Source: an uncultured Prevotellaceae bacterium
GTDB lineage: Bacteria > Bacteroidota > Bacteroidia > Bacteroidales > Muribaculaceae
NCBI GenBank assembly: GCA_900319525.1
Contig: ONOU01000001.1
Location: 186,001 to 250,000, forward strand
DNA length: 64,000 bases
Reading direction: 5' to 3'
Part shown: piece by piece, positions 1-64,000 of the stretch
Position numbering within the stretch: the stretch's first letter is position 1
How the letters are laid out: every line of letters starts with the position of its first letter
Program-made: the position numbers and the translations under genes
The notes under the pieces: model-generated
Database searches by the model: none
The model's input: only the letters and a program-made list of their open reading frames with translations
What the model was told of the DNA's origin: nothing

Positions 1-802
1 CCATGAAGTAAACCGTCGAAACGCCCATGTTGAACTTGATGCGGTTAGCCACCTCGTCGGCGGTGAAACCGGCCTCGGTCATCATGGCCATCCACTCGGC
101 ACCCCAAGCCAGGGCATAACCCAACTCCTGGTAGATGTAGGCACCGGCGTTGTTCAATGCCAGCGAGTCAACGCTGAGCACGCGCAGGTGAGCGACGGGC
201 TTAACGGTGTTCATCAGGTCGGTAGCCATCTTGACGATATCGCCAGGGAAGGGCTCGCCGTGCTTGAACATGCGCTTGAACGGATTGAAGGCGATTGAGC
301 CAACAAAGGTGTCCTCGCAGCCAGCCTCCTTGCACAGGGCTACCAACTGCTCGGCATAACCCAGGGCGCACTTGGGGCAGCACTGGATGTTGATTTCACA
401 AGCAGGGAGGACGATGCCAGCCAGCAGGGCCTTGAGATCAACGTCACCACCATGGAAACGGAAGCCAATCGAGTTGATACCCTTGTCAAGAACCTCGAGA
501 GCCTTGGCGTTGGCAGCCTTTACATCCTCGCTGTTAACGTCGATGTCCTGGCGAACCTTCCAGTCGTTGTTGTAGCGAGTACCGCGGACATAGGGGAACT
601 CACCAGGGAGTGATTTGGTCTGCTTGAGGTCGGCAATGTCAACGCTGCGATACAGCGGCTGAGCATTGAAGCCCTCGTTTGTCCGCCAAACCATTTTCTT
701 CTCAAAGTCGGCCCCTTTCAGGTCAACTTCGGCCTTGGCACGCCACTCCTCGGGAGTGACAGGCGCGAATTGGTCGAACAATTTCTTTTTTGTTTCTGCC
801 AT
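1..802 (-). CDS. mutA: methylmalonyl-CoA mutase small subunit, N-terminal part (cut by left edge)
   Basis: This is the first 267 residues of the small (beta) subunit of methylmalonyl-CoA mutase, the partner of the catalytic B12-binding subunit that interconverts succinyl-CoA and methylmalonyl-CoA on the propionate route of Bacteroidales. The translation opens with MAETKKKLFDQF, carries the family block YVRGTRYNNDWKVRQDID near residue 75 and continues without a stop to the left edge. More than half of the usual roughly 620 residues lies outside the window. The ATG at 802 was chosen because it begins the conserved N-terminus and has a TACCTTTG promoter element 85 bases upstream. The large subunit mutB is expected just beyond the edge; that is inference. 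Confidence 0.9.
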   Translation of the reverse strand, partial: MAETKKKLFDQFAPVTPEEWRAKAEVDLKGADFEKKMVWRTNEGFNAQPLYRSVDIADLKQTKSLPGEFPYVRGTRYNNDWKVRQDIDVNSEDVKAANAKALEVLDKGINSIGFRFHGGDVDLKALLAGIVLPACEINIQCCPKCALGYAEQLVALCKEAGCEDTFVGSIAFNPFKRMFKHGEPFPGDIVKMATDLMNTVKPVAHLRVLSVDSLALNNAGAYIYQELGYALAWGAEWMAMMTEAGFTADEVANRIKFNMGVSTVYFM

Positions 803-886
803 AAAAATAGTAAATTATATAGTAACCTTTAAAATAATAGTCACTGTTGATCAATGCAACGCTGGACAATCCCAGCATTCAAGCGG

Positions 887-894
887 CAAAGGTA
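887..894 (-). promoter_or_regulatory. -7 promoter element of mutA
   Basis: The minus strand reads TACCTTTG here, matching the Bacteroidota -7 consensus TAnnTTTG. It lies 85 bases upstream of the mutA start. No clear TTTG -33 box is seen at the usual spacing. Confidence 0.5.
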
Positions 895-986
895 CGAATA
901 ATTGCCGAATAAAAATCTAATTTTCACATTAAACATTATTAAAAAGAAGGAACAGCTGTCCTAGGGGCTGGATAATCGGCGGCAAA

Positions 987-1018
987 TTTGCGCGCATGAG
1001 ACAAAAAAAGTACTTTTG
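987..1018 (+). promoter_or_regulatory. Bacteroidota -33/-7 promoter of the acyltransferase gene
   Basis: TTTG at 987-990, a 20-base spacer and TACTTTTG at 1011-1018 form a complete Bacteroidota promoter. It ends only 11 bases before the ATG at 1030, so the transcript would have almost no leader. Confidence 0.7.
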
Positions 1019-1029
1019 CATAACAAATT

Positions 1030-2058
1030 ATGCTGCTATCATTACTACTGGCCATATTGATCTTAACCCTATATGGATCACGCCTAGCAACTGGCGGGTT
1101 CCATGCCGACTATCTGGATAGAGGGAAAACCGACTCAATCAAGGGGATCTTTATCCTGTTGATCGTATTGGCTCATTCCATGCAGTATGTAAAAGGTTGC
1201 TGCTATTCGCCTGTGAGATTCGGCGACACGGCTTTCAAGTGGTTCCTTCATGAACTGTCACAGCTGGTTGTAGTGATGTTTCTTTTTTATTCGGGGTATG
1301 GCGTTGGCGAGTCTTTCAAGAAGAAAGGGGCCGCCTATGTGAAAAAGATACCCCGGCACCGCATCCTGGCGACACTCGTCAACTTTGACATCGCCGTCGG
1401 TGTCTTTATCATCATCAATCTGTTACTAGGTGTGCCCATCACCCTGCGGCAAAGCCTGCTGTCGTTCACCGGGTGGGAAGATGTGGGCAACAGCAATTGG
1501 TATATCTTTGTCATACTGGTGTGCTACACATTGACCTATATGGTACTATCCGTCGCCAGGACCAAGCTTGCGAGAGTAACGCTCCTGTTCGCCTCGTGCC
1601 TGCCGGTCATGCTGGTGTTGTACTATACTCGCGGCAGCTGGTGGTATGACACGATGCTGTGTTACCCTGCGGGCTTCGCCTTCTCCATGTACAGGCGGCA
1701 GGCCGAGTCCCTGTTCAAGAAACGCTACTGGATAGCCCTGTGCGCATGCGTTGTCGCGTTCTTTGTCCTGCGCGCCATTCAGCCCGACAACTACCGGCTG
1801 GCCTATAACCTGATGAGCATATCCTTTGCCCTGATTGTCGTGCTGACAACCATGAAGCTGGGCATTGACAATCCCCTATTGCGCTGGGCGGGCAGCAACC
1901 TGTTCCCGATTTATATCTACATGAGAGTTCCCATGCTGATTATCGAACAGACGCACCCCGAACTGATTGCCGCCCAACCCTTCCTCTTCATTCTCATCAG
2001 CCTGACGGTAACCATTGTCATTGCCCGCTGCTACCGATACTGGCAAGTGAAAATGTAA
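1030..2058 (+). CDS. acyltransferase 3 family membrane protein
   Basis: A 342-residue integral membrane protein of the acyltransferase 3 family, which moves acyl groups from acyl-CoA or similar donors onto exported sugars or surface polymers. The first half holds the family signature KGIFILLIVLAHS at residues 38-50, with the expected basic residue and His49. About ten hydrophobic segments follow and the protein ends in a short basic tail. Its acceptor cannot be read from the sequence, and no polysaccharide genes are beside it. It stands alone on the plus strand between mutA and an ECF S component, with its own near-leaderless promoter. Confidence 0.75.
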   Translation: MLLSLLLAILILTLYGSRLATGGFHADYLDRGKTDSIKGIFILLIVLAHSMQYVKGCCYSPVRFGDTAFKWFLHELSQLVVVMFLFYSGYGVGESFKKKGAAYVKKIPRHRILATLVNFDIAVGVFIIINLLLGVPITLRQSLLSFTGWEDVGNSNWYIFVILVCYTLTYMVLSVARTKLARVTLLFASCLPVMLVLYYTRGSWWYDTMLCYPAGFAFSMYRRQAESLFKKRYWIALCACVVAFFVLRAIQPDNYRLAYNLMSISFALIVVLTTMKLGIDNPLLRWAGSNLFPIYIYMRVPMLIIEQTHPELIAAQPFLFILISLTVTIVIARCYRYWQVKM

Positions 2059-2159
2059 TACAGCCACGCCCAGATTCTCCCCCTGGTGAATTCCTAGTGA
2101 ATTTAAGGGGAAAACACACTTTTTTGTGAAATCGAGTTGTATAGATCACAAGAATAGAC

Positions 2160-2167
2160 TATCTTTG
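2160..2167 (+). promoter_or_regulatory. -7 promoter element of the ECF S-component gene
   Basis: TATCTTTG matches the TAnnTTTG consensus and sits 30 bases upstream of the ATG at 2198. The -33 box is imperfect (GTTG near 2136). Confidence 0.5.
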
Positions 2168-2197
2168 CGTCTCAACAGCTAAAATCTAGAAATCAAA

Positions 2198-2722
2198 ATG
2201 GAAACTAACGTGACTACCGCAACCGTTAAATTGTATTCTCTGGGATGGCGCGAGATGCGCACCTATCTGTTCGCATTGCTGTTCATCGCCGGCAACATCG
2301 TGCTGCCGCAGCTGTGCCACCTGATCCCGCAGGGAGGCTTGATGCTGCTGCCCATCTACTTCTTCACGCTCATCGCTGCCTACAAGTTCGGCCTGCGCGT
2401 GGGACTGTTGACGGCTGTGCTGTCGCCGCTGATCAACTCGGCGTTGTTCGGCATGCCTGCCGCTGCCGCATTGCCCGTCATCACCATCAAGGGCGTGCTG
2501 CTGGCCGCTGCTGCCGCATGGATGGCCAGTCGCAGCAAGGGCGCGTCACTCACGGTCCTCGTTGCCGTAGTGCTGGGCTATCAACTCGCGGGTGGCGCCA
2601 TCGAGTGGGCCATGACAGGAAGCGTCGCCAGCGCCTTGCAGGACTGGAAACTGGGCTGGCCCGGCATGCTGCTGCAAGCCGTGGGCGGCTGGCTGGTCAT
2701 CAACAGCCTGCTGCGCAAGTAA
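2198..2722 (+). CDS. ECF transporter S component, substrate unknown
   Basis: A 174-residue, very hydrophobic protein with five or six membrane segments that resembles the substrate-binding S component of energy-coupling-factor vitamin transporters. Typical features are the small size, the glycine- and alanine-rich helices, and the stretch LTAVLSPLINSALFGMPAA, like the S-component region after the second helix. No ECF ATPase or T component lies in the window, so it would share a module encoded elsewhere. The 5' leader is only about 25 bases and contains no recognisable vitamin riboswitch, so the substrate stays unknown. A hairpin with a following T-rich tract lies about 100 bases downstream. 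Confidence 0.65.
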   Translation: METNVTTATVKLYSLGWREMRTYLFALLFIAGNIVLPQLCHLIPQGGLMLLPIYFFTLIAAYKFGLRVGLLTAVLSPLINSALFGMPAAAALPVITIKGVLLAAAAAWMASRSKGASLTVLVAVVLGYQLAGGAIEWAMTGSVASALQDWKLGWPGMLLQAVGGWLVINSLLRK

Positions 2723-2817
2723 TAAGGGAATTGTATATCCAAATCGATATCTATCAGCCTATTACGCAGCATAGTGAAGCTTTTTACCGGACACGAACAA
2801 TAAGGGACACAGAACAA

Positions 2818-2863
2818 TTCATCACAGGTCCATCATGAATTGCCGCGGGCAATTGGTGATGAA
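2818..2863 (+). terminator. stem-loop terminator after the ECF S-component gene
   Basis: Outer arms 2818-2825 and 2856-2863 pair, an inner 7-bp stem (2838-2844 with 2848-2854) sits inside them, and the sequence CCTTTTCTT follows. It separates the plus-strand ECF gene from the converging DUF3667 gene. Confidence 0.5.
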
Positions 2864-2870
2864 CCTTTTC

Positions 2871-4283
2871 TTATAAAGACATCATCACAACAATCAGGAT
2901 TGCTGCCGGGAACAGTGACAACATGGCGCGCCACGTGCTATGGTAATTCTTATAGACTGCAACAGGCAAGAGGCTCAACGAGACCGACAGGGGCGCAAAC
3001 ACTAGCATAGCGATCACTATCACGATATAGTAGAGGAAAACCGGCACTATAGCAATCGACATGCACTTGAAAATGAAAAGGATGGAGAGCATTGCCGCTT
3101 TGCAGCCGTAATTCACGGCCCGCGGCACAGCTTCTTTATTGGCCTTCAGGAGCCGTTTGGCAAAACTGAACCCCCGCACTATCAGCGCTATGGCAATCGA
3201 GAAAAGCAGGATATCTGCAACAATGTCATATGCATGCTGTGAGATGCTCGTGATGATCACACCTGTCAAGGTGAACAGGGTGAGGCCCACCAGCAAGGTC
3301 AGCAACAGATGTAAAACCGTTGACATCCATGTTAAGCCAAAAAACTGGCGGAAGACAACCGTCAACAGGAAGACAACAGCAATGGAATAGGCGACAAAAG
3401 CATATCCGGCACACTGTTGAAGCAGAGGACTTAGCGATGCCACACTTCCTCCGAGCCAAATCAGTAAGGTTCCCGGAATCAAGCAGAGCAGGAATTGCGC
3501 CAACACATAAGTCAGGAAAATGTATGTCTCGACAAAATTGTATTTGCTCACCCTGTAGAAAGCGATCCAGATACAGATGCCAAGAACAGCGCCAATGAAA
3601 AGCCACTCATAGAGCATGTTCCTGGACAGGAACCAGACCAGCCACACGATCGCCGACAAGAAGGCCCTGAGGTTGCTCAGGTCCGTGGCGCCTGTAATTT
3701 GTAGAGCATCGGCGGCAGCATCAAGTTTGGCCGCCACAAAGGCTTTGATGCCTTCCCAATCAGTCACCTCGTCCAGCCCCACCACCTCAGCAAAGAAACT
3801 GACAGGGGACAGGCCATGAACGCCGGTCAGCCACCCGACAAAAACCAGGAGCACCACTGCTACGGCGACCAGCTTGAATGGCGGGAAATAGAACTGACGA
3901 TGGCCATTCAGGTAATCGCGTATCATGTAGCCCGGTCGCCAGAAGAGCTCCTTCAACGTGCGGAACATCGGCCTGTTGCCCAGTCCCCAGATGTCAAGCA
4001 GGTTAAAAAAGGCCTGTCGCCACGTGTAGCGCTCCCAGGTGCCGATTTGCCCGCATTGCGGGCAGACGCGCCCGGTATAATGATTGCCACAGTTGCAACA
4101 CCTGCGGCTGGTGTCGTCAACTGTCTTGGGAACGATTTCCCGCTGCTGCTGGCGGTGATCCAGGCGTTTAGCCCATGCCCGCACGCGACGATAGGGCGCA
4201 CTCTTCCTCCTGTTGACGGGCTTCTTTACGGGCCCCTTGTCAGGCATACTGACCCACACCTTATTACGCAGCAACTTGTTCAT
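2871..4283 (-). CDS. DUF3667 family membrane protein with N-terminal zinc ribbon
   Basis: A 470-residue protein with a basic N-terminal tail of about 60 residues and a zinc ribbon (CCNCGNHYTGRVCPQCGQ, CxxC...CxxC at residues 62-77). The conserved DUF3667 segment follows, with the LFWRPGYMIRDYLNGHR block, and then about eight membrane segments. The family is common in Bacteroidota and has no established function. The ATG at 4283 lies directly beside a TACCTTTG -7 element at 4288-4295, so the transcript either begins at this ATG or translation starts at the later in-frame ATG at 4247 (MPDKG). The gene is monocistronic as far as can be seen. Confidence 0.75.
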   Translation of the reverse strand: MNKLLRNKVWVSMPDKGPVKKPVNRRKSAPYRRVRAWAKRLDHRQQQREIVPKTVDDTSRRCCNCGNHYTGRVCPQCGQIGTWERYTWRQAFFNLLDIWGLGNRPMFRTLKELFWRPGYMIRDYLNGHRQFYFPPFKLVAVAVVLLVFVGWLTGVHGLSPVSFFAEVVGLDEVTDWEGIKAFVAAKLDAAADALQITGATDLSNLRAFLSAIVWLVWFLSRNMLYEWLFIGAVLGICIWIAFYRVSKYNFVETYIFLTYVLAQFLLCLIPGTLLIWLGGSVASLSPLLQQCAGYAFVAYSIAVVFLLTVVFRQFFGLTWMSTVLHLLLTLLVGLTLFTLTGVIITSISQHAYDIVADILLFSIAIALIVRGFSFAKRLLKANKEAVPRAVNYGCKAAMLSILFIFKCMSIAIVPVFLYYIVIVIAMLVFAPLSVSLSLLPVAVYKNYHSTWRAMLSLFPAAILIVVMMSL

Positions 4284-4287
4284 ACTG

Positions 4288-4295
4288 CAAAGGTA
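4288..4295 (-). promoter_or_regulatory. -7 promoter element of the DUF3667 gene
   Basis: The minus strand reads TACCTTTG, 4 bases upstream of the ATG at 4283. Either the message is leaderless or the true start is the ATG at 4247. Confidence 0.5.
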
Positions 4296-4322
4296 ATACA
4301 ATTTATCAGGAAAGAGAAATCA

Positions 4323-4407
4323 GGAATCAGGAATTTAGCGCTTCGAGGTATTGTGATCATGTTGAGGATCAAAGCAAGAGGATGCCAATACCTAAATTCC
4401 TAATTCC
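4323..4407. repeat. long imperfect palindrome with heptad pattern between tannase and DUF3667 genes
   Basis: Arms 4323-4338 and 4392-4407 pair with one mismatch, and inner arms 4347-4353 and 4386-4392 also pair (GGTATTG with CAATACC), leaving an 8-base bulge. The right flank repeats ATTCCTA with a 7-base period. It probably acts as the transcription end of the leftward tannase operon, though it lacks a clean T-run. Confidence 0.5.
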
Positions 4408-4421
4408 TAATTCTTATTTCC

Positions 4422-5957
4422 TTATTTCAGTGACTTAATCCACTCAAAGAGCTCATCCAGGGCATAGTCACCGCTGTGTGGACGGTTCCATGCCAGCAGA
4501 AAGTTGACATCCTTACCCGCATTCTGCAGTTTCAGCGCCAGATTGATGGGAACAGGGAAGGAGGTGTCATGGTCACGTGCGCCATGACGGATGTACCAGT
4601 GGGGAGCTACATCGGTCATGCCGTCACCTATGAAATTCATTGGATTCAATAGGGCAACGTTTTGAGCTATTTCTTGAGTAACAACGTTACCCGTCTTAGC
4701 GGCACTATACTCTGTGAAATTGACGCTGTTACCCTTGCTGTCGCCAAATTCCTCGTTCTCGCCCGAAGCATTTTGCCCGACTACACCTTGCGTATCGAAT
4801 GCCGGAGCGGTCTTCAACGGCTGAGTAGATACCACATAGTTCAGGTATCGGTCCATGTCGAGGTCGATGATGTACTCCCCTACCCGCTTAGATCCACCTG
4901 GACGCATCATCATGGGAGGACGGTTGCCCATCGGTTTCTTATCGCCACCCATTCGTGTCATGCCGCCATTGATGGGAGGCGCGCCGAAACCTGCTTCTTC
5001 GCTGAAAACGAAGCCCAAGCTATCAGAGATGTCAGCACCGGCATTCTTAGCAATTTGGGCAGAGCGGATAAGTTCGCCCTTGACATAATCGAGGTAGTTA
5101 TCGGCAGTGAGCAGAGTGCCGCCTGGAGTATACAGATTCAGGCTTGCCAAATAAGCCGGAAACATGGCCTTAAGTTCGTTGCTCACGGCCAGCACATCGG
5201 CATCCCCCTGTTGGCGGCTATCGGTGCCGTTGTAGAGCCACTCGTAGGCCATATCGGCGTGGTCAAGGTCGGTAATCGGGCAGTAGCACACGCTGGCAAA
5301 CACATCGTCGCGCTCATCGGCAGCGCCCATGGCCTTGAGCATCGGTTCGTAGGCAGGATTGTTACCCGTTGCACCCATCAACGACGACATGGCGCCACCT
5401 GCGCTGGTGCCGTCGGTAATGATGCGCTCAGCATTACCAGGCATCAAACCGTCGAAATGGCGCAGATAGCGTATTGCTGCCTTCAGGTCGAGAATGGCAG
5501 CGGGCGCTCGGCCCGTGTAGATGGTCTGCCCCTTCTTGATGCCTTTTTTCTTGTCCTTCTTGTCGGCGACTACAGTGGAATTGCGGCCACGCGAGCCAGG
5601 GATTACCAGTACATACCCCTCCTTGAGGGCACGCCCGCTGGCATCACCAGCCTGAGGCTGGCCTGCTGCCGAAGCCATATAACCGCCCACATAGGTGCGC
5701 AGAAAAATCGGTGTCTGCTGCGTTGCGCCATCTGGCACATAGACGTTCAGGAACTGATAGGCTGAGTCCTCAATGTTAGTCACAAAATAGAGGCGCTCAT
5801 AGGCCGTATATCGTATAGTGGAGCCATCGTGCATGGTCATCACACGCGCCTCGCCTACATTGGGATCATACTGCAATGTGGGTTGTGGAGCCTTTGGCCT
5901 GGCCGAAATGCCCAGAGCCACAGCTACGGCAAGCATCAACAATAATGTCTTTTTCAT
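4422..5957 (-). CDS. subtype B tannase-like secreted alpha/beta hydrolase
   Basis: A 511-residue alpha/beta hydrolase with a cleavable signal peptide (about residues 1-19) that resembles subtype B tannases and feruloyl esterases, which release gallate or hydroxycinnamate from plant polyphenol esters. The nucleophile elbow is GTSAGGA (Ser185), preceded by the YVGGYMAS oxyanion-type segment near residue 90. The C-terminal acid and base fit RHGARDHD (Asp462/464) and NRPHSGDY (His494). A Gly/Met/Pro-rich insert lies near residues 325-355. It is the last gene of a leftward set, 9 bases after the esterase lipoprotein. The substrate is inferred from family resemblance only. Confidence 0.7.
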   Translation of the reverse strand: MKKTLLLMLAVAVALGISARPKAPQPTLQYDPNVGEARVMTMHDGSTIRYTAYERLYFVTNIEDSAYQFLNVYVPDGATQQTPIFLRTYVGGYMASAAGQPQAGDASGRALKEGYVLVIPGSRGRNSTVVADKKDKKKGIKKGQTIYTGRAPAAILDLKAAIRYLRHFDGLMPGNAERIITDGTSAGGAMSSLMGATGNNPAYEPMLKAMGAADERDDVFASVCYCPITDLDHADMAYEWLYNGTDSRQQGDADVLAVSNELKAMFPAYLASLNLYTPGGTLLTADNYLDYVKGELIRSAQIAKNAGADISDSLGFVFSEEAGFGAPPINGGMTRMGGDKKPMGNRPPMMMRPGGSKRVGEYIIDLDMDRYLNYVVSTQPLKTAPAFDTQGVVGQNASGENEEFGDSKGNSVNFTEYSAAKTGNVVTQEIAQNVALLNPMNFIGDGMTDVAPHWYIRHGARDHDTSFPVPINLALKLQNAGKDVNFLLAWNRPHSGDYALDELFEWIKSLK

Positions 5958-5966
5958 ACGTCTATC

Positions 5967-6911
5967 TTATTTCTTGGATTGTTCAAATAACCAGTCTCGC
6001 ACTGGGGTCAACTTGTAAGCATAATCAAACGAGGCCATGTGCTCCATGCCCTTTCCATCCTCGGGCAAGACTGTACCGGCTTCAAACTTGATGAAGTTCA
6101 CATGACCGCCTTTGTTGATGAGTTGGATGGCCAATTTGTCCTGATCTTCCTGGGGCAATCTGGCACTCCACGAGGCAGAATCTATTTTAGCATGCTGTTC
6201 ATTAAGTACAGTGGTGAGGTCTCTCATTCCACCCGAGGCCTTCTTGTCACCTCCAGCAACGATGTAGAAGAAACGCTTGTTGCCAAAGTCGTTCATCTTG
6301 CTCGTATCCCACTGGCTGCCCACAAACAGCGAAGCGGCAAACACATCAGGATAAGCGATATTGAAATAGAATGAAATCATACCGCCCATCGACTGGCCAG
6401 TGGTATAGAGACGATTCTTGTCCACATTGTACTTGTCGGCAATCTCATTGAGCAAACTGATGGTCATATCCACCTCGCCAGAATGGTTCCAGTCGTCATC
6501 AACAGCGGTTTCGGAATACTGAGGGACAAGCACAAATGACGGATGGCGGTCCTGATCCTCAGGAGAGGCGAACAACAGGGCGCCGTAACCCTGGGTGAGT
6601 GGAGCGGTCACTTCTTTTCCCGCAGTGCTGGCATCGGCGATGAAGAGCACGAGCGGATAATTCTTCTTCTCCCACCCATCAGGGATAAAGAGATTGTATT
6701 GCATTGATTTACCCGTCGATTTATCCTTGTAGGTAAACTGCTTGAAAGTGGGCACGACAGCCTCCTTGAGCGCAACAAATGCGGTGTCATCATCCTTGTT
6801 GAGCTGCATCGACATGCCATGACGAGGGCCCTTGTCGTGCTTGTCATTCTGCTTGTTGCCACAACTTATGGACAACAGCAAAACCATAGTGAGTAATAAA
6901 ATCTTTTTCAT
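5967..6911 (-). CDS. lipoprotein esterase, alpha/beta hydrolase fold
   Basis: A 314-residue predicted lipoprotein: a short signal peptide ends in the lipobox LSISC with the lipidated Cys17. The body is an alpha/beta hydrolase of the esterase or prolyl-oligopeptidase type, with PLVLFIADAS at the first conserved strand and the nucleophile motif GQSMGG (Ser174). A late GGHVNF segment supplies a likely catalytic histidine. It resembles feruloyl or polyhydroxybutyrate-depolymerase-like esterases. It lies between the MFS transporter and the tannase-like gene with 26- and 9-base gaps, which suggests one operon acting on the same ester substrates at the cell surface. Confidence 0.7.
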   Translation of the reverse strand: MKKILLLTMVLLLSISCGNKQNDKHDKGPRHGMSMQLNKDDDTAFVALKEAVVPTFKQFTYKDKSTGKSMQYNLFIPDGWEKKNYPLVLFIADASTAGKEVTAPLTQGYGALLFASPEDQDRHPSFVLVPQYSETAVDDDWNHSGEVDMTISLLNEIADKYNVDKNRLYTTGQSMGGMISFYFNIAYPDVFAASLFVGSQWDTSKMNDFGNKRFFYIVAGGDKKASGGMRDLTTVLNEQHAKIDSASWSARLPQEDQDKLAIQLINKGGHVNFIKFEAGTVLPEDGKGMEHMASFDYAYKLTPVRDWLFEQSKK

Positions 6912-6937
6912 AATCTCTCATTTATATAATTATTGGT

Positions 6938-8119
6938 TTATTCTGGAGGAAGGCTTTGGAAATGTCGAGTCGTCCACACCTGGAGCAAAAAGAGGAGACT
7001 CAAGATCACACCCACCTTGTACGGGGCTGAGACATCGCCATCGCCAAACATGCCTGAGAGCGGCATTACCAAGATGGGCGAAATGAATTGCCCAAGATAC
7101 AAAGCGGCCGAGATCAGCGGCATGACAGTAGTAGCAGAGTTCTTGCCGCCCTTGATGCTGGCGATGGTATTCAAGTAAGGCACGCCCACACCGGCAGCAA
7201 TGCCGATCAATGCCGAGCCAACTACAAGGCTAGTGACATTGCCAAGCAAATAAAACCCATAACCCATCAGGAAACTGACTGGGGCAAAATACTTGATGGG
7301 GCGACGAAAAGCCTTCATCAGATGCCCAAAGGCCAAACCCACAAAGAATGCCACGACATCAAGGCCAACCATAATCATGGTGATAGCCTGCGACGATAAT
7401 GACGTCTGTTCGCTGGCTATGATAGCGAAATTGGTCGGGAAGATGAAGAAAATCATCATTAGCAACAACATGCCGATGACCGACGGATGGAACTTGAGCA
7501 AGTGTCGAGGCTCAAAGGCATTGCCCTGTTTGTCATGGGATGACAACTGTTCGTTGGGGAGCCACACGATTACCATCACCAATGCAATCAACCCAAGGAC
7601 ATAGACAAGGAAAGCATAATTCCACTCGACGGTTGCCAGCAAGCCAGCCAATAAGGTTGCCACAACGCCTCCCATCTGGTTCATCGCCGCAGATAGTCCC
7701 ATCAGTCGAGCCAGTTCGCGTGGCGGGAAATAATAGGCCAGCAGACCCGTGGAGAGCGGCATGATCAAGCCAACACTCACCCCCAACAATGCACGCATGG
7801 CCAGCAGCACGTGTATCTCACGAACAAAATAGCAACCAGCCCCAGCAACGACATAGAGCACGAGTCCAAGTGTGGCGATAGAACGTGTGCGCAGTCTCTT
7901 ACTGATACTACGGAAGAACAGGCTGGTGACAATAATCAGCAGAGCAGGAATGCTTACAATGAGTTGCACAAGCAGATCGGGGGCTGTGCAAAAGTGCTGC
8001 TTAATGATGCCCAGCGCAGGAGCGATAGCGGCACCTGCCATGACCGTGAGCAACGACATGGAGAGGATAGTAGCGGTCACCTGACGGGTAACTTCAATTT
8101 TTCTTGTCATAAAAATCAA
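6938..8119 (-). CDS. MFS transporter, first gene of the tannase/esterase operon
   Basis: A 393-residue major facilitator with twelve predicted membrane segments. The cytoplasmic loop RSISKRLRTRSIATLGLVL near residue 70 has the form of the MFS loop 2-3 motif, and a basic region after helix six (FEPRHLLKFHPS) is typical of the central loop. Its substrate is unknown, but its position directly upstream of two secreted esterases suggests import of the released product or export of an aromatic acid. The ATG at 8119 is about 75 bases from a TAATTTTG element. The far C-terminus is short and basic, as expected. Confidence 0.75.
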   Translation of the reverse strand: MIFMTRKIEVTRQVTATILSMSLLTVMAGAAIAPALGIIKQHFCTAPDLLVQLIVSIPALLIIVTSLFFRSISKRLRTRSIATLGLVLYVVAGAGCYFVREIHVLLAMRALLGVSVGLIMPLSTGLLAYYFPPRELARLMGLSAAMNQMGGVVATLLAGLLATVEWNYAFLVYVLGLIALVMVIVWLPNEQLSSHDKQGNAFEPRHLLKFHPSVIGMLLLMMIFFIFPTNFAIIASEQTSLSSQAITMIMVGLDVVAFFVGLAFGHLMKAFRRPIKYFAPVSFLMGYGFYLLGNVTSLVVGSALIGIAAGVGVPYLNTIASIKGGKNSATTVMPLISAALYLGQFISPILVMPLSGMFGDGDVSAPYKVGVILSLLFLLQVWTTRHFQSLPPE

Positions 8120-8192
8120 TTGGAGTTGTTCCAGAGGGTGACAGCCCTCGCAGCTCTACCAAGCTGTTTCTAGATGGTTACTAAATCGGGTG

Positions 8193-8200
8193 CAAAATTA
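8193..8200 (-). promoter_or_regulatory. -7 promoter element of the MFS-esterase-tannase operon
   Basis: The minus strand reads TAATTTTG, immediately after the terminator of the upstream nucleotidyltransferase gene. This supports a separate transcript for the three-gene set. Confidence 0.55.
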
Positions 8201-8203
8201 CAA

Positions 8204-8240
8204 AAAATCCTGCAATGGTCGATTGACCATGCAGGATTTT
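8204..8240 (-). terminator. terminator of the galactose operon
   Basis: Arms 8204-8220 and 8225-8240 pair over 16 bp with one bulged A, around a 4-base loop. On the minus strand the stem ends in a T-run. It lies about 25 bases after the nucleotidyltransferase stop. Confidence 0.8.
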
Positions 8241-8265
8241 GTCATCTGGAATCGAAACGGAAGGG

Positions 8266-9171
8266 TCAGAACATCTTGTCGGGATAGACGCCCGCAGCAT
8301 GAAGCTCAGCGAACTTATCCACAACGCCCTGGCGGTCGGCAGCATAGGTCACGCCAAACCACTTGCTCTCGGTGGTGAGCACCTTGACCTGGGCGGTGCC
8401 GTTGTTAACCATATCGTTAACAACCGTGGGAATGAAAAATTCAGCCTTGGGCTTGTCAATGTTCTCCTTGAGGAAGTCAATGAAGCAGCGCTCGCTATGC
8501 TCAAAGTAGTCAGGCGTGAAGCCCCAGAAGTTCATCGACACAGGGGTCTCAAACGCCAGGTGCTGCACTTGGTCGTTCTCGTCGGTAAAGGCGATATTGT
8601 GGTCGGCATCATAGCCGATGCTCGTGCGCTCGACCACACCGGTGAGCAGCCCGTCACGGGTCTCGCAGACACCGCGTGCCACAGTGCCGCTCTCGCTCAT
8701 GGTGTTGCCCACCTTGAAGCCCACCATGCTGTAGTGGCCCTTACTGCCCTCAGGCAGTGACGACAACTCGGCAGCCATCACTTCAAAGCTGTTGCGGCCA
8801 TAGTAATCATCGGCATTGATGATGGCAAAGGGTTCATTGATGACATTCTTGCCCATCAACAGGGCATGATTGGTGCCCCAGGGTTTCACACGCTCAGCAG
8901 GGCAGGTAAAGCCCTCGGGCAGGTCATTCAGTCCCTGGAAGACCAACTCAACGGGAATATGGCCCTCGTATTTTGATAGAATTTTCTCACGGAAGTCGGC
9001 CTCAAAGTCCTTGCGGATGACAAAGACCACTTTGCCAAATCCACTGTGGATGGCATCATAAATAGAATAGTCCATGATGGTCTCGCCATGAGGGCCAAGA
9101 CCATCAAGCTGCTTGAGACCGCCATAACGGCTGCCCATGCCAGCAGCAAGCACAAAGAGTGTTGGTTTCAT
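8266..9171 (-). CDS. sugar-phosphate nucleotidyltransferase in the galactose operon
   Basis: A 301-residue nucleotidyltransferase with the N-terminal signature LAAGMGSRYGGLKQLD (residues 8-23) that binds the NTP, the GTNHALLMGK segment near residue 99, and the metal-binding NADDYYG near residue 119. The family joins a sugar 1-phosphate to a nucleotide. It follows galK and galM, and no galT is present between them, so it may supply UDP-galactose directly from galactose 1-phosphate; that is inference. It is separated from galM by a heptad repeat array ending 10 bases before its ATG, and a strong terminator follows it. Confidence 0.7.
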   Translation of the reverse strand: MKPTLFVLAAGMGSRYGGLKQLDGLGPHGETIMDYSIYDAIHSGFGKVVFVIRKDFEADFREKILSKYEGHIPVELVFQGLNDLPEGFTCPAERVKPWGTNHALLMGKNVINEPFAIINADDYYGRNSFEVMAAELSSLPEGSKGHYSMVGFKVGNTMSESGTVARGVCETRDGLLTGVVERTSIGYDADHNIAFTDENDQVQHLAFETPVSMNFWGFTPDYFEHSERCFIDFLKENIDKPKAEFFIPTVVNDMVNNGTAQVKVLTTESKWFGVTYAADRQGVVDKFAELHAAGVYPDKMF

Positions 9172-9180
9172 TATTGTTTT

Positions 9181-9243
9181 AGTTTTTAGTTTTAAGTTGT
9201 AAGTTGTAAGTTGTAAGTTGTAAGTTTTAAGTTGTAAGTTTTA
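9181..9243 (-). repeat. tandem heptad array AGTTGTA/AGTTTTA before the nucleotidyltransferase start
   Basis: Nine 7-base units lie head to tail on the plus strand (AGTTTTT, AGTTTTA, four AGTTGTA, AGTTTTA, AGTTGTA, AGTTTTA). In the sense of the gene this reads TACAACT/TAAAACT and stops 9 bases before the ATG. The same unit, in the same gene-relative orientation, precedes ackA. Confidence 0.9.
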
Positions 9244-9263
9244 AGTGCGATTACTGGCGCCGG

Positions 9264-10319
9264 TTATCTTACCTTGAAGTCAAAGAGGATGATGCGACGG
9301 TATTCCTCGTCGGGGCGCAGCACCTGATTTGAGAAATTGTCGTGATTGGGTGCATCGGGCATGCCCTGGCACTCAATGGCCACACCATCATAGTCGTGAT
9401 AATTCTTGCCGCTCTTGCTCACGGGGCATCCCTCCAGCCAGTTACCGGTATAGACCTGGGCAGCGGGCTGGTCGGTGCTGATTTCCACTACCCTACCCGA
9501 TTTTTCGTCACACAAGACTGCTGCCAGATGTACATCCTCATCTTCATAGCCGTCAATCACCCAGCAGTTGTCGTAACCCTTGCCGTAGTTCAATGCAGTA
9601 AAATCCAGCTTTATGTCACGACCAATAACCTTAGGTGTAGTAAAGTCCATTGGTGTCCCTTTGACCGGAGCGATAACACCTGTGGGGATAAGGTCGGCAT
9701 CGGTTTCCAGATAATGAGAACAGTTGAGCTGCAATACCTGGTTGAGTGCTGTGCCCTCCTTTTCTTCGCCAGCCATATTAAAATATGTATGGTTGGTCAA
9801 GTTGAGTACTGTTGGGGCATCGGTCACAGCGCCAAGCGCAATCTTGAGCACATTGTCGTCACTCCATGTATAGGCCACGCGGGCAGTGAGGTTGCCAGGA
9901 TAATTCTCGTCTCCATTGGGACTCTCCAGCGAGAATACGACAGTATCACTGCCATCCATCTCACAGTCCCAAATCTTATTCTGGAAGCCAACATTACCGC
10001 CATGCAAGTGGTGCTTGCCCTGATGATTGCAATTGAGCTGATAGGACTTGCCGTCAAGCTCAAAGTGCCCCTTGCAGATGCGGTTGGCAAAACGTCCAGG
10101 TACCTTGCCGGCACAGGGACCGTCAAAGAAGTAGTCGTTCAAGTCCTTGTAACCCAGCACCACGTCGGCCAGATTGCCATCACGGTCGGGCACCTTGATT
10201 TCAAGGATGCCGGCACCCAGCGACGAAAGTTTCACACTAGCGCCACTGGCATTGATGAGTTCGTAGGTCGTGATTTCGCCACGCTCGGTGTCGTGGGTGT
10301 CGATTCTGATGCTCTTCAT
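9264..10319 (-). CDS. galM: aldose 1-epimerase (galactose mutarotase)
   Basis: A 351-residue galactose mutarotase that interconverts alpha and beta anomers before phosphorylation by GalK. Visible family features are the substrate-binding stretch VPGRFANRICKGHFEL, the catalytic histidines in NHQGKHHLHGG and in LTNHTYFNMAGE, and the C-terminal YHDYDGVAIECQGMPDAPN carrying the catalytic glutamate. The start at 10319 is chosen because its sequence MKSIRIDT begins directly after the galK stop at 10321; a longer reading would overlap galK. The one-base gap points to translational coupling with galK. Confidence 0.9.
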   Translation of the reverse strand: MKSIRIDTHDTERGEITTYELINASGASVKLSSLGAGILEIKVPDRDGNLADVVLGYKDLNDYFFDGPCAGKVPGRFANRICKGHFELDGKSYQLNCNHQGKHHLHGGNVGFQNKIWDCEMDGSDTVVFSLESPNGDENYPGNLTARVAYTWSDDNVLKIALGAVTDAPTVLNLTNHTYFNMAGEEKEGTALNQVLQLNCSHYLETDADLIPTGVIAPVKGTPMDFTTPKVIGRDIKLDFTALNYGKGYDNCWVIDGYEDEDVHLAAVLCDEKSGRVVEISTDQPAAQVYTGNWLEGCPVSKSGKNYHDYDGVAIECQGMPDAPNHDNFSNQVLRPDEEYRRIILFDFKVR

Positions 10320-10320
10320 A

Positions 10321-11457
10321 TTAATCTTCCACTTTGTGAGCGCCATCGCTGATGATGACATTGATCACCTCGGGCTCATGTCCGTATTTAGCGTTGAATT
10401 TCTCTTTGGCCGTGGCGATGAAATTGTCATACCGGTCATCCTTGACCAGGTTGATGGTACAGCCACCAAATCCACCGCCCATGATGCGTGAACCTGTCAC
10501 GCCACACTCGCGGGCAACATCGTTGAGGTAGTCCAGCTCCTCACAGCTTACCTCATAGTCACGCGAGAGGCCGTCATGGGTCTCAAACATGCAACGTCCA
10601 ACGGTCTCATAGTCGCCGCGTTCCAGGGCGTCGCACACGTCGAGCACACGCTGCTTCTCGCCGATGACAAATCGGGCACGGCGGTAATCCTCGTCGCTGA
10701 TCTTGTCACGGACGTCGGCCAACATAGTGTAAGTAGCATCACGCAGGGTTTCAACGCCCAATGTGGCAGCCACGCGCTCACAAGACTCACGACGCTTGTT
10801 GTAGGGCGAATCGACCAGTTCATGCTTTACCTTGCTGTTGAGCAACACCAGTTTGTAGCCCTCGGGATGGAAGGGGAAATACTCATGCTCGAGCGAGCGG
10901 CAGTCAAGGCGCATCAAGCAATCCTTCTTGCCAAAGACGCTGGCAAACTGGTCCATGATACCGCAGTTCACGCCGCAATAATTATGCTCAGTGCTTTGAC
11001 CGATTTTTGCCAATTCAAACTTGTCGATCTTGTTATCGTTGAAAAGGTCGTTGAGCGCAAAGGCGAAGCATGACTCCAGTGCCGCCGATGACGACAGGCC
11101 GGCACCCAGAGGCACATTACCGGCAAACACAGTGTCAAAACCCTTGACCGTGCCGCCACGCTTGATGGTCTCGCGGCAAACGCCAAAGATGTAACGAGCC
11201 CACTGATCTTGAGGAGCATCTTCCTCATTCAATCCAAACTCGCAATAGGCGTCCATATCCATGCTATAGACACGCACCTTGTCGGTTCCGTTAATGTTGA
11301 TTGCTGCCATGATATACTTGTCGATGGCTCCGGGGAACACAAATCCGCCATTGTAGTCGGTGTGTTCACCAATCAGGTTGATACGGCCACCCGATGCGTA
11401 AACCACGCAATCGGTGCCGAAACGATTCTTAAATTGCTCTTGGATTTTCTCTTTCAT
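10321..11457 (-). CDS. galK: galactokinase
   Basis: A 378-residue GHMP kinase that phosphorylates galactose at C1. The galactokinase signature GRINLIGEHTDYNGG is at residues 24-38, the ATP-binding GAGLSSSAA at 118-126, and the third GHMP motif GGGFGG near the C-terminus. The length matches the family. It is the first gene of the leftward galK-galM-nucleotidyltransferase set. The 138-base gap upstream contains a small inverted repeat (GTTGCC at 11530-11535 with GGCAAC at 11548-11553) but no consensus -7 element that I could identify, so its promoter is unresolved. Confidence 0.93.
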   Translation of the reverse strand: MKEKIQEQFKNRFGTDCVVYASGGRINLIGEHTDYNGGFVFPGAIDKYIMAAININGTDKVRVYSMDMDAYCEFGLNEEDAPQDQWARYIFGVCRETIKRGGTVKGFDTVFAGNVPLGAGLSSSAALESCFAFALNDLFNDNKIDKFELAKIGQSTEHNYCGVNCGIMDQFASVFGKKDCLMRLDCRSLEHEYFPFHPEGYKLVLLNSKVKHELVDSPYNKRRESCERVAATLGVETLRDATYTMLADVRDKISDEDYRRARFVIGEKQRVLDVCDALERGDYETVGRCMFETHDGLSRDYEVSCEELDYLNDVARECGVTGSRIMGGGFGGCTINLVKDDRYDNFIATAKEKFNAKYGHEPEVINVIISDGAHKVED

Positions 11458-11595
11458 TGTAATGATATAATTGAGTTAGGAATAAATTCTATTGATAGAA
11501 CAAAGTTCAGCTCAGGGATGCTAAGATGCGTTGCCCGTTTGCCACCCGGCAACACCTGTCTCCCTCACGCAGATTATGGATAACTGCCTCAAAAA

Positions 11596-12075
11596 CTATT
11601 TGATAAAGTAATTGCTCTTGTCATTGACAATCCGCTCCAAGTTCTCGAGATTGATGTGGCCGAAAATCAGAAGCATCACATCTGAAGCCTGACTGGCATT
11701 GACCAGAACGATCTCACTGACATACTGGCCGTCGCGACGCACAAGCGCGGTACGGGTTTCGTAGCCCGTCTGGTTAGTCACGATTTCCTCGTAAGAACGG
11801 CTTTTGGTCAGATCCATGATACGTTTTCTGAACTTATCTCGAACATTCGGGTTGCACTTGCTCAAGTCAAGCACCTGCACCGATGAAATGCCCAAGCTGG
11901 CTTCGGACAAAGTTGGCGATACCATGCGACCGAGGCCCAGCAGTCCACTCCCCACGTTGACATATTGTGCATGCCTTGCATCCCGCATGTCGTTAATGAT
12001 ATCATCAGCATTGTGATGCAACATTCCGCATGACACCACCAATACGGTCATCAATAAAAATAGTATCTTTTTCAT
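11596..12075 (-). CDS. DUF4252 lipoprotein
   Basis: A 159-residue predicted lipoprotein, with a signal peptide ending in VLVVSC and lipidated Cys16. The rest is a compact DUF4252-like domain of alternating strands and helices, with the pattern ALVRRDGQYVSEIVLVNA in the second half. The function of the family is not established; members are small exported proteins of Bacteroidota. It has its own TATATTTG promoter element at 12104-12111 and faces away from pgk. A weak hairpin but no clear terminator separates it from galK. Confidence 0.75.
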   Translation of the reverse strand: MKKILFLLMTVLVVSCGMLHHNADDIINDMRDARHAQYVNVGSGLLGLGRMVSPTLSEASLGISSVQVLDLSKCNPNVRDKFRKRIMDLTKSRSYEEIVTNQTGYETRTALVRRDGQYVSEIVLVNASQASDVMLLIFGHINLENLERIVNDKSNYFIK

Positions 12076-12103
12076 ACCTTAATTAATTATTGGTTTCAGG
12101 TGA

Positions 12104-12111
12104 CAAATATA
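12104..12111 (-). promoter_or_regulatory. -7 promoter element of the DUF4252 gene
   Basis: The minus strand reads TATATTTG, 28 bases upstream of the ATG at 12075, matching TAnnTTTG. Confidence 0.5.
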
Positions 12112-12229
12112 ATAACAATTGTCCGTTCGGCATTTTTGTTAATTCTTAAAAATGGCAAAATCGTAAAAAACTCCATTATAAAGAATTATTTTTTCCATAA
12201 AAAACGGGTAGATTTGAGAATAATTGTCT

Positions 12230-12237
12230 TAATTTTG
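12230..12237 (+). promoter_or_regulatory. -7 promoter element of pgk
   Basis: TAATTTTG lies 57 bases upstream of the pgk ATG at 12295. A TTTG is present at 12213-12216 but the 13-base spacing is shorter than usual. Confidence 0.5.
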
Positions 12238-12294
12238 CAGTTCAAATATTGAAATCCAATTATCAACAATTCATTTATATATCTATTGAACAAT

Positions 12295-13548
12295 ATGGCT
12301 AAAATCAATGATTTCAATTTTGCCGGCAAGAAGGCAATTGTGCGCGTTGACTTTAACGTGCCCCTGAACGAGAAAGGTGAAATTACCGACGACACGCGCA
12401 TTCGCGGTGCAGTCCCCACATTGAAAAAAATCCTTGCTGATGGAGGAGCCCTCATCATCATGTCACACATGGGCAAACCCAAAGGCAAAATCAATCATAA
12501 ATTGTCGTTAAGCCAGATTACCAGTGCCGTAGCTGCCGCATTGGAATGCCCTGTTAAATTTGCACAGGACAGTGCCGATGCCAAGAGCCAAGCCGATGCG
12601 CTCATGCCCGGTGAAGTGCTCTTGCTGGAGAACCTGCGTTTCCACCCCGAGGAGGAAGGCAAGCCCGTAGGCATCGAGAAGGATGATCCCAACTATGATG
12701 CTGCCAAGAAGGAGATGAAGACCCGCCAGACCGAGTTTGCCAAGACGCTGGCCAGCTATGCCGACGTGTATGTGAACGACGCCTTCGGCACGGCTCACCG
12801 TCGCCACGCATCGACCGCTGTAATCGCCGACTTCTTTGACGACGATCACAAGATGCTGGGTTACCTGATGGAGAAGGAAGTAACCGCTATTGACAACGTG
12901 ATGAAGAACGCTCAGCACCCCTTCACCGCCATCATCGGTGGCAGCAAGGTATCATCCAAGCTGTCTGTCATCAAGAACCTGCTTGATAAGGTGGACAACC
13001 TCATTATCGGCGGTGGCATGGGCTTCACCTTTATCAAGGCCCAGGGTGGCCACATCGGCGAGTCACTGCACGAGGACGACCTCATTCCTGAGGCTCTGAA
13101 CGTCATGGCTGCAGCCAAGGAGAAAGGCGTGAACCTGAGCCTGTCGGTACAGACCGTTGCTGCTGACAAATTTGATAACGATGCCAACCGCAAGCCCGTG
13201 GACATCTTCAACATCCCCGATGGATGGGAAGGCATGGATGCTGGTGAGGAATCACTCAAGAACTGGAAGGAAATCATCATGAACTCCAAGACGATTCTGT
13301 GGAACGGTCCTGTGGGCGTATTTGAGTTTGAAAACTTTGCCCACGGCACTGGAGAGATTGCCAAGTATGTGGCCGAGGCTACCAAGAACGGTGCCTACTC
13401 TCTCGTGGGCGGTGGCGACTCGGTTGCTGCTGTCAACAAGTTTGGCCTGGCCGACGAGGTATCCTACGTCTCGACCGGTGGCGGCGCTATGCTCGAAGCC
13501 ATCGAGGGCAAGACCCTGCCTGGCGTAGCAGCCATCCTGGGCGAGTAA
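12295..13548 (+). CDS. pgk: phosphoglycerate kinase
   Basis: A 417-residue phosphoglycerate kinase of glycolysis, converting 1,3-bisphosphoglycerate and ADP to 3-phosphoglycerate and ATP. The signature VRVDFNVPL is near residue 18, followed by the substrate-binding [10 protein letters not shown] and SHMGKPKGK, the central GGSKVSSK, and the C-terminal nucleotide-binding GGGDSVAA and STGGGAMLE. The start MAKINDF at 12295 is a true ATG after an AT-rich leader. The last codons and the following 60 bases are duplicated at the end of the next gene (15973-16046). A hairpin terminator follows at 13611. Confidence 0.95.
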
Positions 13549-13601
13549 GCCTTGACACGCGCCTGCGGCTTTGCCTCACGCTAAGCCGCCAAGGCGCTAA
13601 G
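13528..13601 (+). repeat. 74-bp direct repeat, copy A (end of pgk and its 3' region)
   Basis: This copy covers the last six codons of pgk, the stop and 53 bases beyond. It matches 15973-16046 at 65 of 74 positions with no gap. Its right end is built of an octamer-like pattern (CGCTAAGC, CGCCAAGG, CGCTAAG). Confidence 0.85.
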
Positions 13602-13610
13602 TTTCTATTA

Positions 13611-13662
13611 GACAAGTTCTGCATTTACCATTTCGGTAAAATACGGGACTTGTCCTTTTTTT
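13611..13662 (+). terminator. terminator of pgk
   Basis: Outer arms GACAAGT (from 13611) and ACTTGTC (ending 13654) enclose an inner ATTTACC/GGTAAAAT stem, and a T-run CCTTTTTTTG follows. Confidence 0.75.
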
Positions 13663-13694
13663 GCAAAATCACTGTTTAATTCAAGAATATTATA

Positions 13695-13702
13695 TATATT
13701 TG
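13695..13702 (+). promoter_or_regulatory. -7 promoter element of the leucine-rich repeat gene
   Basis: TATATTTG lies 47 bases upstream of the ATG at 13750 and matches TAnnTTTG. Confidence 0.5.
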
Positions 13703-13749
13703 CAGCACATAAACACTGATTTTTAATTACCGAATAAAGCATATCAATT

Positions 13750-15993
13750 ATGAGAAATCTAATTACTATTTTTATGTTTTTGTTCTCACTCAGCTTGCAT
13801 GCGCAAGTAGAGCTTCGTTATAATGGAGACAAAAGACCTTCTCGTAATTTCAAGACTGATATGATTCATGCTGATTTATTGCCAAATTTCAGCGCTGACA
13901 AGCTTAACGAAGCGAACACCATATTTGAGGAGGACAGAATACGTTACTACATCATTAATGATGATGAGGTGGGTGTTACTCATAAAGATCCTAATGATGA
14001 AATTAATTACACACAAGATACTATCATTATTCCCGAACACGTGTTACACGATGGTCATAATTATATTGTCAGTGCAATTGGCAACTATGCATTTACACTT
14101 TGTCAGAATCTTAAGAAGGTAGTGATACCAAACACTGTCACATCCATTGGCTATTACGCTTTTTATAAATGCAGTTCGTTAACCAGCATCTGTCTACCTG
14201 AATCCTTAGATATTATTGATTATGGAGTTTTCGATGAATGCACATCATTAAAAGATGTAACAATCCCTTCATCGATAAAAACTATTGGTGTTTATGCATT
14301 TGATGAATGTACCGAGTTGTCCACAGTATATGCTTCTGATTTAAATTCTTGGTGCCAAATTGATTTTTGCTCCATCACATCCAATCCTCTTATTTATGCC
14401 CAACATCTTGTTATTGATGGTGAAGAAATTACCGATTTAGTTATTCCCAACTCAGTGACAGACATCAAGCCATTCAGTTTCACGGGTTACTCTGGACTTA
14501 AAAGTGTTACTTTTCCCAATTCGGTAAATAGTATTGGACGAGAAGCATTTTCTTACTGCTTCAATCTTACAGACATTGATTTTGGTGATGGTATCACAAC
14601 GATAGACTATCGGTCGTTCTTTGATTGTGAGAATCTGACAAATATGACGTTACCGACAAGTCTCACGTACTTATCACATGGTGCATTCAGTTTCTGCAAT
14701 GGACTCACTAGCATAGATATCCCTGATGCTGTTATCTCAATGGGGAATTATGTTTTCTATGGATGCGAAAATTTGAAGTATGCATCATTTGGATCGTCAT
14801 TAGAATCCGTTCCAGTACAGACTTTTGCAGAATGTAAAAGCATTCATTCTGTTAGATTAAATGAATCTCTTACATCTATTGACGATGAGGCTTTCCATAA
14901 TTGCCGTTGTCTTATCGATCTGGACCTGCCTGATAATGTAAAGAGTATAGGTAATTCTGCTTTTAAAGGTTGCCACGGTTTTACTGAAATCATGATTGGA
15001 GACGGAGTTGAGTCAATCGGCAATAGAGCGTTTGAAAGTTGCATTAATTTGAAAAATGTTACCATACCTAACGTCTCTTCGTTAGGTGATTTTGTATTCA
15101 ATGCATGCTGCGATCTAAAAAGTGTCACTTTAGGCGATAACTTGTCAAGTATGGGTAAGTATGCATTTATGAATTGTACATCTCTCACCAATGTTGATCT
15201 GGGCAATGGTATAAAAAACATCAGTGACAGTGCTTTCATGGATTGCTCGGGCCTAGAGAGAATGCTAATCCCTAATTCAGTCATCGAAATCGGCAAAGGC
15301 GCTTTCCAGAATTGTCTTTTGCTGGAGGAACTCAATCTGGGTAATATGGTGCAAAAGATAAGAGGACACGCTTTTTATCATTGTTTAGGCCTCACTAATG
15401 TGTTAATCCCCAATTCGGTGGAAACTATTGGCGACTACACATTTGCCGACTGCAAAGCTTTGGAGCACGTGTCATTTGGAAATTCTTTGAAGACAATCGG
15501 CCAATATGCATTCACCAATGATACTGAATTGACGAGTATTACACTACCTAATACGGTGACAAGTATTGGCATTCACTCATTCTCATATTGTAATAAATTA
15601 AACTCGGTAAGTCTTGGCAAATCATTGACAACTATTGGAGCGAATTCATTCTTCATGGACGACTGTTTGACTTCGATAACTTGCAAATCGGTAACACCTC
15701 CATCATTACCAGCAATCACTCCTCATCTGCAACATAATACTACACTTTATGTGCCTATAAAATCGTTGGAACTCTACAAGAGTACTTTTCCTTGGAAATG
15801 GTTTGATCATATCATCGGTCAGATTGATGCTGATGTGAACGGTGACAATGAAATCAACATTGCCGACGTGAACGCTGTCATTGATACCATTCTCGGCGAT
15901 GATAGTAACACCGAATTGCAAGATGTGAATGGCGACGGGGAAATCAACATTGCCGACATAAACGCCATCATAGCTGCTATCCTGGGCGAGTAA
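13750..15993 (+). CDS. secreted BspA-type leucine-rich repeat protein with dockerin-like tail
   Basis: A 747-residue exported protein. A signal peptide (residues 1-19, ending SLHAQ) is followed by about 70 residues of unique sequence. Some 20 BspA/TpLRR (LRR_5) repeats of about 23 residues come next, with the recurring pattern IPNSVTSIGYYAFYKC-x-SLTS. After the repeats comes a small domain and a C-terminal pair of calcium-binding loops, DVNGDNEINIADVNAVI and DVNGDGEINIADINAII, which form a dockerin type I-like module. Such proteins usually bind host or bacterial surfaces. Its codons are richer in A and T than those of pgk and pta on either side, and it sits between two copies of a 74-bp repeat, which suggests acquisition as a unit. 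Confidence 0.85.
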   Translation: MRNLITIFMFLFSLSLHAQVELRYNGDKRPSRNFKTDMIHADLLPNFSADKLNEANTIFEEDRIRYYIINDDEVGVTHKDPNDEINYTQDTIIIPEHVLHDGHNYIVSAIGNYAFTLCQNLKKVVIPNTVTSIGYYAFYKCSSLTSICLPESLDIIDYGVFDECTSLKDVTIPSSIKTIGVYAFDECTELSTVYASDLNSWCQIDFCSITSNPLIYAQHLVIDGEEITDLVIPNSVTDIKPFSFTGYSGLKSVTFPNSVNSIGREAFSYCFNLTDIDFGDGITTIDYRSFFDCENLTNMTLPTSLTYLSHGAFSFCNGLTSIDIPDAVISMGNYVFYGCENLKYASFGSSLESVPVQTFAECKSIHSVRLNESLTSIDDEAFHNCRCLIDLDLPDNVKSIGNSAFKGCHGFTEIMIGDGVESIGNRAFESCINLKNVTIPNVSSLGDFVFNACCDLKSVTLGDNLSSMGKYAFMNCTSLTNVDLGNGIKNISDSAFMDCSGLERMLIPNSVIEIGKGAFQNCLLLEELNLGNMVQKIRGHAFYHCLGLTNVLIPNSVETIGDYTFADCKALEHVSFGNSLKTIGQYAFTNDTELTSITLPNTVTSIGIHSFSYCNKLNSVSLGKSLTTIGANSFFMDDCLTSITCKSVTPPSLPAITPHLQHNTTLYVPIKSLELYKSTFPWKWFDHIIGQIDADVNGDNEINIADVNAVIDTILGDDSNTELQDVNGDGEINIADINAIIAAILGE

Positions 15994-16046
15994 GCCTTGA
16001 TACGCGCCTGCGGCATGGCTTCACGCTAAGCCGCTGTGGCGCTAAG
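15973..16046 (+). repeat. 74-bp direct repeat, copy B (end of leucine-rich repeat gene)
   Basis: This is the second copy of the element at 13528-13601 (65 of 74 identical). Here too it covers the last codons (AAILGE and stop) and the bases beyond. The two copies bracket the leucine-rich repeat gene. Confidence 0.85.
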
Positions 16047-16056
16047 AAACATTTAT

Positions 16057-16110
16057 CCGACAACTTGGACAATCCTTTTTAAAAAAGTAGTCCAGGTTGT
16101 CGGAATTTTA
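16057..16110 (+). terminator. terminator of the leucine-rich repeat gene
   Basis: Arms 16057-16069 and 16091-16103 pair over 13 bp with one G-T pair, and AATTTTATT follows. Confidence 0.75.
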
Positions 16111-16145
16111 TTCCATTAGTTGATGTATCATTTATAAAAAAGCAC

Positions 16146-16153
16146 TACCTTTG
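16146..16153 (+). promoter_or_regulatory. -7 promoter element of pta-ackA
   Basis: TACCTTTG lies 51 bases upstream of the pta ATG and matches TAnnTTTG. Confidence 0.55.
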
Positions 16154-16204
16154 TTGCACTGAAACCAATTAACAATCAGTTTTCCTAAAATACTTCAAGA
16201 AACA

Positions 16205-17215
16205 ATGGAACCTTTGTTTGAGAAACTCAAGAGCAACGCGATTGCCAACAGGCAGCGCATCATCCTTCCTGAAAGTACTGAACCCCGCACGCTGACGGCA
16301 GCTGACCGCATCATCGCCGATGGTATTGCCGACATCGTCCTCATTGGTGACAAGGCAGAGATCCTTGCCAAGGCCACTGAGCTGGGTCTGAACAACATCG
16401 ACAAGGCAACGGTGATTAACCCCAACGATGCCGAAGCTGTCGAGAAGTACGCACAACTGTTCTACGAACTGCGCAAGTCTAAGGGTGTGACCATCGAGGA
16501 TGCCCGCAAAAAGGTGCTCGACCCGCTCTATCTGGGTTGCCTGATTATCAAGAACGGTGATGCCGACGGTCAGGTGGCCGGTGCAATGAACACCACGGGC
16601 AACGTGCTGCGCGCCGCCTTCCAGGTATTAAAGACCGCTCCTGGCATCAGTACGGTGAGTGGCGCTTTCCTGATGCTGTTGCCAGAAGGTTCCCCCTACG
16701 GCCACAATGGCGTGATGGTATTTGCCGACTGTGCCGTTGTACCCGATCCCGATGCCGAACAACTGGCTCAAATCGCCGTGAGTGCCGACCGCACCGCACG
16801 TGCCCTGGCCGAAATCGACGATCCCAAGATTGCCATGCTGAGCTTCTCGACCAAGGGCAGCGCCAAGCATGAGCGCGTTGATAAGGTAGTCGAGGCTACC
16901 CGCCTTGCACTCGAAATGAATCCCAACCTGAAGATTGACGGCGAATTGCAGGCTGATGCCGCCATCGTTCCCAGCGTGGGCGCCAGCAAGGCTCCCGGCA
17001 GCACAATTGCCGGTCATGCCAACGTGCTTGTCTTCCCCGACCTGGGTGTGGGCAACATTGCATACAAGCTGGTTCAGCGCATCGCTGGTGCCAAGGCCGT
17101 AGGTCCCGTGCTGCAAGGTCTTGCCGCTCCTGTCAACGACCTGTCACGCGGCTGCAACGAGGACGACATCTACCGCACCGTGATCCTGACCTGCAACCAG
17201 GCCATCAACAAGTGA
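16205..17215 (+). CDS. pta: phosphate acetyltransferase
   Basis: A 336-residue phosphate acetyltransferase of the short form, turning acetyl-CoA and phosphate into acetyl phosphate. Diagnostic stretches are RIILPESTEPRTLTAADRI at residues 18-36, DGQVAGAMNTTGNVLRAAFQ near 120, the GELQADAAIVPSVGASKAPG block near 245, and NVLVFPDLGVGNIAYKLVQR near 275. It lacks the N-terminal DRTGG-like domains of the long enterobacterial form, as expected for Bacteroidota. ackA follows 96 bases downstream, so the two make the ATP-yielding acetate branch of fermentation. Confidence 0.95.
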   Translation: MEPLFEKLKSNAIANRQRIILPESTEPRTLTAADRIIADGIADIVLIGDKAEILAKATELGLNNIDKATVINPNDAEAVEKYAQLFYELRKSKGVTIEDARKKVLDPLYLGCLIIKNGDADGQVAGAMNTTGNVLRAAFQVLKTAPGISTVSGAFLMLLPEGSPYGHNGVMVFADCAVVPDPDAEQLAQIAVSADRTARALAEIDDPKIAMLSFSTKGSAKHERVDKVVEATRLALEMNPNLKIDGELQADAAIVPSVGASKAPGSTIAGHANVLVFPDLGVGNIAYKLVQRIAGAKAVGPVLQGLAAPVNDLSRGCNEDDIYRTVILTCNQAINK

Positions 17216-17261
17216 GATAAAAGATTAAAGAAAAAAGAGTTTTAGGCGCTAGTAATCAAAC

Positions 17262-17303
17262 AACAACTTAAAACTTAAAACTAACAACTTAAAACTAACA
17301 ACT
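17262..17303 (+). repeat. tandem heptad array AACAACT/TAAAACT before ackA
   Basis: Six 7-base units (AACAACT, TAAAACT, TAAAACT, AACAACT, TAAAACT, AACAACT) end 8 bases before the ackA ATG. In the sense of the gene this is the same unit family as the array before the nucleotidyltransferase start near 9171. Both arrays lie in the gap between two co-transcribed genes. Confidence 0.9.
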
Positions 17304-17311
17304 ATACAATA

Positions 17312-18526
17312 ATGAATATCTTAGTTTTGAATTGTGGCAGCAGTTCTGCCAAGTATAAACTCATCGAGATCAAGGAGAACAAGACCCTGGCTGAGGGTGG
17401 TGTGGAAAAAATCGGTCTGCCCGACGGTTTCATCAAGCTGAAATTTGATGATGGCAGCAAGAAGAACATAGATTTGGGTCTCACTGACCACAAGGGCGCC
17501 ATCAAAGCCATCCTCGACGCTCTTGTACATCCCGAATATGGCTGCATCAAGGATCTGAAGGAAATCGACGCCGTGGGTCACCGCGTGGTGCATGGCGGCG
17601 AGAAGTTCTCGCGCAGCGTCCTCATTACCGACGAGGTGAAGGACATGATTCGCGAGTGCTACGGCATTGCCCCGTTGCACAATCCTGTGAACATGGCAGG
17701 TATCGAGGCTATCGAAGCCGTGTTGCCCGGTGTACCCCAGGTGGGCGTATTTGACACCGCTTTCCACCAGACGATGCCCAAGTCGGCCTTCATGTATCCC
17801 CTGCCCATGGAGTATTACACCAAGGACCACGTGCGCCGCTACGGCTTCCACGGCACGAGCCACCGCTTCGTGACTCAGCGCGTGTGCGAGATGCTGGGAA
17901 CCACGCCTGAGGGCAAGCGCATCATCTGCTGCCACATCGGCAATGGCGCCAGCATCAGTGCTGTCAAGGACGGCAAGAGCATCGACACCACGATGGGCCT
18001 CACTCCCACCGAGGGCCTGATGATGGGAACCCGTTCGGGTGACGTTGACCCGGGTGCTCTGCTCTTCCTCATGGAGAAGTACAACCTGAGCCCGAAGGAT
18101 ATGCTCAACATCATCAACAAGAAGAGCGGTGTGCTGGGTATCACCGGCCTGAGCAGCGACATGCGTGACGTGGTTGACGCTGCCGAGAAGGACAATAACG
18201 AGCGCGCCAAGCTGGCCCTCGACATGTATGAGCTGCGCATCTTGAAGTATATCGGTGCCTATGCAGCCGAGCTGGGTGGCGTGGACATCATCGCATTCAC
18301 GGGCGGTGTCGGCGAGAACCAGTACCAGACCCGCAAACGCGTGTGCCGCCAGCTGGAATACCTGGGCGTGAAGATTGACGAGGAGTTGAACGACACCCTG
18401 TGGCGCGGCAAGGAAGGCGAGATCAGCCTGCCCGACAGCAAAGTCAAGGTCGTGGTCGTGCTCACCGACGAGGAATACATGATCGCCCGCGATACCGAGG
18501 CCATCGTCGAGGGCCGCGAGCCTTGA
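17312..18526 (+). CDS. ackA: acetate kinase
   Basis: A 404-residue acetate kinase that transfers the phosphoryl group of acetyl phosphate to ADP. It opens with the first family signature MNILVLNCGSSSAKYKLIE, has HRVVHGGEKFS near residue 90, the second signature FHGTSHRFVTQRV, and the nucleotide-binding HIGNGASISAVKDGKS. The C-terminal half has TGGVGENQ. The length is as usual. The start directly after the heptad array is supported by the conserved N-terminus. A perfect 26-bp palindrome and T-run form the terminator. Confidence 0.95.
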   Translation: MNILVLNCGSSSAKYKLIEIKENKTLAEGGVEKIGLPDGFIKLKFDDGSKKNIDLGLTDHKGAIKAILDALVHPEYGCIKDLKEIDAVGHRVVHGGEKFSRSVLITDEVKDMIRECYGIAPLHNPVNMAGIEAIEAVLPGVPQVGVFDTAFHQTMPKSAFMYPLPMEYYTKDHVRRYGFHGTSHRFVTQRVCEMLGTTPEGKRIICCHIGNGASISAVKDGKSIDTTMGLTPTEGLMMGTRSGDVDPGALLFLMEKYNLSPKDMLNIINKKSGVLGITGLSSDMRDVVDAAEKDNNERAKLALDMYELRILKYIGAYAAELGGVDIIAFTGGVGENQYQTRKRVCRQLEYLGVKIDEELNDTLWRGKEGEISLPDSKVKVVVVLTDEEYMIARDTEAIVEGREP

Positions 18527-18571
18527 TCAGGCTTTAGGTTTTAGGTCTAAGACGGTAAGATTTTTTGTTTA

Positions 18572-18605
18572 TAGAGACGCAAAATTTTGCGTCTCTACTT
18601 TTTTT
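18572..18605 (+). terminator. terminator of ackA, perfect 26-bp palindrome
   Basis: TAGAGACGCAAAA at 18572-18584 is followed at once by its exact reverse complement to 18597, then CTTTTTTTA. A TAATTTTG promoter for pheS begins four bases after the T-run. Confidence 0.85.
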
Positions 18606-18608
18606 ATG

Positions 18609-18616
18609 TAATTTTG
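18609..18616 (+). promoter_or_regulatory. -7 promoter element of pheS
   Basis: TAATTTTG lies 24 bases upstream of the pheS ATG at 18641, directly behind the ackA terminator. Confidence 0.55.
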
Positions 18617-18640
18617 CGCGTTAAAACAACGAAATAGACT

Positions 18641-19678
18641 ATGTTAAAGGACAAGATAGAAGCGCTCAAGGCGCAAATAGCTGACCTCAAGGCCGAAAAC
18701 GAGGAGGCACTTGAGGCATTGCGTATCAAGTATCTGAGCAAGAAAGGTGAGGTGACAGTATTGTTCAACGAGTTCCGCAACGTGGCTCCCGAGGAGAAAC
18801 GCGAGCTGGGCCAGCGACTCAACGAGCTCAAGACCCTGGCTACCGAGAAGATCAATGCCCTGCGCGAGGCCACCAAGCAGCAAGCCAAGGAACAGAACAA
18901 GATCGACATCACCCGCCCGGCATTCCCAGCCGAATTGGGTACGCGTCACCCCATCTCGGTGGTGCGCAAGCAGATTATCGACATCTTCTCCCGCCTGGGA
19001 TTCACCATCGCCGACGGCCCCGAAGTGGAGGATGACTGGCACGTGTTCAGTGCGCTGAACTTTGCAGCCGACCACCCTGCCCGTGACATGCAGGACACGT
19101 TCTTCATCGAGAAGAACGAGCAGGATGTGACCCGCAATATCGTGCTCAGGAGCCACACCAGTTCGGTACAGGTGCGCACGATGGAGCGCCAGCAGCCGCC
19201 CATCCGCATCATCTGCCCCGGTCGCGTTTACCGCAACGAGGCCATTACCGCCCGTGCCCACTGCTTCTTCCACCAGATCGAAGGCCTCTATATTGACAAG
19301 AATGTGACCTTTGCCGACCTGAAGCAAGTCTTACTGCACTTTGCCAAGGAGCTGTTCGGCACAGAGACCGAAATCCGTCTGCGTCCCAGCTACTTCCCGT
19401 TCACCGAGCCCAGTGCCGAGATGGACGTTACCTGCATGCTGTGTGGCGGCAAGGGCTGCGGTTTCTGCAAGCACACTGGTTGGGTCGAAATCCTGGGTTG
19501 CGGCATGGTGGATCCCGCCGTGCTTGAAGCCAGCGGCATCGACAGCACCGTCTATAGCGGCTATGCATTCGGCCTGGGTGTAGAACGCATTACCAACTTG
19601 AAATATATGGTGAAAGACCTGCGTATGTTCAGCGAGAACGATGTACGCTTCCTTGACGAGTTCAAGAGCGCACACTAA
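18641..19678 (+). CDS. pheS: phenylalanyl-tRNA synthetase alpha subunit
   Basis: A 345-residue catalytic alpha subunit of phenylalanyl-tRNA synthetase. An N-terminal coiled coil (residues 1-90) that grips tRNA is followed by the class II core, with FTIADGPEVEDDWHVFSALN, the motif 2 region RIICPGRVYRNEAITARAHC, and motif 3 around GYAFGLGVERITNLKY. The insert CMLCGGKGCGFCKHTGW has four cysteines in zinc-binding arrangement, as is usual in Bacteroidota PheS. The beta subunit pheT is not next to it; an inverted-repeat terminator and then nth follow. Confidence 0.95.
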   Translation: MLKDKIEALKAQIADLKAENEEALEALRIKYLSKKGEVTVLFNEFRNVAPEEKRELGQRLNELKTLATEKINALREATKQQAKEQNKIDITRPAFPAELGTRHPISVVRKQIIDIFSRLGFTIADGPEVEDDWHVFSALNFAADHPARDMQDTFFIEKNEQDVTRNIVLRSHTSSVQVRTMERQQPPIRIICPGRVYRNEAITARAHCFFHQIEGLYIDKNVTFADLKQVLLHFAKELFGTETEIRLRPSYFPFTEPSAEMDVTCMLCGGKGCGFCKHTGWVEILGCGMVDPAVLEASGIDSTVYSGYAFGLGVERITNLKYMVKDLRMFSENDVRFLDEFKSAH

Positions 19679-19701
19679 TGTTTTTATAATCACGAAATCA
19701 C

Positions 19702-19748
19702 AAATGAGGAATTAGGCATTTATTGCATGTCCTGATTCCTCATTTTTC
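19702..19748 (+). terminator. terminator of pheS
   Basis: Arms 19702-19712 (AAATGAGGAAT) and 19735-19745 (ATTCCTCATTT) are exact complements around a 22-base loop, followed by TTC. It ends 13 bases before the nth start. Confidence 0.7.
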
Positions 19749-19760
19749 ATCAAGACGGAT

Positions 19761-20390
19761 ATGACAATCAAAGAGCGATACCAGGGTATTCTTGACTATT
19801 TCCAGCAGGAACAGCCTAATCCCGAGACAGAGTTGAGGCATCACAGCCCGTTTGAGTTGCTGGTGGCTGTCATGCTGAGTGCCCAATGCACCGACAAGCG
19901 TATCAATATGGTTACACCCGCATTGTTCGAGGCCTACCCCACTCCCCAAGCCATGGCCGCAGCCAGCGTCGAGGAAATTCTGGAATATGTCAAGAGCGTT
20001 TCATATCCCAACAGCAAGGCTGCACACCTGCAGGCTATGGCAAGGATGCTGGTAGATGAGTTTGACGGCCAAGTTCCCGACAACATGAAGGAGCTGACGT
20101 CACTGCCCGGTGTTGGCCGCAAGACAGCCAATGTGGTGATGGGTGCCGCATTCGACAAAGCGACTATCCCCGTTGACACTCATGTCTATCGAGTGTCGCA
20201 CCGTTTGGGCCTGTCCCAAGGCAAGACCCCCAACGACGTGGAGCGCGACCTCATGCGCCACATACCCGAAGAGATGCGTTTCAAGGCCCATCACTGGATA
20301 TTGCTGCATGGCCGATATGTGTGCAAGGCGCTGCGTCCCGATTGTCTGAACTGCGGCATCCAGCGTTACTGTAAGCATTACAGTAAATAA
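19761..20390 (+). CDS. nth: endonuclease III
   Basis: A 209-residue endonuclease III, a DNA glycosylase and AP lyase that removes oxidised pyrimidines. The helix-hairpin-helix motif LPGVGRKTANVV is at residues 115-126 with the catalytic Lys121, and the catalytic aspartate is Asp139 in VDTHVYRV. The C-terminal 4Fe-4S cluster uses Cys188, 195, 198 and 204 (spacing C-x6-C-x2-C-x5-C). The length fits the family. It stands between pheS and an outer-membrane barrel gene, each separated by inverted repeats. Confidence 0.93.
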   Translation: MTIKERYQGILDYFQQEQPNPETELRHHSPFELLVAVMLSAQCTDKRINMVTPALFEAYPTPQAMAAASVEEILEYVKSVSYPNSKAAHLQAMARMLVDEFDGQVPDNMKELTSLPGVGRKTANVVMGAAFDKATIPVDTHVYRVSHRLGLSQGKTPNDVERDLMRHIPEEMRFKAHHWILLHGRYVCKALRPDCLNCGIQRYCKHYSK

Positions 20391-20492
20391 ATTGTCCCGA
20401 ATCAACCACAAAGTGTTCTATATTTCGCAAAACGCGATTTTTCGGCCATGATTGTTTAAACCATGGCCAATTCTAAGTGTCAAAGATGCGTT

Positions 20493-20509
20493 TTGTTCCT
20501 TAAGAACAA
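20493..20509. promoter_or_regulatory. perfect small palindrome upstream of the barrel gene
   Basis: TTGTTC and GAACAA flank a CCTAA-like 5-base centre, 47 bases before the ATG at 20556. A second inverted repeat (GGCCATG at 20444-20450 with CATGGCC at 20462-20468) lies just upstream. The palindrome could be a regulator site or part of the nth 3' end; no consensus -7 element is visible. Confidence 0.3.
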
Positions 20510-20555
20510 CACAACCCAGATAACAACTGAAACGTTTTATTAATTAAACAAGATC

Positions 20556-21164
20556 ATGAAAAAGTTTTTTGTTTTGATTGCTGCTGCAATCGTGTGCATG
20601 AGCGCCAGCGCTCAAGTTCAATTTGGTGCAAAGGTCGGTTTTGACATGACTCATTTTTGGGGCGAAGATGCGCCTAGTGGCTGGCAGCCCAACTACCAAG
20701 TAGGCTTGATGATGGAATACAAGTTCAATCCCAAGTTTGCCATCGCCCCCGAGGTAGTTTTTGCAGCCCAAGGTGGTAAGGAAACCGACAATATTGATGT
20801 TGAAGAAGTCCCCGGCATGGTTGAGGCCAAAGGCACATTCCATACCAACTACATCAACGTGCCCTTGATGCTTAAGTTCTATGCTACGCCCGCATTCAGC
20901 ATTGACTTTGGTCCGCAAGTGGGTTTCAACGTGTATAGCAAAATGACAGCTTCGGGCAAAGCCGGCAATATCGAGGCAAAAGAGACTGTTGATCTCAAGG
21001 ACATGACCAATACTGTTGACTTTGGACTGGGATTGGGTGCCACCTATAACTTGACAAACAACGCGTTTGTACAGGCCCGCTATAATCTAGGCTTGACCAA
21101 GGTCTTTGAGGATAGCCAAGTGAAGAACGGCAATCTCCAGATCGCCTTTGGTATGAAGTTCTGA
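20556..21164 (+). CDS. outer-membrane beta-barrel protein (PorT-like family)
   Basis: A 202-residue protein with a signal peptide (residues 1-19, ending SASAQ) followed by alternating amphipathic strands typical of an eight-stranded outer-membrane barrel. The opening QVQFGAKVGFDMTHF and the ending QIAFGMKF with a C-terminal phenylalanine are characteristic of the PorT-like/OMP_b-brl family of Bacteroidota. No enzymatic or transport role can be assigned. It stands alone, with a hairpin terminator 21 bases after its stop. Confidence 0.8.
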   Translation: MKKFFVLIAAAIVCMSASAQVQFGAKVGFDMTHFWGEDAPSGWQPNYQVGLMMEYKFNPKFAIAPEVVFAAQGGKETDNIDVEEVPGMVEAKGTFHTNYINVPLMLKFYATPAFSIDFGPQVGFNVYSKMTASGKAGNIEAKETVDLKDMTNTVDFGLGLGATYNLTNNAFVQARYNLGLTKVFEDSQVKNGNLQIAFGMKF

Positions 21165-21185
21165 TAGCCTTATACATTACTATCA

Positions 21186-21220
21186 AAGTGGCTGTTTCAC
21201 TCATTGAGGAACAGCCACTT
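21186..21220 (+). terminator. stem-loop after the barrel gene
   Basis: AAGTGGCTGTT at 21186-21196 pairs exactly with AACAGCCACTT at 21210-21220. The following ATTGTT tract is only moderately T-rich. Confidence 0.6.
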
Positions 21221-21279
21221 ATTGTTAAAAACGATAAGTTCTAAATTTATATATAAAAATATAAAAATATCTTAAAATA

Positions 21280-21312
21280 TTTGTACAATTCAAAAAAACA
21301 ATTGTACTTTTG
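21280..21312 (+). promoter_or_regulatory. promoter of a putative small RNA
   Basis: TTTG at 21280-21283, a 21-base spacer and TACTTTTG at 21305-21312 form a complete promoter on the plus strand. No protein gene follows on that strand; the next gene converges from the right. Confidence 0.6.
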
Positions 21313-21317
21313 TACGT

Positions 21318-21388
21318 GTGTTTTTCATGGTATTAGATTTAAGGTTTGTGGAGGCTGTCGTGAGACATCTTCCACTTTTTATTTTTTA
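21318..21388 (+). ncRNA. putative small RNA, converging on def
   Basis: A complete promoter (21280-21312) is followed within about 75 bases by a strong intrinsic terminator. Its stem is 21348-21359 paired with 21364-21375, with one wobble pair and one mismatch, closed by a GTGA tetraloop and followed by TTTTTATTTTTT. The stretch between has no start codon with a useful reading frame. The transcript would be about 70 bases and its last part would overlap the 3' end of def in antisense. Alternatively the hairpin may be a second terminator for the barrel gene. Confidence 0.5.
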
Positions 21389-21951
21389 CGCCTGATTGGC
21401 GCCGTCTTGCAATTATAGCTGCAAGATACTTTGCCACGCACCATGTTATTCAACTTACTGCGGATCAACTGTTTGCGGATTGGCGAAATGCGGTCGACAA
21501 ACAGTGTTTTTTCCAGATGGTCACATTCATGCTGTATTACACGCGCCAGATATCCTTCTATATCTCTTTCGTGTTCCTGAAATTGCTCGTCCTGCCAAGT
21601 GAGGTGAATCTTCTCGATGCGCTGTACGTTCTCGTGAATTCCCGGCACACTGAGGCAACCCTCCTCACGCGAGATAGATGATGCGCTCTCATCGACAACA
21701 ATCTTGGGATTGATAAGCACCATGCGAACGTCTTTGAGTTCGGGGAAATCCTCGGCGAGGACATCGACATCAATATACACAATGCGTGCATTCACACCCA
21801 CCTGAGGTGCAGCAATACCAATTCCCTGGGTGTGATACATCGTCTCCTTCATGTTCTCGATAAGTTCCTTCAGATTCGGATAATCGGGCGTGACCGTAGC
21901 ATTGTCGGCACGCAGAACAGGATGACCGTATATGTAAATGGGTAGTATCAT
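21379..21951 (-). CDS. def: peptide deformylase
   Basis: A 190-residue peptide deformylase that removes the formyl group from new polypeptides. All three motifs are present: GIGIAAPQ at residues 43-50, EEGCLSVPG at 97-105 with metal ligand Cys99, and HECDH at 141-145 with metal ligands His141 and His145 and catalytic Glu142. Cys143 replaces the more usual Ile or Val of the HExDH motif. The C-terminus is basic. It is the last gene of leftward rho-ruvX-def and starts 3 bases after the ruvX stop. Confidence 0.95.
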   Translation of the reverse strand: MILPIYIYGHPVLRADNATVTPDYPNLKELIENMKETMYHTQGIGIAAPQVGVNARIVYIDVDVLAEDFPELKDVRMVLINPKIVVDESASSISREEGCLSVPGIHENVQRIEKIHLTWQDEQFQEHERDIEGYLARVIQHECDHLEKTLFVDRISPIRKQLIRSKLNNMVRGKVSCSYNCKTAPIRRKK

Positions 21952-21954
21952 AAT

Positions 21955-22383
21955 TTATGTGTTAGGTTGATTGAATATACTTTGCAAATAATCATTGAGG
22001 ATTATCGTTGCGGCAATGGCATCGACACGTGACTTGTCTCGACGATCGCTTTTCTTCATGCCGCCATCGATCATCGCACGATGGGCTATGGTGCTGGTGA
22101 AACGCTCGTCATACATCACGACGGGGATGAGTGGCAGTTCCTTGCGCAAGCGGTTGACAAAGGGCGTAATATACTTCATGCTCTCGCTGGGCTCGCCATT
22201 GAGCTGAGTGGGACGACCAACAACGATGCGGTCAACCTGTTCACGCCCGATGTAATCTTTGATAAACTGCATGAGCGTGTGCGTCGGCACAGTTGTCAGG
22301 TTGCCTGCGACAATCTGCAAAGGGTCGGTAACCGCAACACCTGTGCGTTTGCGACCATAGTCAATGCCCATGATGCGTCCCAT
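21955..22383 (-). CDS. ruvX: RuvX/YqgF family putative Holliday junction resolvase
   Basis: A 142-residue YqgF/RuvX family protein with an RNase H-like fold, thought to act in 16S rRNA 5' end maturation or Holliday junction resolution. It opens [20 protein letters not shown] with the first catalytic aspartate, has [11 protein letters not shown] in the middle, [12 protein letters not shown] with the second acidic residue, and a final [13 protein letters not shown] with the third. The ATG at 22383 is preferred to an upstream one at 22392 because it fits the family N-terminus. It lies between rho and def in one tight leftward set. Confidence 0.9.
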
Positions 22384-22410
22384 CGCCCTCAATCATTTAG
22401 CCAAACCACA

Positions 22411-24519
22411 TCAGCCTTGTTGCATGGTCAACAAGAACTCCTCGTTGTCACGAGTGCGGTCCATGCGCTCCTTGACGAACTCCATAGCCTCGACCGAGGT
22501 GCGGTCACTCAAGAAGCGGCGAATAATCCACATCTTGTTCAGGGTATCCTGCGGCAAGAGCAGATCGTCTCGACGCGTGCTGGATGCCATCACATCCACA
22601 GCCGGGAAGATGCGCTTATTGGAGAGTTTGCGGTCGAGCTGCAACTCCATGTTACCCGTTCCCTTAAATTCCTCAAAGATGACTTCATCCATCTTGGAAC
22701 CAGTCTCGGTGAGTGCTGTGGCAATAATCGTGAGACTACCGCCGCCCTCGATATTGCGCGCGGCACCAAAGAATCGCTTGGGACGCTGCAGGGCATTAGC
22801 ATCGACACCACCGGTAAGGATCTTACCCGAGGCCGGGGCAATGGTATTATAGGCACGTGCCAGACGTGTAATGGAATCCAACAGAATGACCACATCATGC
22901 CCGCATTCAACCAGTCGCTTAGCCTTGCTCAACACCAGGTCGGCAATCTTGACATGACGGTCGGCAGGCTCATCAAATGTGGATGCGATTACCTCGGCAT
23001 TAACGCTGCGAGCCATATCGGTCACCTCCTCGGGACGCTCGTCAATGAGCAAGATAATCATGTAAGTCTCAGGATGGTTCTCTGAGATCGCATTGGCAAT
23101 CTCCTTGAGCAGCATGGTCTTACCCGTCTTGGGCTGGGCGACGATGAGTCCACGCTGGCCTTTGCCTATGGGCGAGAACATATCCACCACTCGCTGTGAC
23201 ACCGTGGGATGGAGCTTGCTCACAAGATCAAACTTTTCATCAGGGAAAAGAGGAACCAAATGCTCAAAGGGGACGCGGTCGCGCACATAAGCTGGAGTGC
23301 GTCCGTTGATCAACCGAATCTCGCTCAGGGGGAAATACTTCTCACCCTCCATGGGCGGGCGTATGGTACCCTCAATAACATCACCGGTCTTGAGGCCGTA
23401 AGCCTTGATCTGCGACTGCTGCACATAGATATCATCGGGCGATGTGAGGTAGTTATAATCGCTAGAACGCAAGAAGCCGTAACCCTCGGGGGCGATATCC
23501 AGGACGCCTTGGGCCTCGAGAATGCCATCAAAATTGTAGGGCTGATCCAGATAAGGATTGACCTCGGCAATCTGCTGCTGTTGCTGTTGTTTGATCTTGC
23601 GTTTGTTTTTCTTGCTTTCCTTAACCACTTTAGGCTCCTGGATGACAATGGGAGCGGCAGCGGCTTCTTCGGCTTGGCGCTTACGCTCTTCCTCGGCACG
23701 GCGCTGGGCCTCTTCACGCTCCTGCTGGGTGCGGGGTTTGAAAGTGAAAGAACCGCCAGTGTTGAAGAATGAATTTAACGAAACGTCTTCACGTTCATGT
23801 GATTCAACCGACTGCACGGGCTGCGCTGCGACAGGTTCTTGAACAGGTTCCTGATTGACTTCGGATTGCGGTTCACTTGCATCCTGGGCAGCAGGCTGTT
23901 GCTCAGTCATGGGCTGGTCATCCAGGTTGTCAAACGGCAGGACGGCCTGCTCCTCAACTACCTGCTTGGATTTGCGGCCACGACGACGGGGCTTCTGTTC
24001 AGCAGGCTGGCTAACCTCATCGGTGGCCACTGCAGGAACTTCCTGAGTTGAGCCATCATCCTTTTTCTCCGATTCTTGTGTCTGTTTGAGGGCAGCATCG
24101 CGGGCAGCTTTCTCGGCAGCCGAGGGACGTCCGCGTTTGCGTTTCGGCGGCTCGACAACGGGCGCTTGCTCGGTAGCCTCTATCGCAACAGGAACTGCCT
24201 CGGTCTTTTCTTCGTCGGCTTTTGGGGCAGCATCTGCGGCCTTATTCTTTGAATTGCTTTTATTGGTCTTGTTAGCGACAGCATCGTCCTTAGTCACCTC
24301 GTTGCCATTGGCCTTGGCTGCAGGTTGACGTCCAATCCGCTCCCTGCGCCGTTTGCTGGGCTCAGGTGCGTTAGCGGCTTCGGACTCGGCTTGATGGTCA
24401 AGTACTTGGAAGACGAGTGCATCGTGATCGGCCGAATCGACTCGTTTAAGTCCCATAGACTTAGCCAACTCACGAAGCTGCTCATCGCTCATTTCGTTCA
24501 ATTGATTGATGTTGTACAT
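22411..24519 (-). CDS. rho: transcription termination factor Rho with long disordered insert
   Basis: A 702-residue Rho helicase. The N-terminal Rho_N helix bundle is at residues 1-40. Then come about 290 residues of low-complexity sequence rich in Glu, Pro, Lys, Gln and Ala, with four near-identical basic patches of the [12 protein letters not shown] and [10 protein letters not shown] type. The RNA-binding cold-shock domain with [13 protein letters not shown] and the ATPase core follow: Walker A QPKTGKT and Walker [17 protein letters not shown]. Typical Rho has about 420 residues; the extra length is the insert. It heads the leftward rho-ruvX-def set and has an unusually long leader. Confidence 0.95.
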
Positions 24520-24813
24520 AATTATATAAAATTCACGGAAGATGCGTCAAGTCCAACAGCAGGATCTCTATTTGACACACCATGGCATTCACTCACGCGC
24601 ATGCCTCTCCCTTGTTAATGATTTGTCTTGATAAAATAAACTAAGTTCACATTACCTTGCCAACCCCATGCATTCATCACATGTGTCTCACGCTGAATGT
24701 AGCGTTACTTCTTCGAGACTCAATAAAAAATCGGTGAAAGTAGGAGAAGGGGAATTGTATATCTATCTTGATGCAATAAATGCCTTCACGAGCTAAATTG
24801 CGGTGCAAAGTTA
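24520..24813 (-). promoter_or_regulatory. rho promoter and long 5' leader
   Basis: The minus strand reads TAACTTTG at 24806-24813, a -7 element about 285 bases upstream of the rho ATG. Together with the cca promoter on the other strand this makes a gap of about 350 bases between rho and cca. The leader contains a possible 20-codon reading frame (24615-24677) and otherwise no clear structure. Long leaders fit Rho autoregulation by premature termination, as known in Escherichia coli; here that is inference. Confidence 0.5.
24615..24677 (-). CDS. possible 20-residue leader peptide in the rho 5' region
   Basis: A short ATG-initiated frame in the rho leader begins MNAWGWQGNV and ends KTNH before a TAA. 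Its place resembles the rhoL leader peptide of enterobacteria, but it has no detectable similarity to it. Translation is unproven, and chance occurrence is likely for a frame of this size. Confidence 0.2.
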   Translation of the reverse strand: MNAWGWQGNVNLVYFIKTNH

Positions 24814-24845
24814 GCAATAATTTTCCACCTGAGCAAAAAAAAACG

Positions 24846-24853
24846 TACTTTTG
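24846..24853 (+). promoter_or_regulatory. -7 promoter element of the cca-ogt fusion gene
   Basis: TACTTTTG lies 19 bases before the ATG at 24873, back to back with the rho promoter on the other strand. Confidence 0.55.
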
Positions 24854-24872
24854 CGGTCCAAAGAAACAAAAT

Positions 24873-26789
24873 ATGGGTATTAACAGACAAAAAATAGCCG
24901 AACATGTAAACCTGCCTGTCATGAAATTGGTGGGCAGCACTGCCGACGAGTTGCACCGCGAGTGCTATGTGGTAGGCGGGTACGTAAGGGACATCTTTCT
25001 GGAGCGTCCCAGCAATGACATGGACTTCGTGACTGTTGGCAGCGGTATTGATGTTGCTCGTGCCGTCGCCAAGCGACTGGGCAAGCGCGCCCATCTGGCA
25101 GTATTCCGCACCTATGGCACGGCTCAGGTCAAGACCCGCCAGTGGGAGCTTGAGTTTGTCGGCGCGCGCCGTGAGTCTTACCACCGTGAGAGCCGCAACC
25201 CCATCGTGGAAGACGGCACCCTTGATGATGATCAAAAGCGTCGTGACTTCACTATCAATGCTATGGCCATCTGTCTGAACAAGGACCGTTATGGCGAACT
25301 GCTTGACCCCTTTGACGGCATTGGCGATATTGAACGCCGCATCATCCGCACCCCCCTGGACCCAGACATCACCTTCAGCGACGACCCCTTGAGGATGATG
25401 CGTGCCGTGAGGTTTGCTACCCAGTTAGGTTTTGAGATATATCCTGAGACCTTCGAGGCCATCCGTCGCAACGCCAAGCGCATCCACATCATCACCCGCG
25501 AGCGCATTGCCGAGGAATTGATGAAAATCATGCGTTCGCCCCAGCCATCCCGTGGGTGGAAGCTGCTGGACCAGTGCGGACTGCTGCCGCTCATATTCCC
25601 CGAGCTGGCAGCCCTCAAGGGCGTGGAGACCATGAATGGACGCGGCCACAAGGACAACTTCTTGCACACCCTGCAGGTGCTTGACAACGTTGCTCAGGCC
25701 AGCGACTCTGTGTGGTTGCGCTGGGCAGCCCTGTTGCACGATGTGGGCAAGGCGCGCACCAAACGCTGGGATCCGCAACTGGGATGGACATTCCACAACC
25801 ATAACTTCATCGGCGAGAAAATGGTGCCCAAGATTTTTGCCAAAATGCGCCTGCCGCTGAATGAACACATGAAATATGTAAAAAAACTCGTCGGTCTGCA
25901 CATGCGCCCGATTGCCCTGGTAGAGGAAGAGGTGACCGACAGCGCCGTTCGCCGCCTACTGTTTGACGCTGGTGACGACATCGATGACCTGATGATCCTG
26001 TGCAAAGCCGATATCACCAGCAAGAACCAGAACAAGGTACAACGCTTCCGCGAGAATTTTGACCTGGTAAAACGCAAACTGGTGGACATCGAGGAGAAAG
26101 ACCGGGTACGCAATTTCCAGCCCCCCATCGACGGTGAGGAGATTATGACTACTTTTGGACTGGCGCCTTCACGTCCTGTTGGCTATATTAAGGATGCCAT
26201 CAAGGAAGCCATTCTGGATGGTGCGATCACTAACCACTATGCTCCAGCCTATCGGCTCATGCTCGACAAGGCCACAGAACTGGGAATACAGCACGCTCAC
26301 CAGGGACAACTGTGCTACACAACGATTTCAAGCCCTGTAGGTTTACTGACCATTGCGGCTAGCGAGAAAGGCATTGCATATCTGGGATGGGACAAAGCAG
26401 ACGTCGAAAAAGTGGCCAAGAAGCTGAGGCTACAGCCTGTGGAAACCGTCACTCCCCTACTCTCGCAATGCATCAAGCAACTGGGCGAGTATTTTGACGG
26501 AACCCGTCGCGAGTTCTCACTGCCACTGCATTTGACAGGCACTGAATACCAGCTCAAGGCATGGAGCGAATTGCAAAAGATTCCTTATGGAGAGACCATC
26601 AGCTATGGGGAACAGGCCACCCGATCGGGCAATCCCAAGGGAGCTCGCGCCATAGCTCAAGCCAACCACAACAATCCCGTATCTATCGTCGTCCCTTGCC
26701 ATCGTGTAATCAATGCCGATGGCACCCTGGGCGGATACGCGCCGGGCATAGACATCAAACAGCGGCTCCTGTCACTGGAGAAACACTGA
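24873..26789 (+). CDS. fusion of CCA tRNA nucleotidyltransferase and O6-alkylguanine-DNA alkyltransferase
   Basis: A 638-residue continuous reading frame with two enzymes. Residues 1-470 are a class II CCA-adding enzyme: CYVVGGYVRDIFLERPSNDM with the GGxxR and DxD metal motifs, the RRDFTINAMAI block, and an HD phosphohydrolase domain (ALLHDVGKARTK). Residues from about 478 form a methylated-DNA-protein cysteine methyltransferase: a ribonuclease-like N-domain, then IPYGETISYGEQA, GNPKGARAIAQANHNNP, and the acceptor motif VPCHRVI with Cys609. Neither half appears damaged. The ATG at 24873 follows the promoter; an upstream in-frame codon would place the start before the promoter. A strong terminator follows. 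Confidence 0.9.
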   Translation: MGINRQKIAEHVNLPVMKLVGSTADELHRECYVVGGYVRDIFLERPSNDMDFVTVGSGIDVARAVAKRLGKRAHLAVFRTYGTAQVKTRQWELEFVGARRESYHRESRNPIVEDGTLDDDQKRRDFTINAMAICLNKDRYGELLDPFDGIGDIERRIIRTPLDPDITFSDDPLRMMRAVRFATQLGFEIYPETFEAIRRNAKRIHIITRERIAEELMKIMRSPQPSRGWKLLDQCGLLPLIFPELAALKGVETMNGRGHKDNFLHTLQVLDNVAQASDSVWLRWAALLHDVGKARTKRWDPQLGWTFHNHNFIGEKMVPKIFAKMRLPLNEHMKYVKKLVGLHMRPIALVEEEVTDSAVRRLLFDAGDDIDDLMILCKADITSKNQNKVQRFRENFDLVKRKLVDIEEKDRVRNFQPPIDGEEIMTTFGLAPSRPVGYIKDAIKEAILDGAITNHYAPAYRLMLDKATELGIQHAHQGQLCYTTISSPVGLLTIAASEKGIAYLGWDKADVEKVAKKLRLQPVETVTPLLSQCIKQLGEYFDGTRREFSLPLHLTGTEYQLKAWSELQKIPYGETISYGEQATRSGNPKGARAIAQANHNNPVSIVVPCHRVINADGTLGGYAPGIDIKQRLLSLEKH

Positions 26790-26802
26790 TCAACAAATAA
26801 CA

Positions 26803-26848
26803 AATCAGGTCACAGGGTAGATTGCCGCTGTGACCTGATTGTTTTTTG
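26803..26848 (+). terminator. terminator of the cca-ogt fusion gene
   Basis: AATCAGGTCACAG at 26803-26815 pairs exactly with 26828-26840, followed by GTTTTTTG. It also ends close to the stop of the converging SIMPL gene. Confidence 0.85.
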
Positions 26849-26859
26849 TAACGTTATTA

Positions 26860-27564
26860 TCAGTTCTTGAGTGAATAGGTGACGGTGGTGACGACACGCA
26901 CTTTCTTGATCCACGGGGTATACTCGTCACGGTTCTCGATGGAGAACTGGCCCTGGTCGGCACTCACGATCTTGTTGAGCTTACTGTGCGAGTTCTTGGC
27001 AAACTGCTCGGCAGTAACCTGAGCGTTCTCGATGGCTTCTTGCATCATCTTGGGCTTCATCTCCTTGAAGGCAACAAATTCATACTGAATCTGATTCTCA
27101 TAGCTGTCACCCGTGATGGCCACACCCTCGCGCAAGAGGTCGCCCTGCTTGGCAATGAGCTTGCGCACCTGGTCCACGTTCTTGCTCGTTACCGTAAGCA
27201 CAGAAGTCACGATATAGCGGTAGGCCCGATTACCAGAGTCATACTCGCGGGCGGTCAAATCGACTACTTGAGGCGCATTCTGGCTGATCTCTTCCTCCTT
27301 TATACCGCCCTTGATCAAGAAAGCCTTGATTTTGCCCTGAGTGGCAGCGATGCGGTCATAGAGGCCTGGCAGATCGTTGCCCACCTCCTTCGAGACGATG
27401 GGCCACGTTACTTTGTCGGCAGGCACTTCCTGCTCGGCAAGTCCCTTAACACTGACCTTACGGTCCTTGCTGGCAAAGTCATCGATACCAGCCTTGATAA
27501 ACCAGCCCAGACAAAACACGCTCAGCGCGATGAGGGCCGACGAAATAATCATTTTCTCTTTCAT
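26860..27564 (-). CDS. SIMPL (DUF541) domain protein
   Basis: A 234-residue protein with one N-terminal membrane segment (residues 7-25) and a SIMPL/DUF541 domain. The domain starts at the [18 protein letters not shown] segment, a form of the family's conserved opening, and carries repeated beta-alpha units including [20 protein letters not shown]. Family members are periplasmic or membrane-anchored proteins of unclear role, linked in some bacteria to oxidative stress. It is monocistronic and lies at the edge of the AT-rich island. No consensus -7 element was found upstream. Confidence 0.8.
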
Positions 27565-27734
27565 TATAGTTGCCTTTTAAAAAACGTGTAATGTGTTTAG
27601 TTAAAAACTCAATTGCATCAATAACTGCAAAAAGTGCGCCATATTGTGTGAAAACCGAAGAAAAATTCACATCAATCGAAAAAAATATCATCAACTCAAT
27701 GATAATCATATTGTGGCAAAATAATCAAATAATA

Positions 27735-27766
27735 TTTGGATAATTGAAGAATTGTGAGTATTTTTG
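27735..27766 (+). promoter_or_regulatory. promoter of the structured RNA
   Basis: TTTG at 27735-27738, a 20-base spacer and TATTTTTG at 27759-27766 form a full Bacteroidota promoter. The next protein start on this strand is almost 400 bases away, beyond a terminator. Confidence 0.65.
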
Positions 27767-27771
27767 CAATC

Positions 27772-28000
27772 GTAAAATCAATTAAAATCATCTGCCTATG
27801 TAGCATAATCAATTGAAGACATTATAATAAAAAAGCGTTAGCTTTATTCTTGCTTTCTAAAAATCGGCAAATTTGAAGAAGCACCAAGAGTAAAAGTGTG
27901 ACGCTCACGCTATACGCGTGGGCTTTTACTCGGATATGGTGCATAGGTGTTTGCCGATACCTTAGAAAGCGTAGACGAAGTATCAGTCCGCGTTTTTTTA
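27772..28000 (+). ncRNA. structured non-coding RNA candidate with nested long hairpin and terminator
   Basis: The gap 27565-28162 has no gene; this transcript fills most of it. Its core is one long interrupted hairpin, 27852-27970. GCTTTCTAA pairs with TTAGAAAGC (27852-27860, 27962-27970), TCGGCAAA with TTTGCCGA (27864-27871, 27950-27957), GCACCA with TGGTGC (27881-27886, 27937-27942), GAGTAAAAG with CTTTTACTC (27888-27896, 27923-27931), and an apical CACGC with GCGTG. An intrinsic terminator follows (GCG-TA-GAC / GTC-CGC, 27969-27991, then seven T). All arms pair without mismatch. The rod shape with internal bulges resembles 6S RNA, but no sequence hallmark proves that. Confidence 0.65.
27969..28000 (+). 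terminator. terminator of the structured RNA
   Basis: GCG at 27969-27971 and GAC at 27974-27976 pair with GTC at 27986-27988 and CGC at 27989-27991, followed by G and seven T. Confidence 0.6.
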
Positions 28001-28053
28001 TTGTCTATACCCAACACCCATGGACTGAAAAAAGCAAATGGACGAAATGGATG

Positions 28054-28084
28054 TTTGTCAGATAAACACAGTAACCTAATTTTG
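28054..28084 (+). promoter_or_regulatory. promoter of the radical SAM peptide cluster
   Basis: TTTG at 28054-28057, a 19-base spacer and TAATTTTG at 28077-28084 match the Bacteroidota consensus exactly, 78 bases before the first gene of the cluster. Confidence 0.7.
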
Positions 28085-28162
28085 TGAAGGGTTTGCAAAA
28101 ACAGTATTCAAGTTCATTTCAAAACTAACAATTATTCACTAATTTAATTATAGAATGCTTTT

Positions 28163-28744
28163 ATGTTGTACATTGTTTTAATTTCTATTATAGCATTAAT
28201 TATTTATGCTGTCGTAAAGTGGTGGAATAATATCGAAGAGCCTGTTGAAGGATGGGGCGGCGATCCCATACATAATCTGATGGCAAAAGCAAAAGAAGGT
28301 AACGCTGAGGCTTGTTTTGAACTAGCTCGTGCATTTGATGATGAGGAGTATAAAAAATGGAAATATAATGGACATCGTCAGATCAATCATGAAACAGCTT
28401 TTAAATTTTGTATGAAGGCTGCAGAATTAGGTCATGCAGATGCCATGTTCTACTTATCGCTGTTCTCTAATCCAGATAACGGCGGATTTATAAGTATCAA
28501 GGATGCATTAGCATGGGTCGAAAAAGCAGCAGAAAACGGATCTATACCGGGTTTGATTACGTTAGGCCAAGAATACGAACAGGGGCTGCGTGGACGAATC
28601 AAAGACCTCAATAAAGCAAAGGATTACTATCATAAAGCAATTGAGGCATATCAAAAACAAGGTGATGGCGGAGATTGGTCTGCTAACGCCGCTGAAGAAG
28701 GCTTGCAGAGAATATCAGTTGAAGAGACACTTTCAACAATGTAA
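28163..28744 (+). CDS. membrane-anchored Sel1-repeat protein
   Basis: A 193-residue protein with one N-terminal membrane helix (residues 2-20) and three Sel1/TPR-like repeats. Examples are AAELGHADAMFYLSLFSN near residue 95 and AAENGSIPGLITLGQEYEQG near 130. Such repeats bind partner proteins. It is the first gene after the cluster promoter and ends 2 bases before the radical SAM gene, so the two are probably translated together. Codons are AT-rich like the rest of the island. A scaffolding or immunity role is possible but not shown by the sequence. Confidence 0.7.
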   Translation: MLYIVLISIIALIIYAVVKWWNNIEEPVEGWGGDPIHNLMAKAKEGNAEACFELARAFDDEEYKKWKYNGHRQINHETAFKFCMKAAELGHADAMFYLSLFSNPDNGGFISIKDALAWVEKAAENGSIPGLITLGQEYEQGLRGRIKDLNKAKDYYHKAIEAYQKQGDGGDWSANAAEEGLQRISVEETLSTM

Positions 28745-28746
28745 CT

Positions 28747-30312
28747 ATGACGATACATTCTTCTACTAAGCAGATTTTTCGTCCAATTTGGACTTGCGGC
28801 AAATATCATGAGACAGGAAAGGTCGCAATTTATTACAATCTGTTGGATGGGGTAAGTTACCTATTTGAGGATTATTCTGCTCTTGTCGTTTCGTTTTTGC
28901 TGGCTTTACCAAGAAATGGAAGCACAACTGTTGAAAAAATTGCCCAAAAAACAGGAATTGCAATAGAGAGCCTCTCACCTTTTATCCAGGAACTTATTGA
29001 TTTGCAATTAATTGCCAATCATAAACCCACAAATGATGAAATTGAGAATTATCGGAAATCTATCGCTGATAAAAGAATAAAAGATGTCCAATCTTTGGTC
29101 AAAACGACAAAAGAAAAACTGCCTTTAGCGATAAGTAATGCTGAAATGGATTACACAGAAAAGGCGGGCGGAATTACCAGTGTAATGTTGGAACTCACCT
29201 ATAACTGCTCAGAGAAATGTATCCATTGCTATAATATTGGAGCAACCAGGAATGATAATGAAGTGAGCTATAGAAGCAACCTACAAGAATTATCACTCGG
29301 TGACTAACGGCGCATAATTGATGAGTTGATTGAACAGGGTCTTACAAAAGTATGTCTTTCTGGAGGCGATCCGTTTTCTAAGCCTGACTCATGGGAAATT
29401 ATCGACTACTTATATCAAAAGGGAATCGCTACCGATATTTATACCAATGGGCAACGATTAATTAATGATGTTGAAAGATTAGCGAACTATTTCCCTCGTA
29501 CAGTTGAAATATCTATTTATAGTGGTGACGCAGATACTCACGATGCCATTACACGTATAAATGGATCATGGCAAAAATCTATTTCTGTTATTGAACAACT
29601 GTCATTATTAGGAGTGCCAACAGTGATTAAATGCTGTGTGATGAGACAGAATGTGAAGAATTATTACACTGTTGGTGGCCTGGGAAGGAAATATGGTGTC
29701 CCTGTTCAGTATGAACTTAATATCACAGACTCTATTGAAGGTGACAAATGTGCCAGCCAATACATAAGGTTGACACCTGAAATGATGGATATTGTCCTTC
29801 AAGACGACAACACCCCGATGTATGTGGGAAAAGAGGCACCCAATTTCGGAGGACAACCACGTCTGATGACAATAAATGCCTGCGGTGCAGGTTACAACAC
29901 TTTTTGCATCACACCAGATGGAGATTTAATCCCATGTTGCGCTTTTCATCAATCTTTTGGCAACTTGAAGAACAGCCATATTAATGAAATACTACGAAGT
30001 GAATCACTCTCAGAATGGCAGATGTTGACATTAGATCAATATGAGGATTGTGGCAAGCATGATTACTGTGACTACTGCAACCTGTGTGCTGGAAACAATT
30101 ACTCAGAGCACGGTGATGCCACCAAGGCAGGGGAAAACAACTGTTATATGGCAAAGTGTCGCTTTAAATTAGCACATAGATTGATGAACGGAGAGAGACC
30201 GCTTAATCCAACGGAAATAAAAGAAAGGCTCCAGCATATAACGACAACTGATTCTCAGCAGATCATGAGAGTTTTTTCCTTTAATAACGAAGGAAGAACA
30301 AATAAGAGTTAA
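28747..30312 (+). pseudogene. radical SAM/SPASM peptide maturase interrupted by one in-frame TAA
   Basis: One reading frame of 521 codons spans an entire radical SAM/SPASM maturase except for a single TAA at codon 187 (29305-29307). Residues 25-90 resemble a PqqD-like peptide-recognition domain (YNLLDGVSYLFEDYSALV). The 4Fe-4S motif NCSEKCIHCYN has Cys154, 158 and 161. After the TAA the same frame continues with RRIIDELIEQGL and the SAM-binding SGGDP at 205-209. The C-terminal SPASM domain has CGAGYNTFCITPDGDLIPCC and a second cysteine group from CGKHDYCDYCNLC onward. Downstream sequence shows no other damage. It may be a recent nonsense mutation, a suppressed stop, or a sequence error. The cluster context marks it as a modifier of a small peptide. 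Confidence 0.8.
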
Positions 30313-30375
30313 ATGGTAGGTGGGTAAATGGACTTCCCCAAGAAATAGTCCTACAACATTAAATCTATAAATACT

Positions 30376-30480
30376 ATGAACGTAGATTTAAAGATTAGCA
30401 AGGCATCAGAGGTAGTTACTATGTCTAATTGCGCAAAGACAAGTCAGCCCTCATGCGGTATTATGTATCGCAGCTTCTAA
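30376..30480 (+). CDS. 34-residue putative RiPP precursor peptide
   Basis: A short gene 63 bases after the radical SAM gene. The product starts MNVDLKISKASEVVT, a polar leader-like segment, followed by a 19-residue end, MSNCAKTSQPSCGIMYRSF, with cysteines at positions 19 and 27. The upstream sequence is A-rich, as Bacteroidota starts require. Eighteen bases after its stop stands a perfect 14-bp hairpin (30498-30535), as often seen after abundant precursor genes. Position behind a maturase, size, two cysteines and the attenuator support a ribosomally made, post-translationally modified peptide. The cysteines could become thioether bridges; that is inference. Confidence 0.55.
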   Translation: MNVDLKISKASEVVTMSNCAKTSQPSCGIMYRSF

Positions 30481-30497
30481 ACAACAGTGATGCTATA

Positions 30498-30539
30498 GCG
30501 GATATAGGCATCAAAACTATCATGCCTATATCCGCTTTT
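30498..30539 (+). terminator. attenuator-like hairpin after the precursor gene
   Basis: GCGGATATAGGCAT at 30498-30511 and its exact complement at 30522-30535 enclose a 10-base loop, followed by TTTTG. It lies between the peptide gene and the next gene of the same operon, so partial termination would raise the ratio of peptide to downstream products. Confidence 0.65.
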
Positions 30540-30563
30540 GATTCCTCAAAGATTAAATTAATT

Positions 30564-31391
30564 ATGAATCCAATTAGTGCGTCAGAATACAATTATCAAA
30601 TTTTGTGCATGAATGATACATGTGAACAAGTACATCCACTACTTAGAGATATTAATGGAAGTAAGCTCATGTATCTTATTAGTCCCCATCATGGACGAAG
30701 TTACGTTATGTCGATATGCAATGACAAATACATTGTAAGTAAAGGGAATGGGTTGAGCTATACTCAACATGGATTTCTAAATTCAGGTGAATTTGGTGAT
30801 GACACATGGGGGTTGCTCTTGAGAAAAGATGCTATAAGAGATTATAATCTGGGATTTGAAATCTCAGATTTAGGGATAAAAACGAATACGATGGAATGTG
30901 TTGTTGAGTTGGATACTGATATAATTCTGCCTAACATGTGCAGATTACATCCAATCTTATTACAGTATTCAGTTGAATGTCCTTACCGAATATGTGATAC
31001 CGCATATATGACACGAGATACATTATTCGATATAGTCAAGAAATGGCCCACCTCTCATAAATTCAATAAACCATATCTTATAGCAGCTGACATTCTCGTT
31101 CACAACCTCAGAACGCTTCATGACAATCAGATATTACATAACGCGATTCATCCTCAGAACTATACATGGGCTTTAGAACTATTAGATTTTGAATTGTCTT
31201 GCAGTCCTCAATACCCCTATGACTCTGACGATGATCGAAGACATGCCAAGGAACTCTTTACACGAGAGATCATACAGACTTACGATATCATAAATCATAT
31301 AGCCTGGAGTCTTAATGAACAAATAGATTACTCGGCAGTTGATAACATATTTGATGAATATGGATTTAACCTATCATCACTAAAAGTCTGA
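30564..31391 (+). CDS. uncharacterised kinase-fold-like protein of the peptide cluster
   Basis: A protein of 275 residues from the ATG at 30564, which has an AT-rich open upstream region. In-frame ATGs at 30522 and 30453 are less likely, since they lie in the hairpin stem or inside the peptide gene. I do not recognise the family with certainty. The segment LHNAIHPQNYTWALELLDFE matches the active-site spacing of SelO-type pseudokinases (H-x6-N-x8-D-[YF]): His192, metal-ligand-like Asn199 and Asp208. The preceding RKDAIRDYNLGFEISDLGI resembles the helix of that fold. It could phosphorylate or adenylylate the peptide or a partner. Similarity is judged by eye only. Confidence 0.45.
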   Translation: MNPISASEYNYQILCMNDTCEQVHPLLRDINGSKLMYLISPHHGRSYVMSICNDKYIVSKGNGLSYTQHGFLNSGEFGDDTWGLLLRKDAIRDYNLGFEISDLGIKTNTMECVVELDTDIILPNMCRLHPILLQYSVECPYRICDTAYMTRDTLFDIVKKWPTSHKFNKPYLIAADILVHNLRTLHDNQILHNAIHPQNYTWALELLDFELSCSPQYPYDSDDDRRHAKELFTREIIQTYDIINHIAWSLNEQIDYSAVDNIFDEYGFNLSSLKV

Positions 31392-31398
31392 AACAATT

Positions 31399-31725
31399 AT
31401 GGTCATTATTGTTCTTGGTTTTGTTATCGTCATATTCATAATTATCGCAATCATTCAGTTTTACAACAAGTCTGATATTGGGAAGTCGCTCATGCTCATG
31501 TATATCATGCAGATGAATGGTCCCAACTCGATTGTGAGGATTGACTTGCTACAAGACATCATCCGCAAAATGCTGGCCAAGGATGGAGTTGAGGTGTCCG
31601 ACATCAGCTTGGTTCACGAGATGGGAAACCGTTACCACGGCATACTGTCTGCCAATGGAGAAACACACGAGATGACTGTCATTGCAGACAATTCAGGTGC
31701 CCTCCACTATCAGCTTCTCAACTGA
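31399..31725 (+). CDS. small membrane-anchored protein, last gene of the peptide cluster
   Basis: A 108-residue protein with a strongly hydrophobic N-terminal helix (residues 2-22) and a cytoplasmic or periplasmic domain of about 80 residues with predicted helix and strand content, ending ADNSGALHYQLLN. I do not recognise a family. It begins 7 bases after the kinase-fold-like gene and is followed by a long inverted repeat. Its second half uses more G and C in third positions than the rest of the cluster. Like the Sel1 protein at the other end it is anchored by one helix, so the cluster may work at the membrane. Confidence 0.6.
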   Translation: MVIIVLGFVIVIFIIIAIIQFYNKSDIGKSLMLMYIMQMNGPNSIVRIDLLQDIIRKMLAKDGVEVSDISLVHEMGNRYHGILSANGETHEMTVIADNSGALHYQLLN

Positions 31726-31732
31726 AATGATA

Positions 31733-31809
31733 ACAACTGAATAATCTGAGTCTTCTGATTTGTCAGAATAGAGCGACAATAATTCAGAAGATTCAGAGTA
31801 TTCAGTTGT
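31733..31809 (+). terminator. long inverted repeat ending the peptide cluster
   Basis: The arm from 31733 to about 31760 pairs with 31781-31809 over about 28 bp with a few mismatches. ACAACTGAATA and TATTCAGTTGT are exact at the ends. TTGTTAAAAATAAAAAA follows. It lies between the cluster and the converging toxin gene and may end both transcripts. Confidence 0.65.
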
Positions 31810-31833
31810 TTGTTAAAAATAAAAAAAATGTGG

Positions 31834-32106
31834 TTACTTGTCTTGGTAATGCCCTTTGGCGGTTAGGATGAGAACCTTGACGACATCATCGTAAATATCA
31901 TAGATGAGTCGGTCTTTCTTGGTGATATGTCTTGAATAAGTTATATCATTTCCCTTTAGTAAGGGTTCTGGATGACCTGTTCCTTCTCGTGGATGAATTT
32001 GCATCTCGCCCAACATCTTGGCAATTTTTTTGAAAGCCATCGGGTTCGATTATTTGTATTCAGCCAGTTCTTTCTTTGCCGTTCTTGAAAAATCAATGCT
32101 ATACAT
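31834..32106 (-). pseudogene. yoeB: YoeB-family toxin interrupted by one in-frame TAA
   Basis: Reading from the ATG at 32106 gives MYSIDFSRTAKKELAEYK, then TAA (32050-32052), then SNPMAFKKIAKML and an intact rest of YoeB in the same frame. The remainder holds GTGHPEPLLKGNDITYSRHI, DRLIYDIYDD and the final KGHYQDK with the catalytic-type His-Tyr pair. YoeB is a ribosome-dependent mRNA interferase of about 85-90 residues, and the full frame here has 89 coding codons. The stop replaces what is often a lysine. A shorter protein could start at the ATG at 32040, but it would lack the first strand. It begins 9 bases after the antitoxin stop. Confidence 0.8.
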
Positions 32107-32115
32107 CTTATTGAT

Positions 32116-32370
32116 TTACAGTGATGTCAAGAAATCATTCAATTCCTCTGCATTGTTGACAGCTGTGGTTTCTCCAGCCTTAAATTCTTCTCTGGCTTGT
32201 GCTATGCGTTTCTGGGTATCCTCGTCGAGGCAATTCTCAACAGGAACACGATTCAGCATAAACAATTCTTTCCCTCGGCATATCAAGATAGAAACGCCTT
32301 GGGCCGCTAAGTCAAGAAAATGCTTCTGATTTTGGCGGAATTCAGTTGTAGTCAGTTCAATAGTATCCAT
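32116..32370 (-). CDS. yefM: YefM/Phd-family antitoxin
   Basis: An 84-residue antitoxin of the Phd/YefM type, which binds DNA through its N-terminal half and neutralises YoeB with its C-terminal tail. The opening MDTIELTTTEFRQNQKHFLD and ILICRGKELFMLNRV are typical of Bacteroidota members. The start at 32370 is preferred to an upstream in-frame codon because it fits the family and leaves the operator upstream. It is intact while the toxin gene behind it is broken, so the module would be inactive or only regulate itself. Confidence 0.88.
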   Translation of the reverse strand: MDTIELTTTEFRQNQKHFLDLAAQGVSILICRGKELFMLNRVPVENCLDEDTQKRIAQAREEFKAGETTAVNNAEELNDFLTSL

Positions 32371-32371
32371 T

Positions 32372-32412
32372 TTGTACGATATTTGCAATTATTTTGTACA
32401 AAATTAGTACAA
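32372..32412 (-). promoter_or_regulatory. YefM/YoeB operator overlapping the promoter
   Basis: TTGTAC and GTACAA (32394-32412) flank the 7-base centre AAAATTA, and another TGTAC lies at 32373-32377, just before the start codon. The core TGTACA (32395-32400) is the known hexamer of YefM operators. The minus strand also reads TAATTTTG at 32399-32406, so the -7 element lies inside the palindrome, as expected for autorepression. Confidence 0.7.
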
Positions 32413-32492
32413 TATTCTGAAACCGCAAATAATTTCCATATTTAAAAGTCGAAAACCTTCATTGTTTTCGATTTGAGAACGAAGCCATTTAG

Positions 32493-34055
32493 TTAGTGCA
32501 TGGTCTCGGCGAGAGCTTCGGCGCAGCGTTCGCCGTCGATGGCGCTGGAGACGATGCCGCCGGCATATCCCGCGCCCTCGCCGCAGGGATAGAGGCCCTG
32601 AAGGGTGATGTGATGCAGCAGCGTGGTGTCACGGGGAATGCGCAGAGGCGAGGAGGTACGGGTCTCGACACCTATAACGACAGCGTCGTTGGTGAGGAAG
32701 CCACGGGCATTCTTACCAAAGATCCTGAAACCCTTGCGCAAGCGGTTAGCGACAAAAGGCGGCATCCACTGGTCAAGGCGTGAAGGCTGCACACCAGGCA
32801 GATAGGATGACGGTGGAATGTTGCGTGAAGACTTACCGTCAACAAAGTCCTTCATGCGCTGAGCTCCAGCTATCAACGAGTTGCCGGCCTCGGCAAAGGC
32901 GCGGCGTTCCATATCCCGCTGGAACATCATCATCGCCAGCACACCATATTTCTTGTACTGGTCAGGCAAGTCCTCGGGATGCAATTCCACAACCATGCCC
33001 GAGTTGGCCCAGTGCGAGCCGCGGTTGCTAGGCGACATACCATTGACCACAAGACCATCGGCCTCGCTCACCGCCGGGACGACAAAACCGCCGGGACACA
33101 TGCAGAAGGAATACACGCCACGGTGGTCCACCTGGGTTACAAAATTATATTCAGCAGCTGGAAGGTACTCTCCACGGCCCAGGACGCTGTGGTACTGAAT
33201 CTGGTCGATGATGCGCTGGGGATGCTCAAGCCGCACGCCCACGGCAATTCCCTTGGCTTCCAGAGCGATACCGCTCTCGTGAAGCATCTGGTAAACGTCG
33301 CGAGCCGAATGGCCCGTCGCCAGGACAACAGGGCCTTCAAAGCCTTCACCGGTAGCGGTTTCAACACCAGTCACCTTGTCACCATCAACGATCAGGCGGG
33401 TCACACGCGTGTTGAAATGCACCTCACCACCACAACGCAGGATGGTCTCGCGCATCGCCTTGATCACGCCAGGCAACTTGTCACTACCGATGTGAGGATG
33501 AGCGTCGATAAGGATGTCCTCGCGGGCGCCATGCTGTACAAAGATGCCCAGCACGCGGTCAACCGACCCACGCTTCTTGCTGCGGGTGTAGAGTTTGCCG
33601 TCACTATAGGCGCCTGCCCCACCCTCGCCATAGCAGTAGTTGCTCTCGGGGTCGATAACGCCTTCACGCTGGATGCGTGAAGCGTCGATGCGTCGATTCA
33701 TCACATCCTTGCCGCGTTCCAGTACGATGGGCTTGATACCCAACTCAATGAGACGTAATGCTGCAAACAATCCCCCAGGCCCCATGCCCACAACAATGGC
33801 TTGCCGCTTGCCGTCCACGGGCTTGTACTCGATGGGCGGCACAAGGTAGTCCTGTGTCATGGGCTCATCGATATAGACGCGCACCTTAAGATTAACCACC
33901 ACATTGCGCTGACGCGCATCGATGGAGCGCTTTAATATTCTGAGTCCCTGAATGTGCTCTATAGGAATGTCATTGTTTTTAGCCAGATGCCGAGCTATGT
34001 CGCCTGTGCTGGCTGCCGTGCGCGGGTTGACACGCAATTGAAGTTCTTGAATCAT
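32493..34055 (-). CDS. FAD-dependent oxidoreductase of unknown substrate
   Basis: A 520-residue flavoprotein of the family of uncharacterised FAD-dependent dehydrogenases found widely in Bacteroidota. After about 95 residues with a small N-terminal domain comes the Rossmann motif IVVGMGPGGLFAALRLIE, followed by VVLATGHSARDVYQML and the C-terminal GEGAGYAGGIVSSAIDG that closes the FAD site. The substrate is unknown. The ATG at 34055 (MIQELQLRV) was chosen because it lies just behind the TAATTTTG element; a longer frame upstream would run through both divergent promoters. It is monocistronic. Confidence 0.8.
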   Translation of the reverse strand: MIQELQLRVNPRTAASTGDIARHLAKNNDIPIEHIQGLRILKRSIDARQRNVVVNLKVRVYIDEPMTQDYLVPPIEYKPVDGKRQAIVVGMGPGGLFAALRLIELGIKPIVLERGKDVMNRRIDASRIQREGVIDPESNYCYGEGGAGAYSDGKLYTRSKKRGSVDRVLGIFVQHGAREDILIDAHPHIGSDKLPGVIKAMRETILRCGGEVHFNTRVTRLIVDGDKVTGVETATGEGFEGPVVLATGHSARDVYQMLHESGIALEAKGIAVGVRLEHPQRIIDQIQYHSVLGRGEYLPAAEYNFVTQVDHRGVYSFCMCPGGFVVPAVSEADGLVVNGMSPSNRGSHWANSGMVVELHPEDLPDQYKKYGVLAMMMFQRDMERRAFAEAGNSLIAGAQRMKDFVDGKSSRNIPPSSYLPGVQPSRLDQWMPPFVANRLRKGFRIFGKNARGFLTNDAVVIGVETRTSSPLRIPRDTTLLHHITLQGLYPCGEGAGYAGGIVSSAIDGERCAEALAETMH

Positions 34056-34076
34056 AATCGACAGAATAATGTGCTG

Positions 34077-34084
34077 CAAAATTA
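34077..34084 (-). promoter_or_regulatory. -7 promoter element of the FAD oxidoreductase gene
   Basis: The minus strand reads TAATTTTG, 21 bases before the ATG at 34055 and divergent from the HAD gene promoter. Confidence 0.5.
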
Positions 34085-34106
34085 GTGAAAATAGCTCAAA
34101 TTTCAT

Positions 34107-34114
34107 TACTTTTG
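34107..34114 (+). promoter_or_regulatory. -7 promoter element of the HAD phosphatase gene
   Basis: TACTTTTG lies 27 bases before the ATG at 34142. Confidence 0.5.
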
Positions 34115-34141
34115 CAAACGAATTCATCACAAACGATTCAC

Positions 34142-34810
34142 ATGATTGAAAAAAACAAAGAGCTAAAGTGTGCTGTGCTGTTTGACCTTGACGGGGTTCT
34201 GCTCGACAGTGAAGGTCAATACAGTATCTTCTGGGAGCAGATGGACCATGAATACCCAACAGGTATTCAGCAGTTTGCGAGTTTCATCAAGGGATTCCAC
34301 CTGGCACGTATTCTCAATTATTTTGAAAATGAAGACGTGCGGCAGCAGGTATTGAACAAGCTACTGGAATTTGAACGCCACATGAACTACGAATTTTTCC
34401 CTGGAGCACTGGAATTTGTCAAGGAGTTGCGTTCGGCCGGCATCCCCATGGCCATCGTCACCTCAAGCGACCACAAAAAGATGCAGGCACTCTACAGCCA
34501 GTATCCCGAGTTTCCCACGCTGTTTGACAAAATTGTCACCGGCGACATGGTGACCAAGGCAAAGCCCGATCCCGACTGTTTCCTGATGGGAGCCCGTCAA
34601 CTGGGCATGGACATCAAGGACTGCATCGTATTTGAGGATTCGCGTAACGGTTTGATTGCCGGCCGCGAATCCGGAGCTCTGGTCATCGGCATCTCGACAA
34701 CACTCGACCGCGACACCGTGGGCCAACTGAGTGATTTAACCCTCAATGCCGTTGAGGAGCTGACCGTCGAGAGGATGCTGGAAATACAACGCCATCACCT
34801 CAAATCGTGA
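34142..34810 (+). CDS. HAD-superfamily phosphatase, beta-phosphoglucomutase-like
   Basis: A 222-residue HAD hydrolase. Motif I is VLFDLDGVLLDSEG (residues 13-26) with the nucleophile and acid-base aspartates, a helical cap follows, then motif II in VTSSDHKK, motif III Lys in KAKPDPDCFL, and motif IV VFEDSRNGLIAG. The cap type and the KPDPDCFL and EDSRNG sequences place it near beta-phosphoglucomutase and sugar-phosphate phosphatases. The substrate cannot be told. It is followed 64 bases later by a Fur-family gene with its own promoter. Confidence 0.85.
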   Translation: MIEKNKELKCAVLFDLDGVLLDSEGQYSIFWEQMDHEYPTGIQQFASFIKGFHLARILNYFENEDVRQQVLNKLLEFERHMNYEFFPGALEFVKELRSAGIPMAIVTSSDHKKMQALYSQYPEFPTLFDKIVTGDMVTKAKPDPDCFLMGARQLGMDIKDCIVFEDSRNGLIAGRESGALVIGISTTLDRDTVGQLSDLTLNAVEELTVERMLEIQRHHLKS

Positions 34811-34834
34811 AATATTTTCAAAAGCGCAAAATTC

Positions 34835-34866
34835 TTTGCTTAATTGCAAAATTGGTTGTACTTTTG
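34835..34866 (+). promoter_or_regulatory. promoter of the Fur-family gene
   Basis: TTTG at 34835-34838, a 20-base spacer and TACTTTTG at 34859-34866. The element ends 8 bases before the ATG at 34875, so the message should be leaderless or nearly so. Confidence 0.65.
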
Positions 34867-34874
34867 TCACACCA

Positions 34875-35381
34875 ATGAAGACCAATCCAAATATCGATGA
34901 TTTTGCGGCCTGCAATAACCCTGTTGTACGCAAGTTCAATGAGTTTCTAGACGCTCGCGGCATGCGCAAGACCACTGAGCGTTATGCCATCTTGAACCGC
35001 ATCATGGCTATCAACGGGCACTTCACCATTGAGGAACTACAGCAAATGATTGAAGAGGATGGCTTCAGGGTGAGCCGCTCAACCGTGTACAATACTGTTG
35101 AGCTGCTGATGGACGCCAAGATGTTGAGGCGGCATGTGTTTGAGGGAATGCAGGCACAATATGAGCGCATCACCGTGCCCCACACCCACTTGATCTGCAC
35201 CACATGTGGCAAGGTCAAGGAAGTGAGGGACACCAATTTTGCCGCCTTCATGAATGCCCGCCGCTTCACCGCCTTCAACACCGACCACTACAGTCTTTAC
35301 GTCTATGGCACATGTAGCACTTGTGCACGCAAGTCAAAGCGCACGCCACATGCCAAGGATGACGCAAAGAGTAAAAAATGA
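34875..35381 (+). CDS. Fur-family transcription regulator
   Basis: A 168-residue metal-responsive repressor of the Fur/Zur/PerR family. The winged helix covers about residues 20-95, with GFRVSRSTVYNTVELLMDAK as the recognition region. The dimerisation domain carries THLICTTCGKVKEV and the second CxxC of GTCSTCARK, which together bind structural zinc. The metal sensed is not clear; the regulatory HHxxH-like motif is weak here. The start MKTNPN at 34875 follows the promoter by only 8 bases. The C-terminal tail is short and basic. Confidence 0.85.
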   Translation: MKTNPNIDDFAACNNPVVRKFNEFLDARGMRKTTERYAILNRIMAINGHFTIEELQQMIEEDGFRVSRSTVYNTVELLMDAKMLRRHVFEGMQAQYERITVPHTHLICTTCGKVKEVRDTNFAAFMNARRFTAFNTDHYSLYVYGTCSTCARKSKRTPHAKDDAKSKK

Positions 35382-35444
35382 CGATAAACAGTATAAAGAT
35401 AAACGATCTATTAACACTTTTAAAACCGTTAATTTTAAATTATC

Positions 35445-36689
35445 ATGGCTAAAGTTAAACCGTTCCGTGGCGTGAGACCACCCAAAGAGTATGTAGAAAA
35501 AGTAGCATCCAAGCCCTATGACGTGCTGTCGAGCGAGGAAGCACGTGCCGAAGCCGGCGACAACGAGATGAGCCTTTATCACATCATTAAGCCCGAAATC
35601 GACTTCGAGCCCGGCACAGGAGAGCATGAGCCCAAGGTCTATGACAAGGCCGTTGAGAACTTCAAGAAGTTCCAGGACAAGGGCTGGCTGGTTCAAGACA
35701 CCCAGGATTGCTATTACATCTACGCTCAGACGATGGATGGCCGCACCCAGTACGGATTTGTAGTCGGTGCCAGCGTTGAGGATTACCTCACTGGCCGCAT
35801 CAAGAAGCACGAGCTCACCCGCCGCGAGAAAGAGGCTGACCGCATGCACCACATTGAGATCAACAATGCCAATATTGAGCCGGTCTTCCTGGCATTCCCC
35901 GACAACAGGACTCTTGAGGACATCATCGACCGCACGGCCCAGACGACTCCCGAATACGACTTCGTCAGCGAGGATGGCATTGGTCACACCCTGTGGGTAA
36001 TCAAGGACGAGGAGACTATCAACACCATCACCAAGGAGTTTGGCGAGATTCCTTATCTCTATATCGCTGATGGTCATCACCGCACGGCTGCTGCTGCCCA
36101 TGTGGGTGAAGAGAAAGCCAAGGCTGACCCCAACCACAATGGCACCGAAGAGTACAACTACCTGCTGGCAGTGTGCTTCCCACAGTCACACCTCAAGGTC
36201 ATGGACTACAACCGCGTGGTTGTTGACCTGAACGGCAACACCGAGGAGCAGTTCCTCGAGAAGCTGGCTGACAAATTCATCGTCGAGGAGAAGGGCGCTG
36301 ATATCTACAAGCCTGCCAAGTTGCACAACTTCTCGCTCTACCTGGGTGGCAAGTGGTACTCACTGACCGCCAAGGAAGGCACCTATGACGACAACGATCC
36401 CATCGGCGTTCTCGACGTAACCATCAGCAGTGACTACATCCTGCGCGACATCCTGGGCATCACCGACCTGCGCACCGACAAGCGCATCGACTTCGTTGGC
36501 GGTATCCGTGGCCTGGGCGAGTTGAAGCGGCGTGTTGACAGCGGTGAGATGAAGATGGCGCTGGCTCTCTATCCCGTAACCATGAAGCAGATCATCGACA
36601 TCGCCGACAGTGGCAAGATCATGCCTCCCAAGGCTACCTGGTTTGAGCCCAAGTTGCGTTCTGGCCTGATTATCCACAAGCTGGACTGA
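35445..36689 (+). CDS. DUF1015 family protein
   Basis: A 414-residue DUF1015 protein, a conserved soluble family whose reaction is not known. It opens MAKVKPFRGVRPPKEYVEKV with the typical N-terminus, has SRYDVL-like ASKPYDVLSSEEA, the central RTAQTTPEYDF and the family's strongest motif YIADGHHRTAAA near residue 206. In some bacteria and archaea it lies near serine synthesis genes, but here it stands between a Fur-family gene and dnaN. A heptad repeat and a terminator follow. Confidence 0.9.
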   Translation: MAKVKPFRGVRPPKEYVEKVASKPYDVLSSEEARAEAGDNEMSLYHIIKPEIDFEPGTGEHEPKVYDKAVENFKKFQDKGWLVQDTQDCYYIYAQTMDGRTQYGFVVGASVEDYLTGRIKKHELTRREKEADRMHHIEINNANIEPVFLAFPDNRTLEDIIDRTAQTTPEYDFVSEDGIGHTLWVIKDEETINTITKEFGEIPYLYIADGHHRTAAAAHVGEEKAKADPNHNGTEEYNYLLAVCFPQSHLKVMDYNRVVVDLNGNTEEQFLEKLADKFIVEEKGADIYKPAKLHNFSLYLGGKWYSLTAKEGTYDDNDPIGVLDVTISSDYILRDILGITDLRTDKRIDFVGGIRGLGELKRRVDSGEMKMALALYPVTMKQIIDIADSGKIMPPKATWFEPKLRSGLIIHKLD

Positions 36690-36691
36690 TT

Positions 36692-36719
36692 TAGGGTCTA
36701 GGGTCTAGAGTTTAGGGGT
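36692..36719 (+). repeat. short heptad array after the DUF1015 gene
   Basis: Four 7-base units TAGGGTC, TAGGGTC, TAGAGTT and TAGGGGT follow the stop codon. A similar pair (TTTAGGT, TTTAGGT) follows the ackA stop near 18535. Unlike the arrays before ackA and the nucleotidyltransferase, these lie 3' of genes. Confidence 0.7.
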
Positions 36720-36780
36720 TAAGCATGGTGATTATCTAACTGAAGCCCCAAAACTCGACTTCACCGAAGAAGGAATCATT

Positions 36781-36818
36781 AAAAAGCGTTATCGAGGCAA
36801 TCGATGACGCTTTTTTTC
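36781..36818 (+). terminator. terminator upstream of dnaN
   Basis: AAAAAGCGT at 36781-36789 pairs with ACGCTTTTT around an inner ATCGA/TCGAT stem, and a run of T follows. Confidence 0.75.
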
Positions 36819-36860
36819 GTTTTTTTATTAACAACGTCTCATTATTAAAGAAAAAATCAC

Positions 36861-36868
36861 TAAATTTG
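36861..36868 (+). promoter_or_regulatory. -7 promoter element of the dnaN operon
   Basis: TAAATTTG lies 53 bases before the dnaN ATG and matches TAnnTTTG. Confidence 0.5.
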
Positions 36869-36921
36869 TAGATTAAAACAGAAAACAAAAACTTAATCAC
36901 AATATAAAGAGACATAACAGT

Positions 36922-38040
36922 ATGAAATTCAACGTTCAAAGTAAATTATTGCTCAGCCGCTTGAATGCTGTGAGCAAAGTTGTGAGCAACAACAACGCCT
37001 TTGCTATTCTCGACAATTTCCTGTTTGAGTTGCAGAGCGACCGCCTGGTGGTGACCGGTAGCGACATGGAAACCCGACTGACCACAAACATTGAGGTGCA
37101 GAATGTGGAAGGTAGCGGCAAGTTTGCCATCGACGTGAAGCGCACCATCAATTCCCTGAAGGAGTTGCCCGACACCGCACTCACCTTCGAGATCAACGAT
37201 GAGACGCTAGCCGTGAAAGTGACTTACCTTAACGGTTACTATGACGCCATGGCACTCAACGGTGACGAGTTCCCCGAGAAGGCCGCCAATGCCAATGACG
37301 TGAAACAATTTACCCTGCCTGCCAAGAACATCGCTATGGGTATCGGCCACACACTGTTCGCCGTAGGCAAGGACGACATGCATCCTCAATTCACCGGTAT
37401 CTATTGGGATATCAAGCCCGACATGATCGTGTATGTCGCCAGCGATTCCCACAAGCTGGTGCGCTACCGCCAGACCAACGTCAAGCCCGACTTTGAGCGT
37501 AGTTTCATCCTTCCCGCTAAGCCCGCAAGCATCCTGGCCAGCGTGCTCGACCGCAACAGTGACGAGGAGGTGAATATCACTGTCGATGAGAACAGTGCAA
37601 CCTTTGAGAACAAGGATTACCAGCTGTCATGCCGCTTCATCAACGGCCGCTATCCCAACTATAACTCCGTCATCCCCGAGGACAACCCTTACACCATGGC
37701 CGTTGACCGTCAGACTCTGCTCAACGCCGTGCGTCGCGTTGCCGTGTTTGCTAATGTGGGTGGCCTCGTACGCCTTGACCTGAGCGCCGACCATGTCGTG
37801 CTTACCGCCCAAGACGTTGACCACTCGACCGCTGCCGAGGAGACCATCGCCTGTGAGTACAACGGCGAGCCCATGAACATCGGCTTCAAGAGCGCTGATG
37901 TCATTGATGTGGTTAACAACATCGACTGCGAGGGTGTGTTCCTCAAGCTGCTCGACCCTGCACGAGCAGGTGTGTTTGTGCCCAGCGAGCAGAAAGCCGG
38001 CGAAGACCTCATCGTGCTGCAGATGCCGATGATGATTTAA
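36922..38040 (+). CDS. dnaN: DNA polymerase III beta sliding clamp
   Basis: A 372-residue beta clamp, the ring that keeps DNA polymerase III on the template. It shows three similar domains, the opening MKFNVQSKLLLSRLNAVSKV, the second-domain ATDSHRL equivalent VASDSHKLVRYR, and the C-terminal LQMPMMI, which fits the M-P-M-R-type end of clamps. It is the first gene of a run dnaN, exonuclease, coaBC, porD, recN and rlmB with short gaps, so these replication and repair genes are probably one operon. It is not next to dnaA or an origin here. Confidence 0.95.
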   Translation: MKFNVQSKLLLSRLNAVSKVVSNNNAFAILDNFLFELQSDRLVVTGSDMETRLTTNIEVQNVEGSGKFAIDVKRTINSLKELPDTALTFEINDETLAVKVTYLNGYYDAMALNGDEFPEKAANANDVKQFTLPAKNIAMGIGHTLFAVGKDDMHPQFTGIYWDIKPDMIVYVASDSHKLVRYRQTNVKPDFERSFILPAKPASILASVLDRNSDEEVNITVDENSATFENKDYQLSCRFINGRYPNYNSVIPEDNPYTMAVDRQTLLNAVRRVAVFANVGGLVRLDLSADHVVLTAQDVDHSTAAEETIACEYNGEPMNIGFKSADVIDVVNNIDCEGVFLKLLDPARAGVFVPSEQKAGEDLIVLQMPMMI

Positions 38041-38059
38041 TAAAAAGAACAGCTGACAC

Positions 38060-38842
38060 ATGGAACTGAACCTGAAACGTCCCCTTGTGGTCTTTGACCT
38101 AGAATCAACAGGCCTCAACATTACCGAAGACCGCATCATTGAGTTGTCTTACGTCAAGGTGTATCCAAACGGAAAAGAGGAGACCAACACATTCCGCTTC
38201 AATCCCGAGAGGACGATACCGCAGCAAGCTATCGCCGTGCACGGTATCACCAACGAGGACCTGGTAAACGAGCCCACCTTCAAACAACGAGCTCATGACA
38301 TAGCACGCGTGTTTGAGGGCAGTGATATTGCAGGGTTCAACAGCAACCACTTTGACATTCCCTTGCTCGCACAGGAGATGAGCAAGGCCGGTGTAAGTTT
38401 TGACCCCAGCCAGCACAGGTTCATCGACGTGCAGACCATCTACCACAAGCGGGAGAAACGAGACCTGGAAGCAGCATGCATCTTCTATTGCGGGCACCCG
38501 ATGGAGCATCATCACTCGGCTGCCGACGACGCCAAGACCACCCTCGAGGTGCTCAAGGCACAACTCGACCACTACGCCAACGATGCCGAGCCGTTGCAGA
38601 ATGACGTCGAATACCTGTCGTCATACTCAACGCATAACCGCAACGTTGATTTAGCAGGCCGCATTATCTACAATGAGCAGCAACAGCCTGTGTTTAACTT
38701 CGGCAAACACAAGGGCAAAACGGTGGAAGACGTGTTCACCAAGCTGGATTATGGCTACTATGACTGGATGATGAAGAGTGACTTTGCCGAGAACACCAAG
38801 CAGGTCATCACCAAGTTATATATCCAGTACAAAAAGAAGTAA
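38060..38842 (+). CDS. DnaQ-like 3'-5' exonuclease
   Basis: A 260-residue exonuclease of the DEDDh class, probably a proofreading or DNA polymerase III epsilon-like nuclease. ExoI is VVFDLESTGL with Asp13 and Glu15, ExoII is AGFNSNHFDIPLL, and ExoIII is HHSAADDAKTTLEVL with the catalytic His and Asp. The C-terminal third is extra and contains FNFGKHKGKTVEDVF, a motif found in several Bacteroidota exonucleases of this type. It follows dnaN by 19 bases, which supports a link with replication. Confidence 0.9.
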   Translation: MELNLKRPLVVFDLESTGLNITEDRIIELSYVKVYPNGKEETNTFRFNPERTIPQQAIAVHGITNEDLVNEPTFKQRAHDIARVFEGSDIAGFNSNHFDIPLLAQEMSKAGVSFDPSQHRFIDVQTIYHKREKRDLEAACIFYCGHPMEHHHSAADDAKTTLEVLKAQLDHYANDAEPLQNDVEYLSSYSTHNRNVDLAGRIIYNEQQQPVFNFGKHKGKTVEDVFTKLDYGYYDWMMKSDFAENTKQVITKLYIQYKKK

Positions 38843-38871
38843 TATCCATCACGAAACGATAAATTGACATT

Positions 38872-40077
38872 ATGTTGGAAGGCAAGCACATCATCCTGGG
38901 CATCACTGGCGGCATCGCTGCCTATAAGTGCGCCACTCTCACCCGCCTGCTGGTGAAAGCGGGTGCCGAGGTTCAGGTTATCATGACCCCTAACGCCAAA
39001 CAGTTCATCCAGCCACTGACACTCTCGACACTGAGTGGCAAGCCGGTGATCAGTGAATTTTTCACGGCCAATACAGGCCAGTGGAACAGTCATGTTGATC
39101 TAGGGTTGTGGGCCGATGCGCTCATCATCGCCCCAGCCACAGCGTCAACGATTGGCAAAATGGCTCATGGCGTTGCCGACAACATGCTGGTAACAACCTA
39201 TTTATCGGCAAAGGCTCCCGTATTTGTCGCCCCGGCGATGGATTTGGACATGATGCGCCATCCCAGCACTGTGCGCAACCTGGAGTTACTGCGATCCTAT
39301 GGCAACCACATTATCGAGCCAGCCGAGGGTGAGTTGGCCAGTCACCTGATTGGCAAAGGCAGGATGGAAGAGCCCGAAAACATCGTCAAGGCCCTTGACG
39401 AGTACTTCAGCACGAGTTGCGATCTGCAAGGCAAGCACATATTGATTACCGCTGGTCCGACTGTAGAAAAAATTGACCCGGTGCGTTTCATCAGCAATTT
39501 TTCCTCAGGCAAGATGGGCTTTGCCCTGGCCGAGGAGTGTGCCAGCCGTGGAGCTAAAGTGACACTGGTCGCCGGCCCCGTGTCCCTGAAATGCCAACAT
39601 CAGCTCATTGATCGCATCGATGTCACCACAGCTGTTGAGATGCACGATGCCGTCATGAAGGCGCTACCACAGAGCGATGCCGTCATCCTGTGTGCAGCTG
39701 TGGCCGATTACCGTGTCGAGCATGTTGCCGACAGTAAAATCAAGCGCGAGAAGACGCAGAATCCTGTCATCCAGCTGGTTCCCAATCCCGACATTGCAAG
39801 AGAAGTGGGACAGACAAAACGCAGTGATCAGGTGACCGTTGGATTTGCGCTGGAAACCGACAATGAATTGTCAAACGCACAAAGCAAACTTGAACGTAAA
39901 AACTTGAATTTCATTGTGATGAACTCGTTGCGTGACAAGAATGCCGGATTCCAGAGCGATACCAACAAGGTTACCATTTTCACCGATAAGGGTGAAACCA
40001 TGCAGGGAGAATGCAAGTCCAAGCGAGACGTTGCCCGCGATATCGTTGATGTTTTACTCAAGTATCTGACAAAATAA
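38872..40077 (+). CDS. coaBC: phosphopantothenoylcysteine decarboxylase/synthetase
   Basis: A 401-residue bifunctional enzyme of coenzyme A biosynthesis. The N-terminal CoaC flavoprotein half has [37 protein letters not shown] with the catalytic histidine, and PAMDLDMM for the substrate-binding PxMNxxMW-type motif. The C-terminal CoaB half has [18 protein letters not shown] and [17 protein letters not shown]. The final A of its stop codon is the first base of the next gene, porD, so the two are translationally coupled. Confidence 0.95.
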
Positions 40078-40997
40078 TGAAGAAAGCCCTCATATTGATT
40101 CTAGCGGCATTAGCATGCGCGCTGACCGTTGTCGCCGATGATGAAGCCACCGAGCTGAACTGCGAGGTCGAGGTCAACAGCGACAAGATCACCAGCGGCA
40201 GCAAAGACATATTCAACGAGCTCAAGCAGTCGGTCACCGACTACATGAACATGACCAAGTGGACCAATGCCACCTTTGGCACCAATGAGAAAATCAACTG
40301 CAAACTCATGTTCACACTGAGCAGTTGGGACCAAGCCACGGGAGTCATGCAGGGAGACCTGCAGATACAGTCCCAACGGCCGGTTTTCAACAGTTCATAT
40401 ACCACCGCAATCATCAATTTCAGAGACACCAAGATAAGCTTCAGCTTCGAGACCGGGCAACAACTGGTGTTCTCTGAATTGGAGATGGAGGATAACCTGA
40501 CTGCAATTCTCAACTTCTGGGCATACATGATCATTGCTATGGATTTTGACTCATTTGAGTTACATGGTGGAGATCCCTACTATGAGCGCGCGGCACAGGT
40601 AGTGAGCCTAGCCCAGACCAGTAGCGAGAGCGGTTGGAAAGCCTTTGAGGACAACACTAACCGCAATGCGGTGCTGAGTGCATTCACCGACAACCAGACA
40701 GCACCAATCCGCCAGATGCTCTATGACTATCACCGCATGGGACTGGACCAGATGGTAGTCACCGTGGATAAGGGCCGCTCGACTATCACCCACACGCTTG
40801 AGAATTTGGCCAAGATCTATGAGGTCGCACCGATGTCGGTGTGCTTGACCATGTTCAAGGATGCCAAACTCGACGAGCTCATCAATATCTACAGCAAGGC
40901 CAACACGACAGAGAAAGAGTCTGTCTATGAAATGCTCTACCAAGTTTATCCCAGCGAGACCACACGTCTGGACCAAATCAAGAAGACTGAGAACTAA
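40077..40997 (+). CDS. porD: DUF4835 protein, type IX secretion protein PorD
   Basis: A 306-residue exported protein with a signal peptide (about residues 1-20) and a DUF4835 domain beginning LNCEVEVNSDKI and containing GVMQGDLQIQSQRPVFNSSY. Members are annotated as PorD of the type IX secretion system, and the order coaBC-DUF4835-recN is conserved in Bacteroidota. It supports T9SS being present, as does sprA near 50-58 kb. The exact molecular role of PorD is not established. It overlaps coaBC by one base and precedes recN by 13 bases. Confidence 0.88.
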   Translation: MKKALILILAALACALTVVADDEATELNCEVEVNSDKITSGSKDIFNELKQSVTDYMNMTKWTNATFGTNEKINCKLMFTLSSWDQATGVMQGDLQIQSQRPVFNSSYTTAIINFRDTKISFSFETGQQLVFSELEMEDNLTAILNFWAYMIIAMDFDSFELHGGDPYYERAAQVVSLAQTSSESGWKAFEDNTNRNAVLSAFTDNQTAPIRQMLYDYHRMGLDQMVVTVDKGRSTITHTLENLAKIYEVAPMSVCLTMFKDAKLDELINIYSKANTTEKESVYEMLYQVYPSETTRLDQIKKTEN

Positions 40998-41010
40998 ATA
41001 GAGTTGTGTA

Positions 41011-42684
41011 ATGATCAAGCAACTGCACATCTCCAATTATGCACTCATCGACAAACTCAATATCGGGTTTGACGATGGTTTGACGATTATCACTGGTGAA
41101 ACCGGTGCCGGCAAGTCGATTATCCTGGGGGCTCTATCGCTCATCTTGGGCGAGAGAGCTGATACTAAATCTATACGCGACACATCGGCCAAAACAATTG
41201 TCGAAGCCACATTTGACATCAGCGGCTATGGACTTGAGCCATTCTTCAAGGAAAACGATATAGACTGGGACGAGCACGAGTGCCTGGTGAGACGAGAGCT
41301 GTCACCATCAGGCCGCTCGAGGGCATTTATCAATGACAGCCCGGTGTCAGTCAACGTGCTGCGCGAGCTGAGCACCCGCCTGCTCGATATACATTCCCAG
41401 CATAGCAACATGCTGCTCTCGAGGCGCGCGTTTCAACTTTCAATCCTCGACAGCATTGCCCAGAACAGTCCGCTACTTGAACAATACCATCAGGCTTATC
41501 AAGCCTATTGCGATGCAGTCAAGAAGTTGACCGAGACCCAGAACGCCATGGAACAGTTGAGACGCGACGAGGACTACATCCGTTTCCAGCTCACGCAGCT
41601 GCAGGAGATGCAGTTACAAGCCGATGAAGATCATCAACTGGAAGCATTGCAGAACAAGCTGAGCAATATCTCCTCCATCAAGGAGGCTCTCTGGACTGTA
41701 GAGAATGAGCTGAATGGTGAGGACAATAGCGTACTCGACCGCTTGTCCGTCATTGCCCAACGCCTCGAGGAGGCCGAGAGCCACCTCAGCGATGTCGAAG
41801 GGATGCATGGCAGGGTCCGCTCCTCGCTCATCGAACTGAAGGACATTGCCCACAGCGTCAGTTCCATCATCGAGACCTTGAACGACGATCCAGCCGAGCT
41901 GGCACGCGTTGACGCCCGCCTCAACGACATTTACTCCCTGGAACGGAAGCACAATGCACAAGATGTCAACCAGTTGATTGACATCCAGCACGACTATGAA
42001 CGCCGGTTGAGCGAGATTGAGCATAACGACGACATTATTGAAGAACTCAAAACCGTCGTGAAGAATAACCGTGATGCCGCAATGGACCTTGCCTCGCAGC
42101 TGTCTCACAGGCGCCACGAGGCGGCCAACCGTTTCGGCAAGGAATTTCTTTCCCTAGCGACACCGCTGGGTATGAAGAATATAGCGCTGGACGTCGCATT
42201 CGACACTACCGATCTCACTGCAAGCGGTACCGATAGCGTTGAATTCATGATGGCTTTCAACAAGAACCAGCGCCTCATGCCTGTGAAGGACACAGCATCA
42301 GGCGGCGAGATCTCTCGCGTGATGCTGTGTATCAAAGCCATTATTGCACGCCACATGCAACTGCCCAGCATCATCTTTGACGAAGTGGACACCGGTGTGA
42401 GTGGCGATGTGGCCAACATGATTGGAGAAATGATGGCCAATATATCGCAGTCCATACAAGTCATAGCCATCACTCACCTGCCTCAGGTAGCGGCAAACGG
42501 CGACCACCACTTGCGCGTATATAAAGCTGACAACGAGCTGGAGACACTCACACGGGTCGAGTCACTGAACCAGCAGGAGCATGTGATGGAAATTGCCCGC
42601 ATGCTGAGTGGCAAGGACTTGAACCAAGCAGCAATTGAGAACGCAAAATCACTGATTAACACTACAATAAAGAGAAATGATTGA
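41011..42684 (+). CDS. recN: DNA repair protein RecN
   Basis: A 557-residue SMC-like ATPase that acts in double-strand break repair. Walker A GETGAGKS is at residues 29-36, a long coiled-coil middle with many charged heptads spans about 165-370, and the ABC signature DTASGGEISRVML precedes Walker B PSIIFDEVDTGVSGDVA. The length fits RecN. Its last 8 bases overlap the start of rlmB. Confidence 0.95.
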   Translation: MIKQLHISNYALIDKLNIGFDDGLTIITGETGAGKSIILGALSLILGERADTKSIRDTSAKTIVEATFDISGYGLEPFFKENDIDWDEHECLVRRELSPSGRSRAFINDSPVSVNVLRELSTRLLDIHSQHSNMLLSRRAFQLSILDSIAQNSPLLEQYHQAYQAYCDAVKKLTETQNAMEQLRRDEDYIRFQLTQLQEMQLQADEDHQLEALQNKLSNISSIKEALWTVENELNGEDNSVLDRLSVIAQRLEEAESHLSDVEGMHGRVRSSLIELKDIAHSVSSIIETLNDDPAELARVDARLNDIYSLERKHNAQDVNQLIDIQHDYERRLSEIEHNDDIIEELKTVVKNNRDAAMDLASQLSHRRHEAANRFGKEFLSLATPLGMKNIALDVAFDTTDLTASGTDSVEFMMAFNKNQRLMPVKDTASGGEISRVMLCIKAIIARHMQLPSIIFDEVDTGVSGDVANMIGEMMANISQSIQVIAITHLPQVAANGDHHLRVYKADNELETLTRVESLNQQEHVMEIARMLSGKDLNQAAIENAKSLINTTIKRND

Positions 42685-43435
42685 CAAGACACAATACATC
42701 TACGGCATTCATGCCGTGCTCGAAGCCATTGAAGCCGGCAAGGATATCGACAAGATCCTGTTGAGCAAAACACTCAATGACGAGACCGCTCGTGACATCA
42801 GCGAACGCGCACGCGCCCTGGGTGTGCCCGTACAACGCGTGCCCGTACAGAAAATCGACCGTATTACTCGCCGCAACCACCAGGGCGTGCTTGCAATGCT
42901 GGCGGCCGTAACCTATTACCGTGTCGAGGACTTGATACCGCAGCTGTTTGACAATGGGGAGAATCCATTTATCGTTGTTCTTGACGGAGTAACCGACGTG
43001 CGCAACTTTGGCGCTGTGGCCCGCACCTGTGAGTGTGCAGGAGTGAGCGCCATCGTCATCCCCGACAGGGAGAGCGTGAGCGCTAACGCCGATGCCGTCA
43101 AGACCTCGGCTGGCGCCCTCAATTATCTGCCCGTGTGCCGCGAACACAATCTTGTGAAGGCCGTAAGGCTGCTGCGCGACAGCGGCTTCAAGGTTGTCGG
43201 GACCAGCGACAAGAGCGAGATGCCCTACACTCACGCAGACTATACCGGCCCCGTAGCTATCGTCTTGGGAGCCGAGGACAAGGGTATCTCTCCCGAAATC
43301 ATGAAGTTGTGTGATACACAAGTGCTGATTCCCGAGTTTGGCCACATCAACTCGTTAAACGTGTCGGTAGCCGGCGGAATCATGATATATGAAGTCGTCA
43401 GACAGCGCCTCAACGATAATCAGGAGGTGAATTAA
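42677..43435 (+). CDS. rlmB: 23S rRNA (guanosine-2'-O)-methyltransferase RlmB
   Basis: A 252-residue SPOUT-fold TrmH-family 2'-O-methyltransferase for 23S rRNA, probably RlmB. The N-terminal L30e-like substrate domain includes YIYGIHAVLEAIEAGKDI. The catalytic domain has VLDGVTDVRNFGAVARTCEC (motif 1), IVLGAEDKGIS (motif 2) and HINSLNVSVAGGIMIYEV (motif 3), which form the trefoil knot. It overlaps recN by 8 bases and ends the dnaN run. Confidence 0.93.
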   Translation: MIDKTQYIYGIHAVLEAIEAGKDIDKILLSKTLNDETARDISERARALGVPVQRVPVQKIDRITRRNHQGVLAMLAAVTYYRVEDLIPQLFDNGENPFIVVLDGVTDVRNFGAVARTCECAGVSAIVIPDRESVSANADAVKTSAGALNYLPVCREHNLVKAVRLLRDSGFKVVGTSDKSEMPYTHADYTGPVAIVLGAEDKGISPEIMKLCDTQVLIPEFGHINSLNVSVAGGIMIYEVVRQRLNDNQEVN

Positions 43436-43469
43436 GCGGAATATAGTTGCCGATACCACCATTTTTCAC

Positions 43470-43477
43470 TATTTTTG
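43470..43477 (+). promoter_or_regulatory. -7 promoter element of the nusB run
   Basis: TATTTTTG lies 20 bases before the nusB ATG at 43498. Confidence 0.5.
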
Positions 43478-43497
43478 CAAGTTCAAACATTGAGACT

Positions 43498-44430
43498 ATG
43501 ATAAATCGCGTTTTAATCCGTACAAAAGTAGTACAGAACCTGTACTCCTATATGCTCACACGTCCTGACCGCACCCTAGCTAATGCGCTCAAGGACCTGA
43601 ACACATGTCTAGAAAAGACCTACGAGTTGTATCATTACCTGATGCGCCTGCCAGTGGAACTGACCCACATCCAGGAAATGCGTCTGGATGAGGCCCGCAA
43701 TAAGTACCTGCCCACCGAGGAGGAACTCAATCCCAACATGAAGTTTGTCCACAACCGGCTGGTTGCCGCATTGTCCAGCAACGAGGAGCTGGAACAGTTT
43801 GCACAGGATCATACCGTCACCTGGAATGATGACCCCATCCTCGAGCGGATGATGCTTGACAAGGTGCTCAAGAGTGATATCTACAATGATTACATGGCCA
43901 GCGACGAGGACAACATGACAGCCGACAGCCTGTTATGGCAGCAACTCATGAAACAGGTTATCTTGACAGATGAGAACATGGCCGACGCTGTGGAACAGCG
44001 TTCACTGTTCTGGACCGAAGACGATATGGACCTGCTGGGACAATTCGTCTGCAAGACATTCAGGCGGATAGCCGAGGGGGCCGATGACGCCATCATGCCC
44101 ATGTTCAAGGACGAGGAGGACAGCGACTTCGGCAAGGAATTGTTCAGTGCATCGGTGACCATGATGCCCGAGAACAACGCACTCATTGACAGTCTGCTGC
44201 TGGAGAGCCGCTGGGACAAAGACCGCATTGTGCTTATGGACCGCATCATCATGTGCACGGCACTTGCCGAGCTTCTCACCTTTGACAAGATACCCGCAGC
44301 TGTAACGCTAAATGAGTACATCGAGCTCGCAAAGAACTTCAGCACGGCAGCCAGCGGCAAGTTTGTCAACGGCATCCTCAACAACGCAGTCAAGCAACTG
44401 CGTGATGAGGGAAAGCTCCTCAAGCGCTGA
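43498..44430 (+). CDS. nusB: transcription antitermination factor NusB
   Basis: A 310-residue protein with a C-terminal NusB domain. It opens MINRVLIRTKVVQNLYSYML, and its C-terminal half has DRIIMCTALAELLTFDKIPA and EYIELAKNFSTAASGKFVNG, the NusB signatures. Its length is twice that of enterobacterial NusB because of an N-terminal helical extension, as is usual in Bacteroidota. NusB acts in rRNA antitermination. The ATG at 43498 is chosen from its position behind the promoter and the conserved opening. Confidence 0.88.
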   Translation: MINRVLIRTKVVQNLYSYMLTRPDRTLANALKDLNTCLEKTYELYHYLMRLPVELTHIQEMRLDEARNKYLPTEEELNPNMKFVHNRLVAALSSNEELEQFAQDHTVTWNDDPILERMMLDKVLKSDIYNDYMASDEDNMTADSLLWQQLMKQVILTDENMADAVEQRSLFWTEDDMDLLGQFVCKTFRRIAEGADDAIMPMFKDEEDSDFGKELFSASVTMMPENNALIDSLLLESRWDKDRIVLMDRIIMCTALAELLTFDKIPAAVTLNEYIELAKNFSTAASGKFVNGILNNAVKQLRDEGKLLKR

Positions 44431-44492
44431 CAGCACTCAACAAACAAAGACAAAAATACATTATAATTACTTAATAACCAATAAAGATTATT

Positions 44493-44834
44493 ATGCTTAA
44501 CACCATTTTATTACAAGCCGCTAGCGGCAATGCTTCGGCTGGTGCAGGTTCCGGATGGAGCAGCATGATCATGATTGTTGCCCTCATCGCTATTTTCTAT
44601 TTCTTCATGATTGCTCCGCAACAAAAGAAGCAGAAAAAGATCAATGCTTTTCGCGATAGCCTCAAGAAGGGGGACAAGGTCATGACAGCCGGTGGCATCT
44701 ATGGCCGCATCCGTGAAATCAAAGACAATTACGTCTTGCTTGAGATTGACAGCAACGTGACCATCAAGATTGACAAGAACTCCATCTACCAGTCGATGGA
44801 AGACGTGGTGGAGACCAATGTAAAGGCTAACTAA
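44493..44834 (+). CDS. yajC: preprotein translocase subunit YajC
   Basis: A 113-residue YajC, an accessory membrane subunit of the Sec translocon. One membrane helix (about residues 27-46, MIMIVALIAIFYFFMIAPQQ) ends with the typical APQQKKQKK, followed by FRDSLKKGDKVMTAGGIYG and the conserved VLLEIDSNVTIKIDKNSI. It lies between nusB and the YbbR gene, the usual Bacteroidota order. Confidence 0.93.
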   Translation: MLNTILLQAASGNASAGAGSGWSSMIMIVALIAIFYFFMIAPQQKKQKKINAFRDSLKKGDKVMTAGGIYGRIREIKDNYVLLEIDSNVTIKIDKNSIYQSMEDVVETNVKAN

Positions 44835-44863
44835 TCGACGATAACACCTGTAGCTACTAAATC

Positions 44864-45826
44864 ATGGAACTCTGGGACAAAACACGAGAGAAGTTGAGAC
44901 AATCGCCCCGCACAAGGTCGATTCTACTCTATCTGTTCTTTGTTGTTATCTCAGCCATGTTCTGGAGTTTCTTGACCTTTAATAGCGATGTCCAGCTCGA
45001 TATCGATGTACCCGTCGAGATGAGTTTGCCAAGCAATGTCCATCTGCTTGCCAAAGTGCCTGACACACTAACGGTAACGGTGCGAGACCGCGGTTACCGC
45101 TTCTTTGCTTATCTGTTCCACAAGACACCCAAGCTGTCGTTGAGGTTTACAGACTACAGCGATGGTAATAGTGTGTTCAAAATCGATCAAGCACACTTGA
45201 AAAAGGCCTTGGCGCCGGTACTCAACAAGCACGCAACCATTGTCAGCGTCTTGCCCGAGTTTATCAACATCAAGTTCACCGATTTACCGGGCAAGAAGGT
45301 ACCTGTCAAGACCGATATCATTGTCGAACCGCGCCAGGATTATGTCCAATTTGGTGCCTTGATACAGAGTCAAGACTCAGTGCTCGTCTTCAGTGACGCC
45401 AAGACACTGAATGAGATCAACGAGGTCTTTACATATCACGTTGAAGAGCACGACTTGACCGATACCTTGAGACGTAAGGTGACCATCGCCCCCATCAATG
45501 GCGCTGTTGTGGAGCCACGCTCTATCAGCATTATGGTTCCCATCGAAAAGTTGAAGCAGCAGACTCACTCTGTCAAAATCGCGGTTCGCAACGCCCCTGC
45601 GGGCGTGAAGGTATTGCTCTTCCCCAGCGATGTAGAGGTTTCATACCGCTCACCCGTGAGCCGCATCAAGGATGACGCAGGCATCACAGCCGTCGTGGAC
45701 TACAACTCGGTGGCCAACGGTACGCCCGGCAACAAGGTCAAAGTGCAGATTGGTGAGGTGCCCGCAGCCTATCAAGATGTGAAATTCTCACGCGACAGTG
45801 TGGAGTACATTATTGAAAAGCATTGA
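44864..45826 (+). CDS. YbbR-like domain protein
   Basis: A 320-residue protein with one N-terminal membrane helix (about residues 20-38) and repeated YbbR-like beta domains, seen in TLTVTVRDRGYRFFAYL and the later VKIAVRNAPAGVKVLLFP. YbbR proteins (CdaR in Firmicutes) regulate diadenylate cyclase in some bacteria; here the role is not known and cdaA is not beside it. It stands between yajC and coaE with short gaps. Confidence 0.85.
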   Translation: MELWDKTREKLRQSPRTRSILLYLFFVVISAMFWSFLTFNSDVQLDIDVPVEMSLPSNVHLLAKVPDTLTVTVRDRGYRFFAYLFHKTPKLSLRFTDYSDGNSVFKIDQAHLKKALAPVLNKHATIVSVLPEFINIKFTDLPGKKVPVKTDIIVEPRQDYVQFGALIQSQDSVLVFSDAKTLNEINEVFTYHVEEHDLTDTLRRKVTIAPINGAVVEPRSISIMVPIEKLKQQTHSVKIAVRNAPAGVKVLLFPSDVEVSYRSPVSRIKDDAGITAVVDYNSVANGTPGNKVKVQIGEVPAAYQDVKFSRDSVEYIIEKH

Positions 45827-45831
45827 GACCC

Positions 45832-46428
45832 ATGAGACTTGTAGCCATCACTGGAGGCATCGGTAGCGGCAAGAGCATCGTTGCCAGGATCGTTCAAGTC
45901 ATGGGGTTTGCGGTCTATGATTGCGACAGCCGGGCACGCAAGCTGATGAACGAGAGTGATCAGGTACACCGCCAGCTGGTGGAAGCCTTCGGCCAAGAGA
46001 TTTACTTGGATGACGGCACATTGAACCGCCAGCACTTGAGTGCACTGGCATTTGGCAACGACACCGTCCTCACTCGCCTGAACAGCATCGTCCATCCAGC
46101 AACCGCGACTGACATGCTAGCCTGGGCCAGGGAACAGGAAAAGCGTGGCGCCCAAGTCGCATTTGTCGAGACAGCGCTGCTGCGCACTGCCAAGCTAGAC
46201 CTCCTTGTTGATGAGGTGTGGCACGTGACTGCTCCCAGCAGCACGCGTGTGCCACGTGTAATGCAACGGAGCGGACTCACGGCCCAACAGGTACAGGAAC
46301 GCATCACGTCACAAGCTGTTGAAGAAGCCATAGCACCCGGAGAGCATGTCATAGTCAATGACGACAAGGCCGCCGTCTTGCCTCAGGTGATTCAACTGCT
46401 GTCAACAATCAATCAAACAGAAAAATAA
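45832..46428 (+). CDS. coaE: dephospho-CoA kinase
   Basis: A 198-residue dephospho-CoA kinase, the last step of coenzyme A synthesis. The P-loop ITGGIGSGKS is at residues 6-15, the substrate loop VYDCDSRARKLM follows, and the lid has the RVPRVMQRSGLTAQQVQERI segment. The ATG at 45832 is used, because an earlier in-frame codon is TTG inside the stop region of the YbbR gene. It starts 5 bases after the YbbR stop. Confidence 0.92.
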   Translation: MRLVAITGGIGSGKSIVARIVQVMGFAVYDCDSRARKLMNESDQVHRQLVEAFGQEIYLDDGTLNRQHLSALAFGNDTVLTRLNSIVHPATATDMLAWAREQEKRGAQVAFVETALLRTAKLDLLVDEVWHVTAPSSTRVPRVMQRSGLTAQQVQERITSQAVEEAIAPGEHVIVNDDKAAVLPQVIQLLSTINQTEK

Positions 46429-46461
46429 AAACAGAATCAACATTATCCATTTAAAACAATT

Positions 46462-46899
46462 ATGCTAAAGAAAATTTTATCTATTTCGGGACGTCCCGGC
46501 CTTTATCAGCTTGTATCCTATGGCAAGAACATGCTGCTTGTCGAGAGTTTAAATGACAAACGTCGTTTTCCCGTCCACTCACGTGAGCGCGTGATGTCGC
46601 TCGGCGATATCTCCATCTTCACCTTGAGCGAGGATGTGCCCTTGACACAAGTGTTTGAGAACATCGGTAAGAAGTTTGACAACAAGGCCATCGACAATAA
46701 GGCATACTCCACTCCAGACCAACTTCATGAATTCATGAACGGTGCTCTGGAGAACTGGGATCAGGATCGCGTTCACAACAGCGACATCAAGAAGATCATC
46801 TCCTGGTACAACATTCTCGTTAACGCCGGTATCACCGACTTTACCGCCAAGGAAGAGGAGAATGTGGAGGAGGCCAAACCCGAAGAGGATGCCAAGTAA
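46462..46899 (+). CDS. DUF5606 protein
   Basis: A 145-residue protein of the DUF5606 family, conserved in Bacteroidota next to coaE. It opens LKKILSISGRPGLYQLVSYG, has a small beta barrel-like N-terminal half (residues 1-65), a helical second half with GALENWDQDRVHNSDIKKII, and an acidic tail of Glu, Ala and Lys. No function is established. The gene is probably co-transcribed with coaE (33-base gap). Confidence 0.85.
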   Translation: MLKKILSISGRPGLYQLVSYGKNMLLVESLNDKRRFPVHSRERVMSLGDISIFTLSEDVPLTQVFENIGKKFDNKAIDNKAYSTPDQLHEFMNGALENWDQDRVHNSDIKKIISWYNILVNAGITDFTAKEEENVEEAKPEEDAK

Positions 46900-46964
46900 G
46901 ATTCCCGCCTCGGGCGAGACTTGCTGAAAAACATTCATCAAGACCGTAAATTGACGAATAAAGA

Positions 46965-47591
46965 ATGAACGGCAAAAAGATACTGTATCTGGCAGCGGCG
47001 ATACTCTTGTCGCTGCCAGTAGTATCATGCCGCAGCACCAGTAATAACACACACACTTACCGGCCCTATCATGAGCGCCGCAATCGCGGAGGCTCATCCA
47101 ACGATGAAGCGCGCTCAACGGCCACCACCGATAAAAAGCCCATCGCACAGTCAGGACACGACCTGGTGAGCGACGAGTGGGCACGGCTTGACATCAAACT
47201 GGGCCGTCACGATAACAAGAAACTGTATAAGGAACTCAAACGTTGGCTGGGCACCCCCTACGTCTATGCCGCGCACACCTGTGGCGAAGGTACCGACTGC
47301 TCGGGGATGGTCATGGAAGTCTTTCTGGAAGTCTATGGCATCAAAGTGCACCGCAACTCAGCCAAGATGCTGGAGCAGAATTGTCGCGTTATCAATCTTG
47401 ACGACCTGCGTGAGGGTGATCTTGTATTCTTCTGCACCAATGGTGATGGACGCGTTTCACACGTGGGGATTTACCTCAAGGACAATAAGTTTGTTCACGC
47501 GTCATCGTCGCGCGGCGTCACAGTCGATGACCTGCGCCAGAATTACTATGCGACCCACTTCCATGCAGCAGGCCGCGTCGTTACCCGCTAG
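46965..47591 (+). CDS. NlpC/P60 lipoprotein, probable cell-wall endopeptidase
   Basis: A 208-residue lipoprotein with lipobox LPVVSC (Cys22), a disordered Asn/Arg/Ser-rich linker of about 60 residues and an NlpC/P60 cysteine peptidase domain. The catalytic cysteine lies in GTDCSGMVMEV, the histidine in RVSHVGIYL, and the domain ends with FVHASSSRGVTVDDL. Such enzymes cut peptidoglycan stem peptides between D-gamma-Glu and a diamino acid. It lies 65 bases after DUF5606 and converges on smpB, with no clear terminator in the 68-base gap. Confidence 0.9.
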   Translation: MNGKKILYLAAAILLSLPVVSCRSTSNNTHTYRPYHERRNRGGSSNDEARSTATTDKKPIAQSGHDLVSDEWARLDIKLGRHDNKKLYKELKRWLGTPYVYAAHTCGEGTDCSGMVMEVFLEVYGIKVHRNSAKMLEQNCRVINLDDLREGDLVFFCTNGDGRVSHVGIYLKDNKFVHASSSRGVTVDDLRQNYYATHFHAAGRVVTR

Positions 47592-47659
47592 GCGCGGTAA
47601 GACAACATTTTCCCTAAAATAGTCTGAAAAAATGACGCTGTGAGATTGTTCCAGCCACA

Positions 47660-48127
47660 TTAGTGCTTGAACATGCGGTCGATGGAGCGTTTATCCTCTC
47701 GCTCCTTGATGCTCTGGCGCTTATCAAACTGACGTTTACCGCGGGCGATGGCAATGACAATCTTGGCTAAACCGCGCTCGTTGATGAACAGCCGCAAGGG
47801 CACAATCGAGAATCCCGGTTGCATGGTCTCGCGAGCGATGCGGCGTATCTCCTTGCGATTGAGCAACAGCTTGCGGTCGCGATGTGTAGTATGGTTGTTG
47901 TAAGAGCCGAAACTATATTCAGCAATGTACATGTTCTTGACCCAGATCTCATTGTTGATGACCATGCAATAAGTGTCGGTAAGGCCAACCTTTCCTTGAC
48001 GGATTGACTTGATCTCGGTTCCAGTCAGGACAACACCAGCAGTAAAGGTCTCAAGGATCTCATAGTCAAACGTCGCTTTACGGTTCTTGACGTTTATTGT
48101 ATTATTGTTGTTATTGTTTCTTGCCAT
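47660..48127 (-). CDS. smpB: SsrA-binding protein SmpB
   Basis: A 155-residue SmpB, the partner of tmRNA in rescue of stalled ribosomes. It has an N-terminal Asn-rich tail ([20 protein letters not shown]), the oligonucleotide-binding barrel with [29 protein letters not shown] and [20 protein letters not shown], and the basic tail that enters the decoding centre. The ssrA gene is not in this window. It follows a small membrane protein gene by 13 bases on the same strand. Confidence 0.95.
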
Positions 48128-48140
48128 AGCCGAGATTAAT

Positions 48141-48686
48141 TTAGACGATCAGTAGCCCCAGAAGCGCTTTAAGCACGATGGGTATTCCCAGTATCAAGGC
48201 TGATGAGATCACGACAAACTTGGCCACCTTATCCTTCTTGACAAACAGGTGGTCGGTACCACGATAGGCCATCCATGGCAGATAAACCAGAAGGAACAGA
48301 ACCGGCGTGAAATCACTGGGCAACAGGTTGCGCAAGATCATCAACAGCACCAGCAGGATGAGATTGTACAAGATATAGTCGTTAAGGCGGGCCGAGGCGC
48401 CCTGGGTCTTGACCAACTCGGGATAAAATCCGCCCAACAGATAGACAATCATGTAGTAGCTGATGAAAAAAGTCGAGAACAACACGATACCCGTCATCAA
48501 TGATGTAGAGAAAGACACGGTGTGATCATAGAGCATGGGCACAAAACTCGACAAGGCCAACACGCACAATAACGGCAGATAAGCGCTGCGAAGCACTTTG
48601 CCAGTGGGTATGTTAGACTCGTTTATCACCTCCCAGCCGTAGCGCGGGGCGGTAATTACACAAAATATGTTATGCCAGATACTCAT
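48141..48686 (-). CDS. integral membrane protein, Yip1-like
   Basis: A 181-residue protein with about five membrane segments that resembles the YIP1 domain family in size, helix layout and the opening [20 protein letters not shown]. The role of bacterial members is unknown. It is the first gene of a leftward pair with smpB, 20 bases behind a TATCTTTG promoter element. The family call is moderate. Confidence 0.55.
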
Positions 48687-48705
48687 AGGTCAATTTTTGC
48701 GGGTG

Positions 48706-48735
48706 CAAAGATACACATTTATTTACAAATACAAA
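48706..48735 (-). promoter_or_regulatory. promoter of the membrane protein-smpB pair
   Basis: The minus strand reads TATCTTTG (48706-48713) with a TTTG 18 bases further upstream (48732-48735). The ATG at 48686 is 19 bases away. Confidence 0.55.
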
Positions 48736-48806
48736 CTCTCTAGGCCGATTTTAATTTACATTAGCAAAAACGATGCCAATTTCTTGAAACGGAAGGAAAA
48801 AATAAT

Positions 48807-48814
48807 TACCTTTG
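48807..48814 (+). promoter_or_regulatory. -7 promoter element of the nitroreductase gene
   Basis: TACCTTTG matches TAnnTTTG and lies 95 bases before the nitroreductase ATG. Confidence 0.5.
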
Positions 48815-48831
48815 CAGACAAGAGATTGATT

Positions 48832-48891
48832 ATGGAATCACTAGACGTGACCAACCGACCGAGTAACCCACCATATTATTTATTCACCTAA
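48832..48891 (+). CDS. possible 19-residue upstream peptide
   Basis: An ATG frame of 19 codons (MESLDVTNRPSNPPYYLFT) lies in the leader between the promoter and the nitroreductase start, ending 18 bases before it. It has no known match. It could be a leader peptide or chance. Confidence 0.2.
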   Translation: MESLDVTNRPSNPPYYLFT

Positions 48892-48909
48892 AAAGAATTA
48901 CAACAGAAG

Positions 48910-49554
48910 ATGAAGAAATTATTTTTCGCAACGGCTGCCGCCGCCCTGCTGGCCCTGGGCGCATGCAGCACTCAAGGCAGTGAAGAAAACAAGAATGCTA
49001 GCGACACGTCAATCGACAAGTGCCAGGCCGCTATCGAGAACATCATGACGCGCACCAGCATCCGTCAGTACAAGGACCAGCCCGTAGAACAAGAGAAAAT
49101 CGATGTCATGCTCAAGGCTGCCATGGCAGCTCCCAGCGCAGTCAACCTGCAACCTTGGCACTTTATTGTCATTACCGACAAAAAGACCATCGACTTGCTA
49201 TCAGGAAAGCAACCCACCAACGCTCCGCTGTTGATTGCCATGTGTGGCGACACCGACAAGACCACCATGCCCGATGGCAAAGGCAAGCTGCCCGACTTCT
49301 GGGTACAGGACGTATCGGCCGCTACTCAGAATCTGCTGCTTGCAGCCCATGCGCTTGGATTGGGAGCCGTGTGGACTGGCGTCTATCCTGTAATGGAACG
49401 CACTGCCGAGGTAGCCAACGTGCTGAATTGCCCATCCAACATCGTTCCTGTGGCCGTCGTCCGCATCGGTTATCCTGACGAGTCACCAGAGCCAAAGAAC
49501 AAGTTTAAGGAGGAAAACATCAGCTACAACAAGTTTGGCGGCAAGAAGGAATAA
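48910..49554 (+). CDS. lipoprotein nitroreductase-family protein
   Basis: A 214-residue nitroreductase-fold protein with a lipoprotein signal peptide (lipobox ALGAC, Cys19). The flavin-binding region has TRTSIRQYKDQPVEQEKID and AAPSAVNLQPWHF, and the C-terminal half has AAHALGLGAVWTGVYP and AVVRIGYPDE. The family uses FMN to reduce nitro compounds, quinones or flavins. A surface or periplasmic location is unusual but is suggested by the signal. It is followed by a bidirectional terminator. Confidence 0.85.
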   Translation: MKKLFFATAAAALLALGACSTQGSEENKNASDTSIDKCQAAIENIMTRTSIRQYKDQPVEQEKIDVMLKAAMAAPSAVNLQPWHFIVITDKKTIDLLSGKQPTNAPLLIAMCGDTDKTTMPDGKGKLPDFWVQDVSAATQNLLLAAHALGLGAVWTGVYPVMERTAEVANVLNCPSNIVPVAVVRIGYPDESPEPKNKFKEENISYNKFGGKKE

Positions 49555-49579
49555 CCCTGCCCCACTCTCTCACTCAAGC

Positions 49580-49611
49580 AATAAACTCGCCCTGATAAAG
49601 GCGAGTTTATT
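49580..49611. terminator. bidirectional terminator between nitroreductase and EpsG-like genes
   Basis: AATAAACTCGCC and GGCGAGTTTATT are exact complements around an 8-base loop. AT-rich flanks on both sides let it serve both converging genes. Confidence 0.75.
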
Positions 49612-49637
49612 GTTTATGGGATGATAGGAGCCTGTTA

Positions 49638-50795
49638 TCAGAATAAAAAAGTGTGATACAGTTCGGGCACATAGATACTGCCGCCTCCCTTGGCAAACTT
49701 TGCAATCTCATAAAAGACGTAGTAGAAGTTGCACAACGCCATCAATGCAAAAGGTATCCACTTGCGCTGGCGCCACAGGAAGCAGAAGGTGTAACACAGC
49801 ATGAACACGAAACAGGTGCGCATGAGTTCACCAGGGCGCGCCAGATACTGAGTAGTGTTGGCAAACAGGTTGATATAACCCATATATACGAGCGAGAACC
49901 GGTAAATGGCGGGCAGATAGCTGTCATTGCCGAACATCTGCCTGATAGAAGGATAATACCAGATTGCCACACAGCAGGAGAGCAGCGGGAACAAGCGCGA
50001 TGGCCCTATTACAGCGCGGAAAGCATACTCCAGGTTGTTTGACATGAACAAGCGGTGGTAATGTCCATAACCCAGTACCTGGGCCAACTGCCCGAGATGG
50101 TCAAATATCCATCTTATCCACTGAGGGAAGGAGCCCAGAGCGATACACAGAACTATCAAGGCAAAGGGCAACCAGCGTTTTGCGGTGCGCACGGGGATGA
50201 GAGGAACCACATACAGGGGGATAAACAACACACACATCTTGTGGATTGATATCGACACCAGTGACAGCAACAGGTACCACCAGAACTTGCGCCTGATGAT
50301 TAGTTCCACCATCACGACAAACAGTGCCTCGACCACCGATTGACGTACAAAGCCCATCCAGAAGATGTAGTAGGGCCCCAAGAAGACACATAGAGCCAAC
50401 CATGGCAACAACACCTTGCGATGCCTGAGTGCGTAGAATATCAGTACAATCTGCACCAGGGCCCAGAAGGCGAAGTAAAAAGCGAAGTGCAAGCCCGCTC
50501 TAGACATGGCATGAGTCACCAGCGAAAATCCCGGTTCAAAATTTTCACGGGAGTATTCACCGAGTGACTGCATGGCCACATAGTAATTATAGTACATGTT
50601 GTAGTCCCAGCTCGTCTGCCAGCGCAATGCCGAGACCACCGTGTAGATAATGACCGAAGCAATAATCTCCCAAGACAACAATGAGAGTGAGGCTCCGCCA
50701 GCCGCCATGAGCCGTTGCTCACGGTGCCCCACATGCCATCCCAGCCAAGCCATCACAATGGCTGTTCCTGTATATACAGCAAGACTCAATATCAT
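49638..50795 (-). CDS. EpsG-family membrane protein
   Basis: A 385-residue membrane protein with about ten helices, similar to EpsG and related polysaccharide polymerases. Near residues 60-85 it has the family features ALRWQTSWDYNMYYNYY and RENFEPGFSLVTHAM, and the FVRQSVVEALFVVM segment follows. Such proteins polymerise or export surface sugars. No other polysaccharide gene lies beside it; it follows sprA by 18 bases and so may belong to the same transcript. Confidence 0.7.
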   Translation of the reverse strand: MILSLAVYTGTAIVMAWLGWHVGHREQRLMAAGGASLSLLSWEIIASVIIYTVVSALRWQTSWDYNMYYNYYVAMQSLGEYSRENFEPGFSLVTHAMSRAGLHFAFYFAFWALVQIVLIFYALRHRKVLLPWLALCVFLGPYYIFWMGFVRQSVVEALFVVMVELIIRRKFWWYLLLSLVSISIHKMCVLFIPLYVVPLIPVRTAKRWLPFALIVLCIALGSFPQWIRWIFDHLGQLAQVLGYGHYHRLFMSNNLEYAFRAVIGPSRLFPLLSCCVAIWYYPSIRQMFGNDSYLPAIYRFSLVYMGYINLFANTTQYLARPGELMRTCFVFMLCYTFCFLWRQRKWIPFALMALCNFYYVFYEIAKFAKGGGSIYVPELYHTFLF

Positions 50796-50813
50796 CTTTA
50801 ATGGAATAGATGG

Positions 50814-53800
50814 TTACTTCACGAGAGACATGTTTATAGATAAACCATAATTGCTGCTGGTCGTGGGATATGACGAGGTGGACACGAGCGGCGTGTTGGT
50901 CTGATAGTCGAAATAGGCACCCATGGTGATGCGCTTGCTCACCACATAATTGGCAGTGAAGTTCACGCTCCACGTGCGTGTACCATTGGTAGCCTGGGCC
51001 GTGTTGGATTCAATTTTGCGAATCAGAGCCGTGTTGCTCGACATTTTCACATTCAGATTAAACGTCAAGTCATTGTTCACATTCTGCTGCTTGGTCTTGA
51101 GCTTGAGCACCTGATTGAAATTAGCAATCTTGTAGCTGCCTCCTAACGTGAAAGACTTGGTTGACGCCTCGACAAGCTGTCCAGCTGACGAGTTGAGCGT
51201 GAGCGTGCGCTGGTCGTCATACTGAGCATTCAACGACATATCGTTAAAGAACGTGGCCGTGAATCCAATCAGCGGGGCGAATTTCTCGGTCAGAGTAATA
51301 GAGGCGATATTATAGGGTGATGACGGTATCGCACCATTGGTGAGCACGTCCTGTGTGAAACCGATGCCCTCGCCGATGCTCACCCAGTCACTGAATGACG
51401 TGAACGAGCCAACACTGTAAGTGCACTGGTAGGCGTGATTCAAGTTAAATGCCTTGAACAGCCTCTTGAAGAACGGTACACGCATCAAGCCATCATAGGT
51501 AACACGCCAGTTGGGCAAGATGGCCTTGATTCCCGGGAACGGATTCAGGTCAACCTTGCTGGGATCTTTGCCCGAATAGGCTGCCATGAATGCAGGGATG
51601 AGCACATCACTGCTCGACTGGTTGATAGCGCCATTGTTCAAGCTGTAGGTATTGCCGGCCATGGCAGTGCCCTGGAAGAAGCCCCTGTTGGGATAGGTCG
51701 TTCCCATGTAGCGTTGCTGCAGGCGGTCGGCAATGACGGGAATATTGCTCAAGAACTTGTCAAATGTCTCACTGCGGTAATTGTCATCGGCCTTGAAGCC
51801 CTTCAGTGCCGTTGCCAGGGCGATGTGGGTCTTGGTGTAACTACCGCCGTAAATGGTCACCGGATCAGCATACATGAACTGGATCTGATTGGTGCGGTTA
51901 TCGGTCCTGTTACCGGTGAGGGTAATCTTCAGTCCGGCAATGGGCTCCAGCTGCACCTCAGCATTGAATTCCTGGGTACGGGCATACAATGCAGGAGAGG
52001 TCTGCGTTTCGTCACCCATCAGCCAACCACGATCCAGCGCCTTGTTGATATAGGATTGACCAGCGAAACCAAATGCGAAGTCCAGACCGGGCGACATGAC
52101 ATCATAATGAGTTGACTGACCAAAGACATCGCCAATTTCGGGAATAAACTGCGGTATTGAGAGCGATGTGGTGTGTTTCAACCGCACATTCACACTGCGC
52201 ACACTCATCAGCACGCGGCTGGCATACTGAGCTGCTTCGGTAAAGAAATTCTTGCGCTCTTCCTTTTGAACCTCGGTGATGGTAAACTTCAGGTTCTCGG
52301 TTCCAAGCGTAGTGATGATCACATTATCCTTGTCCTTGGCCTTAAACTCTACCTTGAATGGCTCATTCTTGTCGGCCGTCACCGCACTAACCTTGATGTC
52401 CTTGACACCGAGTTTATGGTTAATGACTGTCGCTGAGTCAGGATTGAGCTTAACGGTTCGGCTGAACTTCTTTGCTTTCTCCCGTTTGGAACCTTGTTTA
52501 GACCCTGAACCGGTCTTGGAGCGTTTGCTGCTCTTGCTCGAGAAGCGCTCATCCACTTTCTTGAGATAAGGAATCTTACTATAGAACTGCTCCAGTGCAA
52601 ATCGTCCTTCCAAAGAACGAGTCGTCTGATTGGCAATGGTGTTTCCCGAGGAAATCTCATCAACAATCGCACCACGATCCCACCGATAGGTCGAATTGTA
52701 GTTGGCGCTGGCGGTAATCCAGCTCAAGATAGGAATCTGGCTGAAGGGAGCCTTATAGGTAGCTGTGAACGTCTGGTTGTAGGCCCAAGGAGTTCCCAAA
52801 TCCTTAATTGACCTCATTACAGAGTCACGCCAGTCACGGTACTCATCTGGGAAGAGTTTGCGGTTCACCTGTCCAACAGGTTCCAGAATATGAGCTGTCG
52901 TGTTACTGTTGAATGATGCTGTGAGCGACTTGGTAAAATTCCAGGACAACGCGAACTGCCTATCCCACAAGAAGTTCTTGCTGACAGAAACAGGCAACTC
53001 CACATCGATGCCGGTCTCGTTACGCGTCTGCTGCTCATAGTAATATCTCGAGATATTGGTACTGAAAGCCAGATTGGTGGGTAACCAGTGGAACTCCCAA
53101 TCACGGAAGAACTTCATGTTCTTGTTCTTCTCGCTAATGAAGTGGGAGAATGGCTTGAACGGCTTGGCATAAGGGGTCCAGCTGTACTGGAGACTGCCAC
53201 GGTAATCATTGGTGTTCTCATAGACATTCTCGGGGTCATTGAGGTGCTGCTTGTTAAACGAGTAGCTGAACGAGAAGTTAGCAGGATCCCAAGGCATGGG
53301 ATTCTTCATCGTCTTCACGTCAAACTTGAGACCCGAGATTGAGAAACTCTTGGCCGTACGCTGAGTGATGGCATACTCCATGATGCTGTCACGCTGCTGC
53401 TTGGTCTCGCAGATGTCCAGCGACTCCTCAAGTCTCACATCCTGGTCGAGAGGATTATACTTGGGAGTGGTTTTCTCATTGCTGTAAGAATAGTAGATGG
53501 GGGCATGCAGCTTAGCCTTCTCGGGGATGAAACGGCCCAAGTCGGTCTGCACGGCAAAGTTATACTGGTCATAATTGTCCAGACGACGTTGCGACAGGCT
53601 CTGGTCAACCGAGCCAAAGCCCTCGGTCTCCTTGTGGAAGCCCACATTGACCGTTGCGAGGTCACTCATGTTGAGCGTCATCGACGCCTTTGCAGCCCAG
53701 CCGCCCTCGCTATCAAAGTCGGTAACGCGCAGCTCATCGACCCAAACGACACAACTCTTGGTCGTGGAAGAATTGTTGCGTACACCTATGAGCATCACCC

Positions 53801-56800
53801 TCACCTTGCTCAGTGATGGATTACCGATCACATACACCTTGTTGTTGGGATGATCCTCGTCCACATCCTGATAACGTATTGAGTATCCCACACCCTCAAC
53901 GCCAGCCATCTTTTCGGCATTGCGGTTTTTCTTTGCGTTGACGAGAACATCGAGATCGATATCCAGCATATTCTCCTCGGGCCATACTTTGAGCCTGTCG
54001 GCCGAACTGTTCGTACTGTATCGACCAGCAGGAGTGACCGTCAAGGGTATTTCATACTCGTAGTAATTGTTCTTGACGTCGGAGCCGAGGCGCACAAACA
54101 ATGACACATCGCCATTACGCAGATTGGTCTCGTTGTCGATCAGAGCCTCGTTGTGGACAAACATCTGGAGGCGCTTATAGGTGCGCAGGTCAAGGTCGGT
54201 ATTGCGGTACACACCACGCGCGTCACCAGCATCCAGATTATCAACTGTGAGCTGCATTGACTGCTCGTTGAGCTGGGTGATCTGTGATTGTCCGCTATCG
54301 ATGATACGCGACACACCAGGAGGCAAAACATAGTTGACAGGCTCACGCGACGCATTTTCCTCGATATTCACCGTGTTGATACTGATGCTACCATTGGCAG
54401 GATGCTCACCACGCATGTTGAGGTTATACTTGTAGTTACGCCACTCGCCTCGCACGAGTTCCAGCGAAGCAAATCTCAAGTGAGTCGTTTCCTTGAAGCC
54501 AGTCATGAACATGCGCATGAAGCGGATGGTCGAGAAGTCCTGAATACTTCCCACCTTTTTCTCGTAATCAGCCAGAGGAATTGTGAATTGGTACCAAGTG
54601 GCTTGCTGTGTTTCACCATTGCGGGTGTGGACGTTGGCCACTTGCTTGTCTGTCACATATTTCGTCTTTCCCCCCTGCAGCGAGGCTTTGTTAAGATCAA
54701 TACGGTACTGGAAATAGCGCTCGTACTCGTTGAGGGTATTATCCTGGTTGATGTCCTCGACATCAGGGGTGGAGCGTGATGTCTGGTATTGACCATCGGC
54801 TACATCACTCTGGGACAATGAGTTGCCATCGGTGCCATTATAGTGCTTGTACCGGTCAATGATGCTAGCACGTGTCTGGTCATAGTAGGAGTGGCGGTAA
54901 AATGCGTAGTTGTCGCCTGCAGGGTCATTAAAGGGAGAGAACGGGTTTTCCTGCATCGCAGCAATGGTTGACTCGGGCAATACCGCACGCAACTCGGCAA
55001 GGAAAGTTTTATATGCGGGATATTCAAACTCCTCGGCCGTGGACAATCCATCAAGTCCCACATCTTGCAGGATGCGGGCACCATTGGTATTATCAAACGC
55101 ATAGGTCAATGATGACTGCGATGAAACTTTACCCCAAACGGTGGTCGTCACATAGGTCGAGTCTCCATTAATGGGCAATCCGTTCTCGTAGCTCTTGAGA
55201 CCATCCTTCAGGATATCCTCACTCACCTCACCCAGGTTGAAATAGAGCGAGCCTCCCTCATCATTATTCAAATCGGGATCCATGAACGGGTCGAGCATCC
55301 AGAATTGGATGTATTCGATATTGGATTGCTCAAAATTGGTGTTATCGATTTTGCGCATAATACCGCCCCAACGTCTCTCGGGATAGAGCAGGTAACCGTC
55401 CTGGTCAACATTGGTGCCATCCAGGTTATACGGGCCACGCTCACGAGGATAGAACGAAAGGTTCAGCGTCTGAATCACCGACGATTCACCATAGTTGAGC
55501 TCACGTCCGGGGAACACCTCGCTATAAGCCACCTCACGGGCATAGGGGTAGGACAAAGCGTTAAGGTCACTCTTGATATAACCCGGCGCGTAAGACGAAT
55601 TGCGCTGGGTGAAAAGTCGGTCAATATAGTACCACGACAACAGAGCGCGATTCTTACCATAGGATACATCATTATTATTTGCCGCCTCGGGGAACAGCGC
55701 ATCGGCCGAGGCATCATAGGGAGTAGATGCCAGGAACCAGGAATAAGGAGTGCGCATGTCAATACCCGATTGGGTGGACTCAAAGTCATCAATGTAAGAG
55801 CTACCAGAGTTAGAACCACGTTTAGCCTGATGCGGCAGAAGCTGTGCAAACTCGCCCTGGAAGTTAATACTGGAAGGTGCCACTGCATTAACCGTCGGGA
55901 TCTTGTTAAGCAAGTTAGTCAGCCACATGAACTGACTATTGTAAGACATGTTCACACCCCAGATGGTATTGTTGACCAGCTCGCTACCGATAGCGACCTT
56001 GTCACCGATGGCTTTCTCGCCATAGTGCATGATGGTACCGCCGATGTGGAAATTCTTGTTGATGGCATAGTCCAGATCCAAACCCAGCAGTGTCTTGCGT
56101 TGCATGCTGAAGGTGGACTGGTTCTCCAACGAGACGCTGATGTTGGTACCGGCATCGATGATGCTCTGATTGGTAATCGTGACCGTACCCATCGTGTAGT
56201 CAACAGTATAGTCACTGTTCTCGGTAAGGGTCACACCGCCAGCAGTCACGACCACAGAACCGCGCGCCACATTAGTAGCGTTGAGTTTGATGACACTGCC
56301 CGAACTGGACTGGTACTCACCTGCAAGGACAAACTTGTTCTTGTCGCTGAATTGCTGCGCCACAGTCAATGTGGAGTCATACAACTCGGTGTAAATATAG
56401 TCCTTTGCAATGGCATCATTGTTGAATTTGGAACGCAGGTGCTCGCCAAATGGCTCTGCAACGGGGAAAATGATTTTACCGGTTGATGACTGGATCGTAT
56501 AGCCCTCCAGGTAGTCAAACTTACCATCGATATTGGTTTCCTGATTGGCATCCAAGCGGTCAAGGTTCATCACCTGCAACAACGGTGTGCCATTAATATC
56601 ACCTGCGGGAATGTAAGTCAGCTCATTACCCGTGGTATCACTCAGGTACTTGATGTTGAGTTTGAAATTATTTTTTTGAATCTGGTAGGCGTCGAGAGCA
56701 TAGACGTTCTTCATCGCCAGATCCCACATGGGATAATAAGGCGAAGAAGTCGTTCCCTTAAGCATCTTGACATACAGTGACTGCTCGGTAGAGGTGATAT

Positions 56801-58307
56801 CACCCGAGAACTCACCCACTTGATAGGTCTTGCCACCATAGGTGTACTCATAGGCAACGGCAAGGATCTCATCACTGGACAAGGCCGTCTTGAGCATGAT
56901 GTAGCCCAGATTGGAATTAAGGGTGTACTCTGAAGAATTCAACAGTCGTGCACTCTCAATTTTCTCATAATCGGTACCACCTTCAAAGTCATAAGCCTTC
57001 AACGGATTCAGAGCCGTCGAAGCCTTGCTCATGTAGCGTGCGTCAGGATAATTCTCCTTAATTTCTTGCAGCAGATTATTGGACATGTTGGAGGGCATGT
57101 CGGCACCTGTACCGATCCAATGGTGGTTGCTGATATTGCGTTCGTCACCCTCACCCAAGTCCATGAATGCCATGATGTTGCGGGACTCGTTATAGTTGTT
57201 GCGCTTGTTGGTAATCCACACCTCGATGCGCGTGATGTGCATACCCGATGAAACCAGCGGCAGCCTGGAGCACCACTTGTCGTAGTTGTCACGGAAGAAA
57301 TGCGAAAGGAAGAAGTTGCGGTTTTGATCATACTTATCTGCCGTGATATAGAACTCGTTGGTCTGTGAGCCGCCTTTACTGCTCACCGTCTGGCTCTCAC
57401 TGTTCTGCTGAGAAACGAGAGCTGTGGCTGTGAGTTTGCCAAACTGCAACTTGGTTTTCACACCAAACAGGGCAGCACTACCACGAATGAGTGACGAACC
57501 GGTAGTCATGCTCACGTTACCGGCCTCGATGTTCTTGATGATCTCATCTTCCTTGCCCTCATAGGCGAGTTTCAGGTTCTTGCTGTCAAAGTCAAAAGTC
57601 GCACCCGTGTTGTACGACATGTTGAAGCGCATCTTATCACCTACCGAAGCGGTGATGTTGGCTTGGATTTTCTGGTCAAAGTCGAAGTAGGTCTTACGGC
57701 GCTGTGACACAGACAAAGCGGGGTTGTCGGTCGAATTGCTCTTGACACCCATGTTGATTACAACAGAACCAGTTGTCTTGAGCTGCAGGCCACCAGGACC
57801 GAATATCGAATCCGCCGCACCCAAGCCAAACCGCATTTCCAGGAAATTGAAAGGATCCTTCTCCTGATTTTGAGCAATCTCGGCATTCTTTTGCCGATAG
57901 TATTCCATCATCGAGCGCCTGAAATCCATGTTGCTGTATTCGTCAGACGACATGATGTAGGGCGTGACGATATCATGGTCTCCAAGACGGGTATGGATCA
58001 CATAGCAACCAGTCTCAGGATCAAATTCCACCTCACTCGTGATGTTTGACGGTGTTTTCAGGTCTGCGGAATACTCACCCAGCCCCTGCACATCACTGTA
58101 GTTGCTAGGTATAGTGGGCTTGACATCAAAGTGCAAGTCCAATTGGGGCGTCATCTGCTGTCGGGCCGATGGGCGTGTGTCAGGTGGCGGAGGGGGAGGA
58201 GGCAGCGTACTGGTCACATATTGGGCCAGGACAGAGTCATTGCCTGCCCACCAACCCAAAATGGCGCCAATAATTATCGCAAATAATATTTTTTTTCGGT
58301 TCAGCAT
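50814..58307 (-). CDS. sprA: type IX secretion outer-membrane translocon SprA
   Basis: A 2,497-residue SprA (Sov), the giant barrel through which type IX secretion substrates cross the outer membrane. A signal peptide or anchor (about residues 1-28) precedes many beta strands. Typical stretches are RFGLGAADSIFGPGGLQLKT near residue 160, GSNSGSSYIDDFESTQSGI near 860 and the repeated barrel strands in the C-terminal third, ending SNYGLSINMSLVK. The start at 58307 (MLNRKKIL) is chosen as the N-terminus; a longer reading adds 8 residues. It follows ruvA by 47 bases. Confidence 0.95.
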   Translation of the reverse strand: MLNRKKILFAIIIGAILGWWAGNDSVLAQYVTSTLPPPPPPPDTRPSARQQMTPQLDLHFDVKPTIPSNYSDVQGLGEYSADLKTPSNITSEVEFDPETGCYVIHTRLGDHDIVTPYIMSSDEYSNMDFRRSMMEYYRQKNAEIAQNQEKDPFNFLEMRFGLGAADSIFGPGGLQLKTTGSVVINMGVKSNSTDNPALSVSQRRKTYFDFDQKIQANITASVGDKMRFNMSYNTGATFDFDSKNLKLAYEGKEDEIIKNIEAGNVSMTTGSSLIRGSAALFGVKTKLQFGKLTATALVSQQNSESQTVSSKGGSQTNEFYITADKYDQNRNFFLSHFFRDNYDKWCSRLPLVSSGMHITRIEVWITNKRNNYNESRNIMAFMDLGEGDERNISNHHWIGTGADMPSNMSNNLLQEIKENYPDARYMSKASTALNPLKAYDFEGGTDYEKIESARLLNSSEYTLNSNLGYIMLKTALSSDEILAVAYEYTYGGKTYQVGEFSGDITSTEQSLYVKMLKGTTSSPYYPMWDLAMKNVYALDAYQIQKNNFKLNIKYLSDTTGNELTYIPAGDINGTPLLQVMNLDRLDANQETNIDGKFDYLEGYTIQSSTGKIIFPVAEPFGEHLRSKFNNDAIAKDYIYTELYDSTLTVAQQFSDKNKFVLAGEYQSSSGSVIKLNATNVARGSVVVTAGGVTLTENSDYTVDYTMGTVTITNQSIIDAGTNISVSLENQSTFSMQRKTLLGLDLDYAINKNFHIGGTIMHYGEKAIGDKVAIGSELVNNTIWGVNMSYNSQFMWLTNLLNKIPTVNAVAPSSINFQGEFAQLLPHQAKRGSNSGSSYIDDFESTQSGIDMRTPYSWFLASTPYDASADALFPEAANNNDVSYGKNRALLSWYYIDRLFTQRNSSYAPGYIKSDLNALSYPYAREVAYSEVFPGRELNYGESSVIQTLNLSFYPRERGPYNLDGTNVDQDGYLLYPERRWGGIMRKIDNTNFEQSNIEYIQFWMLDPFMDPDLNNDEGGSLYFNLGEVSEDILKDGLKSYENGLPINGDSTYVTTTVWGKVSSQSSLTYAFDNTNGARILQDVGLDGLSTAEEFEYPAYKTFLAELRAVLPESTIAAMQENPFSPFNDPAGDNYAFYRHSYYDQTRASIIDRYKHYNGTDGNSLSQSDVADGQYQTSRSTPDVEDINQDNTLNEYERYFQYRIDLNKASLQGGKTKYVTDKQVANVHTRNGETQQATWYQFTIPLADYEKKVGSIQDFSTIRFMRMFMTGFKETTHLRFASLELVRGEWRNYKYNLNMRGEHPANGSISINTVNIEENASREPVNYVLPPGVSRIIDSGQSQITQLNEQSMQLTVDNLDAGDARGVYRNTDLDLRTYKRLQMFVHNEALIDNETNLRNGDVSLFVRLGSDVKNNYYEYEIPLTVTPAGRYSTNSSADRLKVWPEENMLDIDLDVLVNAKKNRNAEKMAGVEGVGYSIRYQDVDEDHPNNKVYVIGNPSLSKVRVMLIGVRNNSSTTKSCVVWVDELRVTDFDSEGGWAAKASMTLNMSDLATVNVGFHKETEGFGSVDQSLSQRRLDNYDQYNFAVQTDLGRFIPEKAKLHAPIYYSYSNEKTTPKYNPLDQDVRLEESLDICETKQQRDSIMEYAITQRTAKSFSISGLKFDVKTMKNPMPWDPANFSFSYSFNKQHLNDPENVYENTNDYRGSLQYSWTPYAKPFKPFSHFISEKNKNMKFFRDWEFHWLPTNLAFSTNISRYYYEQQTRNETGIDVELPVSVSKNFLWDRQFALSWNFTKSLTASFNSNTTAHILEPVGQVNRKLFPDEYRDWRDSVMRSIKDLGTPWAYNQTFTATYKAPFSQIPILSWITASANYNSTYRWDRGAIVDEISSGNTIANQTTRSLEGRFALEQFYSKIPYLKKVDERFSSKSSKRSKTGSGSKQGSKREKAKKFSRTVKLNPDSATVINHKLGVKDIKVSAVTADKNEPFKVEFKAKDKDNVIITTLGTENLKFTITEVQKEERKNFFTEAAQYASRVLMSVRSVNVRLKHTTSLSIPQFIPEIGDVFGQSTHYDVMSPGLDFAFGFAGQSYINKALDRGWLMGDETQTSPALYARTQEFNAEVQLEPIAGLKITLTGNRTDNRTNQIQFMYADPVTIYGGSYTKTHIALATALKGFKADDNYRSETFDKFLSNIPVIADRLQQRYMGTTYPNRGFFQGTAMAGNTYSLNNGAINQSSSDVLIPAFMAAYSGKDPSKVDLNPFPGIKAILPNWRVTYDGLMRVPFFKRLFKAFNLNHAYQCTYSVGSFTSFSDWVSIGEGIGFTQDVLTNGAIPSSPYNIASITLTEKFAPLIGFTATFFNDMSLNAQYDDQRTLTLNSSAGQLVEASTKSFTLGGSYKIANFNQVLKLKTKQQNVNNDLTFNLNVKMSSNTALIRKIESNTAQATNGTRTWSVNFTANYVVSKRITMGAYFDYQTNTPLVSTSSYPTTSSNYGLSINMSLVK

Positions 58308-58354
58308 GAACAATTTACTATAACAAGTCACTCGACCATCACTGCCATGAGAGG

Positions 58355-58948
58355 TTACATCATCTTGAGCGCCTGTTTTATTGCCTGCTCAACATTCAAC
58401 GTGGGATTGCTGGAAAACAGGGACTTAAGTGCTTTTTGTGATGCCTGTTGTGAAAATCCCAGCATGACAAGGGCAGCAAGCGCCTCGTCAAAGGTCTCAC
58501 CCGCAGCAAGGTCTGCTTTCTCTAATAACGTATCATCTGCCAGTTTTATTTTATCCTTGAGGTCAACAATTATGCGTTGAGCGGTTTTTGCGCCCACGCC
58601 CTTGACGGCCTTGAACAATGCAACGTTATTTCCGGCAATTGCTCTGGAAAAATCATCGGCACTCATCGATGACAGTATCATGCGGGCGATGTTGGGGCCG
58701 ACACCCGATACCGAGATGAGCAGCAGGAAGGCTTCACGCTCTTTCTTAGAGAAAAAGCCATAAAGCAGATGAGCATCTTCACGTATCGCCTCGTGTACAT
58801 ACAACTTGGCCACACTGCCTTTCCCAGCCTGTGACAAGCTGTCAAACGTTGACAAGGATATGTTGAGCATATAGCCCACTCCATGATTGTCAATAACGGC
58901 AAATGCGGGATTAAGCTCCACAAGTTCTCCTTTAATATATTCAATCAT
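58355..58948 (-). CDS. ruvA: Holliday junction DNA helicase subunit RuvA
   Basis: A 197-residue RuvA, which recognises Holliday junctions and recruits RuvB. The N-terminal OB-fold is MIEYIKGELVELNPAFAVID, the two helix-hairpin-helix motifs are VSGVGPNIARMILS and VKGVGAKTAQRIIVDLKD, and the C-terminal three-helix domain with ALVMLGFSQQASQKAL contacts RuvB. ruvA next to sprA is a common Bacteroidota order. It starts 13 bases after the first subtilase stop. Confidence 0.95.
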   Translation of the reverse strand: MIEYIKGELVELNPAFAVIDNHGVGYMLNISLSTFDSLSQAGKGSVAKLYVHEAIREDAHLLYGFFSKKEREAFLLLISVSGVGPNIARMILSSMSADDFSRAIAGNNVALFKAVKGVGAKTAQRIIVDLKDKIKLADDTLLEKADLAAGETFDEALAALVMLGFSQQASQKALKSLFSSNPTLNVEQAIKQALKMM

Positions 58949-58961
58949 AACGTGTATCTAT

Positions 58962-61079
58962 TTATTTCAAAATCAGATCAATAATTCTATTGATATCAGA
59001 GATGTTTATCTCTGTGTTTCTATCAACATCGGCACGCAGTAGCAGAATCGCGTCCTTGCCCGTAGTCCCATCATGGATGATGTCAAGAACAGTACTCACA
59101 TCAGCAATATTTATTTCGCGATCGTTGTTCACATCACCTTGAACCAACGTATTCTCAATCACATCCTTGATGGCGGCCCAGGCATCGAGCTTACCATAAC
59201 CCCACTGGAGGCTGTTCTCGGCAGTAATGAAATCATCCTTGATTGACGTGCGCTCAAGTACACGCCTCACTGCAGCAGTAGTCAGCAGGGGATTTACTTG
59301 CATCATCAATGCAATAGTTCCAGTGACAACTGGGGCCGACATGGAAGTGCCCTGATTGGCATAATAAGGATACTCCGTGCCATTGGCCTGAACGCTCTCG
59401 CACCAGTTTTGACGGTCAGCCGACATGTCATACCTGTTGGCCGAAGAAACCAGCATCAATCCCGGTGCACACACATCAGGTCGCTGGATTGCTCGTTCAT
59501 CGGGGCCAAAAGATGAGAATGGCGCTATTTCACCCGAATGAAGTGCGAGAGGGGTTACGAGGGAACCATCCGACAGGCAATAGGATCGCTTGGAGCAATA
59601 TGCTCCGACAGAAATGACACTGTCGGTAGTAGCCAGGTCACTGATTGAGCCCATTGCAGATCCGCCAACAGCCCCAGGCAAGCCAAATGAGTAAAAATAT
59701 GCATCCTTGGTGCTCCAGCCAATCAAGTCGGTTTCTTGATCAGCAACATATTGAATACCTATAAGATGCCCAGGCTGGACAGATTCCACATCAAATTCCC
59801 AATAGGAATGGAATCGGCCCGATGGTAGCGGCAGGCCATCTTGGTCAAACCGAGGCTCAACGCAACTGGCAAAACTCATTTCACCATGATAAAATGCGGC
59901 AAACCCGTCATCCAATTCACTGGATACGGAAACAATGCTGTCTCCAGGCAGCAGTCCGACAAAAGGTGAGGCATATTCAAGTGCACCGGTATAGCGGTTC
60001 ACAACGACGATGCGCGACCGATGCTCCTGCTCCTTATCATTCCACATGCTGACATAGCCGCGCCGTTGCAGACCACCCCATTGATTGCGCAAGAACGTTG
60101 TCACCGTGTCGGCCTGGTTTCCCAGTTTAAACCTGCAACAAATGGGGGCATTACCATCATTTCCTGCCGATAGGACCAACAGTCGACCAGGACCAGCCAT
60201 TGAGGAAAAAGCCCTGCATAAAAACGAGGATCCATCATTGGGTCCGCTGTTGCTGCCAATGCTCAGATTGATTACGCAGGGCTTCCCCACCCTATCGGCA
60301 TAATCAAATATGTACTTGACCGCATTGGCAATATTGACGTCTGTCAATTCAAGTTCGGGAATGCCACACGCTACAATTTCGGCCGCTGGGGCAACTCCAT
60401 TCAATCCATTACCACGATAACTGCCAACGGCAGTCCCAGCCGTGTGAGTGCCATGGGAGGACGCGGCATAATCGGTTGTCAAGGCAGCAATCTCACTGGC
60501 CGTCTCATAGCAGCTGCCAGGTAATTCAGTGCCCTCAACCACAGGATGATGCCCAGTAGTATCGGCAGGCAGATATACAGCCCTCACGCGGCTGTGGCCA
60601 TCCTTATCACACAAGTTAATGTGGTTGAAGTCTATACCTGTATCCACAATACCCACAATCACACCGTTACCATCATAGGGGCCGATGCAGCCACTAACGA
60701 CATGAGCTGGAGCCACATCAGAAAGAAACAATGCACTGTCGTTGCACCAATGCAGTGGCTGAGCTAATGACACAGCATTAACACCACTTGCCGACAATAC
60801 CGCAGGCATGGCTTTGTCCGGGATGCGAACCGTAGCAAATCCATTAAAGACAGCATCTATTTTAACGCCCGATTGTTGAAGTGCTTCCAGGCATTTCGGG
60901 TCATCAACGGCAATAAATGCCGGAAAGACGTGATGAGTGTCAGCAACACGAAAACCGCTTGGTGCTTGAGACCGCGCAAGTGACAGCTTGGATGCGGCAG
61001 TGAGGGTAGGATTTTGACAAGCGACCGCCAGAGATATGGCCGCCAGCAGCATCGATAACAGGAATCGAATTCTCCTCAT
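58962..61079 (-). CDS. secreted subtilisin-family protease with dockerin-like tail (copy 1)
   Basis: A 705-residue S8 peptidase with a signal peptide (residues 1-20). The catalytic triad is Asp146 in IVGIVDTGIDFNH, His209 in SSHGTHTAGTAVG, and the serine in QGTSMSAPVVTG near residue 575. The C-terminal 60 residues have two calcium-loop units, DVNNDREINIADVSTVL and DVDRNTEINISDINRII, as in dockerin type I modules. It is a tandem paralogue of the next gene and lies directly upstream of ruvA and sprA on the same strand. No classical type IX sorting domain is visible. Confidence 0.88.
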   Translation of the reverse strand: MRRIRFLLSMLLAAISLAVACQNPTLTAASKLSLARSQAPSGFRVADTHHVFPAFIAVDDPKCLEALQQSGVKIDAVFNGFATVRIPDKAMPAVLSASGVNAVSLAQPLHWCNDSALFLSDVAPAHVVSGCIGPYDGNGVIVGIVDTGIDFNHINLCDKDGHSRVRAVYLPADTTGHHPVVEGTELPGSCYETASEIAALTTDYAASSHGTHTAGTAVGSYRGNGLNGVAPAAEIVACGIPELELTDVNIANAVKYIFDYADRVGKPCVINLSIGSNSGPNDGSSFLCRAFSSMAGPGRLLVLSAGNDGNAPICCRFKLGNQADTVTTFLRNQWGGLQRRGYVSMWNDKEQEHRSRIVVVNRYTGALEYASPFVGLLPGDSIVSVSSELDDGFAAFYHGEMSFASCVEPRFDQDGLPLPSGRFHSYWEFDVESVQPGHLIGIQYVADQETDLIGWSTKDAYFYSFGLPGAVGGSAMGSISDLATTDSVISVGAYCSKRSYCLSDGSLVTPLALHSGEIAPFSSFGPDERAIQRPDVCAPGLMLVSSANRYDMSADRQNWCESVQANGTEYPYYANQGTSMSAPVVTGTIALMMQVNPLLTTAAVRRVLERTSIKDDFITAENSLQWGYGKLDAWAAIKDVIENTLVQGDVNNDREINIADVSTVLDIIHDGTTGKDAILLLRADVDRNTEINISDINRIIDLILK

Positions 61080-61136
61080 CTCAATCCGTCTCTCAATTAT
61101 GAATTATGCATCCCACAGGATGCAAATCACCTGCAT

Positions 61137-63173
61137 TTATTGTAAGATGATACTGATAATCAAATTGATGTCACTGATGTTCACCTCTTGGTCATTATTA
61201 ACATCGGCACGTCTTGCGACATCGGGGTCCACTTCTTCTCCCTGAATGATAGAGATGACGACATTGATATCACTGATGTTTACCTCACCATCACGATTCA
61301 CATCGCCATTCTTGTCCTCGATGTGCAACACATAGCGCAAACCCTCATTGACGTCGAGTTTACCCGCGCCCCACCGATCACTGTAGCCGGCACGAACAAA
61401 TGAATCTCTATTTGATGACTTCTGCAGCACATTGCGCACATCGGCAACACTTAGGCCAGGATCGGCCTGCAACCATAGGGCGACAGCTCCTGCCACAATG
61501 GGAGCAGACATTGAGGTTCCCAAGTCGGGAGAATAAGTATATTCAACACCGTTCACAATTGCCGAAGGCTGCCAATACTGCAGATTGGGAGCGTCCACAA
61601 AGTAGCGGTTTGCTGATGACACCAGCACACTGCCAGGTGCACACACGTCAGGACGTGCGATGCCGTTCTCGTCAGGGCCAAAGGAAGAGAATGATGACAA
61701 ATAACCAGGCGTGCTGTTGTAACGGAAGTAGATTGAACCGTCGCGCAAGGGCACGGTCTGCCTGGTGTTATAGGAGCCAACCGAAATCACACTGTCGGTC
61801 GCTGCAATATCGCTGATTGAACCAACGGATTGACCTACCTCAGCCCAAGAGAAGCCATGATTATCGATATAGGAATACTTTGAGGTATATATAGCCAGCT
61901 CGTTAGCCGATGGGGAGAAATACTGGAAGCCCAGGCAATATGACCTAGACTTGGAGACCATGTTTATCTCACACATGGAACTCGGATTCCCGTTGTTCTC
62001 GATTGAGCCAATAATCTCAACATCACCAGTGGCATATTTTGCCAGCACAGTATCGGTTTCGGATGACAGATTGACGAGTACACCGTGCGAGGTGGCACCA
62101 ATGGCACGAGAGCGGTAAAGAATTTCACCATTGCTCGTATTGACCACAATAAGTCGTGTATTGAAAGGCTTAGCCATGGTACTACGGGCATTGACATAGC
62201 CTGAATACTGTGTCGATCCACGGAAACCGTTCAGCAAGGTGAACACGGTGTCTCTTGAGTTGGTGATGGATCGATGATCGGTAACCTGATAAGCACCGTC
62301 GTTACCAGCTGATGCCACAATCACTCGTCCCGGTCCAGTCAATTGCTGACAGACGCGATTCAGATAGGAAGTGCCATCATGGGGACCCACGTTGGAGCAC
62401 AAACTCATCGAAATGACACAGGGTTTCATTTGTCGGCGTGCATAATCGATGATGTAGCTGATACAATTAGCGACACGCACATCGTTAAGCTCGCCCTCAG
62501 GCATGCCACACAAGACAATGTCGGCATCGGGAGCTATGCCGTACCAACCATTCTCACGATAACCGCCCACGGCCAATCCAGCCGTTAATGTGCCATGAGT
62601 AGACTGGTTGTCATCGGTGGTGAGTCTTGAAATCTCAGAGGGTTTCTCATAGCTGCAGCCCGGCAGGCGCACCATGTTGACGATGGGTGAATTAGATGTC
62701 GAATCTTGAGCCAACGGAAGATACACTGCCTTAACTCGTGATACACCCTCACGATTAAAGAAATTAATGTGATTGAAATCAAAGCCACAATCAATTAGAC
62801 CGACAATGACACCCGTTCCTGTATATGGCATTTTCAAGCTATCACCGAGATGAGCAGCATCAGCACGAGAAAAATACCGAGCCGTATCAATGCTCGTGAG
62901 CAAGGTCAACGCTTTGGTCACATGGTCAACGCCATCAATGTCCTTGAGCGAAAACGGGTCAACACCATCATTAACGCGAACGGTCATAAAGCCATTGAAC
63001 CGGCCAGTGATGGTCACACCTTTTTGATTAAGCTGATAGAGCTGGTACTCTTGCAGATTCTCGTTTGTCTCGATGAAAGCTTCGTAATAATTAGCAGCAC
63101 CTACCGGTGAACCCAACCATGCGCTCACCAGAAACAAGAACACAGAGCAGCCGACAAATAGTTTCTTTTTCAT
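61137..63173 (-). CDS. secreted subtilisin-family protease with dockerin-like tail (copy 2)
   Basis: A 678-residue S8 peptidase with a signal peptide (residues 1-26). The catalytic aspartate is Asp128 in IVGLIDCGFDFNH, the histidine lies in QSTHGTLTAGLAVGG, and the serine in LGTSMSAPIVAG. The tail has DVNRDGEVNISDINVVI and DVNNDQEVNISDINLII, again dockerin-like. It shares layout and many segments with the first copy, such as DSVISVG and SSFGPDE, but differs widely, so the duplication is old. It is preceded by a TAATTTTG promoter about 100 bases upstream. Confidence 0.88.
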   Translation of the reverse strand: MKKKLFVGCSVFLFLVSAWLGSPVGAANYYEAFIETNENLQEYQLYQLNQKGVTITGRFNGFMTVRVNDGVDPFSLKDIDGVDHVTKALTLLTSIDTARYFSRADAAHLGDSLKMPYTGTGVIVGLIDCGFDFNHINFFNREGVSRVKAVYLPLAQDSTSNSPIVNMVRLPGCSYEKPSEISRLTTDDNQSTHGTLTAGLAVGGYRENGWYGIAPDADIVLCGMPEGELNDVRVANCISYIIDYARRQMKPCVISMSLCSNVGPHDGTSYLNRVCQQLTGPGRVIVASAGNDGAYQVTDHRSITNSRDTVFTLLNGFRGSTQYSGYVNARSTMAKPFNTRLIVVNTSNGEILYRSRAIGATSHGVLVNLSSETDTVLAKYATGDVEIIGSIENNGNPSSMCEINMVSKSRSYCLGFQYFSPSANELAIYTSKYSYIDNHGFSWAEVGQSVGSISDIAATDSVISVGSYNTRQTVPLRDGSIYFRYNSTPGYLSSFSSFGPDENGIARPDVCAPGSVLVSSANRYFVDAPNLQYWQPSAIVNGVEYTYSPDLGTSMSAPIVAGAVALWLQADPGLSVADVRNVLQKSSNRDSFVRAGYSDRWGAGKLDVNEGLRYVLHIEDKNGDVNRDGEVNISDINVVISIIQGEEVDPDVARRADVNNDQEVNISDINLIISIILQ

Positions 63174-63270
63174 ATTGCTTGTAATATAATGTTCAATACA
63201 TTTGTCTATAAACAGATGATATGACTATCGACCATCATCCATCAAGTCGAAAATTGTTTTTATCAAACTA

Positions 63271-63278
63271 CAAAATTA
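63271..63278 (-). promoter_or_regulatory. -7 promoter element of the subtilase-ruvA-sprA run
   Basis: The minus strand reads TAATTTTG, 97 bases before the ATG at 63173. Confidence 0.5.
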
Positions 63279-63318
63279 CTAAAAAACAAGATGCCGACAT
63301 CAAATTTCAAACAAAAAT

Positions 63319-63352
63319 ATCAGGCGACTGCCAGTTAGGCAGCCGCCTGATT
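63319..63352 (-). terminator. terminator of the TPR gene
   Basis: On the minus strand ATCAGGCGGCTGCC pairs with GGCAGTCGCCTGAT (one mismatch) around a 5-base loop, followed by ATTTTTGTTT. It separates the TPR gene from the subtilase promoter. Confidence 0.8.
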
Positions 63353-63385
63353 AAGAAAATTTGTTATTTTTCAGGAATAGCTCGA

Positions 63386-64000
63386 TTACTTGAGGCTATT
63401 CACATAGTTGCGCAATGACTCATTCTCGGGATCATATTCCAACCACTTCTGGTAGTAAGTCTTAGCAGTTGCCTTGTCACCCTTGGTAAAGTAGTAGGTT
63501 GCCAGGTAATTGTAAGCATACTTGTAGTAGCGTGCGTAGTCGGACTTATCCTCCTTGGTGTCGAGAATGCGGAGCAACTCATTGTAGGCATCTAACGCTG
63601 CACCGTTGTTGGTGTCACCCTCGCGGAACTTGGCGATCTTAGCCTTCTGGTTCACGATTTGCACATTGTTAGGCACCTTCTTGTCAACCTCGTCGATATA
63701 CTTCTGGGACTTGTTCAGCGCGTCGGCCTTGATCGCGTTATCCAGACTATCGGTGCTGGCGATACCCAGATAGTAGTTTGACAGGGTGAAGAGGTCATTG
63801 GACTTGTGGTTGTCATCGTCCACCAGACGCTGATAGTACTCGGCAGCCTTAACAAAGTTCTCGGCGTCGGCATAGGTGTCTCCCAGATTGCGAATCAGGT
63901 CGGCGTTCTTGGGATTGAGCTCAATGGCCTTGTTATAGGCATTGATGGCTTCCTCGGCAAGACCTGCGGTCTGCAAAGCCAGTCCGTAGTCAGTGTAGTC
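63386..64000 (-). CDS. tetratricopeptide repeat protein, C-terminal part (cut by right edge)
   Basis: The last 204 residues of a TPR protein that continues beyond the right edge. Visible repeats are EEAINAYNKAIELNPKNADL, NFVKAAEYYQRLVDDDNH and DKATAKTYYQKWLEYDPENE. TPR proteins bind partners; the role is not visible from this part. The frame is open at the edge; a start inside the window would be arbitrary. A strong terminator follows its stop. Confidence 0.8.
   Translation of the reverse strand, partial: DYTDYGLALQTAGLAEEAINAYNKAIELNPKNADLIRNLGDTYADAENFVKAAEYYQRLVDDDNHKSNDLFTLSNYYLGIASTDSLDNAIKADALNKSQKYIDEVDKKVPNNVQIVNQKAKIAKFREGDTNNGAALDAYNELLRILDTKEDKSDYARYYKYAYNYLATYYFTKGDKATAKTYYQKWLEYDPENESLRNYVNSLK

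What the first reader, a model, noticed from the sequence alone, without database searches (positions are those of the whole stretch)
28054..31809. Candidate new RiPP-type gene cluster with a radical SAM/SPASM maturase and a 34-residue cysteine peptide
A consensus promoter, a Sel1 membrane protein, a radical SAM/SPASM enzyme with a PqqD-like N-terminal domain, a 34-residue peptide gene, a hairpin, a kinase-fold-like protein and a small membrane protein follow each other with short gaps and end at a long inverted repeat. Radical SAM/SPASM enzymes with such N-terminal domains modify ribosomal peptides (established for the families). The combination with a kinase-like protein and a two-cysteine peptide does not match a described Bacteroidales system that I can name, so novelty is inference.
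Basis: partly seen in the sequence, partly recalled or inferred. Interest (0 to 1): 0.85.

Follow-up and report, generated by a model that had tools for sequence, protein, structure and literature searches.

The report
Radical-SAM peptide system with RNA pseudoknot
Some Bacteroidales bacteria carry a compact gene set that probably makes a chemically modified small peptide: a radical-SAM enzyme, a tiny peptide gene behind a conserved RNA knot, and usually a kinase-like protein; the copy in this window has a stop codon inside the enzyme gene.

Summary
In detail: a radical-SAM/SPASM maturase, a 34-residue peptide and a kinase-fold protein lie in a row. Eighteen compared loci show that these three form the conserved unit. 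A 31-36-residue peptide follows the maturase in 18 of 18; in 15 it ends in C-x(7)-CGxx[YW]R; the kinase-like gene is present in 13. The Sel1 and small membrane genes recur only in the closest relative, L014. Beyond general radical-SAM and SPASM domains, no scanned family fits maturase, peptide, partner or RNA.

(2) A stem-loop follows the peptide gene in 17 of 18 loci. (3) The kinase-like protein resembles the AMPylating pseudokinase SelO/YdiU in a fold search, but on a low-confidence model.

The window's own maturase has an in-frame stop; intact copies exist elsewhere. The cluster is an accessory island: nine close relatives have an empty site, and it looks recently exchanged.

Best reading: a new radical-SAM RiPP class, usually with a SelO-like partner, perhaps acting inside the cell. 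Chemistry and function are inferred.

The parts
28054..28084 (+). Bacteroides-type promoter (TTTG-N19-TAnnTTTG) before the Sel1 gene
   Evidence: exact match; 11 in the window against 1.0 expected in shuffles
28163..28744 (+). Sel1-repeat protein, 193 aa; accessory (found again only in L014 of 17 other loci)
28747..30312 (+). radical SAM/SPASM maturase with N-terminal RRE/PqqD-like domain; window copy interrupted by an in-frame TAA at 29305-29307; intact relatives exist
30321..30351 (+). H-type RNA pseudoknot upstream of the peptide gene (stem 1 TGGG/CCCA or GGG/CCC, linker TAAAT, stem 2 GGACT/AGTCC)
30376..30480 (+). 34-residue precursor peptide, end C-x7-CGxxYR
30497..30536 (+). 15-bp stem-loop followed by TTT after the peptide stop (terminator or 3'-end stabiliser)
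30564..31391 (+). SelO-like kinase-fold protein, 275 aa (KGNG, HNAIHPQN, DFE motifs)
31399..31725 (+). small membrane protein, 108 aa; accessory (found again only in L014 of 17 other loci)
31728..31815 (+). long inverted repeat, terminator-like end of the operon
   Evidence: MFE -39.8 kcal/mol, z -9.0
27668..32506 (.). accessory island between a SIMPL-like gene and an FAD/NAD(P)-oxidoreductase-like gene; nine relatives carry a short empty site. Gene names of the flanks are recalled from sequence, not scanned

Best explanation
This is a radical-SAM RiPP system. The maturase binds the conserved N-terminal part of the peptide (MKxxLxI..xS) through its RRE-like domain. It then makes one or more cross-links in the C-terminal C-x7-CGxx[YW]R segment; candidates are Cys thioethers or a bond involving the aromatic-Arg pair. 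A SelO-like kinase-fold protein, present in most loci, then acts on the peptide or on the product's target, using ATP (nucleotidyl or phosphoryl transfer). A pseudoknot before and a stem-loop after the small gene set how much peptide is made relative to the enzymes. No exporter is shared among the loci, so the product may well work inside the cell, as a cofactor or signal. Shown: gene order, conservation, RNA covariation, island. Inferred: every catalytic step and the function. In the window's strain the maturase is interrupted, so the pathway is probably off there.
For: CX3CX2C (C154, C158, C161) and eight further C-terminal cysteines (C379, C387, C397, C435, C441, C444, C447, C466) are invariant in the 10 maturases aligned, of 18 loci. 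Solved relatives by sequence: SkfB, PqqE, cytosylglucuronate decarboxylase, and 5wgg (CteB by recall). Foldseek top hits include SuiB with and without its peptide, and SkfB. The N-terminal 110 residues are predicted at pLDDT about 90, strands then helices. A peptide ORF follows in 18 of 18 loci, 11-243 nt after the stop. Invariant in the 10 peptides of A3: M1 L5 S8 S11 C19 C27 G28 Y31 R32; outside A3, L031 has K at 8 and W at 31, and L033 has L at 8. Ka/Ks 0.04-0.22 among the peptides of L015/16/17/19, on 6-13 changes per pair. Leader kept while the core differs in L032 and L034. Kinase-like gene in 13 of 15 CGxx[YW]R loci and 0 of 3 others; no copy anywhere in the genomes of the 5 loci that lack it, at E<=0.001. 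In 247 family genomes it was found in 3, all with the maturase. All-against-all comparison of 250 neighbouring ORFs of at least 60 aa: only maturase (18 loci), kinase-like protein (13), and a Ser/Thr kinase (9) with a regulator (7) recur in more than three loci. Pseudoknot on 15 rows: 92.6% of cells paired, 7 of 9 pairs with changes on both sides, covariation 0.565 against 0.149 shuffled, 0 of 500.
Against: No modification was observed. No leader protease or exporter is shared; only L012 has an M42 peptidase next to the peptide. L012 and L013 have the CGxxYR peptide but no kinase-like gene. No hydroxyl residue in the core is strictly conserved (Y31 is W in L031; position 33 is S, N, A or R), which speaks against direct AMPylation or phosphorylation there. 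The kinase-like model has pLDDT 54; the SelO profile comparison is weak (score 24.3; reached by 3 of 150 shuffles; the best of 100 shuffles was 25.2), and neighbouring canonical kinases score higher over 73 columns (33.0). Kinase presence is not clustered on the maturase tree beyond shuffles. L020, L032 and L034 peptides were picked among several short ORFs by context.
Confidence: 0.66

Rival explanations
1. A peptide-derived redox or electron-carrier cofactor, as with PQQ or mycofactocin: the maturase prepares the C-terminal CGxxYR residues, host peptidases trim the rest, and the kinase-like protein attaches a nucleotide or phosphate to the small product.
For: Tiny precursor with a conserved C-terminal part; no exporter family shared. 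The maturase scores among its best families with the mycofactocin and PqqE models, though far below cut-off. M42 aminopeptidase beside the peptide in L012. The MftA end GMCGVY, recalled and from no call, resembles CGxxY.
Against: No dehydrogenase, glycosyltransferase or peptidase family recurs in three or more loci; the core differs in L020, L032, L034, unusual for a cofactor.
Confidence: 0.25
2. A secreted bacteriocin or signal peptide of the usual kind, exported by an unlinked transporter; the kinase-like protein gives immunity or regulation.
For: Accessory island with recent exchange and empty sites; patchy distribution, 5 of 247 family genomes; core replacement in three loci.
Against: By eye no double-glycine motif or signal sequence in the peptide; no transporter family shared in three or more loci. 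The CGxx[YW]R core is kept in loci of five different family labels (f1, f28, f73, f81, f101), which fits a fixed role better than an arms race.
Confidence: 0.2
3. The kinase-like protein is a true but divergent Ser/Thr kinase or an inactive scaffold, not SelO-like.
For: Profile comparison with neighbouring Ser/Thr kinases is stronger over 73 columns (33.0 against 24.3 with SelO; SelO itself scores 17.1 with them). PDB sequence search names kinases weakly (E 0.038 and 0.83). The HRD Asp position is Ala and the SelO loop Asp position is Gln in 12 and Glu in 1 of 13.
Against: All nine Foldseek hits with probability 0.99-1.00 are SelO/YdiU or an uncharacterised protein among them, though none has E below 0.001. 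The SelO alignment spans 161 columns in order; none of 150 shuffles reached its score over 140 or more columns.
Confidence: 0.35
4. The cluster is a decaying remnant without function.
For: In-frame stop in the window's maturase and an internal stop in L013's fragment.
Against: Open maturases in the other 16 loci; Ka/Ks 0.07-0.24 for all island genes between window and L014.
Confidence: 0.05

Closest known systems
Radical-SAM RiPP maturases (SkfB, SuiB, CteB, AlbA, PqqE)
   Same: CX3CX2C, SPASM cysteines, N-terminal peptide-binding-like domain, adjacent small peptide gene
   Different: Far below the cut-offs of the 25 best NCBIfam families shown for L014; the 8 peptides scanned match no NCBIfam family; no paper held radical SAM, RiPP and SelO together, and the single papers found with AMPylation or pseudoknot are on other subjects by their listings
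SelO/YdiU protein AMPylase (PF02696)
   Same: Foldseek ranks 1-9 (one of them an uncharacterised protein); ordered motifs KGxG, R[DE], LGI.T, H-x6-N, D[FY]; HRD Asp missing in both
   Different: 275 residues against 480-537 in the six SelO rows; no SelO match in 13 members; the Asp of SelO's TDN is Gln or Glu here
Bacteroidales RiPP clusters of PMC10352776 (passages read)
   Same: Bacteroidales, rSAM/SPASM enzymes with RRE-like extension, short precursors
   Different: The passages describe PCAT transporters, double-glycine leaders and pseudo-rSAMs; none is seen here
preQ1-I, SAM-II and other H-type pseudoknot riboswitches (recalled)
   Same: Small H-type pseudoknot in a leader
   Different: No Rfam match at the pseudoknot: none at E<=1 in window 27500-32600 (three chance matches elsewhere), none at gathering score in 9 loci

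Membership tests
radical-SAM RiPP system | rSAM/SPASM enzyme with cluster-binding cysteines | tested here: met
   Pfam matches over cut-off; cysteines invariant in the 10 rows aligned
radical-SAM RiPP system | conserved small peptide gene adjacent to the maturase | tested here: met
   18 of 18 loci; in L020, L032, L034 chosen among short ORFs by position, leader or RNA context
radical-SAM RiPP system | peptide-recognition (RRE/PqqD) domain | tested here: inconclusive
   confident strand-helix N-terminal domain; no Pfam PqqD match; domain not fold-searched alone
radical-SAM RiPP system | conserved leader with variable core | tested here: inconclusive
   leader kept in L032 and L034 with different cores; L020 differs in both
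radical-SAM RiPP system | SAM-dependent modification of the peptide | not testable with these tools
   needs mass spectrometry
named NCBIfam rSAM maturase families | score over the curated cut-off | tested here: not met
   the 25 best of 50 families for L014, each far below cut-off; cut-offs for the other 9 members were not printed
mycofactocin (TIGR03962) | maturase over 265 bits | tested here: not met
   89 bits for L014
SelO/YdiU | Pfam PF02696 match | tested here: not met
   no SelO match in any of 13 members at E<=10 (filters drop most above about 0.1)
SelO/YdiU | SelO fold | tested here: inconclusive
   top nine hits, prob 0.99-1.00, E 0.002-0.011, TM 0.37-0.38, on a model with pLDDT 54
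SelO/YdiU | catalytic loop HGVxNTDN | tested here: not met
   HNAIHPQN; Asn kept, preceding Asp replaced
Rfam families | score over gathering threshold at the pseudoknot | tested here: not met

The most novel reading that the evidence does not exclude
A new RiPP class in which a radical-SAM enzyme cross-links a C-x7-CGxxYR peptide and a dedicated SelO-family relative then nucleotidylates the peptide or its target, giving an intracellular peptide cofactor or second messenger; its synthesis is tuned by a previously undescribed H-type pseudoknot that may sense a ligand or bind the maturase.
Probability: 0.25. Interest if true: 0.9.

Novelty: new variant of a known kind. Interest (0 to 1): 0.72.

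Why it matters
It would add a RiPP class with no shared exporter and a SelO-like partner, in bacteria (Bacteroidales) that are common in guts and whose peptide products are little known (general knowledge and PMC10352776, passages). What SelO does in bacteria is, to my knowledge, largely open; a partner gene with one obvious small candidate substrate would make it testable. The pseudoknot is a strongly covarying cis-acting RNA that no Rfam family matched and that was found only with this system among the genomes searched.

Tried and rejected
Known maturase families: rejected for the families shown, all below cut-off. Plasmid carriage: no maturase match in 72,556 plasmid records; viral contigs: 26 pattern matches, none confirmed. 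Spread outside Bacteroidales: none in 316 phylum-wide genomes beyond the own one, which bounds the sample only. Defence system: PADLOC gives only general viperin-type rSAM similarity for the maturase. SelO kinship by sequence: hhalign on 13 kinase-like and 6 SelO rows is not significant by itself; a first attempt used wrongly picked SelO reading frames and was dropped. Kinase gain or loss on the tree of 16 maturases (window and L013 left out): 4 changes, no clustering beyond shuffles; L034 and L020 branches are long. For alignment A8 I dropped L020, L033 and L034, whose MAFFT placement was off; one search covers all 18 singly. That search looks only for this topology; shuffles reached the observed score in 0 to 14 of 100 (L033 0, L020 0, L034 7), and L018's top-scoring arrangement differed from the common one. 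So single sequences are weak and the covariation is the evidence. Even there one measure is ordinary (further pair types 12 against 9.2, 35 of 500), the outer pair of stem 1 is unpaired in 10 of 15 rows, and related rows inflate such scores. Stem-loop after the peptide: on the stricter measure of one unbroken stem only 12 of 18 beat at least 95 of 100 shuffles. Promoter: an exact consensus lies within 500 bases upstream in only 4 of 16 loci, and L014's is a different site from the one at 28054. NADAR neighbour: only L016 and L018. The viral structure library was not used; the second PDB comparison was unavailable. Paper searches used: 8 of 10.
Full report
OBSERVATION. The region reads as described. 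The promoter at 28054-28084 is exact. The Sel1 gene, the maturase, the 34-residue peptide, the hairpin, a kinase-like protein and a small membrane protein follow, and a strong inverted repeat closes the set. The maturase has an in-frame TAA at 29305-29307, so the window holds two pieces, of 186 codons before and 334 after the stop. A DNA search of the own genome found one copy.

RELATED LOCI. Searching the second maturase piece in 247 family genomes gave 5 with a match, own included. A scan of the collection of 84,980 species genomes with six short patterns gave 7 confirmed loci. A profile search in 393 genomes of the order gave 7, own included. A profile search in 316 genomes of the phylum found only the own genome. 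I compared 18 loci: the window, L010-L020 and L029-L034. The named ones (L014-L020) are MAGs titled Prevotellaceae, Prevotella, Phocaeicola or Bacteroidales.

THE CONSERVED UNIT. A 31-36-residue ORF follows the maturase on the same strand in 18 of 18 loci, 11-198 nt after its stop in 17 and 243 nt after an internal stop in L013. In 15 it ends in C-x(7)-CG-x-x-[YW]-R. Invariant in ten aligned rows are M1, L5, S8, S11, C19, C27, G28, Y31 and R32. Outside those rows, L031 has Lys at 8 and Trp at 31, and L033 has Leu at 8. In L032 and L034 a leader-like start is kept but the rest differs; in L020 both differ. These three are chosen by position, leader and RNA context. The kinase-like gene lies behind the peptide in 13 of 18 loci: window, L010, L011, L014-L019, L029, L030, L031 and L033. 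The five genomes of L012, L013, L020, L032 and L034 have no match to its profile (G116, home of L013, is 81% complete). So it goes with 13 of 15 CGxx[YW]R loci and 0 of 3 others. In 247 family genomes it was found in three, each with the maturase. Of 395 phylum genomes only the own genome matched. Sel1 and the small membrane gene were found again only in L014. Grouping 250 neighbouring ORFs of 60 aa or more, only four families occur in more than three loci: the maturase (18), the kinase-like protein (13), a Ser/Thr kinase family (9) and a regulator family (7). None of the families shared by three or more loci looks like a transporter or protease (judged by eye from the list). L012 alone has an M42 aminopeptidase after the peptide (277 bits).

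MATURASE. Radical_SAM and SPASM domains pass Pfam cut-offs. The CX3CX2C and C-terminal cysteines are invariant in ten rows. No NCBIfam equivalog among the 25 best shown for L014 is near its cut-off. By sequence the nearest solved proteins are SkfB and PqqE. By predicted structure (mean pLDDT 62, N-terminal 110 residues about 90) they are BlsE, SuiB, SkfB and others.

KINASE-LIKE PROTEIN. No Pfam family matches convincingly in any of 13 members. The model is weak (pLDDT 54), yet the nine Foldseek hits with probability 0.99 or more are SelO/YdiU or an uncharacterised protein among them; their E-values are 0.002-0.011. A profile alignment to six SelO proteins runs in order through KGxG, R[DE], LGI.T, H-x6-N and D[FY], but its score (24.3) is reached by 3 of 150 column shuffles, though by none over 140 or more columns. 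Canonical kinases from neighbouring genes align better over the catalytic loop region alone (33.0). There the HRD Asp is Ala, while the metal-binding Asn and DF Asp stay. PMC12599244 (passages) lists SelO's loop as Hgvmntdn. PMC8097203 (passages) describes flipped ATP and Asp262 in SelO. Kinase fold: likely. SelO-like: probable. Activity: open.

PSEUDOKNOT. Between maturase and peptide lies a 31-nt H-type pseudoknot, 24 nt before the ATG (window 30321-30351). On 15 aligned rows, stem 2 is paired in all cells, and stem 1 in all cells of its three inner pairs; its outer pair forms in 5 of 15. Seven of nine pairs change on both sides. The covariation score is 0.565 against 0.149 in shuffles (0 of 500 reach it), and at most 0.198 when slid. 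Three rows left out of that alignment were examined singly (shuffles reaching the score 0, 0 and 7 of 100). A covariance model with stem 2 only matched 9 of 11 carrier genomes; all nine had given rows to the model, so this is by construction. What is informative is that each has one match, apart from a second one in G017, and that in 198 family genomes, with stricter filters and E<=0.05, only four match, all carriers. G318 and G451 are missed by the model. No Rfam family matches there. Behind the peptide, 17 of 18 loci have a stem-loop of differing sequence (MFE z -2.3 to -7.8; L032 z -0.4); 12 of 18 pass the stricter unbroken-stem control.

ISLAND. The right-hand flank gene was found in 31 of 41 genus genomes. 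Of 29 relatives whose locus was returned, the left flank gene lies within the locus in 11: in nine the two genes are 110-245 bases apart without the cluster, in L046 and L050 further apart; in the other 18 it was not found within the 1.5-kb flank. Homology to the nine ends near 27668 and resumes near 32506. Between the window and L014, synonymous divergence is 0.10-0.29 in the island genes but 0.85 in the left flank and 0.67-1.73 in three right-flank genes. The island was therefore probably exchanged more recently than its surroundings. L014's likeness is thus not independent evidence; the other loci are.

MECHANISM AND NOVELTY. The anatomy fits a RiPP: a small gene with conserved leader, a dedicated maturase, and RNA signals that may tune the small gene. 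The core's conserved C, C, G, [YW] and R are the likely sites. Lack of a shared exporter suggests, without proving, an intracellular product. Paper searches found no paper with radical SAM, RiPP and SelO together. One paper holds radical SAM, AMPylation and RiPP; by its listing it is a staphylococcal pan-genome study. One holds RiPP, precursor peptide and pseudoknot; by its listing it concerns interlocked peptides. The Bacteroidales RiPP survey (PMC10352776, passages) describes other architectures. Only open-licence papers were searched.

Noticed in passing
window 31834-32388 (-): YoeB-like toxin (Pfam E 4.5e-12) with an antitoxin by position beside the cluster; no YoeB match in L014, while L044 has both beside the same flank gene: a separate insertion.
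   Followed up: partly
window 27836-27985: Large imperfect hairpin upstream of the operon (150 nt, MFE -57.1, z -6.2); one copy in the own genome apart from matches of about 20 bases. Role unknown.
   Followed up: partly
L012 6299-6340 (-): Second copy of the pseudoknot after the M42 peptidase gene, followed by what looks like a decayed precursor ORF.
   Followed up: partly
L018 5030-5134: SAM-I/IV riboswitch (58.2 bits, gathering 41.1) directly before a NADAR-like gene (just below the Pfam cut-off) downstream of the cluster; a related gene lies downstream in L016.
   Followed up: partly
L012, L015, L017, L019, L020, L030, L031, L032: A regulator-like gene beside a Ser/Thr kinase gene lies within about 5 kb of the cluster in these 8 loci; such pairs may be common in these genomes, so chance was not excluded.
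   Followed up: no
window 14368-15666: Region similar to a repeat-type protein downstream of the peptide in L013 (E about 1e-18).
   Followed up: no
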